Shown in pieces: positions 1 to 51,202 of a stretch of 51,202 nucleotides of DNA. Location of the stretch: NCBI GenBank assembly GCA_013390765.1, contig JACAST010000002.1:1-51202 (forward strand), written 5' to 3'. How positions within the stretch are numbered: position 1 is the stretch's first letter; each line of letters opens with the position of its first letter. The DNA comes from Marine Group I thaumarchaeote (lineage in GTDB: Archaea > Thermoproteota > Nitrososphaeria > Nitrososphaerales > Nitrosopumilaceae). The notes beneath the pieces are model-generated. The model was not told where the DNA came from, ran no database searches, and saw only the letters and a program-made list of their open reading frames with translations. Made by a program: the position numbers and the translations under genes.

Positions 1-223
1 ACGGTAGAATATTTTTATCGTTACAACTTAACATAGGATCTGTCTTGCTTGATGTAACATAGCAGATTTTTGTGTCATATTCTTGTGTTAATTTTTCCAC
101 AACAGGCTTGAAAAAAATAAAATCAGATTCCATTTCTAAATAAAAAACAATTGAACGGTCTTTTTGATCTAATTTCTTAAATCGCTTTACTTCTTTCCAG
201 TCATAACCTAATCCAAATTTCAT
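1..223 (-). CDS. Partial N-terminus of a probable CDP-glycerol-type glycan transferase
   Basis: Only the first 74 codons are inside the window; the gene runs off the left edge. The ATG at 221-223 opens a frame with no stop. The readable part (residues about 23-60) is an alpha/beta segment with SIVFYLEMESDFIFFKP and KICYVTSSKTDP, which resembles the start of the CDP-glycerol glycerophosphotransferase-like / GT-B proteins of surface-polymer clusters. It is downstream of, and co-directional with, a small YIDPG-type membrane protein with a 39-base gap, a pairing I recall from polysaccharide loci. The family call rests on a short stretch and on context, so function is uncertain; the coding call itself is firm. 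Confidence 0.5.
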   Translation of the reverse strand, partial: MKFGLGYDWKEVKRFKKLDQKDRSIVFYLEMESDFIFFKPVVEKLTQEYDTKICYVTSSKTDPMLSCNDKNILP

Positions 224-262
224 AATTGTTAGCCATAAAATAAAATTATACAGATAATATAA

Positions 263-424
263 TTAATTACTACCTTTGCGAGATAACCTTAGTTTTAATT
301 TATTCCAGTACAGTTTTAGAGTCATGCCCACACCAGCAATAACACCCATAAGCAGTGTAAGAATGGCCATCATGCTACCTGGATCAATGTAACCTGGTAT
401 CTCTACTAAAAAGTAATACGCCAT
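263..424 (-). CDS. Small membrane protein of the YIDPG type
   Basis: A protein of 53 residues with the motif GYIDPGS near the N-terminus, then one hydrophobic helix (MMAILTLLMGVIAGVGMTL) and a basic tail ending KLRLSRKGSN. Such tiny proteins occur next to glycan transferases and are thought to sit in the membrane beside them; no activity is known to me. I chose ATG 424 because the longer frame would begin with TTG at 457, on top of an AT-rich TATA-like stretch (about 456-463) that would place transcription start close to 424. It precedes the transferase at 1-223 in the same direction and probably shares its mRNA. Confidence 0.6.
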   Translation of the reverse strand: MAYYFLVEIPGYIDPGSMMAILTLLMGVIAGVGMTLKLYWNKLKLRLSRKGSN

Positions 425-492
425 TAGATTAATGCCTAAGAAAAAATCAACTGTCAATATATGTGCACATTATCACCGTTTAATTAATTTCA

Positions 493-1560
493 CTATAGAT
501 TTTGATTTAAAATTAACATAAATTTTTTTGCTATACTATCCCAAGCAAAATGTTCTTGCATGATTTCTTTACCTTTAGATCCCATGTTACTAGCCGTAAC
601 CGGTTGATCACATTCACGATTAATTTTTTTAATTAAATCTTCATGGTCACCAATTTCTATTAAAAAACCAGTCTTCCCATCTTCGATTAATTCTGGAATA
701 CCACCAATATTTGTTGCAATAACTGGTTTTTCCATTAGAAGTGCTTCAATAATTGTTTGGCCCAATCCTTCCATTCCACTTAGCAACAAATAAACATCAA
801 TCTCAGAAAGAAATTTTTTTACCTCGACAGGATATTCTAAACTTCCTAACCAGACAAAATTTCTAAAATTTTTTAATTTCGGAATGATTTTATCTTTATA
901 GAATCCATCTCCTGCAAAATAAAATGTTACATCCGGTAACTCTTTCATTACTTTTGTTAATGTCAAAAGCTCACGTGTTTTCCCCCAAACATTCATTCCC
1001 TGTAATAATCCTACACATGGATGTTTCAAATTCATTCCTGGTATTCGATTCCATTCTGATGGATCTCTTCCATCAGCTGGAAATAATTCTATATTTTTTT
1101 CAGGATATCGTTTTTTCACCTCGTTTTCTAAATATTTGGAAATCGGTAAAATTATACTTGATTTTCTTAAACACAGATCAAACAATTCTTCATTTTTTGT
1201 TGCAGCCAACCTCTTGATTCTAGATTTATAAATTGTTTTTTTAGCCCATGAGGATTCTTCCCAATAATTTCCTCTAAGAAGAATTAAAAGTGGAATATTT
1301 TGTTCTATTACCTTTTTTCCAATTTTTGATATTCTATCTAATAAGACCGCATTAGGATCAAACTCTTTTAATATTTTCTTGAAATTTTTATCTTTTTCTA
1401 TTTTTTTCTTAATATTCATCTGAAAAAATTTATCAATAAATTCAATATCATAGATTAATTTAGATTCAATCCCAATTTTTTCTAATTCTATGGTAAATTG
1501 TTTTAGGTGAATAAATCTTGTTTTATCCCCCACAATTAATAATCGTAATCTATTTTTCAT
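493..1560 (-). CDS. Glycosyltransferase family 4 (GT-B fold)
   Basis: A GT-B retaining glycosyltransferase of about 355 residues. The N-terminal half carries the acceptor domain; the C-terminal half contains VGLLQGMNVWGKTRELL, a FAGDGFYKDKI segment and the donor-binding E-x7-E motif in GMEGLGQTIIEALL followed by EKPVIATNIGGIPELIEDG, typical of GT4 enzymes using nucleotide sugars. It should act on the cytoplasmic face, extending a lipid-linked glycan. The chosen start (MKNRLRLLIVGDK) gives an 11-base overlap with the stop of the upstream barrel gene; a longer frame from 1587 would overlap by 38 bases. Sugar specificity cannot be read from sequence. Confidence 0.85.
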   Translation of the reverse strand: MKNRLRLLIVGDKTRFIHLKQFTIELEKIGIESKLIYDIEFIDKFFQMNIKKKIEKDKNFKKILKEFDPNAVLLDRISKIGKKVIEQNIPLLILLRGNYWEESSWAKKTIYKSRIKRLAATKNEELFDLCLRKSSIILPISKYLENEVKKRYPEKNIELFPADGRDPSEWNRIPGMNLKHPCVGLLQGMNVWGKTRELLTLTKVMKELPDVTFYFAGDGFYKDKIIPKLKNFRNFVWLGSLEYPVEVKKFLSEIDVYLLLSGMEGLGQTIIEALLMEKPVIATNIGGIPELIEDGKTGFLIEIGDHEDLIKKINRECDQPVTASNMGSKGKEIMQEHFAWDSIAKKFMLILNQNL

Positions 1561-2125
1561 ACTGTGTTGTTCTTTTCTCATCGTCACTAAACATTACCCC
1601 AACAGTTCTTAGTAACGAAATATTTTCCTTCTCACAAAAATCAATTAATTTTCTAACATATTTTTGGAAACTATTTTTATCCTCATTGTTACGAATTATT
1701 GAAGAAAACAAATCATCGTGATCCAACATGACAACCTTCTTTTCAGTTTTTAAAGCATTACAAATTTCTTTAATGTTTAATATTGCATTAGGACTTTCAA
1801 TTTTCGGTACTATGTTGATATGATCTGGCAGTTTATCTAGAAATGGCTGTAAGTCATTCTTGTTTTCAATATTTGATACAGCAAAATATTTTATTTGTTT
1901 ATTTGATTCTAATATTGGAATCATTTCTTCTAATGAATATTTGTTATTTGGAGGTTTTATTCTTCCTTGAGGTAAATCTAAAAAAAATTTGCCATTTTTT
2001 TCATTAGATAATTTTTCCTTTAATTCTTCAAGGCTGTTACACCATGCTAAATTAATCCTTAAAATTACATCATCTGGAAATTCTAAATTATAGTGATTTT
2101 TAATATTTTGTGAAATTAGTAACAT
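1550..2125 (-). CDS. Pyruvate-kinase / HpcH-HpaI-like TIM-barrel protein of unknown function
   Basis: A 191-residue protein resembling the C-terminal half of the PEP/pyruvate-binding TIM barrel. Visible landmarks are FFLDLPQGRIKPPNNKYS, YFAVSNIENKNDLQPFL, NIVPKIESPNAILNIKEI (like the KIEN-x-EAV-xNI strand of pyruvate kinase), VMLDHDDLFSSI (at the place of the metal-binding ARGDLGVE loop) and a helix plus ISLLRTVGVM. It is far shorter than pyruvate kinase and lacks its nucleotide-binding part, so kinase activity is unlikely; a lyase, aldolase or PEP-binding role is possible. It is divergent from an aldo/keto reductase, and a 3'-truncated second copy lies at 13827-14207, also divergent from a reductase copy, so the two families seem functionally linked. 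Confidence 0.7.
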   Translation of the reverse strand: MLLISQNIKNHYNLEFPDDVILRINLAWCNSLEELKEKLSNEKNGKFFLDLPQGRIKPPNNKYSLEEMIPILESNKQIKYFAVSNIENKNDLQPFLDKLPDHINIVPKIESPNAILNIKEICNALKTEKKVVMLDHDDLFSSIIRNNEDKNSFQKYVRKLIDFCEKENISLLRTVGVMFSDDEKRTTQYEK

Positions 2126-2148
2126 TTGAAAGTTTCATAATTTTTTTT

Positions 2149-2157
2149 AATATAAAA
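2149..2157 (-). promoter_or_regulatory. Putative TATA box of the barrel gene
   Basis: Read on the minus strand this is TTTTATATTA, 24-32 bases upstream of the ATG at 2125, the distance expected for an archaeal promoter with a very short or no leader. No experimental support. Confidence 0.4.
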
Positions 2158-2176
2158 CATTCTAATCTTTGGTAAG

Positions 2177-2191
2177 ATACAGTAAGGGTTT
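2177..2191. promoter_or_regulatory. Upstream element shared by both barrel-gene copies
   Basis: ATACAGTAAGGGTTT lies in the divergent gap between the barrel gene and the aldo/keto reductase. An almost identical 15-mer (one substitution) occurs upstream of the truncated barrel copy at 14233-14247, while most of the sequence around it differs. It may be an operator or simply conserved duplicated promoter DNA. Confidence 0.35.
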
Positions 2192-2248
2192 ATTTATAAT
2201 CTAATTTTTTGATATTGCAGAGAATAAGCATTTAAAAAATGATAATCA

Positions 2249-3214
2249 ATGAAATACGAAACTATTGGAAAAACAAATACGAAAATTTCAAAAATTAGCC
2301 TTGGATGTATGTCATTTGGTGCAAAATCTGAATGGATGATTGAATCAGATGAAGCGAAACCAATTATAGATTGTGCATTAGATTTAGGAATTACATCTTT
2401 TGATACTGCAAATGCATATTCAAATGGACGTTCTGAAGAAATTTTAGGTGAATTATTGAAGGATTGTCGTGATGACGTTGTAATTGGAAGTAAGGTAAGA
2501 TATCAGATGGGTGATAACCCGAATGATGTTGGCCTTTCAAAAGAACAAATAAACAAACAAATTGAAAAATCATTAGAAAGATTACAAACTAAATTCATAG
2601 ATTTATATCAAATTCATAGATGGGATTACGAAACACCAATTGAAGAAACGTTGGTTGCTTTAGATCAGTTAGTGAAGGATAACAAAGTCAGACATATAGG
2701 CGGCTCAAATATGTGGACAAAGCAACTTGCAGAATCCTTACGGATTAGTAATGAATTAGATTTGCAGCGTTTTGAAACTATGCAGACTTTCTACAATTTA
2801 TGTTACCGTGAAGAAGAGAGAGAAACGCTTCCTTTCTGTAAAGACCAAAACATTTCTACATTGACTTATAATCCAGTAGCAAAGGGATTTTTAACTGGAA
2901 AATATATTCGAAATGAGAAAAATAACAGTATTCGTTTCAAGTCAGATCCAGCATTAGCTGCAAAATTCTTCAAATCTGAGGATTTTGATATTTTAGAAGT
3001 TGTAATACAGATAGCAAATGAGAAAGGTGTAAAACCAGCTCAAATTGCTTTAGCATGGTTACTTGAAAAAAATATCACTTCACCTATTATAGGCGCCACA
3101 AAAACATCACATGTTGAAGAAGCTGTTGATTCATTAAATATCAAACTTACATCTGATGACATTAAACGGTTGGAAGATCCATATCAAGCACAATCAATAC
3201 ATCATCTTGACTAA
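2249..3214 (+). CDS. Aldo/keto reductase
   Basis: A full-length 321-residue NADPH-type aldo/keto reductase. The catalytic tetrad is visible: Asp52 and Tyr57 in FDTANAYSNG, Lys82 in IGSKVRYQMG and His123 in QIHRWDYETP; the C-terminal cofactor segment has PIIGATKTSHVEEAV. It would reduce a carbonyl, probably a sugar or small keto compound in glycan precursor synthesis. It is transcribed divergently from the pyruvate-kinase-like gene 123 bases away. A frameshifted, truncated paralogue lies at 17789-18210, and the last dozen bases before both ATGs (with TGATAATCA) are also conserved, so the promoter-proximal region was duplicated with it. Confidence 0.9.
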   Translation: MKYETIGKTNTKISKISLGCMSFGAKSEWMIESDEAKPIIDCALDLGITSFDTANAYSNGRSEEILGELLKDCRDDVVIGSKVRYQMGDNPNDVGLSKEQINKQIEKSLERLQTKFIDLYQIHRWDYETPIEETLVALDQLVKDNKVRHIGGSNMWTKQLAESLRISNELDLQRFETMQTFYNLCYREEERETLPFCKDQNISTLTYNPVAKGFLTGKYIRNEKNNSIRFKSDPALAAKFFKSEDFDILEVVIQIANEKGVKPAQIALAWLLEKNITSPIIGATKTSHVEEAVDSLNIKLTSDDIKRLEDPYQAQSIHHLD

Positions 3215-3245
3215 TTGATCTTGGTAGTTTCATTTATTTTTGAGT

Positions 3246-3902
3246 TCAATATTTTTTTGAATCAACTTCATAGAATTGCTGGTCCTGGTCGTCTTTCCAT
3301 TCCTTCAAGTCAATTATCATATGAATTCTATCAATATTACTTTCATTTCTAACATCATGAACAAGCTGATTATTTATTTCGTAACCATGTCCAGGTTCTA
3401 AATAGTATTCCTTATGATCTAATGTGAATTTAACTGCAGGATCAGATAATATTGGAATGTGGATTCTATGGTTGGTAGTTAACATTGGTCCTGAATCTGA
3501 ATGTTCAGGAATAATTCCACCCTTTTTTAATTCTGTAAACAACACACAAGTTAATTTCAGATTTTCATATCCGTAGAAATTTTTTACTTGAGAAATAATT
3601 TCGTCTAAATATGGTTTAAGTTTGTTCAACAACTCAGTCTCATTTTTTTCATAGTCGATGAATCCTACTCCAGTAGATGCCAAAGATTTGTATTTTAGCA
3701 TCAAAGCACGAACGTCTAAATTCGTCTGGCCAGCTTTTGCTTTTGAATTTCTAGCTTCTGTGTCTTTGTCCCATTCATCGTTAGGAACTGTTTTTAGAAT
3801 ATCTAAGATGCTCTTATAATCACATGTTTTAATTACTTCTCTTAAACCCCCGAATGTCTTGTGAATTACGGCAGGAGATTTTGTTTTTTTCCATCCAAAC
3901 AT
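3246..3902 (-). CDS. Aspartyl/asparaginyl beta-hydroxylase-like Fe(II)/2-oxoglutarate oxygenase
   Basis: A 218-residue cupin-fold protein of the Asp/Asn beta-hydroxylase family, which also includes lipid A hydroxylases. Candidate iron ligands are His134 and Asp136 in PEHSDSGPM and His182 in QLVHDVRNES; Arg192 in DRIHMIIDL is the likely 2-oxoglutarate anchor, and the family-typical NHRIHIPI follows the first His. It has no signal peptide, so it acts in the cytoplasm. In this island a glycan or lipid precursor is a more natural substrate than a protein side chain, but that is inference. It converges on the aldo/keto reductase with 31 bases between stops. Confidence 0.8.
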   Translation of the reverse strand: MFGWKKTKSPAVIHKTFGGLREVIKTCDYKSILDILKTVPNDEWDKDTEARNSKAKAGQTNLDVRALMLKYKSLASTGVGFIDYEKNETELLNKLKPYLDEIISQVKNFYGYENLKLTCVLFTELKKGGIIPEHSDSGPMLTTNHRIHIPILSDPAVKFTLDHKEYYLEPGHGYEINNQLVHDVRNESNIDRIHMIIDLKEWKDDQDQQFYEVDSKKY

Positions 3903-4028
3903 TAATGGATTTAAAAAGTAGACTTATTAATTATTTACTAATTTTTGTTTTAAAATAATACGAGTGCGATCTATCTATGAGTAATTATGTCTATAAGTAG
4001 GATATAGACGCCTAAAATATAGCTGAAT

Positions 4029-4751
4029 ATGAAAGAAACTAGAATTTTTCAAATACAAATTGGTGATAAAGAACAATTAGCGACAAAAAACATAGTCGAA
4101 GGTACTAAAACACATAAAGAAAAAATCGTAATTGTAAACGACGAAGAATTTTTAGAATGGAATCCTTACAAGAGCAAGCTTGCAGCGGCGATTAGAAACG
4201 GCCTTCAAATTCTCCCAATTATTAAAAATTCAAAAGTAGTATGTATTAATCCACTAGAGGAATCAACCATATTGCATATTTCTAATATTGTAGGTAGTAA
4301 AGGATCAGTTTTTGTCATTGATGTCGACAAAAATAAAAAAAGTTTTTTAAACAAGTTAGTGGATACACACAAAAATATAATTCCAATTTATGATACTGTA
4401 GATGAACTATCATTTTCTTCATCAATAACCGGAAAAGTTGATGCGCTTTATGTCGATATTCCAGAATCAGAACAAATAGAAACGATTGTTGAGAAGTATG
4501 GATCACTTCTTAAAAACGAAGGTTTTTTGATGCTTGTAGCAAAAAAAGATGATAATGCAATTATTGAAAATGATATTGCTGGATGGATGGCGGAACAAAG
4601 AGCGGGATTAAATAAAATACGCGAGATAACCACTAAACTCAAATCTCAATTTGAAATAATCCAAGAAATTAATCTTGGCTTAAATTATGGAATGAGACCA
4701 TACCATAAATTCTATGCATTTATTCTTGCACAATATTTACATAAAAATTAA
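4029..4751 (+). CDS. Divergent fibrillarin-like protein with degraded SAM and catalytic motifs
   Basis: Of 240 residues. The family is recognised by LATKNIVEGT, EWNPYKSKLAAAIRNGL, HISNIVGSKGSVFVID, NIIPI and KVDALYVDI, in the order and spacing of archaeal fibrillarin (rRNA 2'-O-methyltransferase of box C/D RNPs). The glycine-rich SAM loop, normally of the GxxxGTT type, is replaced here by NPLEEST at residues 74-80, and the His of the usual KDHAMV segment is Tyr229 in HKFYAFI. Lys50, Asp143 and a Lys near 172 remain. It is therefore probably not a SAM-dependent RNA methyltransferase, and its place between an oxygenase and a sulfotransferase suggests recruitment to another job. Its stop is 7 bases before the sulfotransferase start. 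Confidence 0.8.
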   Translation: MKETRIFQIQIGDKEQLATKNIVEGTKTHKEKIVIVNDEEFLEWNPYKSKLAAAIRNGLQILPIIKNSKVVCINPLEESTILHISNIVGSKGSVFVIDVDKNKKSFLNKLVDTHKNIIPIYDTVDELSFSSSITGKVDALYVDIPESEQIETIVEKYGSLLKNEGFLMLVAKKDDNAIIENDIAGWMAEQRAGLNKIREITTKLKSQFEIIQEINLGLNYGMRPYHKFYAFILAQYLHKN

Positions 4752-4758
4752 TATTTAA

Positions 4759-5748
4759 TTGACTGCTACAAAATTTAAGTTATCGGATGAGACGAAAAGA
4801 TCTTTACCAAGAAGTCTAATTCGTTCATGGTTTATCGAACATCCAGAATTAAATCCTTACAAATTCACTTGGGATAGATTTTCCCGAAAAATAACAAGTA
4901 GCTTTAGGATGTTACCTAGTTTTCTAATACTTGGAGGATCTAGAAGTGGAAATACTTCATTGTTTGCATACTTAACTGAACATCCAAATATTATGCCAGG
5001 TTCCTTGAAGGCATTCTATTTTTTTCAATATTTCACAAATAATAAAACTTCGTTCTATAGATCACAGTTTCCTATAAAGAGAAAAAATCTAATTACATGT
5101 GATTCAACAAGTAGCTATTTTGTTCATCCATTGATACCTGCAAGAGTTCATAAATTATTACCTTCAGCAAAATTAATAGTGATTTTACGTAATCCTGTGG
5201 AAAGAGCTTATTCAGAATTTCATTATACATTAGCTCTTGGCGTAGAACTAACAGAAAATTTTGAAGATGTCATCAAGTCCGAATTAAAAAGAATTGAAAT
5301 TGGAAATAAGAAACCTGAATTAAAGATTGAAACTACCAATTATAATCACTCTGCTTTTTCCCATTTACGAGATGGGCTTTATGTACAGCATCTTGAGAGA
5401 TGGTTAAAATTTTTCCCAAATGAACAATTATTAGTATTACATACTAAGGATCTTTATACTAATTTTGATAATACGTTAGCTAAAACATTTGAATTCCTTA
5501 ATTTACCAAAATATCAGATAGAAAACAGGATAGAAAAAAACAAAATTGATAAAATTCGTCCCTTATCTGGACATGTACGTAATATTTATAAAAATATTGA
5601 TTCAAAAACTCGAACACTATTCAATGTACAGAACTATCCTGAAATAAAATCTGAAACAAGAAAATTTCTTCAAGATTTTTTTAGACCACATAATGAAAAA
5701 CTATTCAAAATGATAGGAAAAAGGTTTGATTGGAATGATGAAAAATAA
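4759..5748 (+). CDS. PAPS-dependent sulfotransferase
   Basis: A 329-residue sulfotransferase of the carbohydrate/lipid type. The 5'-phosphosulfate loop is LILGGSRSGNTSLFAYL at residues 57-71 and the 3'-phosphate motif is IVILRNPVERAYS at 140-152, with Arg144 and Ser152 in the expected places. It transfers sulfate from PAPS to a hydroxyl, here presumably a glycan. The start is a TTG at 4759; an internal ATG at 4909 would cut just before the first motif and is less likely. It probably shares an mRNA with the fibrillarin-like gene upstream. An APS kinase at 14258-14794 could supply its donor. Confidence 0.85.
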   Translation: MTATKFKLSDETKRSLPRSLIRSWFIEHPELNPYKFTWDRFSRKITSSFRMLPSFLILGGSRSGNTSLFAYLTEHPNIMPGSLKAFYFFQYFTNNKTSFYRSQFPIKRKNLITCDSTSSYFVHPLIPARVHKLLPSAKLIVILRNPVERAYSEFHYTLALGVELTENFEDVIKSELKRIEIGNKKPELKIETTNYNHSAFSHLRDGLYVQHLERWLKFFPNEQLLVLHTKDLYTNFDNTLAKTFEFLNLPKYQIENRIEKNKIDKIRPLSGHVRNIYKNIDSKTRTLFNVQNYPEIKSETRKFLQDFFRPHNEKLFKMIGKRFDWNDEK

Positions 5749-5750
5749 AA

Positions 5751-5909
5751 TACTGTTTAGCAAGAGAAAATGGAAAAGTTTTTTCATTTAAATCGGAACC
5801 CAAAAATTTTGAATTGCTTAAAAAAAATGTCAAAATTAACAATTATTCAAATGTAATTCTAGAAAAGAAAGCAATAGGCAATAAAACAGGAATTAAAGAA
5901 ATCATATAG
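5751..5909 (+). pseudogene. FkbM-family methyltransferase fragment
   Basis: The gap after the sulfotransferase reads, in one open frame, YCLARENGKVFSFKSEP, NFELLKKNVKINNYSNV and KKAIGNKTG, which is the canonical SAM-binding beta2-beta3 region of FkbM methyltransferases. There is no N-terminus, and the frame ends at TAG 5907-5909. A further LDNIF-like piece is readable in another frame near 5928-5945, so a frameshift may also be present. The sequence is a relic; an intact FkbM domain exists at 41841-42944. Confidence 0.7.
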
Positions 5910-6000
5910 TCAGAGGCAAAAAAAATTGGACAATATTTTTTGCAGTAGAACTAATGAAGGGATAAAAAGGAATTAATAAGAAATATCATAGATTAAAAAA

Positions 6001-7440
6001 ATGAAGCCAAATATAATATTTTTTCTAATTGACGGACTAAGAGCAGAGCAAGTATATGGAAATAATAGAACTTGTAAAACACCAAATATTGATTCGTTAA
6101 TTCAAAATGGCATGTATTCTGAACAAGCAGTATCATCTGTAGATGGAACTATTGTTTCACTGAATACAATATTTAACTTGAATTTTCAGGTTGGTAATTC
6201 TGCCAGAAATAAAAAAATAGTTTTAAATGAAAATAACTTAATTGACATTTTAAAAAAAAAAGGTTATCATATTTATGGAACTTTGCCTAATTTTGCTTCC
6301 TTCAATTCATTGCTAGAACACTTTGAAAATGAAAATAATAATGATCGTATAGAAAATTCTGATCTAAGTACAGGAGATCTGATAGACCCAGTTGCTGCAC
6401 AATTTTTAGGTCAGAAAATTGAGGGAAGTCATTCTGAGTACGAGAGATACAGAGCAACTTTACCTACAGGATTAGCAAAAGAAATTATCCAACTATTGGA
6501 ATCTAAAGAAAAACAGGAACCATATTTTTGCTATTTCCATATATTTGATCTGCATCCACTTCGTGAAGGAAGGATGCCCATTGGAATTGAAGATTTTGAT
6601 AATGAAAAATTTGGTTCAAGCCTTTATGAAAGAACAGTCTCTTCAATTGATTTCTGGCTAGGTAAAATTTTTGAACACATAGATAAGAATGATGTAATAA
6701 TTTTAACAGCTGATCATGGTGAACGGATCCCACATGGTGGTATGAGAGAAGTTGATTTCCAGCCCAAATTAGAACACGCCGTAGATTTTGGAAAAAAAAT
6801 TCTTCCAAAGTCAGCTCATAAAATCGGTGGCCAATTTTTATATGATATACGTAAGTCTGTAGGTAAAAGAAAATTAAACAAATCTAATAAAAAACTAACA
6901 AACTATCAAAAACGTTCACGAGATCCATACTTTACATTATCACTATTTGACGAATTGATACGTGTCCCATTACTTTTTGTGGGAAATTCAATCAAGCCGA
7001 GGATTATTACAAAACAAGTTAGACATGTTGACATTTCCCCCACAATTTATGAATTATTAGATATCCCATTAGATAGAAAAATTAGTGGTAAAAGTTTGAT
7101 TTCACTTGATGATGAAAGCTCACAGGAAGAAAATCCTAATTATTTACATACCATGCCTTATCATAAATTGTCTCCATCAGATATGGTCGGATTAAGGACA
7201 AGTAAACACAAATATTTTCGAGCCGCACGTGATCCAAAGGAAGACGTAAATCTTTATGATTTAAAAAATGATCCTTGTGAAAATGATAACATTGCGGAAA
7301 CAAACAAGGAATTAGTTACACAATTTGAAAAAAAGATACTGCAATTAGAAAAAGACAATTTGCCGGAATATGAAGAAAAAATTTCTGAGAAGGAATTGCA
7401 AAGAATTTCAAACGAGTTGAAAAGACTCGGTTATATGTAA
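6001..7440 (+). CDS. Alkaline-phosphatase-superfamily (sulfatase-fold) hydrolase or transferase
   Basis: A protein of 479 residues with the sulfatase/phosphodiesterase fold: metal Asp11 in FFLIDGLR, TPNIDSLIQNG at 27-37, His185 in IFDLHPL, Asp238-His239 in ILTADHGERIPHGG and the C-terminal VRHVDISPTIYELL plus YDLKNDPCENDN. True sulfatases need Cys or Ser in C/S-x-P-x-R for formylglycine; here the position reads SSVDGT, so Thr50 is the likely nucleophile, as in phosphodiesterases and phospho-group transferases of the superfamily. No signal peptide is seen. It may act on a phospho- or phosphonate ester of a glycan precursor. A related protein lies at 8462-9586. Confidence 0.8.
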   Translation: MKPNIIFFLIDGLRAEQVYGNNRTCKTPNIDSLIQNGMYSEQAVSSVDGTIVSLNTIFNLNFQVGNSARNKKIVLNENNLIDILKKKGYHIYGTLPNFASFNSLLEHFENENNNDRIENSDLSTGDLIDPVAAQFLGQKIEGSHSEYERYRATLPTGLAKEIIQLLESKEKQEPYFCYFHIFDLHPLREGRMPIGIEDFDNEKFGSSLYERTVSSIDFWLGKIFEHIDKNDVIILTADHGERIPHGGMREVDFQPKLEHAVDFGKKILPKSAHKIGGQFLYDIRKSVGKRKLNKSNKKLTNYQKRSRDPYFTLSLFDELIRVPLLFVGNSIKPRIITKQVRHVDISPTIYELLDIPLDRKISGKSLISLDDESSQEENPNYLHTMPYHKLSPSDMVGLRTSKHKYFRAARDPKEDVNLYDLKNDPCENDNIAETNKELVTQFEKKILQLEKDNLPEYEEKISEKELQRISNELKRLGYM

Positions 7441-7453
7441 CTTCACTGTGGCG

Positions 7454-8383
7454 CTATTCAAATTTAATCCACGTTCTTAAAAAATATCTTTTTCTATTTT
7501 CATCTTCATAGTCCTCAAACTCTGTTCTTCCATGCAAAATCCTATGATTATCAAAAAATGCCATATCGTTTGCTTTTAGATCATAACTGAGAACATTATT
7601 TTTGTTTTTACTTATTTCTTCTAGTGATTGTAGTGCTGTTTCTTGCAATTTAGATAGTGGATAATTTTGAATTTGATGACCTGCAATTATGTAGTTGCTA
7701 AGAAATCTGCAATACAATTTATCGTTCTTAAATACAAAAACAGGTTCGAAAATAGTTTGTGATTCATTAATTTTAAATTCTCCACGTTTATCAAAATGAA
7801 ATTTTTCATAAAGGGTTTTTAGTCCATCATTTTGTTCTTTTAGAAGCTGATTATGAATTGTGTATGCACTGACAAACTTACTAATTCCGCCTTTTTTTGC
7901 CTGGTTAATACATAACATACCTACTAAATCAGGTACCTTTGTCCAATGTGGACTGTCTGTATGATAAGATCCTCCTTCCTTTGTTTGATGATATCTACCA
8001 CCTAATGTCATTGATTTACCTTCGTCTTTGATTTCTACGATTTTTTCAGAGTTAATATTTTGAATATACAATGTTCCTAGTATATTACAAATTATTTCAT
8101 AGATTTTTGTAATTTCATCCTTAGAAAAATCTAAAAAACTTTTTCCATCTATTATTAGTAATCCCACACCCTGAAGTATTTTTTTAGTTTTTAATTCATT
8201 AATTTCATTTTTTAATTCTGGGAAACACGATTCATCAAGATTTGTAAGTTCTTTTCTATCACTTTTTAACTCACTGATAGTTTTAGAAGTCAGTTTCACA
8301 AAAAATTTTTCTGGGTTGTTTTCTAAACTTTTATTCCATACTAGATTTTCATCAGTTATAATTTCTTGTAAAAATCTTGACAT
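7454..8383 (-). CDS. TauD/TfdA-like Fe(II)/2-oxoglutarate dioxygenase
   Basis: A 309-residue protein whose C-terminal two thirds match the TauD/TfdA fold: His141-x-Asp143 in SYHTDSPHW, distal His284 in NHRILHGRTEF and Arg303 in RYFLRTW as likely 2-oxoglutarate ligand. Family members hydroxylate taurine, gamma-butyrobetaine and related small acids, and several act on phosphonates. Between two phosphatase-fold genes and near the phosphonate block, a phosphonate or sugar-precursor substrate is plausible but unproven. It is convergent with the gene at 6001 (13-base gap) and divergent from the one at 8462. A fragment of a paralogue lies at 23492-23645. Confidence 0.8.
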   Translation of the reverse strand: MSRFLQEIITDENLVWNKSLENNPEKFFVKLTSKTISELKSDRKELTNLDESCFPELKNEINELKTKKILQGVGLLIIDGKSFLDFSKDEITKIYEIICNILGTLYIQNINSEKIVEIKDEGKSMTLGGRYHQTKEGGSYHTDSPHWTKVPDLVGMLCINQAKKGGISKFVSAYTIHNQLLKEQNDGLKTLYEKFHFDKRGEFKINESQTIFEPVFVFKNDKLYCRFLSNYIIAGHQIQNYPLSKLQETALQSLEEISKNKNNVLSYDLKANDMAFFDNHRILHGRTEFEDYEDENRKRYFLRTWIKFE

Positions 8384-8409
8384 ATTTTACTAATTTTAGA
8401 GTAAAAGAT

Positions 8410-8420
8410 TTTATATATTT
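8410..8420 (+). promoter_or_regulatory. Putative TATA box for the second sulfatase-fold gene
   Basis: TTTTATATATT starts 52 bases before the ATG at 8462 in the divergent gap. This is slightly farther than for leaderless genes here and implies a leader of about 20 bases. Confidence 0.35.
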
Positions 8421-8461
8421 CTATATTAATATTCAAACTTGAATTTGGAACTTGGATCAAC

Positions 8462-9586
8462 ATGAATGAAAAAAATCTGATCATTATTTGTATTGATGGT
8501 GGCAGATTAGATAGAGCCTTAAATTCAAAGGTTTTCAAACATCTGGCTGCAAAAGGAGTATTTTTCCCACAAACTATTACCTATGCACCATATACTAATT
8601 CTGCAATACACGCATTAATCAGTGGTTCTTATGGAAACAGAAATGGTTGTTCTAGTTATTGGCATTCGATAAAATTCAAAAAATTTGAATTCAAAACCCT
8701 GACTGAATATTTGCACAATGTAGGATATTATACGTATGCAGATATTCCTTCAGATCTTGTATTACCAAATTCAGAATTTGATGAGTTTGAGGTATTTGAT
8801 GAAAGCTTGGTTGATTTAAAACAACGTCATTCAAATTTGATTGAAAAAATGAAGACCAAAAATGAAGATGGTCAAAGTTTTTTTCTGTATCTGCATTATG
8901 AGTCTATTCATACTGGAATCCTGAATTCTGTTCTTAAGGCGTATGATAATTATAGTGAAGAATATTTTGAAAATAGAAAATTAAATGAAAAAAGATATGA
9001 TGATCTATTTCGAATAGCAGAAGAATACATTGAGGTGTTGGGGAGAAAAATAACAGATTTTAATTTATGGAAAGATTCTATAGTTTTGATAATCTCGGAT
9101 CATGGAATCAGCGTTGGTGAAAAATTTGGAGAGCGAGCCTATGGTGCTTTTTGTTATGACTATACGATCAAAACATTTGCATATTACATCTCTTCAGATT
9201 TTGGATCTAAAGAAATTCCAGAGCAAGTGCGACATGTTGACTTTATGCCTACAATTTTAGATCAATTGAACATAGAATTAGATGAGAACTTCAAGCCATT
9301 AGATGGTGTTTCGTTGATTCCATTAATCAATGAAGAACCATTTGATGAAAAAATCGCCTATACCGAAACTGCTAATCCTCTAGATACTAGTGTGCCACCT
9401 AAAGAACCTAATACAAAATCTGTTAGAACATCTAAATGGAAATTGATCTATAATGAACATAACAATACAAAAGAACTGTATAATCTTGAGAAAGATCCTG
9501 CCGAAACCAACAATTTAATTAATTTAGGACTTGAAATTGAGGAATTTCTTTGGAATGAATTTTTAAGAATTCAGGATAACAAATAA
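8462..9586 (+). CDS. Alkaline-phosphatase-superfamily (sulfatase-fold) protein, second copy
   Basis: A protein of 374 residues with metal Asp12 in IICIDGGRLD, a putative nucleophile Thr45 in YAPYTNSAIHALISG, Asp213-His214 in LIISDHGISVGE, then VRHVDFMPTILDQL and the terminal LYNLEKDPAETNNL typical of sulfatase-fold enzymes. As in the gene at 6001, the formylglycine Cys motif is absent, so arylsulfatase activity is not expected. It is shorter than its neighbour, lacking an insert. No signal peptide or membrane anchor is visible. Possible roles are phosphodiesterase, phosphonate-ester hydrolase or group transferase. It converges on the nucleotidyltransferase with 2 bases between stops. Confidence 0.8.
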   Translation: MNEKNLIIICIDGGRLDRALNSKVFKHLAAKGVFFPQTITYAPYTNSAIHALISGSYGNRNGCSSYWHSIKFKKFEFKTLTEYLHNVGYYTYADIPSDLVLPNSEFDEFEVFDESLVDLKQRHSNLIEKMKTKNEDGQSFFLYLHYESIHTGILNSVLKAYDNYSEEYFENRKLNEKRYDDLFRIAEEYIEVLGRKITDFNLWKDSIVLIISDHGISVGEKFGERAYGAFCYDYTIKTFAYYISSDFGSKEIPEQVRHVDFMPTILDQLNIELDENFKPLDGVSLIPLINEEPFDEKIAYTETANPLDTSVPPKEPNTKSVRTSKWKLIYNEHNNTKELYNLEKDPAETNNLINLGLEIEEFLWNEFLRIQDNK

Positions 9587-9588
9587 TT

Positions 9589-10371
9589 TTAAAACATACC
9601 CTCTGCCCTTTTCAAGTCTTCAATAGTGTCAATCTCACACCATTTTCCTTGAACAGGTATTGGAAGTATTTCCGTATCATTATCTATCAATTCTTGTAGC
9701 ATGTCAGTAAAATATGCTTGAGATATAGATGGAGCTTCATGAAAAGGACCTATATGAGAATTAATTAATTCTTCATATCGTTTGATAAAAATTGTCGAAC
9801 CATGTTTGGACAATCTCATTAATCCTACGAATTCACCAAGTTTTTGTCTCTTATAATTACTATATTTTGAATTACCTTTAATTTTTGATTTAGCAAGTTC
9901 CCTTCCATCTACGATTTTTGTGCACATATTATTTTTTATTTGAACAGTAGTAGCTTCTTGTTTTAATTCTTGTTTTTTTCCATCATAGTTTTTTTCCCAA
10001 TTAAGATCAATACATAATCCTATCGAACCTTTAAAATTAATTAATGATTGTAGTATATGTTCATCAAAAATTACGTCACCATATGATACAATTATATCAT
10101 CATGCATTATTGAACGTGCTAACATTAATGAGCTAAGAATATCATGTTCTAAGTAATTTTTATCTTGAATAAATGAGATATTTTTAAAAGTAAATTTTTC
10201 AGTATGCGGGCCTATTATTACGGTTATATCAGAAATACCAAGTTTTTTAAATACAGAAATTTGTCTTTTAAGTATAGACTGACCATTAACATCAATAAGA
10301 GATTTAGGAGTATCTTTTGCCAATTCACCTAATCTAGAACCAGTTCCTGCAGCTACAATAATTGCTTTCAT
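9589..10371 (-). CDS. Sugar/phosphocholine-type nucleotidyltransferase, candidate phosphonate cytidylyltransferase
   Basis: A 260-residue nucleotidyltransferase of the LicC/PntC-like group. The signature IIVAAGTGSRLGELAKDTP followed by KSLIDVNG opens the protein, DIIVSYGDVIFDE carries the metal Asp, and WCEIDTIEDLKRAE closes it. Related enzymes make CDP-choline or CMP-phosphonates from CTP. A second copy lies at 13073-13822 and a PEP-mutase pathway is a few kilobases away, which favours activation of 2-hydroxyethylphosphonate or a derivative. Other sugar phosphates cannot be excluded. It is downstream of, and co-directional with, the Nudix gene with a 6-base gap, so the two are probably co-transcribed with the radical-SAM gene. 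Confidence 0.8.
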   Translation of the reverse strand: MKAIIVAAGTGSRLGELAKDTPKSLIDVNGQSILKRQISVFKKLGISDITVIIGPHTEKFTFKNISFIQDKNYLEHDILSSLMLARSIMHDDIIVSYGDVIFDEHILQSLINFKGSIGLCIDLNWEKNYDGKKQELKQEATTVQIKNNMCTKIVDGRELAKSKIKGNSKYSNYKRQKLGEFVGLMRLSKHGSTIFIKRYEELINSHIGPFHEAPSISQAYFTDMLQELIDNDTEILPIPVQGKWCEIDTIEDLKRAEGMF

Positions 10372-10377
10372 AGAAAA

Positions 10378-10902
10378 TCAAATTGAATTTAATTTAGCAT
10401 ATGTTAATGCAGCACAGATTGTTTTTGAATCAATTATTTTTCCAGAAACGATCATATTTAATAATTTTTTAAAGTCAATTTTGACTAGAGTAAAAAACTC
10501 ATCCGGCTCTAATTTTATTTCAGAAATTTTTTCTATTTCTTGTGCAACATAACAATGGATAAATTGAGTATTATATCCAACGTTTGGATAATAATTAATC
10601 AGATGTTTTAGTTTTTTGGGTTTATATCCAGTTTCTTCTATCAATTCTCGAATCGCACATGCGCGTGGATTTTCGTTTTTATTTAAAGTGCCAGCAGGAA
10701 TTTCAAGTACATATCCATGTGGAAATCTGTTTTGTTTAACTAAAATTACTTTAGTTCCTTCAAAAGCAAGTACTGCAGAAGCACTTTTTTGCTCAATAAT
10801 TTCACGTTGAAACTTTCTATTTTCTATTGAAACGTCAAAAACATTTACTGAGAAGTTTTTTCCATCGTAAACTTTCTTTTTTTTATTTTGTTTTAGAATC
10901 AT
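10378..10902 (-). CDS. Nudix hydrolase (ADP-ribose pyrophosphatase-like)
   Basis: A 174-residue protein with a perfect Nudix box, G-x5-E-x7-RE-U-x-EE-x-G-U, at residues 71-93 (Gly71, Glu77, Arg85-Glu86, Glu89-Glu90, Gly92). The rest ([24 protein letters not shown]) matches nucleoside-diphosphate-sugar pyrophosphatases such as ADP-ribose pyrophosphatase. It hydrolyses an NDP-X compound to NMP and X-phosphate in the cytoplasm. Sitting between a nucleotidyltransferase and a radical-SAM gene with gaps of 6 bases on each side, it may remove off-pathway CDP/NDP intermediates or simply be a housekeeping passenger. Confidence 0.85.
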
Positions 10903-10908
10903 TATTAA

Positions 10909-12999
10909 TTATTTATCGTCCCAACATAGGTATGTTGTCTGATTTGAAGTAACAAGTGGATGTCTCCATAATTTCTGACCACCATCTGAAAATAACATTT
11001 TCAAAGTTTTACTTTTACCAACACGTGAATGTCCATAGATATCAATATTGTCTTGTACTACCTTATACTGTTCATTATCTAATTGAAATGAAATTTTTAA
11101 TTTTGTAGCCAATTTGAAATTATTTAGTTTGAGATCGTTTTTAGGTGATAACCAAGATGGAATATCATATCCAAATTCATATTCAGGATTAGTATCTAGT
11201 CGATCTTGCCCAAAAACATTAAAAGATAATCCTCTACAGTAATTTGCAACAGATTCAAATTTGTTTTCTAATTCATCATTATAATTATTTGAATTTTTAA
11301 TTAGCATCTGAGCAGTTTCTATTACATGCTCTGTCCAATCATCCATACATTCAGATATTACCACAGCTTTGTAATGATAAATTACATTAGTTCCAGCTTC
11401 TCCATCTAGTAATTTTTTATATTCAGAATCTTTTTGAAAATTTTCTAATAATTTTTGTGGTGAATCCCATAATTCATCAATAGTTGCTTGTTTGAATTGC
11501 TCTATGACTTTTTGAGTTTTTCCTGGAGAATTTTTTTTATTAGTAAACATTCTGTAATAGAGTTCAAACACATCAACATCTTGTTCACGTAAGAATTTTT
11601 GAATTGCATCAAAAACAACACCCATATTTGTGACAAAAATGATAAACGCAAGAATACGTAAATTGATATATTCTTCAAAAGTCATCGTGTTTGAACCTAT
11701 TACAACTTCTTCATATTCAATCACTTTTTTTCCAGAACTCAATTCAGTAAAATCTCTCTGAAGTGCCCTAAATTTTGTTTTCATGCCCCATTTCTTTCGT
11801 TCTGCCGGTAAATTCATCTCAGAACCATCAAGAAGCATACACGTATGAACCATAATTTCATCCATCTTAGCTCGAACTAGATCACGCAGAGTCTGTACAT
11901 GATTAGTATAAGTTTCTCCAGGCAATCCTAAAATTACTTCAGATGTTGTTTGCAATTCTGCCTCTTTTATTGCAGGATATAATGCAAGCATATGATCTAC
12001 GCTGATATTATCTCTTCTAATATTATTTAATACGTCAGGATCAAGAGATTGAACTGACATTGTAACACGCAAAGAGCTGTTCAACCTCTTAATAGCTTTA
12101 ATGATTTTATTTTTTTGATTTTTACCAGTAGTACATTTAATATATTTGGGATAATCAAATTTTTCTTGAATTTTTGCTAATGATTCACAAATTTCTATAT
12201 CACGAGGATACATTCCAAAATTTAAATCACTAATATGAAGACTGTGAGTATTTTTTGGAACATGCTCAGCAATGTACTGAATCTCAGATTGAACACGTTT
12301 AATACTAAAACTATTTACTTTGTTTACTTCGTCTCTACCATCAGTACAAAATGTACAGTGAAATGGACATCCACGATTAGTTTGTAACATAGGAGTTAAT
12401 TTACCATCAAAAAATTTATCCATCATTCCATTTAGATAAGGAGATGTAATTTCATCAAGAGATGATATTCGCACTGTGGGAACAGTAAATTGAATTTGTC
12501 CTTGTTCATTTCTAGAGATACAACCATCAATTGGACTTCGTGTAATTTGTTGTTTAACTTCGTCTACTGAATTTGATTCTAAAACTTTCTTAACAACATT
12601 AGAGAAACCAGTTTCACCTTCAGTTGGGACATAAATGTCAACTTCTTTGTAGCGTTCCATGAATTTTTTTTGTGAAGGAAAATCGATAGGAAAATTTGGA
12701 CCTCCCCAGATAGTAACTACATTAGGATTGGTTTTTTTACACATTTTAAAAATTTCATAACTAACATTATGAGACCAGCAGTAATTACTTAAACCTAAAA
12801 TGTCAGGAGGATTTTCATTTACCGCCTTATCAATTTTATCTATATATTTGAATAATGTTATTTCAACATCATTACCAAATAATTTTTTACAGTAACTAGC
12901 AATATAACCTACATTTAACGGAAATGCTTCTGTGGCTAGTGTAACAGTAGTGTAAGTAAGATCACCAAGATAAATTTTTAGTGGCATGGTTTTTTTCAA
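10909..12999 (-). CDS. B12-binding-domain radical SAM protein
   Basis: A 696-residue protein. Residues about 25-145 look like a cobalamin-binding Rossmann domain (PPDILGLSNYCWSH, TIWGGPNFPID), then the radical-SAM barrel begins with the cluster motif C-x3-C-x2-C at Cys211, Cys215 and Cys218 in NRGCPFHCTFCTDG. SVQSLDP and EVILGLPGET are typical barrel strands. About 280 further residues have no motif I recognise. This architecture is found in B12-dependent methylases, some acting on phosphonates (Fom3, PhpK types), and in other radical enzymes. In this phosphonate context methylation or rearrangement is possible. It starts its own transcription unit and is followed by the Nudix and nucleotidyltransferase genes. 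An alternative ATG lies four codons downstream. Confidence 0.8.
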   Translation of the reverse strand: MKKTMPLKIYLGDLTYTTVTLATEAFPLNVGYIASYCKKLFGNDVEITLFKYIDKIDKAVNENPPDILGLSNYCWSHNVSYEIFKMCKKTNPNVVTIWGGPNFPIDFPSQKKFMERYKEVDIYVPTEGETGFSNVVKKVLESNSVDEVKQQITRSPIDGCISRNEQGQIQFTVPTVRISSLDEITSPYLNGMMDKFFDGKLTPMLQTNRGCPFHCTFCTDGRDEVNKVNSFSIKRVQSEIQYIAEHVPKNTHSLHISDLNFGMYPRDIEICESLAKIQEKFDYPKYIKCTTGKNQKNKIIKAIKRLNSSLRVTMSVQSLDPDVLNNIRRDNISVDHMLALYPAIKEAELQTTSEVILGLPGETYTNHVQTLRDLVRAKMDEIMVHTCMLLDGSEMNLPAERKKWGMKTKFRALQRDFTELSSGKKVIEYEEVVIGSNTMTFEEYINLRILAFIIFVTNMGVVFDAIQKFLREQDVDVFELYYRMFTNKKNSPGKTQKVIEQFKQATIDELWDSPQKLLENFQKDSEYKKLLDGEAGTNVIYHYKAVVISECMDDWTEHVIETAQMLIKNSNNYNDELENKFESVANYCRGLSFNVFGQDRLDTNPEYEFGYDIPSWLSPKNDLKLNNFKLATKLKISFQLDNEQYKVVQDNIDIYGHSRVGKSKTLKMLFSDGGQKLWRHPLVTSNQTTYLCWDDK

Positions 13000-13020
13000 A
13001 GAAACTAACTAATTATACGC

Positions 13021-13030
13021 TATATATAAA
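13021..13030 (-). promoter_or_regulatory. Putative TATA box of the radical-SAM operon
   Basis: On the minus strand this reads TTTATATATA, 22-31 bases before the ATG at 12999, right for a leaderless archaeal transcript. It lies in a 73-base gap after the upstream nucleotidyltransferase stop, so the radical-SAM/Nudix/nucleotidyltransferase set probably has its own promoter. Confidence 0.45.
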
Positions 13031-13072
13031 CAATGTTTATAATTTTTAATCACTAAACTTCTTAACACAAAA

Positions 13073-13822
13073 TTATGGAAAGATATTCTTAGCTCTTTTC
13101 AAATCATATGGAGTGTCAATTTCACACCACTTACCTTTAATGTATACTGGAGTGATTATAATGCCTAACGATATTAATTCTTGTAACATATCAACAAACT
13201 TTGCTTTTTTAAGTGACGCAGCATCATGAAATTTACCAGTATGAGAATTTTCTAGTTTTTCATATTGTTCAATTAAAATTTTCGAGCCTTTTGTGGATAA
13301 TTTTATCAACCCTAGTAATTCTCCAATATAATTATCATTTTTAACTTCAATATTTTTTGCAGAGATTTGAATAACCTTGCCATCTTTGATTAAGACCTTA
13401 TCTGCTTCAGATTCTGGATTACCAGGACGTTCTTCATATGATTTTTTCCAATCCTTGTCAATAGCTATAACAATATCACCTTTTGAATTTAGTATTTGTT
13501 GTAAAATTATCTCTTCAAAAAGGATATCACCAAACATGATAACAATATCACCAACGATTTTGGAACGTGCTGTCATTAAACTACCAGTTTGTTCTTGTTC
13601 ACGAAAATTTGGATTATGTACGTATTCTATATTTTTAAAAGTGAATTTTTCTTTCTTATACCCTGTTACAACAACAATATCATTTATATTATTTTTACGT
13701 AACAATGAAATTTGTCTTTCAATAATTGATTTACTATTTACATCAACTAGCGGTTTCGGTAAATCTTTTGTTAGATTTCCTAATCTTGAACCTTGGCCTG
13801 CTGCAATAAATATAGCCTTCAT
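13073..13822 (-). CDS. Nucleotidyltransferase, second candidate phosphonate cytidylyltransferase
   Basis: A 249-residue paralogue of the enzyme at 9589-10371: IFIAAGQGSRLGNLTKDLPKP at the N-terminus (nucleotide loop), DIVIMFGDILFEE with the metal Asp, and WCEIDTPYDLKRAK at the C-terminus. Both belong to the LicC/PntC-like cytidylyltransferase group. Two paralogues imply two activated compounds or two substrates, for instance a phosphonate before and after modification. It follows the truncated barrel gene with only 4 bases between stop and start, and the radical-SAM gene comes 73 bases later with its own promoter. Substrate is inferred from neighbours only. Confidence 0.8.
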   Translation of the reverse strand: MKAIFIAAGQGSRLGNLTKDLPKPLVDVNSKSIIERQISLLRKNNINDIVVVTGYKKEKFTFKNIEYVHNPNFREQEQTGSLMTARSKIVGDIVIMFGDILFEEIILQQILNSKGDIVIAIDKDWKKSYEERPGNPESEADKVLIKDGKVIQISAKNIEVKNDNYIGELLGLIKLSTKGSKILIEQYEKLENSHTGKFHDAASLKKAKFVDMLQELISLGIIITPVYIKGKWCEIDTPYDLKRAKNIFP

Positions 13823-13826
13823 ACCG

Positions 13827-14207
13827 TCATTTTTTTAATGAATCACAAATCTCTTTAATATTTTCTACTGCCCTTGGACTTTCTATTTTTAGTACTATGT
13901 TGATATAATCTGGTAATTTTTCTAGAAATGGCTGTAAATCATTCTTGTTTTCAACGTTTGATACAGCAAAATATGTTATACGTGGATTTGCTTCTATAAT
14001 AGGTATCATATCATCTAACGAATATCTATTATTTGGTGATTTAATTCTTCCAACAGGCAAATCAAGAAAAAATTCCGATTTCTTGTTTTTTGTTAATTTA
14101 CCTTCTAATTCTTCTAAACTGTTACACCATGCTAAATTTATACGAAAAACAACTTCTTTTGGTAATACAAAATCATAACTTTCCATATTTTGTGATATTA
14201 ATAACAT
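13827..14207 (-). pseudogene. 3'-truncated copy of the pyruvate-kinase-like barrel protein
   Basis: A 126-residue frame collinear with the first two thirds of the protein at 1550-2125 (shared RINLAWCNSLEEL, FFLDLP, NIKEIC). It stops after DSLKK, before the equivalent of VMLDHDDLFSSI, so the putative metal loop is missing. The last 17 bases (13827-13843) are identical to the end of the phosphonopyruvate decarboxylase beta gene (18430-18446), which hints at a recombination joint. It may still be translated, as the ATG, the frame and a promoter-like region are intact, but it is unlikely to have the parent's activity. Confidence 0.75.
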
Positions 14208-14225
14208 CTGAAAAATCCTGTTCTC

Positions 14226-14233
14226 TTATATAA
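14226..14233 (-). promoter_or_regulatory. Putative TATA box of the truncated barrel copy
   Basis: TTATATAA lies 19-26 bases upstream of the ATG at 14207 on the minus strand. It abuts the 15-base element at 14233-14247 that is shared with the intact copy. Confidence 0.4.
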
Positions 14234-14247
14234 TACAGTAAGAGTTT
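14233..14247. promoter_or_regulatory. Second occurrence of the shared upstream element
   Basis: ATACAGTAAGAGTTT differs by one base from 2177-2191. Its position relative to the TATA-like box differs between the two copies (adjacent here, about 20 bases farther upstream there), so it may be duplicated promoter DNA rather than a fixed-distance operator. Confidence 0.3.
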
Positions 14248-14257
14248 GTATTTTAAT

Positions 14258-14794
14258 TTAGTTTACAATCAAGTTCTTATTCTTAAGATACAAAAGAAGT
14301 TTGTTAACTGATTCCTCTATGTTCAATTTTTCAGTATCTAAAATTAGATCAGGATTATCTGGAATCTCGTAATCTGTATTAACTCCTATGAAATCCTTAA
14401 TTTCATTTTGTCTGGCTTTTTTGTACATTCCTTTAACATCTCTTTCTTCACAAATAGAAAGTGAGCATTTGATGTATGTTTCAATAAACATGTTATCACC
14501 TATGATTTTATGTGCATCTTCTCTATTTTCATTAAATGGGCTAACAAGAGAAACTAAAACAGGCACGTTATGATTTACTAACAATTTTGCTAGATTAGCA
14601 ACTTTTCTGTTATGTTCGTTTATACCCTTTCTTGAAAAATCCTTAGGTGACAGCCATTCTCTGAGATCATCGCCATCAAGAATTGCAAGATTGTTGACCT
14701 TATCTGAGAGTTTCTTAGCAAGTGTTGTCTTACCAGAACAAGGAAGACCTGTCATCCATAAAACAAAAGCCATACGATTTTTTTTCACATTCAT
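14258..14794 (-). CDS. cysC: Adenylylsulfate (APS) kinase
   Basis: A 178-residue P-loop kinase that phosphorylates APS to PAPS, the donor for sulfotransferases. Walker A is GLPCSGKTT at 16-24; LAILDGDDLREWL, FSRKGINEHNRKVANLAKLL, VSLVSPFNENREDA, ERDVKGMYKKAR and DFIGVNTDYEIPDNPDL are the usual APS-kinase landmarks. It is a stand-alone kinase without an ATP-sulfurylase domain. The start could be Met1 or Met8 (MAFVLWMTG). It is 12 bases downstream of the dehydrogenase gene, so both are probably co-transcribed, tying sulfate activation to the phosphonate genes. The likely user is the sulfotransferase at 4759-5748. Confidence 0.9.
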   Translation of the reverse strand: MNVKKNRMAFVLWMTGLPCSGKTTLAKKLSDKVNNLAILDGDDLREWLSPKDFSRKGINEHNRKVANLAKLLVNHNVPVLVSLVSPFNENREDAHKIIGDNMFIETYIKCSLSICEERDVKGMYKKARQNEIKDFIGVNTDYEIPDNPDLILDTEKLNIEESVNKLLLYLKNKNLIVN

Positions 14795-14806
14795 TTATCT
14801 ATTTTA

Positions 14807-15745
14807 CTAATGATTTAAATTAATTTCTTTTAATAAATTAATTATTTCATTTTTTGTTATTGGTATTGGATTGTTATCTAAATGTTTTTTATCTTCTAAA
14901 ATTAATTCACTCGCTAGATTAAGATCTAAGTTCAATGAAATTTTTTCAAAATTTAATTTTTTTACAATACTTTCAAATCGCTTGTAGAAAATTGAATTAT
15001 TAAATTTATGGGCAACTAAGGTGGTAAATGATAATGCATGACCATGCATAATTCCTTCATTTGAATAAACATATGATAATGCATGACCTAGTGTAGTAGA
15101 ACTATTTCCAAATCCTAAACCTGTGAGTAATGAGCCCAAAGCTAATTTCTCAAATTTATCATTAAGTATAGCATATTCTAATATGTCAAAAGCAGTATTG
15201 CAAAGGAATTTTGTGTAAGGATTACCAAGTTTACTATCATATGCTTCTGAACATTGTGCACATGAATCTATTGCCGAGTTTTTTATTATTTCCATAGGAG
15301 TACCTTTGATAAAATTGGAATCAACTATTGCAACATCTGCTAAAATTTTGTCATTATGAAAACTAGTTTTTTTTCGATCAACATTCAACACAGAAATTCT
15401 AGTAACTTCACTTCCTGAACCAAATGTAGTTGGGATCATAGTTTTCTTTTTTTCCATTTTAAATGCCACAAATTTAGCTACATCCAATGAGCTACCTCCA
15501 CCTAAACCAATTATGCTAAAAAAATTTTCATTTTTAAATTGGGAAATAATTTTTTCAACAGTTTCAATAGAAGGATTTGGTTCAACCTCATCAAATATAG
15601 AAAAATTTTTTATTTTTAAATAATCAATCCATCCTCTAGAAATTGCACCTTTTGAAGTAATTATCAGACTGTTAGATGGATAATGGTAATCACGTGCAGA
15701 CCCGGTACCAAAATGAATGGACGGTGGTTGCATAATTTTCCACAT
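14807..15745 (-). CDS. Iron-type alcohol dehydrogenase, probable phosphonoacetaldehyde reductase
   Basis: A 312-residue group III (iron-containing) alcohol dehydrogenase. The NAD loop is IIGLGGGSSLDVAK at 78-91, TFGSGSEVTRISV follows, Asp160 in SAIDSCAQCSEAY and the His cluster of LGHALSYVYSNEGIMHGHA are likely metal ligands. It is some 60-70 residues shorter than common family members, mainly toward the C-terminus. Next to PEP mutase and phosphonopyruvate decarboxylase genes such a dehydrogenase reduces phosphonoacetaldehyde to 2-hydroxyethylphosphonate. The context supports this step, though the decarboxylase and mutase are 3 kb away on the same strand. Confidence 0.8.
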   Translation of the reverse strand: MWKIMQPPSIHFGTGSARDYHYPSNSLIITSKGAISRGWIDYLKIKNFSIFDEVEPNPSIETVEKIISQFKNENFFSIIGLGGGSSLDVAKFVAFKMEKKKTMIPTTFGSGSEVTRISVLNVDRKKTSFHNDKILADVAIVDSNFIKGTPMEIIKNSAIDSCAQCSEAYDSKLGNPYTKFLCNTAFDILEYAILNDKFEKLALGSLLTGLGFGNSSTTLGHALSYVYSNEGIMHGHALSFTTLVAHKFNNSIFYKRFESIVKKLNFEKISLNLDLNLASELILEDKKHLDNNPIPITKNEIINLLKEINLNH

Positions 15746-15765
15746 AATTACAAATAATGAGGATA

Positions 15766-15776
15766 TTTTTTATAAT
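15766..15776 (-). promoter_or_regulatory. Putative TATA box of the dehydrogenase/APS kinase operon
   Basis: AATTATAAAAA on the minus strand, 21-31 bases before the ATG at 15745. Spacing fits a leaderless archaeal promoter. Confidence 0.4.
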
Positions 15777-15810
15777 TGCTTGTTGGGTTTTTTATATTGT
15801 CAAAATGTGA

Positions 15811-15918
15811 GGATTTACGTTGATAATATCAGGAGTGACAATTGGTAAGAACTTTATGATCCATGCATATTCATACATAGACAAGGACGTTTTAGAAAAT
15901 AAAACTATTAAAAAATGA
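15811..15918 (+). pseudogene. C-terminal fragment of a hexapeptide acyltransferase
   Basis: Thirty-five codons reading GFTLIISGVTIG, MIHAYSYIDKDV and NKTIKK end at TGA 15916-15918. They match, nearly residue for residue, the last 36 residues of the intact acyltransferase at 23137-23493 (YTLIMPGVTIG, LIHAYSYIDKDV, NKIIKK). A stop lies immediately before it, so nothing is translated from a proper start. Its stop codon overlaps the ATG of the WbqC-like gene, so the fragment now forms the leader region of that gene. Confidence 0.8.
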
Positions 15919-16598
15919 AAATAGCAATACACCAAGCAAATTATTTTCCATATCCAGGATTTTTCCATAAAATAAATCAAGCAGATGTTTTTGTAATTCA
16001 AGATGATGTTAAGTTTGTAAATAGGACTACTAACAGAAATAAAATAATTTCATCTTCTGAATATACATGGATAAATGTACCTATAAAAAAAGGACATAAA
16101 TCATTACCTATAATGGATGTAAAAATTAATAATGAAATCCCATGGGGAAAAATAAATTTAAAGAAAATTTGTGCGGGTTATAATAAAGCAAAATTTTTTC
16201 ATCTTTACAAAGATTATTTTGAAAATTTATACAAGAAAGAATGGAATAATATTTTCGATTTGAATTTTGAAACGATAAAACAGGTTCTTCGCTGGTTAGA
16301 TATTAAAGTAGAAATTGTTATTGAGTCAGAATTACGTGTGTCAGGTCAACCAACAGAAAGATTAGTTAAGGTATGCAAAAAATTAGGCGCTGATACATAT
16401 ATTTCTGGTATTGGAGGTAAGAGATACCTAGATGAGAAATTATTCGAAAAGAATAAAATTATTTTAAAACATCAAAATTATAATCCAATTAGATATCTTC
16501 AACACATGTCAAAATCATTTATCCCAAACTTATCTATAATTGATTTACTAGCAAATGTGGGTTCTAAGAGTGGAAAATTACTAAAAGAAAATAATTAA
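15915..16598 (+). CDS. WbqC-like family protein
   Basis: A 227-residue protein of the WbqC-like family, found in many O-antigen and glycan loci. The N-terminus AIHQANYFPYPGFFHKINQ, then FVIQDDVKF, the NRNKI segment and WINVPIKKG are characteristic, as are YISGIGGKRYLD and PIRYLQ later. Family members are often associated with nucleotide-sugar or amino-acid decoration of glycans, but no reaction is securely assigned. The ATG overlaps the TGA of an acyltransferase fragment. It is divergent from the dehydrogenase gene. Confidence 0.8.
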   Translation: MKIAIHQANYFPYPGFFHKINQADVFVIQDDVKFVNRTTNRNKIISSSEYTWINVPIKKGHKSLPIMDVKINNEIPWGKINLKKICAGYNKAKFFHLYKDYFENLYKKEWNNIFDLNFETIKQVLRWLDIKVEIVIESELRVSGQPTERLVKVCKKLGADTYISGIGGKRYLDEKLFEKNKIILKHQNYNPIRYLQHMSKSFIPNLSIIDLLANVGSKSGKLLKENN

Positions 16599-16673
16599 GT
16601 TTTTAATTGGAAAAATAACTGTCTGCTTTTTTACGTGTTTTACATCAAACTCTTCTGATTATATAATTAGGTA

Positions 16674-17249
16674 TTGGTAGCTAGCGATGTTGATATACAT
16701 CAGAAAAAATATTCAATTGTGAAGAAGACTCTAGGTTATAGAGCATGGTTCTATTTTAGAATGGGTTGGACCACGTATTTTGCATTTATTTTAGCTGCAA
16801 TCAATACCTTAACTGTAACATATTTTCTAGCAATTGAAAATTACCCTGAACTAATGGCCGTCTTTCCATCTTTTGAAATTTACATAGTAATAATAACATC
16901 AATTGGTATTCCCACTCTAATTTTCGTAGGTTATAGTCATTACAAAAAAACTAAAGTATTCAAATCTGAAGTGGATATTCTAGTGGAAAGTAATCCAATT
17001 CTTAGACGAACTACTGTTAATGCAGATATGAATTTAAGATTTAGTATCAAGCTTTTTGATCTTCTTTTGAAACTGTCAAAAAATAAAATAAGTGAGGACG
17101 AGTTAAATGATGCTAAAAAAATCCAAAATGAAATTATGGATCTGATTAAAAATCGTTCCTTAAGCAATGAACTTGATATGAATTATATGAATGAAAAAAT
17201 GAGAAAGAAATCTGATTACGTACTACCAAAAAATCCTGGGCTGGTATGA
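16674..17249 (+). CDS. Two-TM conserved hypothetical protein, copy 1
   Basis: Up to 191 residues with two membrane helices (FAFILAAINTLTVTYFLAI and IYIVIITSIGIPTLIFVGY) joined by the loop ENYPELMAVFPSFE, then a cytosolic helical tail. I do not recognise a named family. It is followed with a 4-base overlap by a close paralogue, and a third, truncated copy lies reversed at 18204-18359. The TTG start at 16674 is only 6-16 bases after a TATA-like ATTATATAATT (16658-16668), so a GTG at 16719 is a likelier translation start. Role unknown; the island context suggests a membrane scaffold or a sensor. Confidence 0.7.
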   Translation: MVASDVDIHQKKYSIVKKTLGYRAWFYFRMGWTTYFAFILAAINTLTVTYFLAIENYPELMAVFPSFEIYIVIITSIGIPTLIFVGYSHYKKTKVFKSEVDILVESNPILRRTTVNADMNLRFSIKLFDLLLKLSKNKISEDELNDAKKIQNEIMDLIKNRSLSNELDMNYMNEKMRKKSDYVLPKNPGLV

Positions 17250-17767
17250 CTTCTTCGTCTACTAATAGTTTTCGAGGTTGGTATTATTTACGAATGGGAT
17301 TTACGTTGTATTTTGCATTTATTTTAGCCGCAATTAATACCTTAACTGTAACATATTTTCTAGCAATTGAAAATTACCCTGAACTAATGGCCATCTTTCC
17401 ATCTTTTGAAATTTACATAGTCATTGTAGTATCTATTGGGTGTCCTCTTCTAATTTTCATAGGTTATGGTCATTACAAAAAGACTAAAGCTTTTAGTTCT
17501 GAGATGGATGTTATGGTGGAGAGTAATCCAATTCTGCGAAGAAATCTAGTTAACGTAGATATTAATCTTAGATTTAATATTACGCTAATTGATCTTCTTT
17601 TGAAATTATCAAAGGATACTATTAGTGAAGAAGAACTAAGTCAAACTAAAAAAATCCAAAATGAAGTTATAGATCTGATTAAAAATCGTTCACTTACATG
17701 GGAGAGCAAGTATGATATTGAATATATCAATAACAAAATTAGAAAAAAATCTGATTTTATAATATGA
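17246..17767 (+). CDS. Two-TM conserved hypothetical protein, copy 2
   Basis: A 173-residue paralogue of the preceding gene, sharing long identical blocks (AAINTLTVTYFLAIENYPEL, FPSFEIYIVI) and the same layout: two helices, then a helical tail with ESNPILRR, LRFNITLIDLLLKLS and KIQNEVIDLIKNRSL. The ATG overlaps the upstream stop (ATGA), so they are translationally coupled. The strongest conservation is in the membrane part and the first loop, with tails drifting, which suggests that the membrane unit is the functional core or was gene-converted. Function unknown. Confidence 0.75.
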   Translation: MTSSSTNSFRGWYYLRMGFTLYFAFILAAINTLTVTYFLAIENYPELMAIFPSFEIYIVIVVSIGCPLLIFIGYGHYKKTKAFSSEMDVMVESNPILRRNLVNVDINLRFNITLIDLLLKLSKDTISEEELSQTKKIQNEVIDLIKNRSLTWESKYDIEYINNKIRKKSDFII

Positions 17768-17788
17768 TAAAAAACTGAATGATAATCA

Positions 17789-18210
17789 ATGAAATATGAA
17801 AGTATTGGGAGAACGAATACAAAAATCTCAAAAATTAGTCTTGGATGTATGTCATTTGGTGCGAAGTCTGAATGGATGATTGAATTAGATGATGCAAAAC
17901 CAATTATTGATTGTGCATTAGATTTAGGAATAACATTTTTTGATACTGCAAACGCATATTCAAATGGACGTTCAGAAGAAATTCTAGGCAATTTGTTAAA
18001 AGACTGTCGTAATGATGTTATAATTAGCACTAAAGTCAGATATCAAATGGGCAATAACCCAAATGATGTAGGTCTCTCACAAGAACAAATAAACAAACAA
18101 ATTGATAAATCATTGGAAAGATTACAAACTAAATTCATAGATGGGATTATGAAACACCAATTAAAGAAACACTGATTGCTTTAGATCAGTTAGTGAAAGA
18201 TAAAAAAGTT
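17789..18210 (+). pseudogene. Frameshifted, truncated aldo/keto reductase copy
   Basis: It matches the reductase at 2249-3214 from its ATG, including the preceding TGATAATCA. Asp52, Tyr57 and Lys82 equivalents are present. At 18131-18142 a 19-base unit is missing relative to the parent, exactly one copy of a direct-repeat interval (AAATTCATAGAT occurs twice in the parent, at 2591 and 2610), removing the HRW catalytic-His region from frame; translation then ends at TGA/TAA after HQLKKH (18175). Homology continues out of frame as TTGCTTTAGATCAGTTAGTG to about 18210, where it abuts an inverted two-TM fragment. Confidence 0.85.
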
Positions 18211-18359
18211 GGGAAAACAGCTTTCAATATTGGATAATTATCAACTGCAAGAAAATAAGTGACAGTTAGAGTATTAATTGCTGCAAGAATAAATACAAAA
18301 TAGGTTGACCATCCTGTTCTAAAATAAAACCAACCTCGAAAACCTATACGTTGATTCAC
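18204..18359 (-). pseudogene. Truncated third copy of the two-TM protein
   Basis: On the minus strand from a GTG at 18357-18359 the frame reads GFRGWFYFRTGWSTYF, FILAAINTLTVTYFLAV and NYPILKAVFPTF, clearly homologous to the tandem proteins at 16674-17767. It ends in an A/T run where it joins the aldo/keto reductase remnant. Only the first helix and loop remain. Confidence 0.8.
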
Positions 18360-18365
18360 GTATTC

Positions 18366-18431
18366 CTATTTTTTACGCACGTATATCAATATCACTACAT
18401 ATCCTGCTAACACTATAGCTTTTACACTATC
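18366..18431 (-). other. Possible C-terminal relic of an unknown membrane protein
   Basis: The minus-strand frame DSVKAIVLAGYVVILIYVRKK ends at TAG 18366-18368 and looks like a membrane helix with a basic tail. There is no start or upstream coding region, since the decarboxylase beta gene ends at 18430. It is short enough to be coincidence. Confidence 0.25.
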
Positions 18432-18984
18432 ATTTTTTTAATGAATTAATAAATCTATTTTTAATTTTAGTTGGTTCCATGTTTATTCGTTTACTGATAA
18501 CTCCGCCTTTTTCAATTTTAACAATTAACATGATTGGACCTGGAATTAATTTTATTTTTTGAAAAATCTTTGTGAGTTGATTTTTTGTTTTTACCTGAAA
18601 AACCTTGTAATTTGCTGATTTAGCAATTTTACTTAATTGAATTTTATTTGTTGCTGTAGGCTGTCCACCTGTTGATTCATGACTACTATTATCAAAAATT
18701 ACATGAACAAGATTTTTTGGTTTTATTATTCCTATAGTAATCAATGAACCTAGATTCATCAAAATATTTCCATCTCCATCAAATACAAAAATTTTCTTTT
18801 TTGTACTTTTTAATGCAACTCCTAAACCAATTGAGGATGCTAATCCCATTGAGCCAATCATATAGAAATTTGAATTTCTATCACAAGTGTCAAAAAGATC
18901 TCTACTGATGAAACCATTTGCAGAAATTATAGGCTGGTTACTCATTTTTTCAACTATAATGCTAATCGCTTCTTTTCTAATCAA
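18430..18984 (-). CDS. Phosphonopyruvate decarboxylase, TPP-binding (beta) subunit
   Basis: A 184-residue protein equal to the C-terminal half of thiamine-diphosphate decarboxylases. The TPP/metal motif is FDGDGNILMNLG near residues 69-79, with Asn99 completing it, and SHESTGGQPT (101-110) is the segment characteristic of phosphonopyruvate decarboxylase. With the alpha subunit it converts phosphonopyruvate to phosphonoacetaldehyde, pulling the unfavourable PEP mutase equilibrium forward. Start and alpha stop overlap by 8 bases. The last 17 bases are identical to the end of the truncated barrel gene at 13827. Confidence 0.9.
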   Translation of the reverse strand: MIRKEAISIIVEKMSNQPIISANGFISRDLFDTCDRNSNFYMIGSMGLASSIGLGVALKSTKKKIFVFDGDGNILMNLGSLITIGIIKPKNLVHVIFDNSSHESTGGQPTATNKIQLSKIAKSANYKVFQVKTKNQLTKIFQKIKLIPGPIMLIVKIEKGGVISKRINMEPTKIKNRFINSLKK

Positions 18985-19465
18985 TAAAATCTCTTTTCAA
19001 AATTAATGCGCATGGTTTTTTCTCTTTGATCAATTTTAAAGCCCAATCACAAGATGCCTTCCAATTTTTTTCATTTATAATTTTAGATTGTAAGGAAAGT
19101 GCCTGAAGCAACTTTGGTTGAATCTTTCCAATTTTAGTATGTTCAGGTGCATCATTTTTTAGGAAACCTCTCCAGCCTATCAAAAAAATCATTGGTATTT
19201 TGTATAATTGAACAAGAGATGTAATTGTGCTTAAAGAATTAGCAAAACCTGCATTTTGCATAAATACTAAAGAACTGCTTTGAGACAATGTCATTCCAAC
19301 AGCAATTCCAATAGCTTCATCTTCTCTAGTAGTAATAAGAATTTTATTTTTTTTAAACCCTTGATCGATAAAATGTTTCATTGTTGAATCAGGTACTCCA
19401 ATAAAATTTTCAGTTCCATTATTAAATAAATAATCAAAAACTTGTTTTTGTGTTAATTCTTTCAA
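18977..19465 (-). CDS. Phosphonopyruvate decarboxylase, alpha (pyrimidine-binding) subunit
   Basis: A 162-residue protein equal to the N-terminal half of phosphonopyruvate decarboxylase: FIGVPDSTMKHFID, then the catalytic-Glu region TTREDEAIGIAVGMTL (Glu48 the probable activator of TPP), MQNAGFANSLSTITSL and IGWRG. The enzyme is split in two genes here, as in some other phosphonate clusters. It overlaps the PEP mutase stop by 4 bases and the beta subunit start by 8, giving a tight three-gene operon, pepM-alpha-beta. Confidence 0.9.
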   Translation of the reverse strand: MKELTQKQVFDYLFNNGTENFIGVPDSTMKHFIDQGFKKNKILITTREDEAIGIAVGMTLSQSSSLVFMQNAGFANSLSTITSLVQLYKIPMIFLIGWRGFLKNDAPEHTKIGKIQPKLLQALSLQSKIINEKNWKASCDWALKLIKEKKPCALILKRDFID

Positions 19466-20358
19466 GAGACATAGCCTAATTTTCGTAGTTTTTCCTCAAT
19501 ACTTTTTTCTTGTGATTTCATATCATGCATCTCTTGTAATTTAAAAATATCCTCCATTGATGACATTTGATTTTGTAATTGAGACATATTATTAGCATTC
19601 TTCATTTGTTTAAGTAATTTTGACAGTGCAAAATGTGCTGCACGTAATGTTTGATTAGCATAAATAACCATTTTTATTTTGTGTTCTATTAATTCATCAA
19701 CATTTACAGAATAATATGTGGTGGGAATCACTACTAATGGGGCACTACCCTTCCATGAATCAGAAAATTCAAAAATTTCTTCTGGGGTAATTTTTTTAGA
19801 ATGAATTAAAATTAGATCAGCACCTGCTTTTTCATAGGCATATGCTCTTTTAAGGGCCTGTTCTATGCCTATCCCAGAAATCAAAGCTTCAATTCGGGCA
19901 ATTATAGTAAATGCCTTATTTTGTTTTGCCTCATTAGCAGCTAATATTTTAGCGGCAAAATCTTTTTCAGATAATAATTGGTTATTACCACCTTCTAACA
20001 AACTATTTTGTTTTGGAAATGTTTTATCTTCAATACAAATACCAGCGATTCCTGCATTTTCATATTTTTTAACCATATATCTAACATTAGTTGCATCACC
20101 ATAACCAGTATCACAATCTGCGATAACAGGTATTTCACAAGCATTCGCCATGTTTGACGCAGCAGTAAAAAATTCTGTCATTGTTAAAATGCTTGCATCA
20201 GGAACGTTATTGATCGCTGAAATTGCAAAACTTCCAGCCCATACTGCATCGAATCCAGATAATTCAACTAATTTAGCAGACATTGCATCATATGCACCAC
20301 AAACTTTGACAATAGGTTGATTATCTAATAACTTAACAAGATTTTCCGACTGGCTCAT
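19462..20358 (-). CDS. pepM: Phosphoenolpyruvate mutase
   Basis: A 298-residue isocitrate-lyase-superfamily enzyme that rearranges PEP to phosphonopyruvate, forming the C-P bond. The diagnostic motif EDK-x5-NS is intact as EDKTFPKQNS at 110-119, which separates mutases from lyases; metal residues Asp81 and Asp83 are in IADCDTGYGDATN, and the N-terminal GAYDAMSAKL and AGSFAISA are typical. This is the committing step of phosphonate synthesis. It leads an operon with the split decarboxylase. A TATA-like box 22-31 bases upstream supports the ATG at 20358. Confidence 0.95.
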   Translation of the reverse strand: MSQSENLVKLLDNQPIVKVCGAYDAMSAKLVELSGFDAVWAGSFAISAINNVPDASILTMTEFFTAASNMANACEIPVIADCDTGYGDATNVRYMVKKYENAGIAGICIEDKTFPKQNSLLEGGNNQLLSEKDFAAKILAANEAKQNKAFTIIARIEALISGIGIEQALKRAYAYEKAGADLILIHSKKITPEEIFEFSDSWKGSAPLVVIPTTYYSVNVDELIEHKIKMVIYANQTLRAAHFALSKLLKQMKNANNMSQLQNQMSSMEDIFKLQEMHDMKSQEKSIEEKLRKLGYVS

Positions 20359-20379
20359 AATTTTTGGTAAAAGATGAAG

Positions 20380-20389
20380 TTATAAAAAA
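20380..20389 (-). promoter_or_regulatory. Putative TATA box of the pepM operon
   Basis: TTTTTTATAA on the minus strand lies 22-31 bases before the pepM ATG. The 38-base gap to the upstream glycosyltransferase gene leaves room for it. Confidence 0.45.
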
Positions 20390-20396
20390 CATTCCA

Positions 20397-21614
20397 TTAA
20401 CTCTGATGTTTTCCTCTGAACTTATTAATTAAAAAATTAAAAATTTTTTTAGAATAAAGTCTATTACCTATCAAAAATAGTATCAGATTTAATTTTAAAG
20501 TAAATTTAGATGAATTTCTGTGAATCGAGTTATGTTTGGAAACCATTTGTTCAAAAAGTGAATCCCACCATTGAGCTATTTTTTCTGTATTCGCAATCTC
20601 AAGAACAAACTCTCTCTCTCTCTCAAGTAAATCATCTCTAAATTGCTTAGATTCAACCACCTTATCAATGACTTTAGCAATTTCTTTAGGTTTATTTGAA
20701 GTAGGTAAAAATGGTGATTCTACTTGTTTATTTTCCAAAATGTATTGTATGGATTTATCTGCATAATTAATTACAGGTTTTTTGCAAAAAATGGATTCTA
20801 GTTCTATATTTTCAAAATCACCAATTCTCAAATTTCCAATTACGGCATCTGCCCAAGTGTAATATTTTGTAATTTCATTTCTTTTTATCATAGGAATTAA
20901 TTTAACTTGTTTTGGTCTTGACTCTCTAATTTTTAATGATGTTCTTCTTTCCTGATCTGTACCAACATCTCTCCAATCCACTTGAATTATATCAAAATCA
21001 GTTTTACAATATTTTATTGCCTCCCACAAAATATCGGTTCCTTTTGATAACCCAAATCTTTGAGGACAAAAAAAAGTAAACCTTTCTTTCTTCTTATCAA
21101 TGGGTTTGGTTGCATCATTAAATAGTGTTGGATCAATTATGACTCTATCAAGTCGGATATAGTTTTTCGAAAACTTTTTTAGATAAGGTAAAATCCAGCG
21201 TCCACCTACATGAGCTATAGCACTATCAAAAACACGCCGATAAAACCTTCTTTCAAGAAAATTTAATGTGTGAAGAGGTTGATTAAACCATTCTTCTGTT
21301 GAATTCTTAATAAAGCGTGGAGCATCTATGTCTCTTCCAACATACAATGAAACATAATTCAAATCTGCTAAATATGCAATACGTTCTCCAACACCCATAG
21401 TAATGCAAAAATCAAAATTATTTTTTATTTCATTAATTTTTTTTACTTGATCTAATATCTTATAATTTTCGAATAATTCATAATTATCATCGTATGTAAA
21501 TATTCCAGCATCATCTTTTGGAGAATTAATAATGTGAATTTTGGTTTTTGTGAATTTTCTTAATGTTGATAAATTGTTACCTACGTCTCCAATAGCTAGT
21601 ATATTAATCGTCAT
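20397..21614 (-). CDS. Glycosyltransferase (GT-B fold, family 4-like)
   Basis: About 405 residues. The C-terminal half holds the GT4-like elements FFCPQRFGLSKGTDILWEAI, KLIPMIKRNEITKYYTWADAVIG and IELESIFCKKPVINYAD, matching the donor site; the N-terminal half has LAIGDVGNNLSTLRKF and an acceptor domain. No signal peptide; the basic, hydrophobic C-terminus (LKLNLILFLIGNRLYSKKIF) may bind the membrane. I chose ATG 21614 (MTINILAIG) over a TTG at 21638 because an AT-rich box near 21640-21650 would put transcription start between them. It is upstream of pepM on the same strand but separated by a promoter. Confidence 0.75.
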   Translation of the reverse strand: MTINILAIGDVGNNLSTLRKFTKTKIHIINSPKDDAGIFTYDDNYELFENYKILDQVKKINEIKNNFDFCITMGVGERIAYLADLNYVSLYVGRDIDAPRFIKNSTEEWFNQPLHTLNFLERRFYRRVFDSAIAHVGGRWILPYLKKFSKNYIRLDRVIIDPTLFNDATKPIDKKKERFTFFCPQRFGLSKGTDILWEAIKYCKTDFDIIQVDWRDVGTDQERRTSLKIRESRPKQVKLIPMIKRNEITKYYTWADAVIGNLRIGDFENIELESIFCKKPVINYADKSIQYILENKQVESPFLPTSNKPKEIAKVIDKVVESKQFRDDLLEREREFVLEIANTEKIAQWWDSLFEQMVSKHNSIHRNSSKFTLKLNLILFLIGNRLYSKKIFNFLINKFRGKHQS

Positions 21615-21759
21615 ACAAACGTTCTCGATTCTAAACAATTATTTATTATTATTAACAAATACTACGGTTTTAGGCATGACGATTAGTCTAATTCATGATT
21701 GATTTATTACTTCAGAATTTGTAAAAATGCTTTTTAGTTTGTATTTTTAGTTTGTAATC

Positions 21760-22776
21760 ATGATAAAGATTAGTAAAGAAATAAAAAATGCGTATAAAAA
21801 TAAGAATATACTTGTAACTGGGGGTACGGGTTCTATTGGATTAGCACTTGTAAAACAGTTAATATCTTGTAAACCAAAATCCATCAAAGTTTTAACAAAT
21901 GATGAAAATTCGGTTTTTGATTCAGGTAAGATAATAGGGGAAAATAAATTAATAAAATATATCATCGGAGACATACGAGATAAAGAGCGTTGTCAATTAG
22001 CTCTGCGAAATGTGAACATAGTATTCCATGCTGCTGCAATGAAGCATATTGATATATGTGAGGAAAACCCATTTGACGCCGTTAAAACTAACGTAATCGG
22101 AACTAGCAATATGCTGGAAGCCTCTATTTTGGAAGGTATTTCAAAATTTGTTTTTATAAGTACAGATAAAGCAACAACTCCAACAACTACGTTAGGTGCT
22201 AGTAAGCTACTTGCAGAGAGATTAACATTAGTTGCTGGAACATATAGTGAAAATCAGAAAATGATATTTTCTGTTGCTAGATTTGGAAATGTTATCGGGT
22301 CACGAGGTTCAGTATTTCAGATATTTTATCAACAATTAAAAAAGAATTTACCTCTTACAGTTACTGATTCAAGAATGACAAGATTCATCATGTCAATATC
22401 TGATGCAGCATCAACGATTCTAAAAATTGGTCATATAGCAAAAGATTCAGAAACTTTTATTCTAAAAATATCTTCAGTAAAAATCGAAGACTTGGCAAAA
22501 ATAATGATTCAAGTTTATAAGGAAAAAAATAAACTTACAAAAGATCCAAAGATAGAAATTTCAAATCCGAGAGGTTATGAAAGATTTCATGAATTTTTGG
22601 TTACAAATGATGAGATGCGGTTTTGTCATGACATTGGAGATATGTATAAAATTACAAAAAAACCAGTCAAGCATAATATATCATTAAAAGCCGTTAATTC
22701 CGCTACGGCAACAAGAATTCCAAAAAATAAACTACATCGAGTAATAAACGAACTATTTGACGAAGTAGTTTACTAG
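21760..22776 (+). CDS. CapD/PseB-type nucleotide-sugar 4,6-dehydratase (extended SDR)
   Basis: A 338-residue SDR of the polysaccharide-biosynthesis CapD family (UDP-N-acetylglucosamine 4,6-dehydratase/5-epimerase type). The NAD loop is VTGGTGSIG, then FHAAAMKHIDICEENPFDAV, and FISTDKATTPTTTLGASKLLAE is the family signature where Tyr of YxxxK is replaced by a non-Tyr residue. VARFGNVIGSRGSVFQIF and RMTRFIMSI follow. Product would be a 4-keto-6-deoxy-HexNAc feeding aminotransferases such as those at 25915, 33192 and 39384. It is divergent from the GT4-like gene at 20397. Confidence 0.9.
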   Translation: MIKISKEIKNAYKNKNILVTGGTGSIGLALVKQLISCKPKSIKVLTNDENSVFDSGKIIGENKLIKYIIGDIRDKERCQLALRNVNIVFHAAAMKHIDICEENPFDAVKTNVIGTSNMLEASILEGISKFVFISTDKATTPTTTLGASKLLAERLTLVAGTYSENQKMIFSVARFGNVIGSRGSVFQIFYQQLKKNLPLTVTDSRMTRFIMSISDAASTILKIGHIAKDSETFILKISSVKIEDLAKIMIQVYKEKNKLTKDPKIEISNPRGYERFHEFLVTNDEMRFCHDIGDMYKITKKPVKHNISLKAVNSATATRIPKNKLHRVINELFDEVVY

Positions 22777-22842
22777 ATATTTTGAAAAATAAAATGGAGG
22801 AAAACTCCTCTTTACAAGATTTTTACAGGTAAGTAGGACAAT

Positions 22843-23037
22843 ATGGCTGTAAACAAAGTTCTTCAAAGAGGAATGGATTGAATGATTGGACACGAAATTG
22901 CTGAACTTGATAAAAAGAGCTTACCTAATACCGAAAAAACCAGTCAAACAGGATTGTCTTTACCAATATTTCCAGGATTGAAAAGTGAAGAAATTATACA
23001 CATTTGTGATTCCATAAAAGAATTTTTTCAAAATTAA
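22843..23037 (+). pseudogene. Collapsed DegT/DnrJ-type aminotransferase remnant
   Basis: The 360-base gap 22777-23136 contains one frame with AVNKVLQRGMD, an in-frame TGA, then GHEIAELDKK (both typical of the DegT N-terminus, AVNKVL-x-SG and E-x-AELEKK), followed directly by LPNTEKTSQTGLSLPIFPG and IIHICDSIKEFFQN, the family's C-terminus. Some 280 residues including the PLP lysine are deleted. The other sequence in the gap has no clear coding content; a weak minus-strand frame near 23052-23120 was not identified. Confidence 0.7.
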
Positions 23038-23136
23038 TTTATTCTTTAAATGGAAATCAGGATTCCATTATTTTCAAGTAATTGTGGTAGTTTTTTATCA
23101 GCAGAAGTTATCAAGTAGTTTTTTAATATAAAATTA

Positions 23137-23493
23137 ATGGCTGATTGGAAAAAACCAACAATAGAACATCAAAAAATTACAAAATATGGTTATTTTGTTG
23201 AATATCCTGAAAATCTCATTTTAAGAAAAAATATAGATATTGGAGTTTTTACGTACATAAATTCACATTTTGGAGTTGAAATTCAAGATGGAGTGGAAAT
23301 AGGACCACACTGTTCTATTTTATCACATAGTACTATAGGAAACAGAAAAGGCAAAGTTATTATCAAAAAATCTGCTAAAATTGGTGGATATACGTTGATA
23401 ATGCCTGGAGTAACAATTGGTGAAAACTCTCTGATCCATGCATATTCGTACATAGACAAAGATGTTGAAGATAATAAAATTATTAAAAAATGA
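23137..23493 (+). CDS. Small hexapeptide-repeat (LbH) acyltransferase
   Basis: A 118-residue left-handed beta-helix protein with imperfect hexapeptides (NIDIGVFTYINSHFGVEIQD, VEIGPHCSIL, AKIGGYTLIMPGVTIGENSL). It would be a trimeric O- or N-acyltransferase acting on a nucleotide sugar, using an acyl-CoA, although its small size leaves little beyond the helix. A 35-codon relic of its paralogue lies at 15811-15918. Directly at its stop (23491-23493) a TauD fragment begins, so it has been joined to foreign DNA at the 3' end. Its intact frame and lack of shifts argue that it is functional. Confidence 0.75.
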   Translation: MADWKKPTIEHQKITKYGYFVEYPENLILRKNIDIGVFTYINSHFGVEIQDGVEIGPHCSILSHSTIGNRKGKVIIKKSAKIGGYTLIMPGVTIGENSLIHAYSYIDKDVEDNKIIKK

Positions 23494-23645
23494 AAAAATA
23501 CTTCAAGATGACGATTACTAATAATAGATGGAAAAAGTTTTTCATCTTTTTCTAAAGATGAAATTGTAAAAATCTATGAATTGATTTGCAGTATGCTAGG
23601 AACATTGTATATTCAAAATATTAATTCTAAAAAAATCGTATATAC
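23492..23645 (+). pseudogene. Internal fragment of a TauD/TfdA-like oxygenase gene
   Basis: The frame from 23515 reads LLIIDGKSFSSFSKDEIVKIYELICSMLGTLYIQNINSKKIV; split here for length: LLIIDGKSF, SKDEIVKIYE and MLGTLYIQNI match residues 75-116 of the oxygenase at 7454-8383. DNA homology starts at the acyltransferase stop codon and ends near 23640. None of the iron ligands is included, so this is debris. Confidence 0.8.
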
Positions 23646-23725
23646 AAAATTCTGTTATCCATCACAAGTATGGTTTATCTAATCAAAATTTATGATACAA
23701 CTATACAAAAAATAGGTAACTGATA

Positions 23726-24403
23726 GTGATATTTCGAAAATATAATAGGATACAAAATTCATCTAGGTGGATTCAGCGAAAGATTGGTTCGTTCATAGAT
23801 CCTAAACAAAAACGGCATGCCCATGTAGGCTCACCTGAATTATATAAGAAGAATAGAGATTTCCAAATCAAATTTTTAAAAGATATGGGACTGATACCTG
23901 GAGACTATCTACTGGATATTGGCTGTGGAACATTAGTAGGTGGAATACCCATCATCCACTATTTGGAAAAGCGTCACTATTACGGTATAGAAAAACGACC
24001 AGATGTTCTTGAAGAAGCCAGAAAAGAACTTCTTGCATCGAAACTCACACATAAAACACCAGTGCTTTTATCGGAAGATATTGCGTCTCTCAATCTTGAG
24101 AGAGTATTCAATTTTGTGTGGGCTTCAAGTGTTCTAATCCATTTTAAGGATGAGATATTGGAAGATTGTTTTGCATTTGTAAGCAGTCATCTAAGTAAGC
24201 AAGGTAAATTCTACGCCAATGTGAATATTGGAAATAAAAAGGATGATAGCTGGAAAGGATTTCCGGTAGTATGGCGAACGCTGGATTTCTATAAGAAGAT
24301 GGGTTCTTCTTATGGATTAACAGTTCAAGATATTGGTTCACGCCAAGAATTTGGACTAGCGTATCTAGATAATCAAAGAATGTTAGAAATATCTAAGAAA
24401 TAG
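23726..24403 (+). CDS. Class I SAM-dependent methyltransferase
   Basis: A 225-residue methyltransferase with the SAM loop DYLLDIGCGTLVGGIPIIH, the acidic second strand YYGIEKRPDV, a LSEDIASL motif and FVWASSVLIHF at the active-site strand. Start is a GTG at 23726. Substrate is unknown; small-molecule or glycan O-methylation is likely in this setting. A fragment of a paralogue with about ten mismatches over roughly 90 bases lies on the minus strand at 34285-34376. It is convergent with the cupin gene (13-base gap). Confidence 0.8.
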   Translation: MIFRKYNRIQNSSRWIQRKIGSFIDPKQKRHAHVGSPELYKKNRDFQIKFLKDMGLIPGDYLLDIGCGTLVGGIPIIHYLEKRHYYGIEKRPDVLEEARKELLASKLTHKTPVLLSEDIASLNLERVFNFVWASSVLIHFKDEILEDCFAFVSSHLSKQGKFYANVNIGNKKDDSWKGFPVVWRTLDFYKKMGSSYGLTVQDIGSRQEFGLAYLDNQRMLEISKK

Positions 24404-24416
24404 AATTTACTAACAA

Positions 24417-24800
24417 CTAACAATTGTTATCGCTTGAATGTAGTATTTCATCAATAATTTTTCTATATTTTGGATGATCGACCGCCTGGTATTCACCATC
24501 AAATATTTCGATAAACATTGAATCCTCAAGAGCAATAAAAAGATGCGCAGTATTTTGTTGTACATTGATTATCGATGGCGCAGAATTTTTTTTTATTTGC
24601 TCAACATTGTTCTTTAGATTTTCTTCTCTTAATTCTATTTTTCCATATACAACAATATGGGTTGATGGAAAATTATGGAAGTGCCCACCACGTGCAAACC
24701 CTTTTTTTATCTCAACAATATTAATTTTTTTAGTACCAAGTGACAAAAATAAAATTTTCCCCCGTTTATCCTCTACTTGTTTTTCGAATTGTAAATTCAT
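24417..24800 (-). CDS. Cupin-domain protein (nucleotide-sugar isomerase/epimerase-like)
   Basis: A 127-residue single-cupin protein. The barrel motifs are GGHFHNFPSTHIVVYGKIEL (first His pair) and NTAHLFIALEDSMFIEIFD (second). Similar small cupins in glycan loci act as sugar 3,4-ketoisomerases or 3,5-epimerases, or bind nucleotide sugars without turnover. No C-terminal extension is seen. It is divergent from the SDR at 24920 with 119 bases between, and its function could match that SDR's substrate. Confidence 0.6.
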   Translation of the reverse strand: MNLQFEKQVEDKRGKILFLSLGTKKINIVEIKKGFARGGHFHNFPSTHIVVYGKIELREENLKNNVEQIKKNSAPSIINVQQNTAHLFIALEDSMFIEIFDGEYQAVDHPKYRKIIDEILHSSDNNC

Positions 24801-24877
24801 AGTTTAAAACATATTTGTTATAATCACTTCATTAATTCTTTGTCTAAAAACTATACTATCAATTTTCATGTTTTTCA

Positions 24878-24885
24878 TTTATATT
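24878..24885 (+). promoter_or_regulatory. Putative TATA box of the SDR at 24920
   Basis: TTTATATT lies 35-42 bases before the ATG at 24920, consistent with a leader of about ten bases. Confidence 0.4.
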
Positions 24886-24919
24886 GAAATAAGTTATTTA
24901 CAATTAAAGTGATTATTTA

Positions 24920-25903
24920 ATGAAAATTCTTGTTACTGGTGGTGGAGGATATCTTGGCTCGATTTTTTGTAGAAAGATGTTAGCTAAAGGACATAAAGTC
25001 AGAGTTTTAGATGCATTGTGGTACGGAAATGAATCACTGGAAGAATTATCCAATAATGCAGATTTCGAACTGGTGCAGGAGGATATTCGAAATCTAGTCA
25101 CTACTGTATCAACAATGAAAGACATGGATGCTGTAGTTCACCTAGCCTCGATTGTTGGTATGCCTGCTTCAAGCATAGATCCTATTGCTAGTGAAGAAGT
25201 AAATTATTTAGCTACAAAAAATATAGCCGAACTCTGTCAGCTTCATGAAATAGAGACATTTGTTTTTGCTAGCACATGTTCTATTTATGGAAGTCAGCCT
25301 AATACTGTGATTACAGAAAAATCTAAAGTTTCTCCCATGGATTTCTATGCTACCCAAAAATACTTGTCAGAAAAGGCTACACATTCGGTTAATAGATCAC
25401 CTTTGATATTACGATTTGGAACATTATTTGGTTACTCACCAAGAATGAGATTTGATTTGGTTATCAATCTGTTTACTGCTCAGGCAATAAAAGAAGGAAA
25501 AATTACAGTTTTTGGAGGTAAACAAAACAGACCTTTCTTACATGTAGACGATGCAGCAGAATCAATTGTTTTTGGACTTGAAAAAAATTTAACTGGAACT
25601 TATAATGTTATTTCAGAAAATTTTACGTTGCTACAAGCTGCAGAAAAAGTTAGTAAAATCACAGGATGTGAAATACAGATCAAATCTGAAGTTGAGGATG
25701 AAAGACACTATAATGTTTCAGCAGATAAATTAAGTTTGACTGGATTTAGCGCGTCTAAGAAATTGGATGACGGTATCAAAGAAATAATTGATGCGTTATC
25801 TGATGGAAAAATTAATGATTTTAAAGATAAAAAATATAGCAACTATGAAATTCTTCTTGGTAAACATGAAACAGATGAAATCATAAGAAAGAGATTATTA
25901 TAG
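24920..25903 (+). CDS. NAD-dependent epimerase/dehydratase (extended SDR)
   Basis: A 327-residue extended SDR with VTGGGGYLGS at the N-terminus, HLASIVG, the active-site Ser region FASTCSIYG and Tyr143-x3-Lys147 in FYATQK. ILRFGTLFGYSPRMRFD and RPFLHVDDAA are typical of NDP-sugar epimerases. The paralogue at 32137-33135 shares the SPRMRFD and HVDD blocks. It probably modifies a nucleotide sugar in the cytoplasm; the exact reaction (epimerase, reductase or dehydratase) cannot be told. It converges on the DegT gene at 25915 with 11 bases between stops. Confidence 0.85.
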   Translation: MKILVTGGGGYLGSIFCRKMLAKGHKVRVLDALWYGNESLEELSNNADFELVQEDIRNLVTTVSTMKDMDAVVHLASIVGMPASSIDPIASEEVNYLATKNIAELCQLHEIETFVFASTCSIYGSQPNTVITEKSKVSPMDFYATQKYLSEKATHSVNRSPLILRFGTLFGYSPRMRFDLVINLFTAQAIKEGKITVFGGKQNRPFLHVDDAAESIVFGLEKNLTGTYNVISENFTLLQAAEKVSKITGCEIQIKSEVEDERHYNVSADKLSLTGFSASKKLDDGIKEIIDALSDGKINDFKDKKYSNYEILLGKHETDEIIRKRLL

Positions 25904-25914
25904 TAGATTTTTTA

Positions 25915-27057
25915 TTATTCAAGCTTTTCAAAAAACATATCAATCGATTCAACCAGTAAATTCTTTTCTTCAGTTGTCATGTTTGGATAAATTGGCAATG
26001 TTAACACTTGATCTGCAATTTTCTCTGTTACTGGTAAATTACCTAATTTCGTACCAAACTTTTTTTTGTAGAAATCAGTTAAATGAATTGGATAAAAATA
26101 AACTTTTGAAAATATACCATCTGCAAGAAGATGCGAATGTAGTTTGTCACGAATTATCTTATTAGGTAATCTGATTGTATACATTTGATAAATATGAATA
26201 TATTCTGTATTTCCTTTTGGAACTTGAATTTGTGAATGTTTTGATAATCTTTCAGAAAGAAAATTTGCGTGCTCCTGTCTCATTTTTATAATCTTATCCA
26301 ACTTTTCAAGCTGTGTAATGCCTAAACATGCGGTAATCGTAGACATTCTCCAATTATAGCCAACCCCTTGATAATTTGACTCGTGCGGATTGTTAAAATA
26401 ATTAATTTTATCTATTCTACCATGTGATCTTATTAGTTTTATTTTCTCATAAATCTCTCTAGAATTTGTGGTGATTGCACCGCCTTCACCAGTTGTTAAA
26501 ACTTTATTTCCCGTAAAACTAAAAATTGTTGCGTCAGCGTTTGAACCAACCTTTGTCCCTTTTACAGAAGAACCCAATGCTTCAGCAGCATCTTCAATTA
26601 GGATAAGTCCTGCATCCTCAATCTGTTTCTTAATTTCAAAAATCTTACAGGGTAATCCACCACAATCCATGGGAATTATGGCTTTGGTTCTACTGGATAT
26701 TCTCGCCTGAATTAATTCAGGGTCTAAACCAAGATTTGTTTCTTCGATTTCTGCAAAAGTTGGTATTGCATCTACGAAAAGAACCGAATTTACAGTTGAA
26801 ATAAAGGTAAAAGAAGGAACTATTATTTCAGCGCCCTTTCCTAATTCATATGCTAAAAGAGATGCATGCAAAGCTGAGGTTCCTGAATTAAGTGTCAAAC
26901 AGTAATCAGATCCAACATAGTTCTTTATGGCATTTTCAAATTGTTCTACTTCTGGACCTATAGCCCATCTATTTCCACGTTTAATTATTTTAGTAACTAG
27001 ATTAAGATCCTCATCATCAGTATAGATTTTATAAAGTGGTATTTTCCATTCTGGCAT
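25915..27057 (-). CDS. DegT/DnrJ/EryC1/StrS-family PLP aminotransferase
   Basis: A 380-residue sugar aminotransferase of fold type I. NSGTSALHASLLA binds PLP phosphate, IEDAAEALGS carries the Asp that contacts the pyridine N, and Lys185 in FSFTGNKVLTTGEGG forms the Schiff base. Family members put an amino group on 3- or 4-keto nucleotide sugars, using glutamate. It is one of three intact copies here (also 33192 and 39384), each quite different in sequence, so they likely serve different sugars. Divergent from the PIG-L gene at 27149. Confidence 0.9.
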   Translation of the reverse strand: MPEWKIPLYKIYTDDEDLNLVTKIIKRGNRWAIGPEVEQFENAIKNYVGSDYCLTLNSGTSALHASLLAYELGKGAEIIVPSFTFISTVNSVLFVDAIPTFAEIEETNLGLDPELIQARISSRTKAIIPMDCGGLPCKIFEIKKQIEDAGLILIEDAAEALGSSVKGTKVGSNADATIFSFTGNKVLTTGEGGAITTNSREIYEKIKLIRSHGRIDKINYFNNPHESNYQGVGYNWRMSTITACLGITQLEKLDKIIKMRQEHANFLSERLSKHSQIQVPKGNTEYIHIYQMYTIRLPNKIIRDKLHSHLLADGIFSKVYFYPIHLTDFYKKKFGTKLGNLPVTEKIADQVLTLPIYPNMTTEEKNLLVESIDMFFEKLE

Positions 27058-27148
27058 AATTAACTATTTTCTGGTATTAATTTAAAATACACTGTTAATT
27101 GAGAAATTGTACTTAATTTATTAATACAAAATAAAGCCAAATTATCTA

Positions 27149-27790
27149 TTGAATGTTCTAGTAATTGGCGCTCATCCTGATGATGAAGTTGTAGGAATGG
27201 GTGCAACAATTAAAAAATTGAGTAAGAAGAACAAAATTTTCCTTTGTATTATTACTGATGGAACTACTGCTCAATATGATGATAAAAAAATGATAAAAGT
27301 GAGACGTGATGCGTGTATTAAGTCATCAAAATTACTAGGTATTACTAAGGTAAAATTTCTAGATTTTCCGGATATGGGATTAGATACAATATCACAATTA
27401 GAAATAAACAAAGAATTAGAAAAGATAATTGAAGATTATAAACCTAAGGTAGTTTATACCACACCAGCACATGATCTGCATAAGGATCACCAGTTGATAT
27501 TTGATTCAGCTTTAGTTGCAACAAGACCTTTTTCAAGTTCTGTGAAACAATTGCTATCATACGAGTGCCCTGGACCAGTTAAACAACCATTTCAACCAAC
27601 AGTATATCAAAATGTTGAAAAAGAATTTTCGTACAAACTAGAGGCGTTTAAAACGTATAAGAGCGAAGTAATGAAATTCCCTCATCCACGTTCTTTAATA
27701 GCAATAGAGAACCTTGCAATACAAAGAGGAGTGGAATCAGGTTTGAAGAAGGCAGAAGCATTTCAACTAATTCGTAGTATTAACCAATAA
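27149..27790 (+). CDS. PIG-L-family N-deacetylase
   Basis: A 213-residue zinc-type LmbE/PIG-L deacetylase. The metal motif AHPDDE is at 8-13, the distal DLHKDHQLIF supplies the third ligand, and LDFPDMGLD lies between. These enzymes remove acetyl groups from GlcNAc-type sugars on nucleotides, lipids or small molecules. The start is TTG 27149; the nearby ATG is out of frame. An AT-rich box about 27113-27123 fits a short leader. It converges on the GT-C gene at 27828. Confidence 0.85.
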   Translation: MNVLVIGAHPDDEVVGMGATIKKLSKKNKIFLCIITDGTTAQYDDKKMIKVRRDACIKSSKLLGITKVKFLDFPDMGLDTISQLEINKELEKIIEDYKPKVVYTTPAHDLHKDHQLIFDSALVATRPFSSSVKQLLSYECPGPVKQPFQPTVYQNVEKEFSYKLEAFKTYKSEVMKFPHPRSLIAIENLAIQRGVESGLKKAEAFQLIRSINQ

Positions 27791-27827
27791 GAAGATTGAA
27801 ACCCTAGAAAGACAAAATTTATCACTC

Positions 27828-29444
27828 TTACTCATGGAATTTTTCATAATTAATCTCAAAAACTTTGATCTTTAATTTCTTAAAACCGAATTCATCTGAA
27901 TCAAAAATTTTCTTTAGATATGGGTATTGATTATAATTATAAAATAACTCATCTGTAAATGGATAGTATAGCCCTTTTTTCTGATTAGCAATAATATATT
28001 TCAAGTCATATTTTTCTCCATCAGAAATTAATTCTTCTAATGTTTCACCATATGGTGCAGATGAGATTTTAAATGAATTTTCTTTGTCGGGAATTATTTT
28101 TGAATTAATTTCATAACTTTTGAATTTTTCGGGCGATTCGGTAATTCTTAGGTAACTAACATAATCTAAACCTCCTCCCCAATCTCTGAGTACAACTCCC
28201 TGTAAATTATTTAACGCATATTCTGAAAACTCAAATTTTTCATTTTCTAAGATAGGATCCGGCGTTCCATATCTTGTCATAAATATAGATGAAAGTAAAA
28301 TTATTGTTATGATGATTCCTATAATGAAAATATCTTTTTGCCTTCTGGAAAATGAAAAAGTATTCAGCCCGTATTCAGTTACTCTTTGAATTGGTATAAC
28401 TGAAAAAATCATTAAAAACGGTAATAGATACATCATAAATCTTCTATCAGCTATCACTGACATGACTATTGTTAGAGATGCAAGAGATATCAAAATGAAG
28501 ATCCAGTTTGCCTTTATGTAATTTGTATTTTGATCAAAGGCCCTAAATGAAAACATTATTCCAAATGGAATTAAGACGAACAAAAAAGGAAATGATAAAA
28601 CCGTAATTATTTGAAAACTATTGTAAAAACCTTGCAAAATAAAAGTCTGAATGAATGAAGGTAGTCCATTTTCTTCAATATAGTCAAATGGAGAGTTAGT
28701 TGTTTTTGTATATATTTCACTATAAAATAATTCAGGGCTGCCAGCAAAAATTATATTTTTATAATCCGAATAAAATGGGTCTCCAAATTCTTCATTACGT
28801 TCTAACAATACGGGTGAAATTACCAATAAAAATAAAACTACACCAAGTCCATAGTTCCTAAACAAATTAGGAGATCCTCTTAATGTAACAAAGTAAACAA
28901 TTGTAATTACAATAAATACAAAAACTCCATTAATTCTTATCCAATAAGCAAGTCCAGCCAAAAATAGCGAAATTAAAACAAATCTTGTATTCTTATTTAA
29001 AATAAAATAAAATGAACCTATTATAGCAAGATGAAATAACGGCTCGGATAGCCCAAAACCAGAATTATAATTAAGGTGTGGTTCAAATGCAAAAAGACTT
29101 GCTAGGACAATCGAATATCTTTCATCAAAAAACTTTCGTCCTACCATATACATCATAGGTATAGAAAATGTGGCTACACCAATACTTAGTACTCGTATTG
29201 TATTAGAATAATCAAAGAAATTTTCCGAGTCAATGAATCCAAAAAATATGGATACGAATAATGACCATCCCATGCCTCTATGTGATGATTGTGAAAAATC
29301 ACCGTTTGTATGAGCAATTGCATTAAGTGTATAATCAAGATTATCTGAATTTACTGGAATAGAAAAATCTACTAAATATAATTTCAAACCCAATGAAATT
29401 AAAGAAATTATAATTAACGAAAAAACTATTTGTTTTTTATTCAA
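27828..29444 (-). CDS. GT-C-type membrane glycosyltransferase (PMT/ArnT-like)
   Basis: A 538-residue polytopic protein with about 11-13 hydrophobic helices. The first outside loop has acidic residues, VNSDNLDYTLNA, placed like the catalytic Asp of polyprenyl-phosphate-dependent GT-C enzymes, and a soluble C-terminal domain follows. It would move a sugar from a polyprenyl phosphate to a glycan or protein outside. The GT2 gene 1 base upstream is the natural maker of the donor, so the two form an operon. A 69-base exact copy of part of its 3' end occurs at 34368-34436. A second GT-C is at 34473-36155. Confidence 0.8.
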   Translation of the reverse strand: MNKKQIVFSLIIISLISLGLKLYLVDFSIPVNSDNLDYTLNAIAHTNGDFSQSSHRGMGWSLFVSIFFGFIDSENFFDYSNTIRVLSIGVATFSIPMMYMVGRKFFDERYSIVLASLFAFEPHLNYNSGFGLSEPLFHLAIIGSFYFILNKNTRFVLISLFLAGLAYWIRINGVFVFIVITIVYFVTLRGSPNLFRNYGLGVVLFLLVISPVLLERNEEFGDPFYSDYKNIIFAGSPELFYSEIYTKTTNSPFDYIEENGLPSFIQTFILQGFYNSFQIITVLSFPFLFVLIPFGIMFSFRAFDQNTNYIKANWIFILISLASLTIVMSVIADRRFMMYLLPFLMIFSVIPIQRVTEYGLNTFSFSRRQKDIFIIGIIITIILLSSIFMTRYGTPDPILENEKFEFSEYALNNLQGVVLRDWGGGLDYVSYLRITESPEKFKSYEINSKIIPDKENSFKISSAPYGETLEELISDGEKYDLKYIIANQKKGLYYPFTDELFYNYNQYPYLKKIFDSDEFGFKKLKIKVFEINYEKFHE

Positions 29445-29445
29445 T

Positions 29446-30114
29446 TTATTTCCAAAAAATGAACTCTTTAATTATTTGGTAGCTTAATTGTGCACCAACT
29501 GTTAGTGGTCTCATTTTTCTTTCACCACCTATTCTATCAGGTTCTCTACTTTCAATTTCATAAATTGGAATTTTTCTTTTAGCTAACCTAATACATGTTT
29601 GTTGTTCAATATTCAAATATTGTGCGTCTGTCTTCAATTCATCCCAAAACGTTCTCTTAATAATCCGAAACCCATTTAATGCATCAGTATAATTACCCCC
29701 AAAAAAAGAATTTACTAAAAATGTAAACATTTTATTTCCAAAATATTCAAACCAATTTGCATCATTACTAATTGAATTTTTTCCAAATCTTGAAATGTGA
29801 ACTACATCGTGACCTTGCTTAGTCTTCTCAATCAATTTAGGTATATCCTCAGGCAAATCATTTCCATCCGGACTAAAAAACATAATATAGTCTGATTGTG
29901 TTGCATCTGTACCAATTCGGCAGGCATTTCCCTCTCCTTTGTTTTTTTGATGAATTACGTCAAATCCTAATTCTTTAGCCTTTTCTACAGTTCCGTCAGT
30001 TGAACCACCATCAACGAACACAATTTCTTCTGCCCAATTTTTATTAATTTGAGGCATTATCGTACTTACACCATCAATTTCATCTAGAGTTAAAATTATT
30101 ATTGTGATAGACAT
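29446..30114 (-). CDS. GT2 glycosyltransferase, polyprenyl-phosphate sugar synthase type
   Basis: A 222-residue GT-A enzyme of the DPM1-like group. ITIIILTLDEIDGV, VFVDGGSTDGT, and IMFFSPDGNDLPED (donor/metal D-x-D) are visible, as is NGFRIIKRTFWDEL and the late RIGGERKMRPLT. No C-terminal helices, so it acts as a peripheral cytoplasmic enzyme making polyprenyl-phosphate sugar. It is transcribed just before the GT-C gene with 1 base between, the usual donor-maker plus donor-user pair. Confidence 0.85.
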   Translation of the reverse strand: MSITIIILTLDEIDGVSTIMPQINKNWAEEIVFVDGGSTDGTVEKAKELGFDVIHQKNKGEGNACRIGTDATQSDYIMFFSPDGNDLPEDIPKLIEKTKQGHDVVHISRFGKNSISNDANWFEYFGNKMFTFLVNSFFGGNYTDALNGFRIIKRTFWDELKTDAQYLNIEQQTCIRLAKRKIPIYEIESREPDRIGGERKMRPLTVGAQLSYQIIKEFIFWK

Positions 30115-30250
30115 TAGGGAACGATTAATTCAATTATTTAAAATTATTAATACTTACGACTAGATCATCAAAATTCTAAATATTAATTCACGTATAATGT
30201 CTGAGTACTTTTTTTATTATTGCTTAAAACTGTAAAATTACTGAATAATC

Positions 30251-31105
30251 ATGAAAATTGTAATATTAGCAAATGATAATGTGGCATATTCTGGAATTTT
30301 ATCTTATCCAATATTGAAAAAATTTTCAAAGGAGATATCAGGAATATTTATTCAAGATGGTATATTAAATTCAGATACTAATTCTTCAGATTTATTCAAT
30401 AAAGTAAAAAAGAAATCCGGTTTACAATATGCAATATTCTTAGCAAGAGAAATATTAAATTATAAAATTGCAGTTTTTATTCGAAGAATTTTTCATATGA
30501 ATAAGCATTCAGATGATTGTTACCTTGATAATAATTCAAATCTTGGAAAAATTTTCGACATTCCGGTTTTCAAAATAAAAGGGTCCATACATGATGAAAT
30601 TTGGTTAAATAAAATTAATGATTTAAAACCCGATTTGATTATTTGTGCTAGATATGGAGAAATTTTAAAAAAATCACTTTTAACAATACCAAATATTGGA
30701 GTGATCAATTTTCATCCTTCATTATTACCAAAATATAAGGGATTAGGACCAATTTTTCAGGCATTACTACATAATGAAAATGAGATCGGATTTTCGTTCC
30801 ATTATATTGATGAAGATGTAGATACAGGTGAAATAATTAAAAGACAAAAAATAAAAACTGAAAAAAATGAATCTGTTAGCCGTATAACTATTCGTGTACA
30901 TATAGCAGGAGGATATGAATTATTATCTGTAATAAATAATATTAAAAAAGGAAATAAGAAAACTGAAGAGGTTATACAAGATGCCGGAAATTTTTTTAGT
31001 TGGCCTGAAAAAAAGTATGTTAAAAAATTTATTCAATCTAACAAAAAATATATTGAATTTAGAGATTTTTTATCACTTGTGTTTTACAATCCAAAAAAAT
31101 TTTAA
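30251..31105 (+). CDS. Formyltransferase (sugar N-formyltransferase-like)
   Basis: A 284-residue formyltransferase of the methionyl-tRNA-formyltransferase fold. The active-site triad appears to be Asn153, His155 and Asp191: VINFHPSLLPKYKGLGPIFQ then DEDVDTGEIIKRQ. Archaeal cytosolic initiator Met-tRNA is not formylated, so a nucleotide-amino-sugar acceptor, as in the formyl-amino sugars of glycans, is the better guess. It would use 10-formyl-tetrahydrofolate (or tetrahydromethanopterin-like carrier). Residues about 40-110 are an unusual insert. Amino donors could be the DegT genes here. Confidence 0.8.
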   Translation: MKIVILANDNVAYSGILSYPILKKFSKEISGIFIQDGILNSDTNSSDLFNKVKKKSGLQYAIFLAREILNYKIAVFIRRIFHMNKHSDDCYLDNNSNLGKIFDIPVFKIKGSIHDEIWLNKINDLKPDLIICARYGEILKKSLLTIPNIGVINFHPSLLPKYKGLGPIFQALLHNENEIGFSFHYIDEDVDTGEIIKRQKIKTEKNESVSRITIRVHIAGGYELLSVINNIKKGNKKTEEVIQDAGNFFSWPEKKYVKKFIQSNKKYIEFRDFLSLVFYNPKKF

Positions 31106-31124
31106 AAATCTCAAATAATTTTAA

Positions 31125-32087
31125 TTATAAATAATATGATGCAGTGATTTTTAGTCCTTGATCTAAGGTGTATTTTGGTTTCCACTTCAATAATTTTTTT
31201 GCTTTTAAATTATCAACCTCAAGTTTTGGAATTTCCAATGCTCTTTTTGGAAAACTATTCCATTTGATTTTTCCTTTGTAACCTGTAATCTTTCTAATTT
31301 TTTCTGCAAGCTGTTTAATAGATATTGATTTCCCAGTTCCAATGTTAATCGATTCGCCAATGATTTTTTTATTATGACTTTCAGTAGCTAGTTGATATGC
31401 AGCAAGTAAATCTGGTTCAAAAATAAAATCACGAATAGGAGTTGGATCACCTAATTTGATAGGAGATTTTCCATTATTCATTTGGTATATCATATTTTCT
31501 ATCACAAACTGGTGATTGTACCGTCTGCCATAAGAATTTGCATTCCTAAAAATTATTGCCGGAAATCCATATGCTTGATTAAGATATTTTAAAAATTTCT
31601 CTGATGCTATTTTTGCTACACCATATGGACTAGCAGCTCTCAACTCCGCAGTTTCTTTGGTTGGAAATTTCGTTTGTATTCCATATGCCTCAACAGAACC
31701 AGAAAAAATGAATCTCTTAAGTTTAGGAAGAACTCTACGTGCAGCTTCAGCCATATTAACAACACCAAGAAAATTTACATTAAATACTTCAGTGGTATGA
31801 GTAAAACTATAAGCAACTGAAGTTTGCGCAGCAAGATGAACTATTACATCAGGTTTAAAATTATTCAAAACGTCGTGAATGTTCAGATAATCAGTTAGAT
31901 CACCAAAATAAAATGATATTCCATTACTTTTCTCTCCCAGTATCATCGATTCAGTGTTTGAAGCAATTGCGCGATCGGATTTTGCTACATTTCTAGCTAA
32001 TGTTCCAATTTTATGACCTTTTTTTAACAATGAATTTGATAGTTGTTGCCCTAAAAATCCAGTTGTGCCAGTAATAAAAATTCTCAT
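31125..32087 (-). CDS. Extended SDR, GDP-mannose 4,6-dehydratase-like
   Basis: About 320 residues. The NAD loop is FITGTTGFLGQQL, then HLAAQTSVAYSF, the active-site region IFSGSVEAYG and Tyr-x3-Lys in SPYGVAKIASE. RNANSYGRRYNHQFVIENMI and PIRDFIFEPDL match the GDP-mannose 4,6-dehydratase/GDP-6-deoxy-mannose reductase group. I chose ATG 32087 (MRIFITG) over an upstream TTG. It lies just downstream of another SDR (32137) on the same strand with a 49-base gap, so they may be co-transcribed. Confidence 0.8.
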   Translation of the reverse strand: MRIFITGTTGFLGQQLSNSLLKKGHKIGTLARNVAKSDRAIASNTESMILGEKSNGISFYFGDLTDYLNIHDVLNNFKPDVIVHLAAQTSVAYSFTHTTEVFNVNFLGVVNMAEAARRVLPKLKRFIFSGSVEAYGIQTKFPTKETAELRAASPYGVAKIASEKFLKYLNQAYGFPAIIFRNANSYGRRYNHQFVIENMIYQMNNGKSPIKLGDPTPIRDFIFEPDLLAAYQLATESHNKKIIGESINIGTGKSISIKQLAEKIRKITGYKGKIKWNSFPKRALEIPKLEVDNLKAKKLLKWKPKYTLDQGLKITASYYL

Positions 32088-32136
32088 AGAAAACAAAAAT
32101 CTGTAACTATATTATAGATTGCGTTTAAATTATAAT

Positions 32137-33135
32137 TTAAAAAGCCTTAACTCGCTCGGTTAATTTTGACATATTAGAAAACTCTGATGCCCTTGGATCC
32201 AAATTGCCCTTTTCAATTTTAGATAAAATATCCTGAATACTATTTCTAATAGTTTTTTTTGAAATAAATCTTAGATTGTTTTTAATTTTATCAAATGAAA
32301 CTTTGTAGGTTCTCAAATCTGTTTTTGATCCAGTTATTTCAATCTCGGTTGATGGAACAAACTCTTGAATAATTTCTGCAAGCATTTTTTTTGTGTAGTT
32401 CTCACTAGTATTTCCAACATTATATACTTGACCAGAAATAAGGTTCTTGGAACTTTTGATCGTAGTTATACACGCATTTGAGATATCATCCACATGAGAT
32501 AATGGTCTCCAGGAATTTGGACCGTAAATTCTAATTTTTTTGTCTAGAATAGCATCACGAAGAAATTCTTGTAACAGTAAATCAAATCTCATTCGTGGTG
32601 AAAGACCATGTGCAGTAGCAAACCGGAGAATGCAAGGTTCAAAACTAGAATTCTTGGTATTTAAAATAAAATTTTCAGAATTTACTTTTGTTTTGGAATA
32701 TAATGAAAGAGGTTGTATCGGACTATTTTCATCAACTATGGTTGAAGCTGAACCATAATTACTACATGTAGATGCAAAAATAAATCGTTTTACACCTTGT
32801 TTTTTTGAAATATTTACTAGTTTTTTGGTGGCATCTTCATTAATCTGTTTAGCAGCTACTGGAATTTTTTTACAAAATGGATCACCAACAATGGCAGCCA
32901 AATGAATTATACAATCAATATCTTTTACCGCCTCATTCAAGGTTTTTTCATCCCGAATATCTTTCTCAATTAATTCAACTGAATTCTTAGATATTAGATC
33001 AGAAATTCCGTCCCTGCCATAAATTAATGAATCTATGATCCTAACATTATAACCTAATTCTACAAGTTTGTGTGTTAAAACACTTCCAATATATCCTGCC
33101 CCTCCAGTTACAAGTATTGATTTGATCTTGTTCAT
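32137..33135 (-). CDS. NAD-dependent epimerase/dehydratase (extended SDR), second of its type
   Basis: About 332 residues with SILVTGGAGYIGSVLTHKL, HLAAIVGDPFCKKI, FASTCSNYGS and Tyr-x3-Lys in SLYSKTKVNSE. SPRMRFDLLLQEF and RPLSHVDDIS resemble the SDR at 24920-25903, so they are paralogues. It likely acts on an NDP-sugar. I prefer ATG 33135 because the ATG at 33153 sits against the AT-rich box at 33155-33163, shared with the divergent aminotransferase. The pair with the SDR at 31125 suggests consecutive steps. Confidence 0.8.
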   Translation of the reverse strand: MNKIKSILVTGGAGYIGSVLTHKLVELGYNVRIIDSLIYGRDGISDLISKNSVELIEKDIRDEKTLNEAVKDIDCIIHLAAIVGDPFCKKIPVAAKQINEDATKKLVNISKKQGVKRFIFASTCSNYGSASTIVDENSPIQPLSLYSKTKVNSENFILNTKNSSFEPCILRFATAHGLSPRMRFDLLLQEFLRDAILDKKIRIYGPNSWRPLSHVDDISNACITTIKSSKNLISGQVYNVGNTSENYTKKMLAEIIQEFVPSTEIEITGSKTDLRTYKVSFDKIKNNLRFISKKTIRNSIQDILSKIEKGNLDPRASEFSNMSKLTERVKAF

Positions 33136-33154
33136 ATTCAAAAGATAAGTCATC

Positions 33155-33163
33155 TTTATTTAT
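33155..33163 (+). promoter_or_regulatory. Putative TATA box between a divergent SDR and aminotransferase
   Basis: TTTATTTAT lies 29-37 bases before the TTG start at 33192 and 20-28 bases from the SDR start at 33135 on the other strand. One AT-rich core may serve both directions. Confidence 0.4.
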
Positions 33164-33191
33164 CGTTTTTTAAGAAATTAGATGAAAACAT

Positions 33192-34298
33192 TTGAAAAGA
33201 ATTAATCAAATTGAACCATCTATGGATAATGCAGAAAAAAAAGAGTTAATGTCAGTTATAGATTCTGGTTGGTATACTGAATCATCAAAAACAAAGGAAT
33301 TCGAAAGAATGTTCGCAAGTTTTGTTGGGGCAAAATATGCTTGTGCAGTAACTAGTGGTACAGCCGCACTGTATGTAGGACTCAAAGCCTTGAATATAGG
33401 AATGGGAGATGAGGTTATTGTTCCAGATCTAACGTTTGTTGCTTCCCCAAACTCAGTTGAAGCAACCGGTGCAAAACCTGTTCTAGTAGATATTGAAAAG
33501 AATGCACTGAATTTAGATTTGAATAAGATGTCTAAATCAGTTAATAAAAAAACAAAGGCTGTTATGCCTGTGGATTTTAATGGTAGGCCAATAGATATGA
33601 AAGTTCTTCGAGAGTTTGCAGACAAAAAAGATATAATGCTAATTGAAGATGCGGCTCACGCAATCGGTTGTTATTACAATAGAAGGCATGTAGGTACTAT
33701 TAGCGATGTTGGAATTTTTTCCTTCAGTACACCGAAAATCATTACAACTGGACAGGGTGGTATGATAGTTACTAACGATAGACAAATCTATGAAAGAGCA
33801 ATGGCTTTGAAAGACTTTGGGCGCAAGATTGGTATAAAAAAACAAATGGAAAAATCATTTTCACATTCAACTATTGGCTATAACTTTAAATTTACAGAGT
33901 TTCAGGCTGCTATTGGCATCGCACAAATGCGTAAATTACAAAAACGTATCATAAAAAAGAGAAGAATGTTTATGAAATACGTTGATTTACTTTCTAATGT
34001 TGAAGGTATAGAATTTTTAAAAACTAATCTAAAAAACGTAACACCATGGATGATAGATATTTTTCTAAAATCACCGGCAAAAAGAGCACAATTAATCAAA
34101 TATCTTGAAAAAAAACAAATTGGAACAAGAATATATTATCCACCCATTCACAGATTGAAACCATACAAGAAGACGGATCGAGAGTATAAACAAGCTTCAA
34201 GTTTCTCTGATAGAGGATTATGGTTACCCTCATCTGTAACGTTGACTGATAAACAAATTGAAATTGTATGTAATGAAATAAAACGATTTTCTAAATAG
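33192..34298 (+). CDS. DegT/DnrJ-family aminotransferase, second
   Basis: A 368-residue fold-type I sugar aminotransferase. TSGTAALYVGLKAL binds the cofactor phosphate, IEDAAHAIGC carries the Asp and Lys182 in FSFSTPKIITTGQGG forms the Schiff base. The start is TTG 33192, about 30-37 bases after a TATA-like box. The last dozen coding bases (ending at TAG 34296-34298) are also antisense homology to a methyltransferase fragment, so the C-terminus (RFSK) was probably created or trimmed by recombination. Otherwise the gene is complete, and a close functional neighbour of the SDRs upstream. Confidence 0.9.
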   Translation: MKRINQIEPSMDNAEKKELMSVIDSGWYTESSKTKEFERMFASFVGAKYACAVTSGTAALYVGLKALNIGMGDEVIVPDLTFVASPNSVEATGAKPVLVDIEKNALNLDLNKMSKSVNKKTKAVMPVDFNGRPIDMKVLREFADKKDIMLIEDAAHAIGCYYNRRHVGTISDVGIFSFSTPKIITTGQGGMIVTNDRQIYERAMALKDFGRKIGIKKQMEKSFSHSTIGYNFKFTEFQAAIGIAQMRKLQKRIIKKRRMFMKYVDLLSNVEGIEFLKTNLKNVTPWMIDIFLKSPAKRAQLIKYLEKKQIGTRIYYPPIHRLKPYKKTDREYKQASSFSDRGLWLPSSVTLTDKQIEIVCNEIKRFSK

Positions 34299-34376
34299 CG
34301 GATGATAGGTATTACACCTACTAATGTACCACAACCAATATCCGGTAGATAGTCTTCAGGCATCAGTCCCATATCT
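34285..34376 (-). pseudogene. Fragment of a SAM methyltransferase gene
   Basis: On the minus strand from ATG 34372: MGLMPEDYLPDIGCGTLVG then VIPIIRYLENR, matching GLIPGDYLLDIGCGTLVGG and IPIIHYLEKR in the methyltransferase at 23726-24403, with about ten base differences over 92. It overlaps the last bases of the aminotransferase and abuts a GT-C tail fragment at a 9-base shared sequence (34368-34376). Confidence 0.8.
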
Positions 34377-34476
34377 AAAGAAAATTTTTGATTCAGATGA
34401 ATTCGGTTTTAAGAAATTAAAGATCAAAGTTTTTGAAATTGATTATGAAAAATTTAATAAATTACTAAATAATTAA
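34368..34476 (+). pseudogene. C-terminal fragment of a GT-C glycosyltransferase gene
   Basis: The frame KKIFDSDEFGFKKLKIKVFE then IDYEKFNKLLNN ends at TAA 34474-34476 and matches the end of the GT-C gene at 27828-29444. Bases 34368-34436 are identical to 27856-27924 read in reverse complement, with drift after that. The fragment also overlaps the stop of the minus-strand GT-C gene at 34473. Confidence 0.85.
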
Positions 34477-36155
34477 TTTTCATTTATCCATTCATTATAC
34501 AAATCATAATCAATTTTAAATAATTTTACATGATAATTAAAACCATTTTCCCTAGAGTCATATTCTTTAACTAAAAACGGATATTTATTTTCGTGATTAA
34601 ATATATCTCTTAGATGAAGCCTTAATTCATCATTTATCAGTGAGGAATTATTAATTTCATCTAAAAGTAGATGAGTTATTTTTTGTTTTTCCAGTACTTG
34701 AAAATAGTCTCTTAAATTGTCAATTTCCGTGTTGTGATAATCTATAGATTCCTGTAGTTCTAATTCACCTATATCTGGGTTCCATTGCTTTAGTTGTTCA
34801 TTCCATCCTCGCGTTGACTCGCCCCTCATCGTAGTCGTAATTTTACTTGGTGGCAACTCTTTCTTCAAGATGGGAAATTCGTCTACATTCTGTAAGCTGA
34901 CCCAAGAAAAATAAGTAAATTCTCCCCCATATGTTTCCAATTCTTTATTTATCTTCATTTCTTTTTGTCCAATCTCTGCTAAAATTTCATATGCTTCTCG
35001 ATAATGTTCATTGTCCATTGCTTTCCATTCTACAAAAATAATTGATGACAAAATTATTCCTCCAATGATTATACAAAAAATTAAATTTCTCCTATGAAAT
35101 TTCTCAAGAAATATTTTAAAAGCAAAACACGCAAGTACACAAAAAATTGGATATAGAACATAAAGATATTTCATTTCTTGAAATTCTCTTGAATACGCAT
35201 AAAATGCTGGTATTAACATTACAACTATCGTAAATATGATTGTGGATTTTTTATAATCCATCTTTTTAAAAATAAATATTATTCCTAAAGGAATAAAAAT
35301 TATGAAAGATGGAATTTGAGCCCATCCAATATATTTAATTAAATTAATACTTCCAAGATATAGAAAATCTCCAAATGCTGAACTATTCTCTTGTATTTCT
35401 GCTTGATAATACTTTGAACCATGTGAAATATGACTGATGAACCCATCTGATCCTGTAGTTTCATTTCTTAAAGATGATACAGGTATCAAAATCAGAATGA
35501 AAATTGATATGCAAATTATATATTTTATTAAATCTTTTTTCTGCCTTCTAAATCTAATAAAAAATACTACGGATAGTGGAATTATCATTAATAATCCCTC
35601 ATATCTTGTTATGGCAAGTAAAGCTACAATTCCAAAAGCCAAATAAATTTTCTTGAAATTATTTGAAAGAAAAAGAAATAGTAACAATGCCATTAGAAAA
35701 ATGTACATGCTTTCTGGTGTTCCAATAAACGAATTTTGAATTAATCTTGGTTCAAAAATAAATAATGTTGCACCCAATAATGAATAACTTTTTTTAAAAT
35801 ACATAGAACATAAAAAATAAACTGGAAAAATTGTAGCTACTGAAAATACAACTCCAACAAATCTCTGCATGTTGTGATAGTCTAGAAAATTATTTGAATC
35901 CATGAGTTGAAAAATTATTGAAAGAAATGATGGCCAACCATTATTAACTACTGAATGACCATATGGTAATTGGTTTAGTATACTCATATCTATTGCATAC
36001 CAAAAATATCCTTGTGAATCATTAAAGAGCGGAACATCATATGGAAAATATACCAATCTTAGAATTAATCCGGCAAGTCCAATCAACATAAGAAAAACTA
36101 TTGGTTTTTTTGTAGAGTTTTCGAACGTATTGACAATATTTAATTTTGCAGACAT
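34473..36155 (-). CDS. GT-C-type membrane glycosyltransferase, second
   Basis: A 560-residue polytopic membrane protein with about 12 helices and a C-terminal soluble domain of some 170 residues. The early outside loop FPYDVPLFNDSQGYFWYAID carries acidic residues expected in polyprenyl-phosphate-dependent GT-C enzymes. FEPRLIQNSFIGTPESMYIF resembles LFAFEPHLNYNSGFGLSEPL of the gene at 27828, so they are relatives. It follows the flippase gene with no gap and, together with the GT2 at 37328, forms a three-gene assembly/export operon. Confidence 0.75.
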   Translation of the reverse strand: MSAKLNIVNTFENSTKKPIVFLMLIGLAGLILRLVYFPYDVPLFNDSQGYFWYAIDMSILNQLPYGHSVVNNGWPSFLSIIFQLMDSNNFLDYHNMQRFVGVVFSVATIFPVYFLCSMYFKKSYSLLGATLFIFEPRLIQNSFIGTPESMYIFLMALLLFLFLSNNFKKIYLAFGIVALLAITRYEGLLMIIPLSVVFFIRFRRQKKDLIKYIICISIFILILIPVSSLRNETTGSDGFISHISHGSKYYQAEIQENSSAFGDFLYLGSINLIKYIGWAQIPSFIIFIPLGIIFIFKKMDYKKSTIIFTIVVMLIPAFYAYSREFQEMKYLYVLYPIFCVLACFAFKIFLEKFHRRNLIFCIIIGGIILSSIIFVEWKAMDNEHYREAYEILAEIGQKEMKINKELETYGGEFTYFSWVSLQNVDEFPILKKELPPSKITTTMRGESTRGWNEQLKQWNPDIGELELQESIDYHNTEIDNLRDYFQVLEKQKITHLLLDEINNSSLINDELRLHLRDIFNHENKYPFLVKEYDSRENGFNYHVKLFKIDYDLYNEWINEN

Positions 36156-37313
36156 TTACACAGCCCTTAAACTTCTACTCATAATGAACAAGAAAATTGA
36201 TTCCCATGTCAATATAGCAACTATAACCCATGCCAGTCCAACAGTGCCATATATTGGTCCAAAATAAAGAAAACCTCCAATTAATACTACAAGTGAAACA
36301 AATTTTGTGATTAGCACAAACTTGCTTTTCTCCATCCCTAAAAATTTCGATGAATAAAGAATAGAAATTGTACCTGGTATTATTCCTAAACTCATTATTT
36401 GTATTGCATCTTTTGCATCAATAAATTTTGGAAATATCCAATCAATTACATTTGGTAAAATAGTTACTCCCAAAACTGTTATGATTATTGAAATAATTAT
36501 TGTTATTTGGCGAATTTTTTTATTTGGTTCTCCACTTGCATCTAATGGCAGTAAATATTTGTAAACAACCGCAGTAAACATCATCATCATGGTTAACATT
36601 TGAGCCGCTAACGAATAATTCCCTAATAATGCAAATCCTAGTACTGGTGCTATGATTAACTTATCAACACTTCCACCTAAACCTGCTGTTAAACTCATCA
36701 CATAATTGTTTATGATAAAACCTTTTCTAGGTTTAAGTAACGCAAAATCTATCTTTGTTCTTGAAAATTCTTTTACAAAAATGACTAGATGAGGAATGTA
36801 TGAAAGTGCTAAACCGTAAATAATACCATATACATCAAATACAAAATACAGCCCAATTCCCAAAATTAATGTTAAAATTTTTTGTGATAGAACAAGTTTA
36901 GAATATTTTACAAATAATTTTTTTCCTAATATTACAGAATTCACTAATGAAAATACTACGAATCCTACTGCAAGTAGACCTGCATCTAGTCTATTTAAGA
37001 AAATTGTTATTATTGCCAATGAAATAGCTGCTGCTAATATGCTAATCAAAAACAACGTTGATTGAATTTTTACATTTTTGGCAGTATACACAGTTAAAGC
37101 ATTAGAACTACCTAATAGTGATACCATTTGTGCTAAACCAGCAATACTTATGAAATAAATCAGTTCACCATAAATTTCCGGGTTAAGTTGTGATGCAATG
37201 TATAACCAAAAGAATGCAGAAATTACTGAACCTACTATATCTGCAAATCCAATAGACAGCAGTCCCTTTTTTCCAATTATGTTATCTTTGAAATTTTTCC
37301 AAGTATTTTTCAT
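36156..37313 (-). CDS. Wzx-type polysaccharide flippase (MATE/MVF superfamily)
   Basis: A 385-residue protein with about 11-12 membrane helices. It starts with a short basic stretch, then LSIGFADIVGSVISAFFWLYI, a common Wzx/RfbX beginning, and the later GNYSLAAQMLTMMMMF resembles the central part. It would flip lipid-linked glycan across the membrane. It is shorter than most Wzx proteins (about 480), probably lacking the last helices. It lies in an operon between a GT2 (14 bases upstream) and a GT-C (0 bases downstream). Confidence 0.8.
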   Translation of the reverse strand: MKNTWKNFKDNIIGKKGLLSIGFADIVGSVISAFFWLYIASQLNPEIYGELIYFISIAGLAQMVSLLGSSNALTVYTAKNVKIQSTLFLISILAAAISLAIITIFLNRLDAGLLAVGFVVFSLVNSVILGKKLFVKYSKLVLSQKILTLILGIGLYFVFDVYGIIYGLALSYIPHLVIFVKEFSRTKIDFALLKPRKGFIINNYVMSLTAGLGGSVDKLIIAPVLGFALLGNYSLAAQMLTMMMMFTAVVYKYLLPLDASGEPNKKIRQITIIISIIITVLGVTILPNVIDWIFPKFIDAKDAIQIMSLGIIPGTISILYSSKFLGMEKSKFVLITKFVSLVVLIGGFLYFGPIYGTVGLAWVIVAILTWESIFLFIMSRSLRAV

Positions 37314-37327
37314 GTATATTTTAGTTT

Positions 37328-38209
37328 TTAATTTTTTTCTCTAACTACACTAACTAGTGAATAAAGCAGAATGCCTGTTAGCAATAAAACAACTGCAATC
37401 AGTATACTTCCTGCACCAATCAATGTTAAGTTTGTATTTAGTCGACCGATATCCGCATAATATTCTATCGAGAGAGATGTGAAAAGCAATCCAATTACAA
37501 AGAATATCATTGAGGGAATACCATAAAACTTCAGTGGATGTTCAATGGAAGTAAATTTTATTGTGCTTAACAAAACAGATGAACCATGTGAAATTGGATT
37601 ATGTGTAGATGTGTCTCCATCATAAACAATCTTAATTGGTACCTCTGAAATTCTAAAATTTTTGGCACTTGCTTTTATTAAAATTTCAGTTGATATTCCC
37701 ATTCCTAATTCTGATGGATTTAACTCATTCAACACTTTTTTTGAATAAGCTCTAAAACCACTCTGAGAATCAGTTAATTGTTTTTTTATTGTTACATTTG
37801 TAATTTTTGTTATTAACTTAATTCCTGCTTTTCTATACCGTGGAACTTCTTTTGCACTTTCATCTAAAAATCTTGAACCAATTACTAAATCTGATTCTCC
37901 ATTAATAATTGGATTAATGACTCTGTTAATATCCTCAATTCTATGTTGTCCATCAGCATCAAATGTTACTAAGATATCCCCACCCAAATCTTTTGATTTT
38001 AAAAAAATACTCCTAATAGCTGCCCCATATCCTAAATTCTTCTCGTGATTAATCATTGTGGCTCCCAACTCTTCGGCTATTTTAGATGTCAAATCTGTTG
38101 AACCATCGTTACATACAATTATCTTATCTGCAATCTTCTTTAATTGAATAATTAAAACTGCAATATTCTTTTCTTCGTTAAATGCTGGAATTCCTACAAT
38201 AATCTTCAA
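37328..38209 (-). CDS. GT2 glycosyltransferase with C-terminal membrane helices (DPM1/GtrB-like)
   Basis: A 293-residue protein: GT-A domain (IIVGIPAFNEEKNI, IVCNDGSTDLT, ILVTFDADGQHRIED with the metal D-x-D, GSRF, SQSGFRAYSKK) followed by two C-terminal helices (FYGIPSMIFFVIGLLF, GAGSILIAVVLLLTGILLY). It should make a polyprenyl-phosphate sugar for the GT-C two genes on. First gene of the operon with the flippase and GT-C; the divergent oxidoreductase begins 125 bases upstream. Confidence 0.9.
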   Translation of the reverse strand: MKIIVGIPAFNEEKNIAVLIIQLKKIADKIIVCNDGSTDLTSKIAEELGATMINHEKNLGYGAAIRSIFLKSKDLGGDILVTFDADGQHRIEDINRVINPIINGESDLVIGSRFLDESAKEVPRYRKAGIKLITKITNVTIKKQLTDSQSGFRAYSKKVLNELNPSELGMGISTEILIKASAKNFRISEVPIKIVYDGDTSTHNPISHGSSVLLSTIKFTSIEHPLKFYGIPSMIFFVIGLLFTSLSIEYYADIGRLNTNLTLIGAGSILIAVVLLLTGILLYSLVSVVREKN

Positions 38210-38333
38210 TTTTCCACCTTTTTCTTAATTTTAGGATTTTAGACTATAAAACATACTACTCAAAGTATTTCCACTTGTTCTAAATTTCGATGGTTTACTT
38301 CATCGTTTTTAGTAGAAAATATAATTAGACAAA

Positions 38334-39383
38334 TTGTATACGATTTTGCGAGACAAATTGGATTCAAAAACTAAATTTGGTATTATTGGCTGCTCAAGAA
38401 TTGCAAAATGTTCAACTATTCCTGCCATAATTAAATCAGAATTTGCAGAAATAGAAATAATTGGAAGTAGATCACTAGACAAAGCTAAAACATTTTCTAA
38501 TGAATTCAATTCTAAAAAATTTGGTACTTATGAAGATATAATTTCAGATGATTCGGTTGATGCCGTTTACATATCAACACCAATTGGAATACATGAGGAA
38601 TGGGCCATTAAAGCTGCATCAGCAGGAAAGCATATTCTTTGTGAGAAATCCTCTACAACATCATTTGAATCTGCAAAAAAAATGACAAAGCATTGTAAGC
38701 AAAACAATGTTAGAATTATAGAAGGTTTCGTGTTTAGATTCCATCCGCAGCATCAAAAAGTCAAAGAATTGATAGACAGCAATAGGATTGGTGATTTAGT
38801 TTCATTCAACGGCAGTTTTGGGTTCCCTGCATTTCCAGAAGGGGATATAAGATATGATTCAAAATTAGGAGGTGGGTTTTTGAATGATTCTGGATGTTAC
38901 CCGATTAATGCTAGCAGAATGATCTTTGAAGAAGAACCCATTGGCGTATCATGCAATTTATCAATCGATGCAAAAACAGGAGTTGATGTCAGGGGTACAT
39001 CATATATGATATATGAGAATGAAAAGACTGCATCAATAACATACTGTAATGGAAGTTATTATCAATCAAAATACAAAGTATGGGGTACAGATGGAATTAT
39101 TTCATTAGAAAGAGCTTATTCAGTTCCGCCAGATTTCAAAACAAATGTGAATGTTCAGTACAGCACTGAAAATAATTGGGATAGTAAAAAATCTGAGAAT
39201 TATCAAATAAATCCGGCGGATCATTTCACTGAAATGATTGATGCATTTTGCTTAGAAATTAGTGGTAATAAAAAATCCTCATTTAATTTTGAAGAAGAAC
39301 TAGAGAATCAAGCAAAAGTAATGGAAGCACATAGAATTTCATCAAATGAAAAGAGATTTGTTAGTCTTGATGAGATAAACTAA
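38334..39383 (+). CDS. Gfo/Idh/MocA-family oxidoreductase
   Basis: A 349-residue NAD(P)-dependent sugar oxidoreductase. The Rossmann loop is FGIIGCSRIAK, AVYISTPIGIHEEWAI is typical, HILCEKSSTTS carries the Glu-Lys catalytic pair, and GGGFLNDSGCYPINASR is the C-terminal domain motif with the active-site residues. Members oxidise or reduce ring or open-chain sugars, including 3-keto steps that feed DegT aminotransferases. The start is TTG 38334; TTG at 38346 or 38358 is also possible. Its stop abuts the stop of the aminotransferase at 39384 with no gap, which may be a functional pair. Confidence 0.9.
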   Translation: MYTILRDKLDSKTKFGIIGCSRIAKCSTIPAIIKSEFAEIEIIGSRSLDKAKTFSNEFNSKKFGTYEDIISDDSVDAVYISTPIGIHEEWAIKAASAGKHILCEKSSTTSFESAKKMTKHCKQNNVRIIEGFVFRFHPQHQKVKELIDSNRIGDLVSFNGSFGFPAFPEGDIRYDSKLGGGFLNDSGCYPINASRMIFEEEPIGVSCNLSIDAKTGVDVRGTSYMIYENEKTASITYCNGSYYQSKYKVWGTDGIISLERAYSVPPDFKTNVNVQYSTENNWDSKKSENYQINPADHFTEMIDAFCLEISGNKKSSFNFEEELENQAKVMEAHRISSNEKRFVSLDEIN

Positions 39384-40544
39384 TTATTTTTGAAATGACT
39401 TAATAGTATTAATAACACTGTCTTGATGCTTTTTTGATATTTTAGGAAATAAAGGAAGTGCTAAAATCTCATTGTAAATTTTTGAGGTATTCTTAACATT
39501 AGATAAGTTAGCAAATTTACGAAATGCACCGTATTTATGTATGGGCATCCAGTAAACAGTAGTTCTGATACCAGCTTGTTTTAATTTTTTAAATAATTGG
39601 TTTCTAGATAATTTGAATGGTTTTGTCACTCTTATTGTATACAAATGATATGAATGAGTTTTATCATTAACCATATCTGGTAAAACTATTCCAGGGATGT
39701 TTTGTAATTTAGAATTATAATAAAATGCCGCATTCTTCCGTAATTCATTTATTTTTTTTATTCTTTTAAGCTGTGATATTCCTAATGCGGCTCTAATCTC
39801 ATCTAATCTGTAGTTGTATCCTGGTTCAGAGATATCAAAAATCCAAGGGTATCCACTAGAATAACGACTTTTGAGAGATTTTGACATACCATGATTTCGT
39901 AACTGTCTTACTTTCTCTGCAATTTTTTTTGAATTAGTTATGACCATCCCGCCTTCGGCAGTTGTAATATTTTTTGTTGGATAAAATGAAAAACAACCAG
40001 TATCTCCAAGTGTTCCAACATGTTTTGAATTATGAAAAGTTCCAATTGCATGAGCGCAATCCTCTATTATTTTTAAATCATTTTCTCGTGCAACATCTAA
40101 AACTTCGTCAATGTTACAAACTTGACCGTAAATATGAACTGGGATAATTGCTTTAGTTCTTTTTGTAATATTTTTTTTGAGATTGGAAATTGATAAAAAG
40201 AAATCATTTTTGTTTATGTCGACAATTACTGGTTTAGCGTTACAGACTAAAATTGCACTAGCATCAGCTACAAAAGTTAGGTCTGGAATGATTACTTCAT
40301 CATGTTCTTTAATTCCTAATGCTTTTAATGATAAATGTAATGCTGCAGTACAATTTGATACAGCGACAGCATATTTTGATTTAGTATATTTACAAAAATC
40401 CACTTCGAATTTTTCTAATTGAGGGCCAAGTGTCAGCATACTCTGATCAAGTGCTTTGCTTACAATTCGCTTATCATCCTTTGAAATCCATGGCTCATAT
40501 GCAGGAAACTTAATTGTTGAATCTTTAAAAAAATCTTTTTTCAT
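39384..40544 (-). CDS. DegT/DnrJ-family aminotransferase, third
   Basis: A 386-residue sugar aminotransferase. NCTAALHLSLKALG binds PLP phosphate, IIEDCAHAIGT has the Asp and Lys191 in FSFYPTKNITTAEGG is the Schiff-base lysine. FDISEPGYNYRLDEIRAALG is family-typical. It is convergent, with zero spacing, with a Gfo/Idh/MocA oxidoreductase, and downstream of a GT4 gene on the same strand with 20 bases. Probably it adds an amino group at a keto position made by that oxidoreductase. Confidence 0.9.
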   Translation of the reverse strand: MKKDFFKDSTIKFPAYEPWISKDDKRIVSKALDQSMLTLGPQLEKFEVDFCKYTKSKYAVAVSNCTAALHLSLKALGIKEHDEVIIPDLTFVADASAILVCNAKPVIVDINKNDFFLSISNLKKNITKRTKAIIPVHIYGQVCNIDEVLDVARENDLKIIEDCAHAIGTFHNSKHVGTLGDTGCFSFYPTKNITTAEGGMVITNSKKIAEKVRQLRNHGMSKSLKSRYSSGYPWIFDISEPGYNYRLDEIRAALGISQLKRIKKINELRKNAAFYYNSKLQNIPGIVLPDMVNDKTHSYHLYTIRVTKPFKLSRNQLFKKLKQAGIRTTVYWMPIHKYGAFRKFANLSNVKNTSKIYNEILALPLFPKISKKHQDSVINTIKSFQK

Positions 40545-40564
40545 TCTCTCACACTATAATCCTT

Positions 40565-41758
40565 CTATTTATTTTGATTATTTTCTAATACGTCTTCATA
40601 TAATTTTAGAGAATTTTTGGCCATTGACACACAATTACATTCTTTATGAACAAAATTATATCCTGATAATCCAAGTTTTTCTCTCAACTCTGAATTATTT
40701 AGTAATTTAGCAATTGCGTCTGATAATTGAACAGGGTTTTCAGGTTCAACTAGAATGCCATTTTTATTATTTTGTACCGTATATGGAATCCCATGTGAGT
40801 TTGTAGAAATAACTGGTCTTTTAAATGCAAAAGATTCCAGTGGAACTAATGGAGATAATTCCCATTGTGATGGAAGTATCAAAAACTCACTTTCTCCATA
40901 TGCAGATATCACATCGTCTCTTGGTGGATTTTTGATTACTATGATCTCTTCTGACAAATCTAATTTCTTAATTAATCCAAACATTTCGTTTTGATAACCA
41001 AAATCTACGCCCATTATTACAAGACGTATGTCTGTGATCTTTAATTTATTTTTAATTATATTAAATGCATAAATTAAAGTTTCAATTCCTTTTACTTTTG
41101 AAAACCTTCCAACAAAAAGTATGAATTTAGAGTTAATTTGATACTTTTCTTTAAAATTTTGTTTGCTTACTAAAGATTTTAGATTGACTCCATTGCGTAT
41201 GATTTCTATTTTAGATTCTTTGTTGATGCCTGAAAATATTTTTTTTTCATATTCATTTGCGGCACTTATTGCAGAAGAATGTTCTATTATTCGTTTTATG
41301 AAAAAATTTTGCATCCTATATAGAATTTTTAAAAATAATCCCGATTGGTCTAAGAATGGATGAGTTGTTAGCCCTCCCTGATCAGATACAACAAGTGGAA
41401 TATTGATTTTTTTAGAAACAAGCCATGCGATAATAGATTGGAAACTTCTCAGACCTATGGTATGTATGATGTCAGGTTTGTCATTTTTAATCTGTTTGTA
41501 CATAGAAGGATTGATAAAAAATAATTTTAATGAAAACCATGTATGAGTTCTATTAATTTTAAATTTTTCAAATTTTTCCAATCGTGGTAATGCTTTATTG
41601 AATTTATTTGGGCCATTAGTAAAATCCAGATCAGTTGTATATATGGTGACATCATGACCCAACTCGGAAATTTCTCGTGCAAGGTCTACAGCTAAAAATA
41701 CAATTCCGCCAAATTGTGTTGCTGGTAATGACGCTGGGCACACTACTGCAATCTTCAC
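40565..41758 (-). CDS. Glycosyltransferase family 4
   Basis: A 397-residue GT-B enzyme. KIAVVCPASLPATQFGGIVF opens it with the Gly-rich acceptor loop, FILFVGRFSKVKGIETLIYA starts the donor domain and the E-x7-E motif is ELSPLVPLE, followed by RPVISTNSHGIPYTVQNNKNG. It acts on the cytoplasmic face. It is the first gene of a two-gene unit with the aminotransferase at 39384 and divergent from the SRPBCC-FkbM gene. Sugar specificity unknown. Confidence 0.9.
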   Translation of the reverse strand: MKIAVVCPASLPATQFGGIVFLAVDLAREISELGHDVTIYTTDLDFTNGPNKFNKALPRLEKFEKFKINRTHTWFSLKLFFINPSMYKQIKNDKPDIIHTIGLRSFQSIIAWLVSKKINIPLVVSDQGGLTTHPFLDQSGLFLKILYRMQNFFIKRIIEHSSAISAANEYEKKIFSGINKESKIEIIRNGVNLKSLVSKQNFKEKYQINSKFILFVGRFSKVKGIETLIYAFNIIKNKLKITDIRLVIMGVDFGYQNEMFGLIKKLDLSEEIIVIKNPPRDDVISAYGESEFLILPSQWELSPLVPLESFAFKRPVISTNSHGIPYTVQNNKNGILVEPENPVQLSDAIAKLLNNSELREKLGLSGYNFVHKECNCVSMAKNSLKLYEDVLENNQNK

Positions 41759-41840
41759 AAATCACTCGATTTTGTATGCTTTTTAGAGTATTCTACTAAA
41801 TTTACTTGGCTTATTTATTATATATCAGAATTCATGCACA

Positions 41841-42944
41841 TTGTTATTGAAATTAGTTTTTTCCAAAGAAGTAGATGTGAACCCTAAAAAATTAATGGAT
41901 ATTGCAACTGATTATGAGCTAATTCCAAAATTATTTCCTGTAGAAATAATTGATATAGAAAACATTAATAATTCAGTAATTATAACTGAGAAAGTATTTT
42001 TTTACAAATTTAGTTTCATACAAAAATCATCACATACAAAAAAAGAAAATTGTATTCTAACGAAAATCCTTGCTGGGCCATTATGTGGTAGTGTTATTAG
42101 TTCATCTTATGAAAAAACTAACTCAGGGACTAGAATAATTGTTGATGCAGAACTCAAACTAAGTTTAAAATATACACTTCTAGGTTCATTTATCAAAAAA
42201 AGATATGAAAAAGCACTTTCTAGAATTTTGAATGAAACTGCATCACTTGCATTTTTAACAAAAAACAGAAAATGGAAAGAATGTTTGGTTGAAAACAGAT
42301 CTGGATTAATTATTTCATGGAACAACTCAAAACCCATCACTATGTATAATTGGGATCCATGGACACTTTCAGAAATATTTTATAACGAAGATTATGCTAA
42401 ATTACCCGTACAAAACAAAATTGTAATTGATATTGGTGGCTTTAATGGAGATTCTGCAATTTATTTTACTCTAAAAGGAGCCGCTAAGGTAATTTCTTTA
42501 GAACCATTTCCAAAAAATTATGAAGTCGCAAATAAAAATATACGTAAAAATAATTTTGAAAATACTGTTGTATTATTAAACGCCGCTTGTGCACAAGAAA
42601 ATGGTTTCATTAAAATAGATTCAGATTATGTTGGAAGTGATAATACTGCTAAGAATGAAAAATTTGGAGTAGAAATTTCTACAATGAATTTGGAAAATCT
42701 AGTTAATTCTTATAATGTGATTGATGGGTGTTTGAAAATAGATTGTGAAGGATGCGAGTATGACATATTGTTATCGTGTCCTAAAAACATCTTGCAAAGA
42801 TTTTCATATATAATGCTGGAATTTCATCGTGGCGCTAATAAAATAGTAAAAAAACTAAATGATTGTGATTATCAAACAGATACCAAATTTCTTCCTAACT
42901 ATAAAAATAATTCACGTGGGTACATATTTGCACATAGAAATTGA
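41841..42944 (+). CDS. SRPBCC (START-like) domain fused to FkbM methyltransferase
   Basis: A 367-residue two-domain protein. Residues 1-138 look like a COQ10/polyketide-cyclase type SRPBCC domain: IATDYELIPKLFPVEIIDIE, VIITEKVFFY, ILAGPLCGS, and GTRIIVDAELKLSLKY then a C-terminal helix. Residues about 190-367 form an FkbM methyltransferase: IDIGGFNGDSAIYF (SAM loop, 197-204 core), SLEPFPKNYEVANKNI, KIDCEGCEYDIL and MLEFHRG. The SRPBCC domain binds hydrophobic ligands, so the fusion may methylate a sugar on a lipid carrier. The start is TTG 41841; the ATG at 41834 is out of frame. It is divergent from the GT4 gene. Confidence 0.8.
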   Translation: MLLKLVFSKEVDVNPKKLMDIATDYELIPKLFPVEIIDIENINNSVIITEKVFFYKFSFIQKSSHTKKENCILTKILAGPLCGSVISSSYEKTNSGTRIIVDAELKLSLKYTLLGSFIKKRYEKALSRILNETASLAFLTKNRKWKECLVENRSGLIISWNNSKPITMYNWDPWTLSEIFYNEDYAKLPVQNKIVIDIGGFNGDSAIYFTLKGAAKVISLEPFPKNYEVANKNIRKNNFENTVVLLNAACAQENGFIKIDSDYVGSDNTAKNEKFGVEISTMNLENLVNSYNVIDGCLKIDCEGCEYDILLSCPKNILQRFSYIMLEFHRGANKIVKKLNDCDYQTDTKFLPNYKNNSRGYIFAHRN

Positions 42945-42971
42945 AATCAATAATTATTTACAATACTAAAA

Positions 42972-44405
42972 ATGAGACAGATAATAATGATTAAGATTTT
43001 TTCTTTTTTTGTGATATTATTCTTTTTTTTATTAATTCCTCAATCATTTGGAATTGAAAAAAACCCTGAGATCTTGATTGATGGTTATAAAATTGAAAAA
43101 TATGTAACTGATCTTAATGTCCCTATTACAATTGATTTTATTAATTCAGATATTTTTGTGCTTCAGAAAAATGATGGAATGGTCCGTTTAGTACAAAATG
43201 ATAAACTGAAAGAACAGCCAATTTTAGATTTAGAAGTAAGCAATTATGGTGAACAAGGTTTATTGGGAATTACTACTGTAGGTGATAAAATCTACCTGTT
43301 TTTTACGGAAGCTTTTCATGATGGTGGTATTTCACATGGAAATAAAATTTATGAATATACTTGGGATGGTGATAAAGTAACTAATCCAAAATTAATAAAA
43401 TCATTACCTGGATGGACAGTGGCATATAATAGTGGAGTTATGACACATGATCTTGAAAATAGAATTTTTGCAGTTTCTGGAAGTCATTATACATTTGGCG
43501 CTCTTCAAAATACCCCCTTAGACGAAAGTCTAAGGTGTTTTACAGACGAACTTTGTGATGATGAGAATAAAATAACCTTTTTTGATTCAATTAAAGAAAC
43601 GTTATCTTGTATCAACGTTTCATTCAGGCATTATACTACAAATCCTTTCGGCTGGCAAACTGAACAACCAGAGCTAAGTAACAATCCTTTTGAAACAAAT
43701 CCATTTAACGTTGCTGCCAATTTCAATTCATGCTTACAAGCTTTTATTTTCAATAGTTTTTCCAATGGTGACTGGAAAGATACTAGTGTTGTATTACAAG
43801 TAAAACCATCAGTTGATTCTTACCGTGCTATAGGAATACGCAACAGTTTTGGTATTACATTTGACCCCATAACTGGTAATTTATGGATGACTGAAAATGG
43901 TCCTGATAAATTTGATGAGATTAATCTAGTTTACAATAAATTTAACAGCGGTTGGGCAAAAATTATTGGCAATATCAATGATGCTCAACTTCCTCTAATT
44001 TCACCTTACGAGGATTTTGTTTACAGTGATCCTGAATTTTCTTGGGAGCTACCAATAGGTATAACTGCATTAGATTTTGCGGATGGTCCATTATTCAGTA
44101 AATATGATGGCTGGTTATTTGTTGCGGATAGCAATAACGGGAACATTTACTTCTTCAAATTAAATAAAGAGAGAAATGGATTTGAGTTTCAATCCGAACA
44201 TCTAAAAGATTTAGTAGTAAATATTGATCCAGAAAACACCTATGGAAATTTTCATGAATCGATGAGTGAAATTATGTTTGGGACAAACTTTGGCCTTATC
44301 TCTGATTTAAAATTTGGACCAGATGGTTCATTGTACGTGGTTTCATTAATGGAAGGCACTATTTACCGAATTTATCCTGATTTTGTTTTTGACACTCTGA
44401 AATGA
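42972..44405 (+). CDS. Exported glucose/sorbosone dehydrogenase-like beta-propeller
   Basis: A 477-residue protein with an N-terminal signal/anchor helix (IFSFFVILFFFLLIPQSFG) and then a PQQ-type glucose/sorbosone dehydrogenase propeller: VTDLNVPITIDFI, GLLGITTVGDKIYLFF, GITFDPITGNLWMTENGPDKFDEIN and KFGPDGSLYVVSLMEGTIYRIYP. It should sit outside the membrane, but I could not confirm conserved PQQ contacts, and it may simply bind sugars. It follows the SRPBCC-FkbM gene by 27 bases. Its 3' end overlaps the stop region of the convergent GT2 gene by 47 bases. Confidence 0.8.
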   Translation: MRQIIMIKIFSFFVILFFFLLIPQSFGIEKNPEILIDGYKIEKYVTDLNVPITIDFINSDIFVLQKNDGMVRLVQNDKLKEQPILDLEVSNYGEQGLLGITTVGDKIYLFFTEAFHDGGISHGNKIYEYTWDGDKVTNPKLIKSLPGWTVAYNSGVMTHDLENRIFAVSGSHYTFGALQNTPLDESLRCFTDELCDDENKITFFDSIKETLSCINVSFRHYTTNPFGWQTEQPELSNNPFETNPFNVAANFNSCLQAFIFNSFSNGDWKDTSVVLQVKPSVDSYRAIGIRNSFGITFDPITGNLWMTENGPDKFDEINLVYNKFNSGWAKIIGNINDAQLPLISPYEDFVYSDPEFSWELPIGITALDFADGPLFSKYDGWLFVADSNNGNIYFFKLNKERNGFEFQSEHLKDLVVNIDPENTYGNFHESMSEIMFGTNFGLISDLKFGPDGSLYVVSLMEGTIYRIYPDFVFDTLK

Positions 44406-45369
44406 TTAATCTATAAAGTATATCATCCGCATCACTTTCAGAATTTTTTAATTTGCTGATAAATGTCTTAAACAAAATTTTATCAGTATTGAAAAATGAT
44501 TTATTTTCTTTCATTTTTGATAAAAGATGTGAAATTGCCTGTTTTTTTCCATCATCTCTTAAATTTCCAACGGAGAATTTTAAGAGATTTATAGCTCTGT
44601 AAGTTGCTACAAGCCCATAATTCACTTCAAACCCAATCTCTTTTGTAATAATTTTCATCGTTTCAGAATGTTCTTTAAACTCATCTTCAATCTTCATCTG
44701 ACCATGAAACCTACCTCCTGTTAAATCCCATGTTATCTGTGGATTAGGATTGAATAGAATCTTTTCTCGTTTACATGCTTCTTTATAGGTAAAAATCTCA
44801 TCTGCGTTTATTGGCATACTTGTAAGAAAATTATTTTGGTCCTTCCGTATGTCATTCATTCGGTAAATAATTGATTGAATTGGTCCAAATGGTAATAATC
44901 CTCTGTTTAGACACTCTTGCGCAAAAAGCTTTGATGAGCATTCAATAATTTTGTCTGAAAACAATTTTTTGATATACGAATTATCAATTTCTTTCTTCAA
45001 TAAAGAAGAGAATCCAATAGAGATCTTCTCGTTCTTATCTAATATTTCTAAAATTTCATGAATGTTATTTTGGTCATTTATTGTATCGTTGGAAAAAAGG
45101 AAAATCAAGAATTTCCCTTTAGCATTTTCTAAACAAACATTCCAATTCTGAATTCTGCCAACATTTTCTTTATTCTCTATAAGAACTAAATTTGAAAATT
45201 CATTATTTAATTCATTTATGATATCAATTGAATTATCTGTTGAACAATTATCTGCTATTAATATCTCATAGTCTTCTAATGGAATCTTAATTTTTTTGCA
45301 TGATTCAATTGCACGTTGTAAATTCTTTCCTCCATTATAATTAGGAATGGCAATTGTTAATCTAGTCAT
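44359..45369 (-). CDS. GT2-family glycosyltransferase
   Basis: A 336-residue GT-A enzyme: LTIAIPNYNGGKNLQRAIES, ILIADNCSTDNSIDII, FLIFLFSNDTIND with the D-x-D-like metal site, then a helical C-terminal half (KREKILFNPNPQITWDLTGG) of unknown role. No membrane helix. It is the last gene of the five-gene operon, overlapping the nucleotidyltransferase-kinase stop by 4 bases. Its stop lies 47 bases inside the end of the convergent propeller gene, so the two transcripts overlap. Confidence 0.85.
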   Translation of the reverse strand: MTRLTIAIPNYNGGKNLQRAIESCKKIKIPLEDYEILIADNCSTDNSIDIINELNNEFSNLVLIENKENVGRIQNWNVCLENAKGKFLIFLFSNDTINDQNNIHEILEILDKNEKISIGFSSLLKKEIDNSYIKKLFSDKIIECSSKLFAQECLNRGLLPFGPIQSIIYRMNDIRKDQNNFLTSMPINADEIFTYKEACKREKILFNPNPQITWDLTGGRFHGQMKIEDEFKEHSETMKIITKEIGFEVNYGLVATYRAINLLKFSVGNLRDDGKKQAISHLLSKMKENKSFFNTDKILFKTFISKLKNSESDADDILYRLIISECQKQNQDKFGK

Positions 45370-47030
45370 CTCTGCGAAACATCCCCAAATATTTCATTTA
45401 ATCTTTGAATTCCAATACTATAAAATGCAAACTGATTTTCTAAATTATCTTTATGAAGTGGTAACATAGAAATGAATAACAACCCCTCAATCATCTTTAT
45501 TTCATCAAGATTCCAATTCTGTTTAATTTGTGAGTCAAGTTTTTGACAAATTACTTGATAATTTTTTGGTTCATATATATCAAATTTTACTCCATTTTTT
45601 TCATCATATGTAGCTGAATACAACCCATTTGTAATCATGTCAAATCCTCCAACAACTGAATGTCTGATCTTAGCTATGTCATATTTTATATCTCCTGAAA
45701 TTCCTTGTCCCCATTTTCCTCTAGGATCAATTAGTTTGAAATTTTTATTTTTTGAATCATAAAGTATATTTGAAAAACACAAATCTCCATGAATTAAACA
45801 ATTATCTTCTTTTTTATGCAAACCATTAATTTTTAGTTTGATCTCATCTTTGATGACTGGCCAATTTTTAAACTCTTTTCCATTAATTAAAATAAAATTT
45901 TCATGAAAAATTTCTTTAAACAAGTTATTTGATTTAATTAATTCATCAATTCTTTGAATTGTTTTTTCAAAATATATGGAGTTGTACTCTTGTATAGTTA
46001 CATCTTCATAATATCTATTAAATTTATGAATAATTTCAAACAAACCATCTATGATTTTTACCCAAAAATCGGATGAGAAATTACTGTATAACCAAATATC
46101 AGCTAGTGTTGGATATTTAATATACTCCAATTTTATGTATGGATTGTCGGAGACATCAGAATCCAAAATTTTTGGAACTAATTTTGAAATTTCTTTTGGA
46201 ATTTTTTTGTACCAATTAATCTCGTTGATTAATTTCTCTTTATTCTTGCTTTTTTTAGTTACGATCTTTGCTAAATCATCAAATTCTAGAGAATTGAAAT
46301 ATCTTGCTTTAAGTAAAAACTGCTTTGTCGAGAAATAATTTTCTAAATGACCAACATCATGCCATTGTTCAGATAATTCAACCGTAACATCATTTTCATT
46401 TTTATACTTTTTAATTATTGAACTAATTTCTAACTTTTTTTCTTTGTCAATATCTTCAAGTATCTGTCTTAGTAACTCTGCATCATTAAAGAAGTATCCC
46501 CCAACCAACACATAATGTTTATTGCTTTTTACAAGATTTTTTTCTTTATCAAAAATTTCATTAATTTTTTGATCTTTTTGTGTGATTACACACCAGTTTT
46601 CCGGATTATCAAATTTCTGAGATATTAGGACGAAACTATTTTCTTTATCTACTAATTCTGTTAGATTATTCTCAATTAATGTATCTCCTAAAATAATTAG
46701 TAATTTTTCCTCTGGACAATAATTCATTGCTGTTTTTATAGAATTGCCTGGTGGTTTATCAAATTCCGTAGATATGAATTCTAACTCAATTTTTTTTTTG
46801 TATTGTTTAGAAATTATTTCTTGAATAATTTCTTTTTTGTATCCAACTGTAATGGATATTTTTCTAAAACCTTCATCTAATAATTTATCAATAATTCTAA
46901 AAATTACTGGCTTTCCATTCAAAGGAATTAAACCTGATGGTATGTTGCCAAAAATTTTCTCTAACTCGTTCTCAATTTTTCCTGCGCTTAAAATAAGCAC
47001 TCTAACATTTTGGGCATCCAAATGTTTCAC
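45366..47030 (-). CDS. Bifunctional nucleotidyltransferase and APH-like kinase
   Basis: A 554-residue fusion. Residues 1 to about 235 are a nucleotidyltransferase (VRVLILSAGKIENEL, PSGLIPLNGKPVIFRIIDKL, LLIILGDTLIENN, WHDVGHLENYFSTK). About 240-554 is a choline-kinase/APH-type kinase: NCLIHGDLCFSNILYDSKN with the HGD-x4-N catalytic motif and KLIDPRGKWGQG with the metal Asp. The Gly-rich nucleotide loop of the first domain is altered (AGK in place of G-x-G-x-R). It overlaps the HAD-nucleotidyltransferase gene by 4 bases. Kinase plus nucleotidyltransferase would phosphorylate and activate a sugar or alcohol. Confidence 0.8.
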   Translation of the reverse strand: MKHLDAQNVRVLILSAGKIENELEKIFGNIPSGLIPLNGKPVIFRIIDKLLDEGFRKISITVGYKKEIIQEIISKQYKKKIELEFISTEFDKPPGNSIKTAMNYCPEEKLLIILGDTLIENNLTELVDKENSFVLISQKFDNPENWCVITQKDQKINEIFDKEKNLVKSNKHYVLVGGYFFNDAELLRQILEDIDKEKKLEISSIIKKYKNENDVTVELSEQWHDVGHLENYFSTKQFLLKARYFNSLEFDDLAKIVTKKSKNKEKLINEINWYKKIPKEISKLVPKILDSDVSDNPYIKLEYIKYPTLADIWLYSNFSSDFWVKIIDGLFEIIHKFNRYYEDVTIQEYNSIYFEKTIQRIDELIKSNNLFKEIFHENFILINGKEFKNWPVIKDEIKLKINGLHKKEDNCLIHGDLCFSNILYDSKNKNFKLIDPRGKWGQGISGDIKYDIAKIRHSVVGGFDMITNGLYSATYDEKNGVKFDIYEPKNYQVICQKLDSQIKQNWNLDEIKMIEGLLFISMLPLHKDNLENQFAFYSIGIQRLNEIFGDVSQR

Positions 47031-48106
47031 TTCATCTCAAATCTCTTTATGTCCTCAGGAGTTCCAAATGGAACAAATTCTTCTGCAATATCTATCACAA
47101 ATTTTTTTCCTGATTTAAGAAGAATATTATATATTTCAGAAACAAAAAATTCATCTTTTACTAATATATCATTTTTTATCATTGTTTCAGCTGTTTCAAT
47201 GAATTGTTTTCCATTACTAAAAACATACAAACCTGTAGATGCTAAACTTGAAATTTTTTCTTTCTCTCTAACTCTTTTAACAAACCCCTTCTCATTTAGT
47301 TCTACAAAACTTAGATTTTCATCGTCTGATGTGAAACATCCTAATACTCCATCAATATTTTGATTTTTTAAAGTAAGAATTTTTGATTTTAGGCGGGTTG
47401 AAATAAAGTGTGTATCTATGTTGTATATAATTAATGTATTTTCAGAATCTATCAATTGTTTTGCATGTAATACTGTTTCCACTTGTCCTCTTGTAGTTTT
47501 TTCAATATAGACTAATTCATAATTGACTTTAGGATATCTATCTTTCATAATATTTTTGATAAATTTGCTTACGTTGAATTCTTTTTCATGTTCTTCTAAA
47601 CAAATAAAAATTATTTTTATCGAAATTTCTAATGGTAAACTATCTAATGACCATTCAAACAAAGTTTTATTCTCAACTTCAATCATAAATTTTGGTTTTG
47701 ATATACCCGCATCCTTGAATCTTTTTCCATGTCCTGCCATGGGCATTACTATGTATGGCTGCATTGATTCAATTTTTTTATCTAGGTTATCCCTTGTTGA
47801 AAATTCAATTCCTAAATCATCAATGTATGTATCTGCGTGTGGCTTTCCAAATATCAATTCGTCATAAGGTACATTCCACTTTACTAGCCAATCTTCTGTG
47901 ATTTTTCCTATTTTTTTAATAACTTTTGATACGTCTCCATCACACGTTCTCATATGTCTGCTTGTATGAATAATCAAATAATGCCCATCTTTTTTTAAAT
48001 CCTTCATTTTTTCAATTACGTCATTTTTTGGAATTACATCCGCATATGATTCTGATGGCTTTTTTAATTCACATATTACTCCGTCTAAATCAAACACTAT
48101 TCTCAT
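47027..48106 (-). CDS. HAD-type phosphatase fused to a nucleotidyltransferase
   Basis: A fusion of about 359 residues. Residues 1-110 are a small HAD domain: nucleophile Asp6 and Asp8 in RIVFDLDGVICEL, Thr48-Ser49 in IIHTSR, Lys88 and the acidic FGKPHADTYIDD. About 118-359 is a nucleotidyltransferase: VMPMAGHGKRFKDAGISKPKF (Gly-rich loop, Lys), NTLIIYNIDTHF (metal Asp) and VPFGTPEDIKRFEMK. Such fusions occur in capsule loci. I chose ATG 48106 because a longer frame would overlap the deacetylase by 41 bases. With the neighbouring kinase fusion it may build an activated sugar. Confidence 0.8.
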   Translation of the reverse strand: MRIVFDLDGVICELKKPSESYADVIPKNDVIEKMKDLKKDGHYLIIHTSRHMRTCDGDVSKVIKKIGKITEDWLVKWNVPYDELIFGKPHADTYIDDLGIEFSTRDNLDKKIESMQPYIVMPMAGHGKRFKDAGISKPKFMIEVENKTLFEWSLDSLPLEISIKIIFICLEEHEKEFNVSKFIKNIMKDRYPKVNYELVYIEKTTRGQVETVLHAKQLIDSENTLIIYNIDTHFISTRLKSKILTLKNQNIDGVLGCFTSDDENLSFVELNEKGFVKRVREKEKISSLASTGLYVFSNGKQFIETAETMIKNDILVKDEFFVSEIYNILLKSGKKFVIDIAEEFVPFGTPEDIKRFEMK

Positions 48107-48146
48107 TTTATCACGATAATCAAAAATTACTTGATAAGAAAAATGT

Positions 48147-48992
48147 TTAGTACAATTTATATGATTTATTATGGATAAATTTCTCAAATGATGTGAATTG
48201 GAATTTTTCTAATAAATTTTCCATTTTTTCATAAGCTTTGTCAATGTTATGAAATGTAATGAAATGATCTTTCTTAGACAGTTTTATCTTAGGCATGAAT
48301 TCAGGCGTCAATTCCCACGAATGAATATAAAAAACTCCAGGCAAATTTTCTTTTTCGTAAGATTTTATAGTATTTTCAATTATGCGTGAGGGTAGAGTCC
48401 TCAAGTAAAATCCTCCTGCCGCCGGTATTTTTTTCCCCAAGAATTTTGTTACCATCATGGGAAATTCAATAATTTTTCCATCGTTGGAATTTCCTTCTAA
48501 AAATTTACTTGAAATTTTATACGGTTTTTTTTCAGCATTCGGTATTCCATATAAGCTTGTTTTTGCCGGAACTATACTACTGTCATACACATAATCATTT
48601 TCTTCTAGAACATCAATTAACCATGAACAAGTAGTATTTAGTGAAAAACTTGGAGCACGGAATCCTTTTGATTTTCCATCAGTTAATTTATCAAACTTTT
48701 TTATTTCTTCTTCAAATTTTTCTTTAAAATTAGGCGAATCAATTCTTGTGTGTTTCATTGTATGAAATCCAATCTCATGCTCATTATCTAAAATAAGATC
48801 CAACAACTCTGGTTTGAATTCTAACAGTTCTCCAACAACAAAGAATGTTGCTTTTGTATCTTTTTTTCTTAATAGATCTAATATCTTATCTATACCTTGA
48901 ATAATCTTTGGCTTATTATCTTTTTTAGAAATATACTTTTGAATTAATTCTGGATGATACCAATCTTCAAAATCTATTCCTAAAATATTCAT
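48147..48992 (-). CDS. Polysaccharide deacetylase (NodB/CE4-like)
   Basis: A 281-residue CE4-type deacetylase. ILGIDFEDWYHPEL gives the metal/catalytic Asp, IGFHTMKHTRID has the H-x3-H metal pair, GFRAPSFSLN carries the conserved Arg motif and GVFYIHSWELTPE the C-terminal His. There is no signal peptide, so it acts in the cytoplasm, like archaeal/bacterial DUF3473-linked PEP-CTERM deacetylases, probably on a lipid- or nucleotide-linked amino sugar. It follows the acyltransferase gene by 9 bases. Confidence 0.85.
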   Translation of the reverse strand: MNILGIDFEDWYHPELIQKYISKKDNKPKIIQGIDKILDLLRKKDTKATFFVVGELLEFKPELLDLILDNEHEIGFHTMKHTRIDSPNFKEKFEEEIKKFDKLTDGKSKGFRAPSFSLNTTCSWLIDVLEENDYVYDSSIVPAKTSLYGIPNAEKKPYKISSKFLEGNSNDGKIIEFPMMVTKFLGKKIPAAGGFYLRTLPSRIIENTIKSYEKENLPGVFYIHSWELTPEFMPKIKLSKKDHFITFHNIDKAYEKMENLLEKFQFTSFEKFIHNKSYKLY

Positions 48993-49001
48993 TAAAATTC
49001 T

Positions 49002-49544
49002 TTAATGATTGATTTTTTTAACAACTCTTGCAGGATTTCCGACCGCAATACAATAATCTGGGATATCTTGTGTTACAACACTCCTCGGTGAAATAATTGA
49101 ATTCTCTCCAACGGTGACGCCAGCAATAACTATCGCGCCAGGATTAATTACCGCACCTGATTTAATAACCACTTTAGATACTTTTCTAGGATAATCTCCT
49201 TGTTTCAAAAATAAATTTGCTGATGGATTACTATGAGCAAAAATCATTGAGTGTGAACCCAACGTTACATTATTTCCTATCTCAACCATTTTTGGATAGA
49301 TTAAATCAATCAGTACATATGGATTAAAATGACAGTTTTTTCCAATTTTAACTCCTCTAGCTCTCTGCATTTTAACAGAAAAATTTGACGATGGTGAAGA
49401 ATATGCACACGAATGCAAAATCCAACTTCGTAAAAATTTTATCTTCATTTTTAATCTTCCAAAACTACCTGAATAACCATAGTAATCCATCACTTCTTTT
49501 TCATTAATTGGAAAAGTATCCTTTTCATCATCCATGTTAATCAT
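49002..49544 (-). CDS. WbbJ-like hexapeptide acyltransferase
   Basis: A 180-residue left-handed beta-helix acetyltransferase. The central IGKNCHFNPYVLIDLIYPKM, VEIGNNVTLGSHSMIFAHSN, VVIKSGAVINPGAIVIAGVTVG and ENSIISPRSVVTQDIPDY are hexapeptide turns; the C-terminus AVGNPARVVKKI is a WbbJ hallmark. It would use acetyl-CoA on a sugar hydroxyl or amine. Met1 (49544) or Met4 (49535) may start it. It leads the five-gene operon 44359-49544, ahead of a deacetylase. Confidence 0.85.
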   Translation of the reverse strand: MINMDDEKDTFPINEKEVMDYYGYSGSFGRLKMKIKFLRSWILHSCAYSSPSSNFSVKMQRARGVKIGKNCHFNPYVLIDLIYPKMVEIGNNVTLGSHSMIFAHSNPSANLFLKQGDYPRKVSKVVIKSGAVINPGAIVIAGVTVGENSIISPRSVVTQDIPDYCIAVGNPARVVKKINH

Positions 49545-49665
49545 TATTTTAGCCTATTTTGAAAATCTAAAGCTTACTGATAAAAAATAGTATAATTAAT
49601 ACACAATATTTATTGTTGAATTAGCCTTTTCACATAGAAGATTGGAAAAAACACTATCGGAATAT

Positions 49666-51202
49666 ATGACATTATCAAAGAATCTTGATGATCTGAAATT
49701 TGATAAAAAATTAAAAGTTGCAATACTTCCTAGTTTCACTTTAAATGGGTTAGATGAAACATTTCATGTTAAATGCTCAGAAATTGGAATTAGATATCAA
49801 TCATACGTTGCAGATTATAATCAATACAATCAAGAAATGCTCAACCCTGAAAGTGATTTTTATAATTTTTCTCCAGATATCACATTTTTGATTCTTGATA
49901 TACGAAGTTTGTTGGGAGATTATTTTTATTTTCCATACAGCATTTCCTCCGCTGAAAGAAAATCGTTGGTTAAAGAAAAAATCAACGAATTAGGAAATTT
50001 AATCTTGCAATTCAAAAACAACTCTAGTTCCAAACTAGTTATTACTAATTTCAACATTCCATCGTATTCACCTAACGGAATAATAGAAACAAAATCTGAG
50101 TTTGGTTTTCATGAAATGATTCAGGAAATTAATGAATCGTTGAGAAATATAGTAAGAAGCCAAAACTCAATCTATGTTTATGATTTTAATCAATTTGTAT
50201 CAAAGTATGGTGAAAAAAATATTTTTGATTATAAACAATTTCATATCGGCGATATACAAATAGCATTTAATTATATTCCATATTTTGCTCATGAGTTGAT
50301 GAGCTATGTTAAACCCATTTTTGGTATTAATCGAAAATGCATTGTTTTAGATTTAGATAATACTCTATGGGGTGGCGTTGTTGGCGAAGATGGTTTTGAT
50401 GGAATTGAATTGGGTCAAACACCTAACGGTAAATCATTTGTGGAATTTCAAAAACAGCTTTTATCTTTATGGCAACAGGGAATAATCTTGGCTATTAATA
50501 GCAAAAATAATTTTGACGATGCAATGAGAGTTATTAGAGATCATCCTGATATGATTCTTCGTGAAAAACATTTTGCAAGTATTAAAATTAATTGGGATGA
50601 TAAAGCACAAAATCTTAAACAAATTGCTGACGAAATAAATATTGGATTAAGCAGCATTGTATTTTTTGATGATGATAAATTAAATCAAGAAAGAATAAAA
50701 CAAGAATTTCCAGATGTTTTAACTATAGAAATGCCGAATGATCCTTCTCAATATTCATCAATATTGACAAATCTTAATGATTTCAATGTATTACAGAAGA
50801 CTGAAGAAGATACAAAAAGAGGTGAAATGTATGCACAACAAAGACAACGCAAACAATTTGAAAACACTGTTTCAAATTTGGATCAATTTTTAAAACAGTT
50901 AGACATCAAAGTAAAAATTAAAAAATCTAATGAATTTTTAATTCCTAGAATTTCCCAACTAACATTAAAAACAAATCAATTCAATCTGACAACAAGAAGA
51001 TATCAAGAGGAGGAAATTAGGAAATTCTCAAAAGATGAAAATTTTGCAGTGGGTTGTGCTCAAGTATTGGATAAATTTGGTGATAATGGTATTACTGGAG
51101 CCTATATTGTAAAGAAAAATGGTACATCCTGGATACTTGATACATTTCTTTTAAGTTGCAGAATTATAGGTCGAGGTGTTGAAAATGCAATGTTATCTCA
51201 TA
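49666..51202 (+). CDS. FkbH-like HAD-superfamily protein, cut by the window end
   Basis: About 512 codons are visible, and the frame is open at the right edge. Residues about 225-245 hold the HAD IIIC catalytic motif VLDLDNTLWGGVVGEDG, and KNNFDD, SIVFFDDD and DVLTIEMPNDPSQY are family landmarks; the N-terminal part (KLKVAILPSFTLNGL) resembles the SGNH-like start of FkbH proteins and the end (TGAYIVKKNGTSWILDTFLLS) an acyl-transfer-like domain. FkbH proteins load glyceryl units onto acyl carrier proteins for glyceryl- or methoxymalonyl-type units. ATG 49666 is used; an in-frame TTG at 49642 is possible, with an AT-rich box near 49587-49597. Confidence 0.85.
   Translation, partial: MTLSKNLDDLKFDKKLKVAILPSFTLNGLDETFHVKCSEIGIRYQSYVADYNQYNQEMLNPESDFYNFSPDITFLILDIRSLLGDYFYFPYSISSAERKSLVKEKINELGNLILQFKNNSSSKLVITNFNIPSYSPNGIIETKSEFGFHEMIQEINESLRNIVRSQNSIYVYDFNQFVSKYGEKNIFDYKQFHIGDIQIAFNYIPYFAHELMSYVKPIFGINRKCIVLDLDNTLWGGVVGEDGFDGIELGQTPNGKSFVEFQKQLLSLWQQGIILAINSKNNFDDAMRVIRDHPDMILREKHFASIKINWDDKAQNLKQIADEINIGLSSIVFFDDDKLNQERIKQEFPDVLTIEMPNDPSQYSSILTNLNDFNVLQKTEEDTKRGEMYAQQRQRKQFENTVSNLDQFLKQLDIKVKIKKSNEFLIPRISQLTLKTNQFNLTTRRYQEEEIRKFSKDENFAVGCAQVLDKFGDNGITGAYIVKKNGTSWILDTFLLSCRIIGRGVENAMLSH

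Follow-up and report, generated by a model that had tools for sequence, protein, structure and literature searches.

A fibrillarin paralogue with a rewritten SAM loop, paired with a loop-altered sulfotransferase in a glycan island of a Marine Group I thaumarchaeote

The window analysed here is a stretch of 51,202 nucleotides from a Marine Group I thaumarchaeote (GenBank assembly GCA_013390765.1, contig JACAST010000002.1, positions 1 to 51,202 of the forward strand). It holds an island of genes for glycosyltransferases, sugar epimerases, an APS kinase, a WbqC-like protein and sulfatase-fold enzymes, within which a gene of the fibrillarin family stands directly beside a sulfotransferase gene. 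The features concerned are as follows.

4029..4751, plus strand: fibrillarin paralogue of 240 aa, from ATG at 4029 to TAA at 4751 (PF01269 121 bits; fold match; paralogue profile)
4176..4178, plus strand: K50, first residue of the catalytic triad, kept (alignment; PMC12510318)
4248..4268, plus strand: rewritten SAM loop, residues 74-80, NPLEEST for canonical GVSTGTT (alignment, 73 canonical sequences)
4455..4457, plus strand: D143, second triad residue, kept (alignment; PMC12510318)
4542..4544, plus strand: K172, third triad residue, kept, followed by an insert that replaces RSIDVTKEP (alignment; PMC12510318)
4713..4715, plus strand: Y229 in place of the canonical KDHAM His, H214 (alignment)
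4759..5748, plus strand: partner sulfotransferase of 329 aa, 7 bases past the fibrillarin stop (PF00685 52 bits; orthologous pairings L037/L126 and L038/L127)
4939..4959, plus strand: altered PAPS 5'-phosphosulfate loop of the sulfotransferase, SRSGNTS (26/26 informative unpaired relatives keep [GA][TS][TS])
14258..14794, minus strand: APS kinase, for PAPS supply inside the glycan island (PF01583 145 bits)

By profile and fold matching, the product of 4029-4751 is a PF01269 homologue. The Pfam profile matches it at 121 bits (E 5e-35, cut-off 27), solved archaeal fibrillarins match it at E 9e-27 to 6e-12, and the 37 best PDB matches of its AlphaFold model, which is of low confidence (mean pLDDT 60), are all fibrillarin structures. 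It resembles archaeal fibrillarin over its full length in sequence, as the preliminary description had proposed, and in predicted fold, and retains the K-D-K triad, but it has lost the SAM loop, exchanges the His for Tyr, carries an insert before the C-terminal strands, adjoins a sulfotransferase instead of Nop5, and lies under all NCBIfam equivalog cut-offs (121 versus 339 bits, and 99.5 versus 113). Judged by SAM loop and Nop5 gene cluster, the protein does not qualify as a fibrillarin 2'-O-methyltransferase.

Alignment with 73 distinct canonical fibrillarin sequences locates the divergence. The N-terminal part retains 12 of its 15 conserved positions, the region around motif I retains 6 of 16 and the segment after it 4 of 15, and canonical G75, S77, T78, G79 and T80 have become N, L, E, E and S. 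Both the loop replacement and the loss of the KDHAM His, read by eye in the preliminary description, were borne out; its further statement that the protein lacks cofactor motifs holds for the SAM loop and is otherwise too strong, because the acidic ribose-contact position (canonical E) is D98. Plant fibrillarin AtFib2 needs the triad K138/D231/K260 (PMC12510318), matched here by alignment and spacing to K50/D143/K172. With D98 and the full triad kept, what the window copy has lost is the cofactor loop and not the catalytic residues.

The variant occurs in 3 of 250 genomes of the family, the others being Marine Group I AC-665-F20 (F20; genome G010, contig JACASX010000006.1) and Candidatus Nitrosopelagicus AH-558-A20 (A20; genome G004, contig JAOMEP010000005.1), and there, as in the window, it adjoins a sulfotransferase that is divergent. 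All three pass the PF01269 cut-off (window 121, F20 45, A20 32.5 bits). A profile built from them scores the variants at 295-324 bits (window 298) and the best canonical copy among 400 genomes of the order at 139, and no further copy of the paralogue was found with it in the 250 family or 400 order genomes. Phylogenetically the three cluster together, nested among the canonical copies of Nitrosopumilaceae (92/94), on very long branches, and the exact source of the paralogue is therefore unsure. Searches of GTDB contigs with the window protein as sole query gave no close relative, and the paralogue profile recovers F20 and A20; IMG/VR yielded no close relatives of the window protein or of canonical thaumarchaeal fibrillarin, nor any with the paralogue and sulfotransferase profiles. 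The sole match among phages is a protein of Methanothermobacter phage psiM100, 24.7% identical and annotated as fibrillarin-like. Literature searches found no paper linking fibrillarin, sulfotransferase and Thaumarchaeota, or Nitrosopelagicus and sulfotransferase. The canonical GxSxGTT loop is absent from all three variants, which read NPLEEST (window), GTLDDDI (F20) and GKIDKKE (A20); in F20 and A20 the D98 position is N and most pocket residues are also gone. The triad declines from three residues in the window copy to two in F20 (K to T) and none in A20, which argues that catalysis is not selected across the group, and the variant fibrillarin is probably SAM-less.

Pairing with the sulfotransferase is tight in every case. 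In the window the fibrillarin precedes the sulfotransferase with a gap of 7 bases; in F20 the sulfotransferase comes first with a gap of 3 bases, and A20 has the F20 order with a 7-base overlap. That adjacency survives the change of order points to a functional link, and the two genes are presumably co-transcribed. The three paired sulfotransferases form one clade (99/96) with a relative, L070 of genome G018, whose contig ends 96 bases downstream of the sulfotransferase gene, with no fibrillarin start within those 96 bases. The three islands are alike apart from the pair: between window and F20 the sulfotransferases are 35% and the fibrillarins 25% identical, against about 45-89% for the other neighbours common to the window, F20 and A20 islands. 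The paralogues also have in common the C-terminal sequence IQE[IL]N[IL], and F20 and A20 share YFRNKSL. Paralogy and repurposing beside a sulfotransferase, as first suggested, are thus supported, since the pairing recurs in two further genomes and one of these, F20, which belongs to the same genus group, carries a canonical Nop5-linked fibrillarin in addition to the second, fibrillarin-like gene. Nothing points to the RNA-binding or gene-regulatory role, also envisaged, rather than to one involving the sulfotransferase. The preliminary description had noticed neither the retained triad nor the changed PAPS loop of the partner.

The partner is itself specialised, in a feature newly recognised here. 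All 26 informative relatives that are unpaired have GTT, GTS or AST in the PAPS 5'-phosphosulfate loop, whereas the three fibrillarin-paired sulfotransferases have GNT, GKH and GKY; altered loops occur in these three only. The chance that random placement would put the loop change exactly in the paired members is 1 in 3654. Because F20 and A20 are sisters, the loop changes amount to about two independent events at most. Like PAPS-dependent carbohydrate sulfotransferases (PF00685), the paired enzymes have the basic residue of the 5'-loop, equivalent to Lys614 in NDST1 (PMC3733922), and the 3'-phosphate motif RNPxxRAxS (RNPVERAYS, RNPIDRAYS and RNPVNRAYS, that is RNPxxRAYS); they depart from the [KR]xGT[TS] loop pattern in the replacement of GTT, a change confined to paired members. 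With basic residue and 3'-phosphate motif kept, the loop is altered, not dead, and on these motifs the sulfotransferase may still be active as an enzyme. A structure model of the sulfotransferase (pLDDT 49) was too poor for use.

Reading frames of the pair are preserved by selection. When neutral substitution was simulated at the F20/A20 distances, none of 5000 copies stayed free of stops, the expectation being 10-14. The residues of the fibrillarin are under weak constraint: the F20 and A20 proteins are 44% identical (NG86 dN 0.45, dS 0.76, dN/dS about 0.58), and the sulfotransferases 68% identical (dN 0.21, dS 1.37), values that are near saturation and rough. The fibrillarins thus evolve fast, and constraint on them is modest.

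We propose that the variant is a neofunctionalised, non-methylating fibrillarin that acts as a protein partner of the adjacent specialised sulfotransferase in surface-glycan modification, a reading to which we give an even chance. In outline, the fibrillarin of Nitrosopelagicus would have been duplicated and one copy would have left RNA modification; this duplicate would have lost its SAM-binding loop and become a non-methylating protein; the SAM-less copy would act on the sulfotransferase beside it as a stabiliser, activator or acceptor-presenting subunit, presumably in physical contact; and the pair would modify a surface glycan that the hypervariable island encodes. Inactive methyltransferase relatives that serve as activating partners are known, METTL14 among them (PMC10908127), and the variant is like METTL14 and DNMT3L in its methyltransferase fold, its degraded cofactor site and its likely partner-regulating role. 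It differs from METTL14 and DNMT3L, which regulate a methyltransferase of their own family (PMC10908127), in its origin from fibrillarin and in having a sulfotransferase as its presumed partner. Several facts count against the partner reading: genes within a shuffled island may be neighbours through co-transfer, the complete triad of the window copy is what an active methyltransferase would have, and the F20 and A20 fibrillarins evolve fast. Known pairs also number three, with few independent loop changes.

A stronger form of the partner reading, which we advance tentatively and would sooner expect to fail than to hold, makes the variant a pseudo-methyltransferase in an obligate complex with the loop-altered sulfotransferase, the two remodelled cofactor sites together forming a new unit for modifying the surface glycan, and the first fibrillarin to leave RNA biology. 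Loss of the SAM loop in a gene adjoining a sulfotransferase with an altered loop does suggest an essential RNA enzyme recycled for the sugar coat of the cell. If true, a SAM-loop-less duplicate linked with a sulfotransferase would clearly exemplify the recruitment of such an enzyme into cell-surface chemistry, and would add to the little-known surface-glycan chemistry of the abundant ammonia-oxidising archaea of the open ocean.

Rather than a protein partner, the fibrillarin might be a donor carrier or PAP remover for the sulfotransferase, its pocket rewritten for a different nucleotide such as PAPS, PAP or a nucleotide sugar. In favour of this, SAM and PAPS each contain adenosine, the partner has a modified PAPS loop, acidic D98 and D143 remain in the window copy and an APS kinase is encoded in the island; we nonetheless think it unlikely, given the N at the D98 position and the loss of most pocket residues in F20 and A20, and no known nucleotide-site motif has been gained. 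It is likewise improbable that the protein is a SAM-dependent methyltransferase still, with an unusual loop, methylating the glycan or the sulfotransferase: both conserved SAM-loop glycines have disappeared, as has the D125 position, and A20 is without the entire triad, set against the K50-D143-K172 of the window copy, the same triad that plant fibrillarin needs (PMC12510318). That the gene is a decaying, functionless duplicate carried in the island would account for how fast the F20 and A20 copies have evolved and for their lost catalytic residues, and strikes us as quite improbable, for frames are intact in three divergent genomes where neutrality predicts 10-14 stops, the pairing is conserved through an inversion of order, and C-terminal sequence is shared.

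There remains the matter of whether the gene is the only fibrillarin of its genome. Across Archaea, fibrillarin is described as a single-copy gene, with duplicates in 3 of 148 archaeal species, all Euryarchaeota (PMC7608942). In relatives the canonical gene lies between Nop5 and RNase HII, one or both of which were found at 106 of the 110 fetched fibrillarin loci above 60 bits (several being overlapping fetches of one gene), the other four being the window locus itself. The window genome assembly (884 kb, 85 contigs) is 63% complete, and neither a second fibrillarin above the cut-off nor Nop5 nor RNase HII was found in it. The preliminary description would have taken such a lack as evidence against paralogy; it is uninformative, because the whole cluster is absent from an assembly of this completeness, and the canonical Nop5-fibrillarin-RNase HII cluster most likely lies in the missing part of the genome. 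That the window gene is the organism's sole fibrillarin, diverged and still working with Nop5 on rRNA, as its lack of a rival in the assembly would allow, is hardly credible when Nop5 and RNase HII are missing from the assembly as well, all 106 canonical loci outside the window adjoin one or other of these genes, and F20 has both copies.

Another fibrillarin-like match in the window genome, on contig C34, was read from its sequence as a probable methyltransferase of the tRNA m1A58 type and set aside. Where other genomes gave a second match, it was due to a split gene, to an assembly in which contamination is about 5%, or to a weak hit. Two genomes have the canonical fibrillarin in two frames, L138/L140 in G211 and L137/L141 in G259, probably through sequencing or assembly errors.

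Elsewhere in the island there are phosphonate genes, namely a PEP mutase, a split TPP decarboxylase and an Fe-alcohol dehydrogenase; PEP mutase and the N- and C-terminal parts of the decarboxylase, as two genes, form a phosphonate biosynthesis set at 18430-20358, and A20 has such a set within about 5 kb of its sulfotransferase-fibrillarin pair. It can fairly be inferred, rather than counted as a result, that the island glycan is a sulfated, phosphonate-bearing surface glycan. Neither of the two sulfatase-fold proteins (PF00884; 6001-7440 and 8462-9586) has the C/S-x-P-x-R formylglycine motif, which makes it unlikely that they are ordinary sulfatases; their nucleophile may be a Thr, as it is in relatives that transfer phospho groups. 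An aspartyl/asparaginyl hydroxylase-like gene (3246-3902) and a TauD-like oxygenase gene (7454-8383), both on the strand opposite to the pair, lie close to it. An HpcH-like gene is present twice, one copy shorter (1550-2125 and 13827-14207), and its A20 homologue, 74% identical, directly adjoins the sulfotransferase-fibrillarin pair there. Aldo/keto reductase is represented by a full copy (2249-3214) and a very similar truncated one (17789-18175), the latter suggesting recent duplication or recombination in the island.
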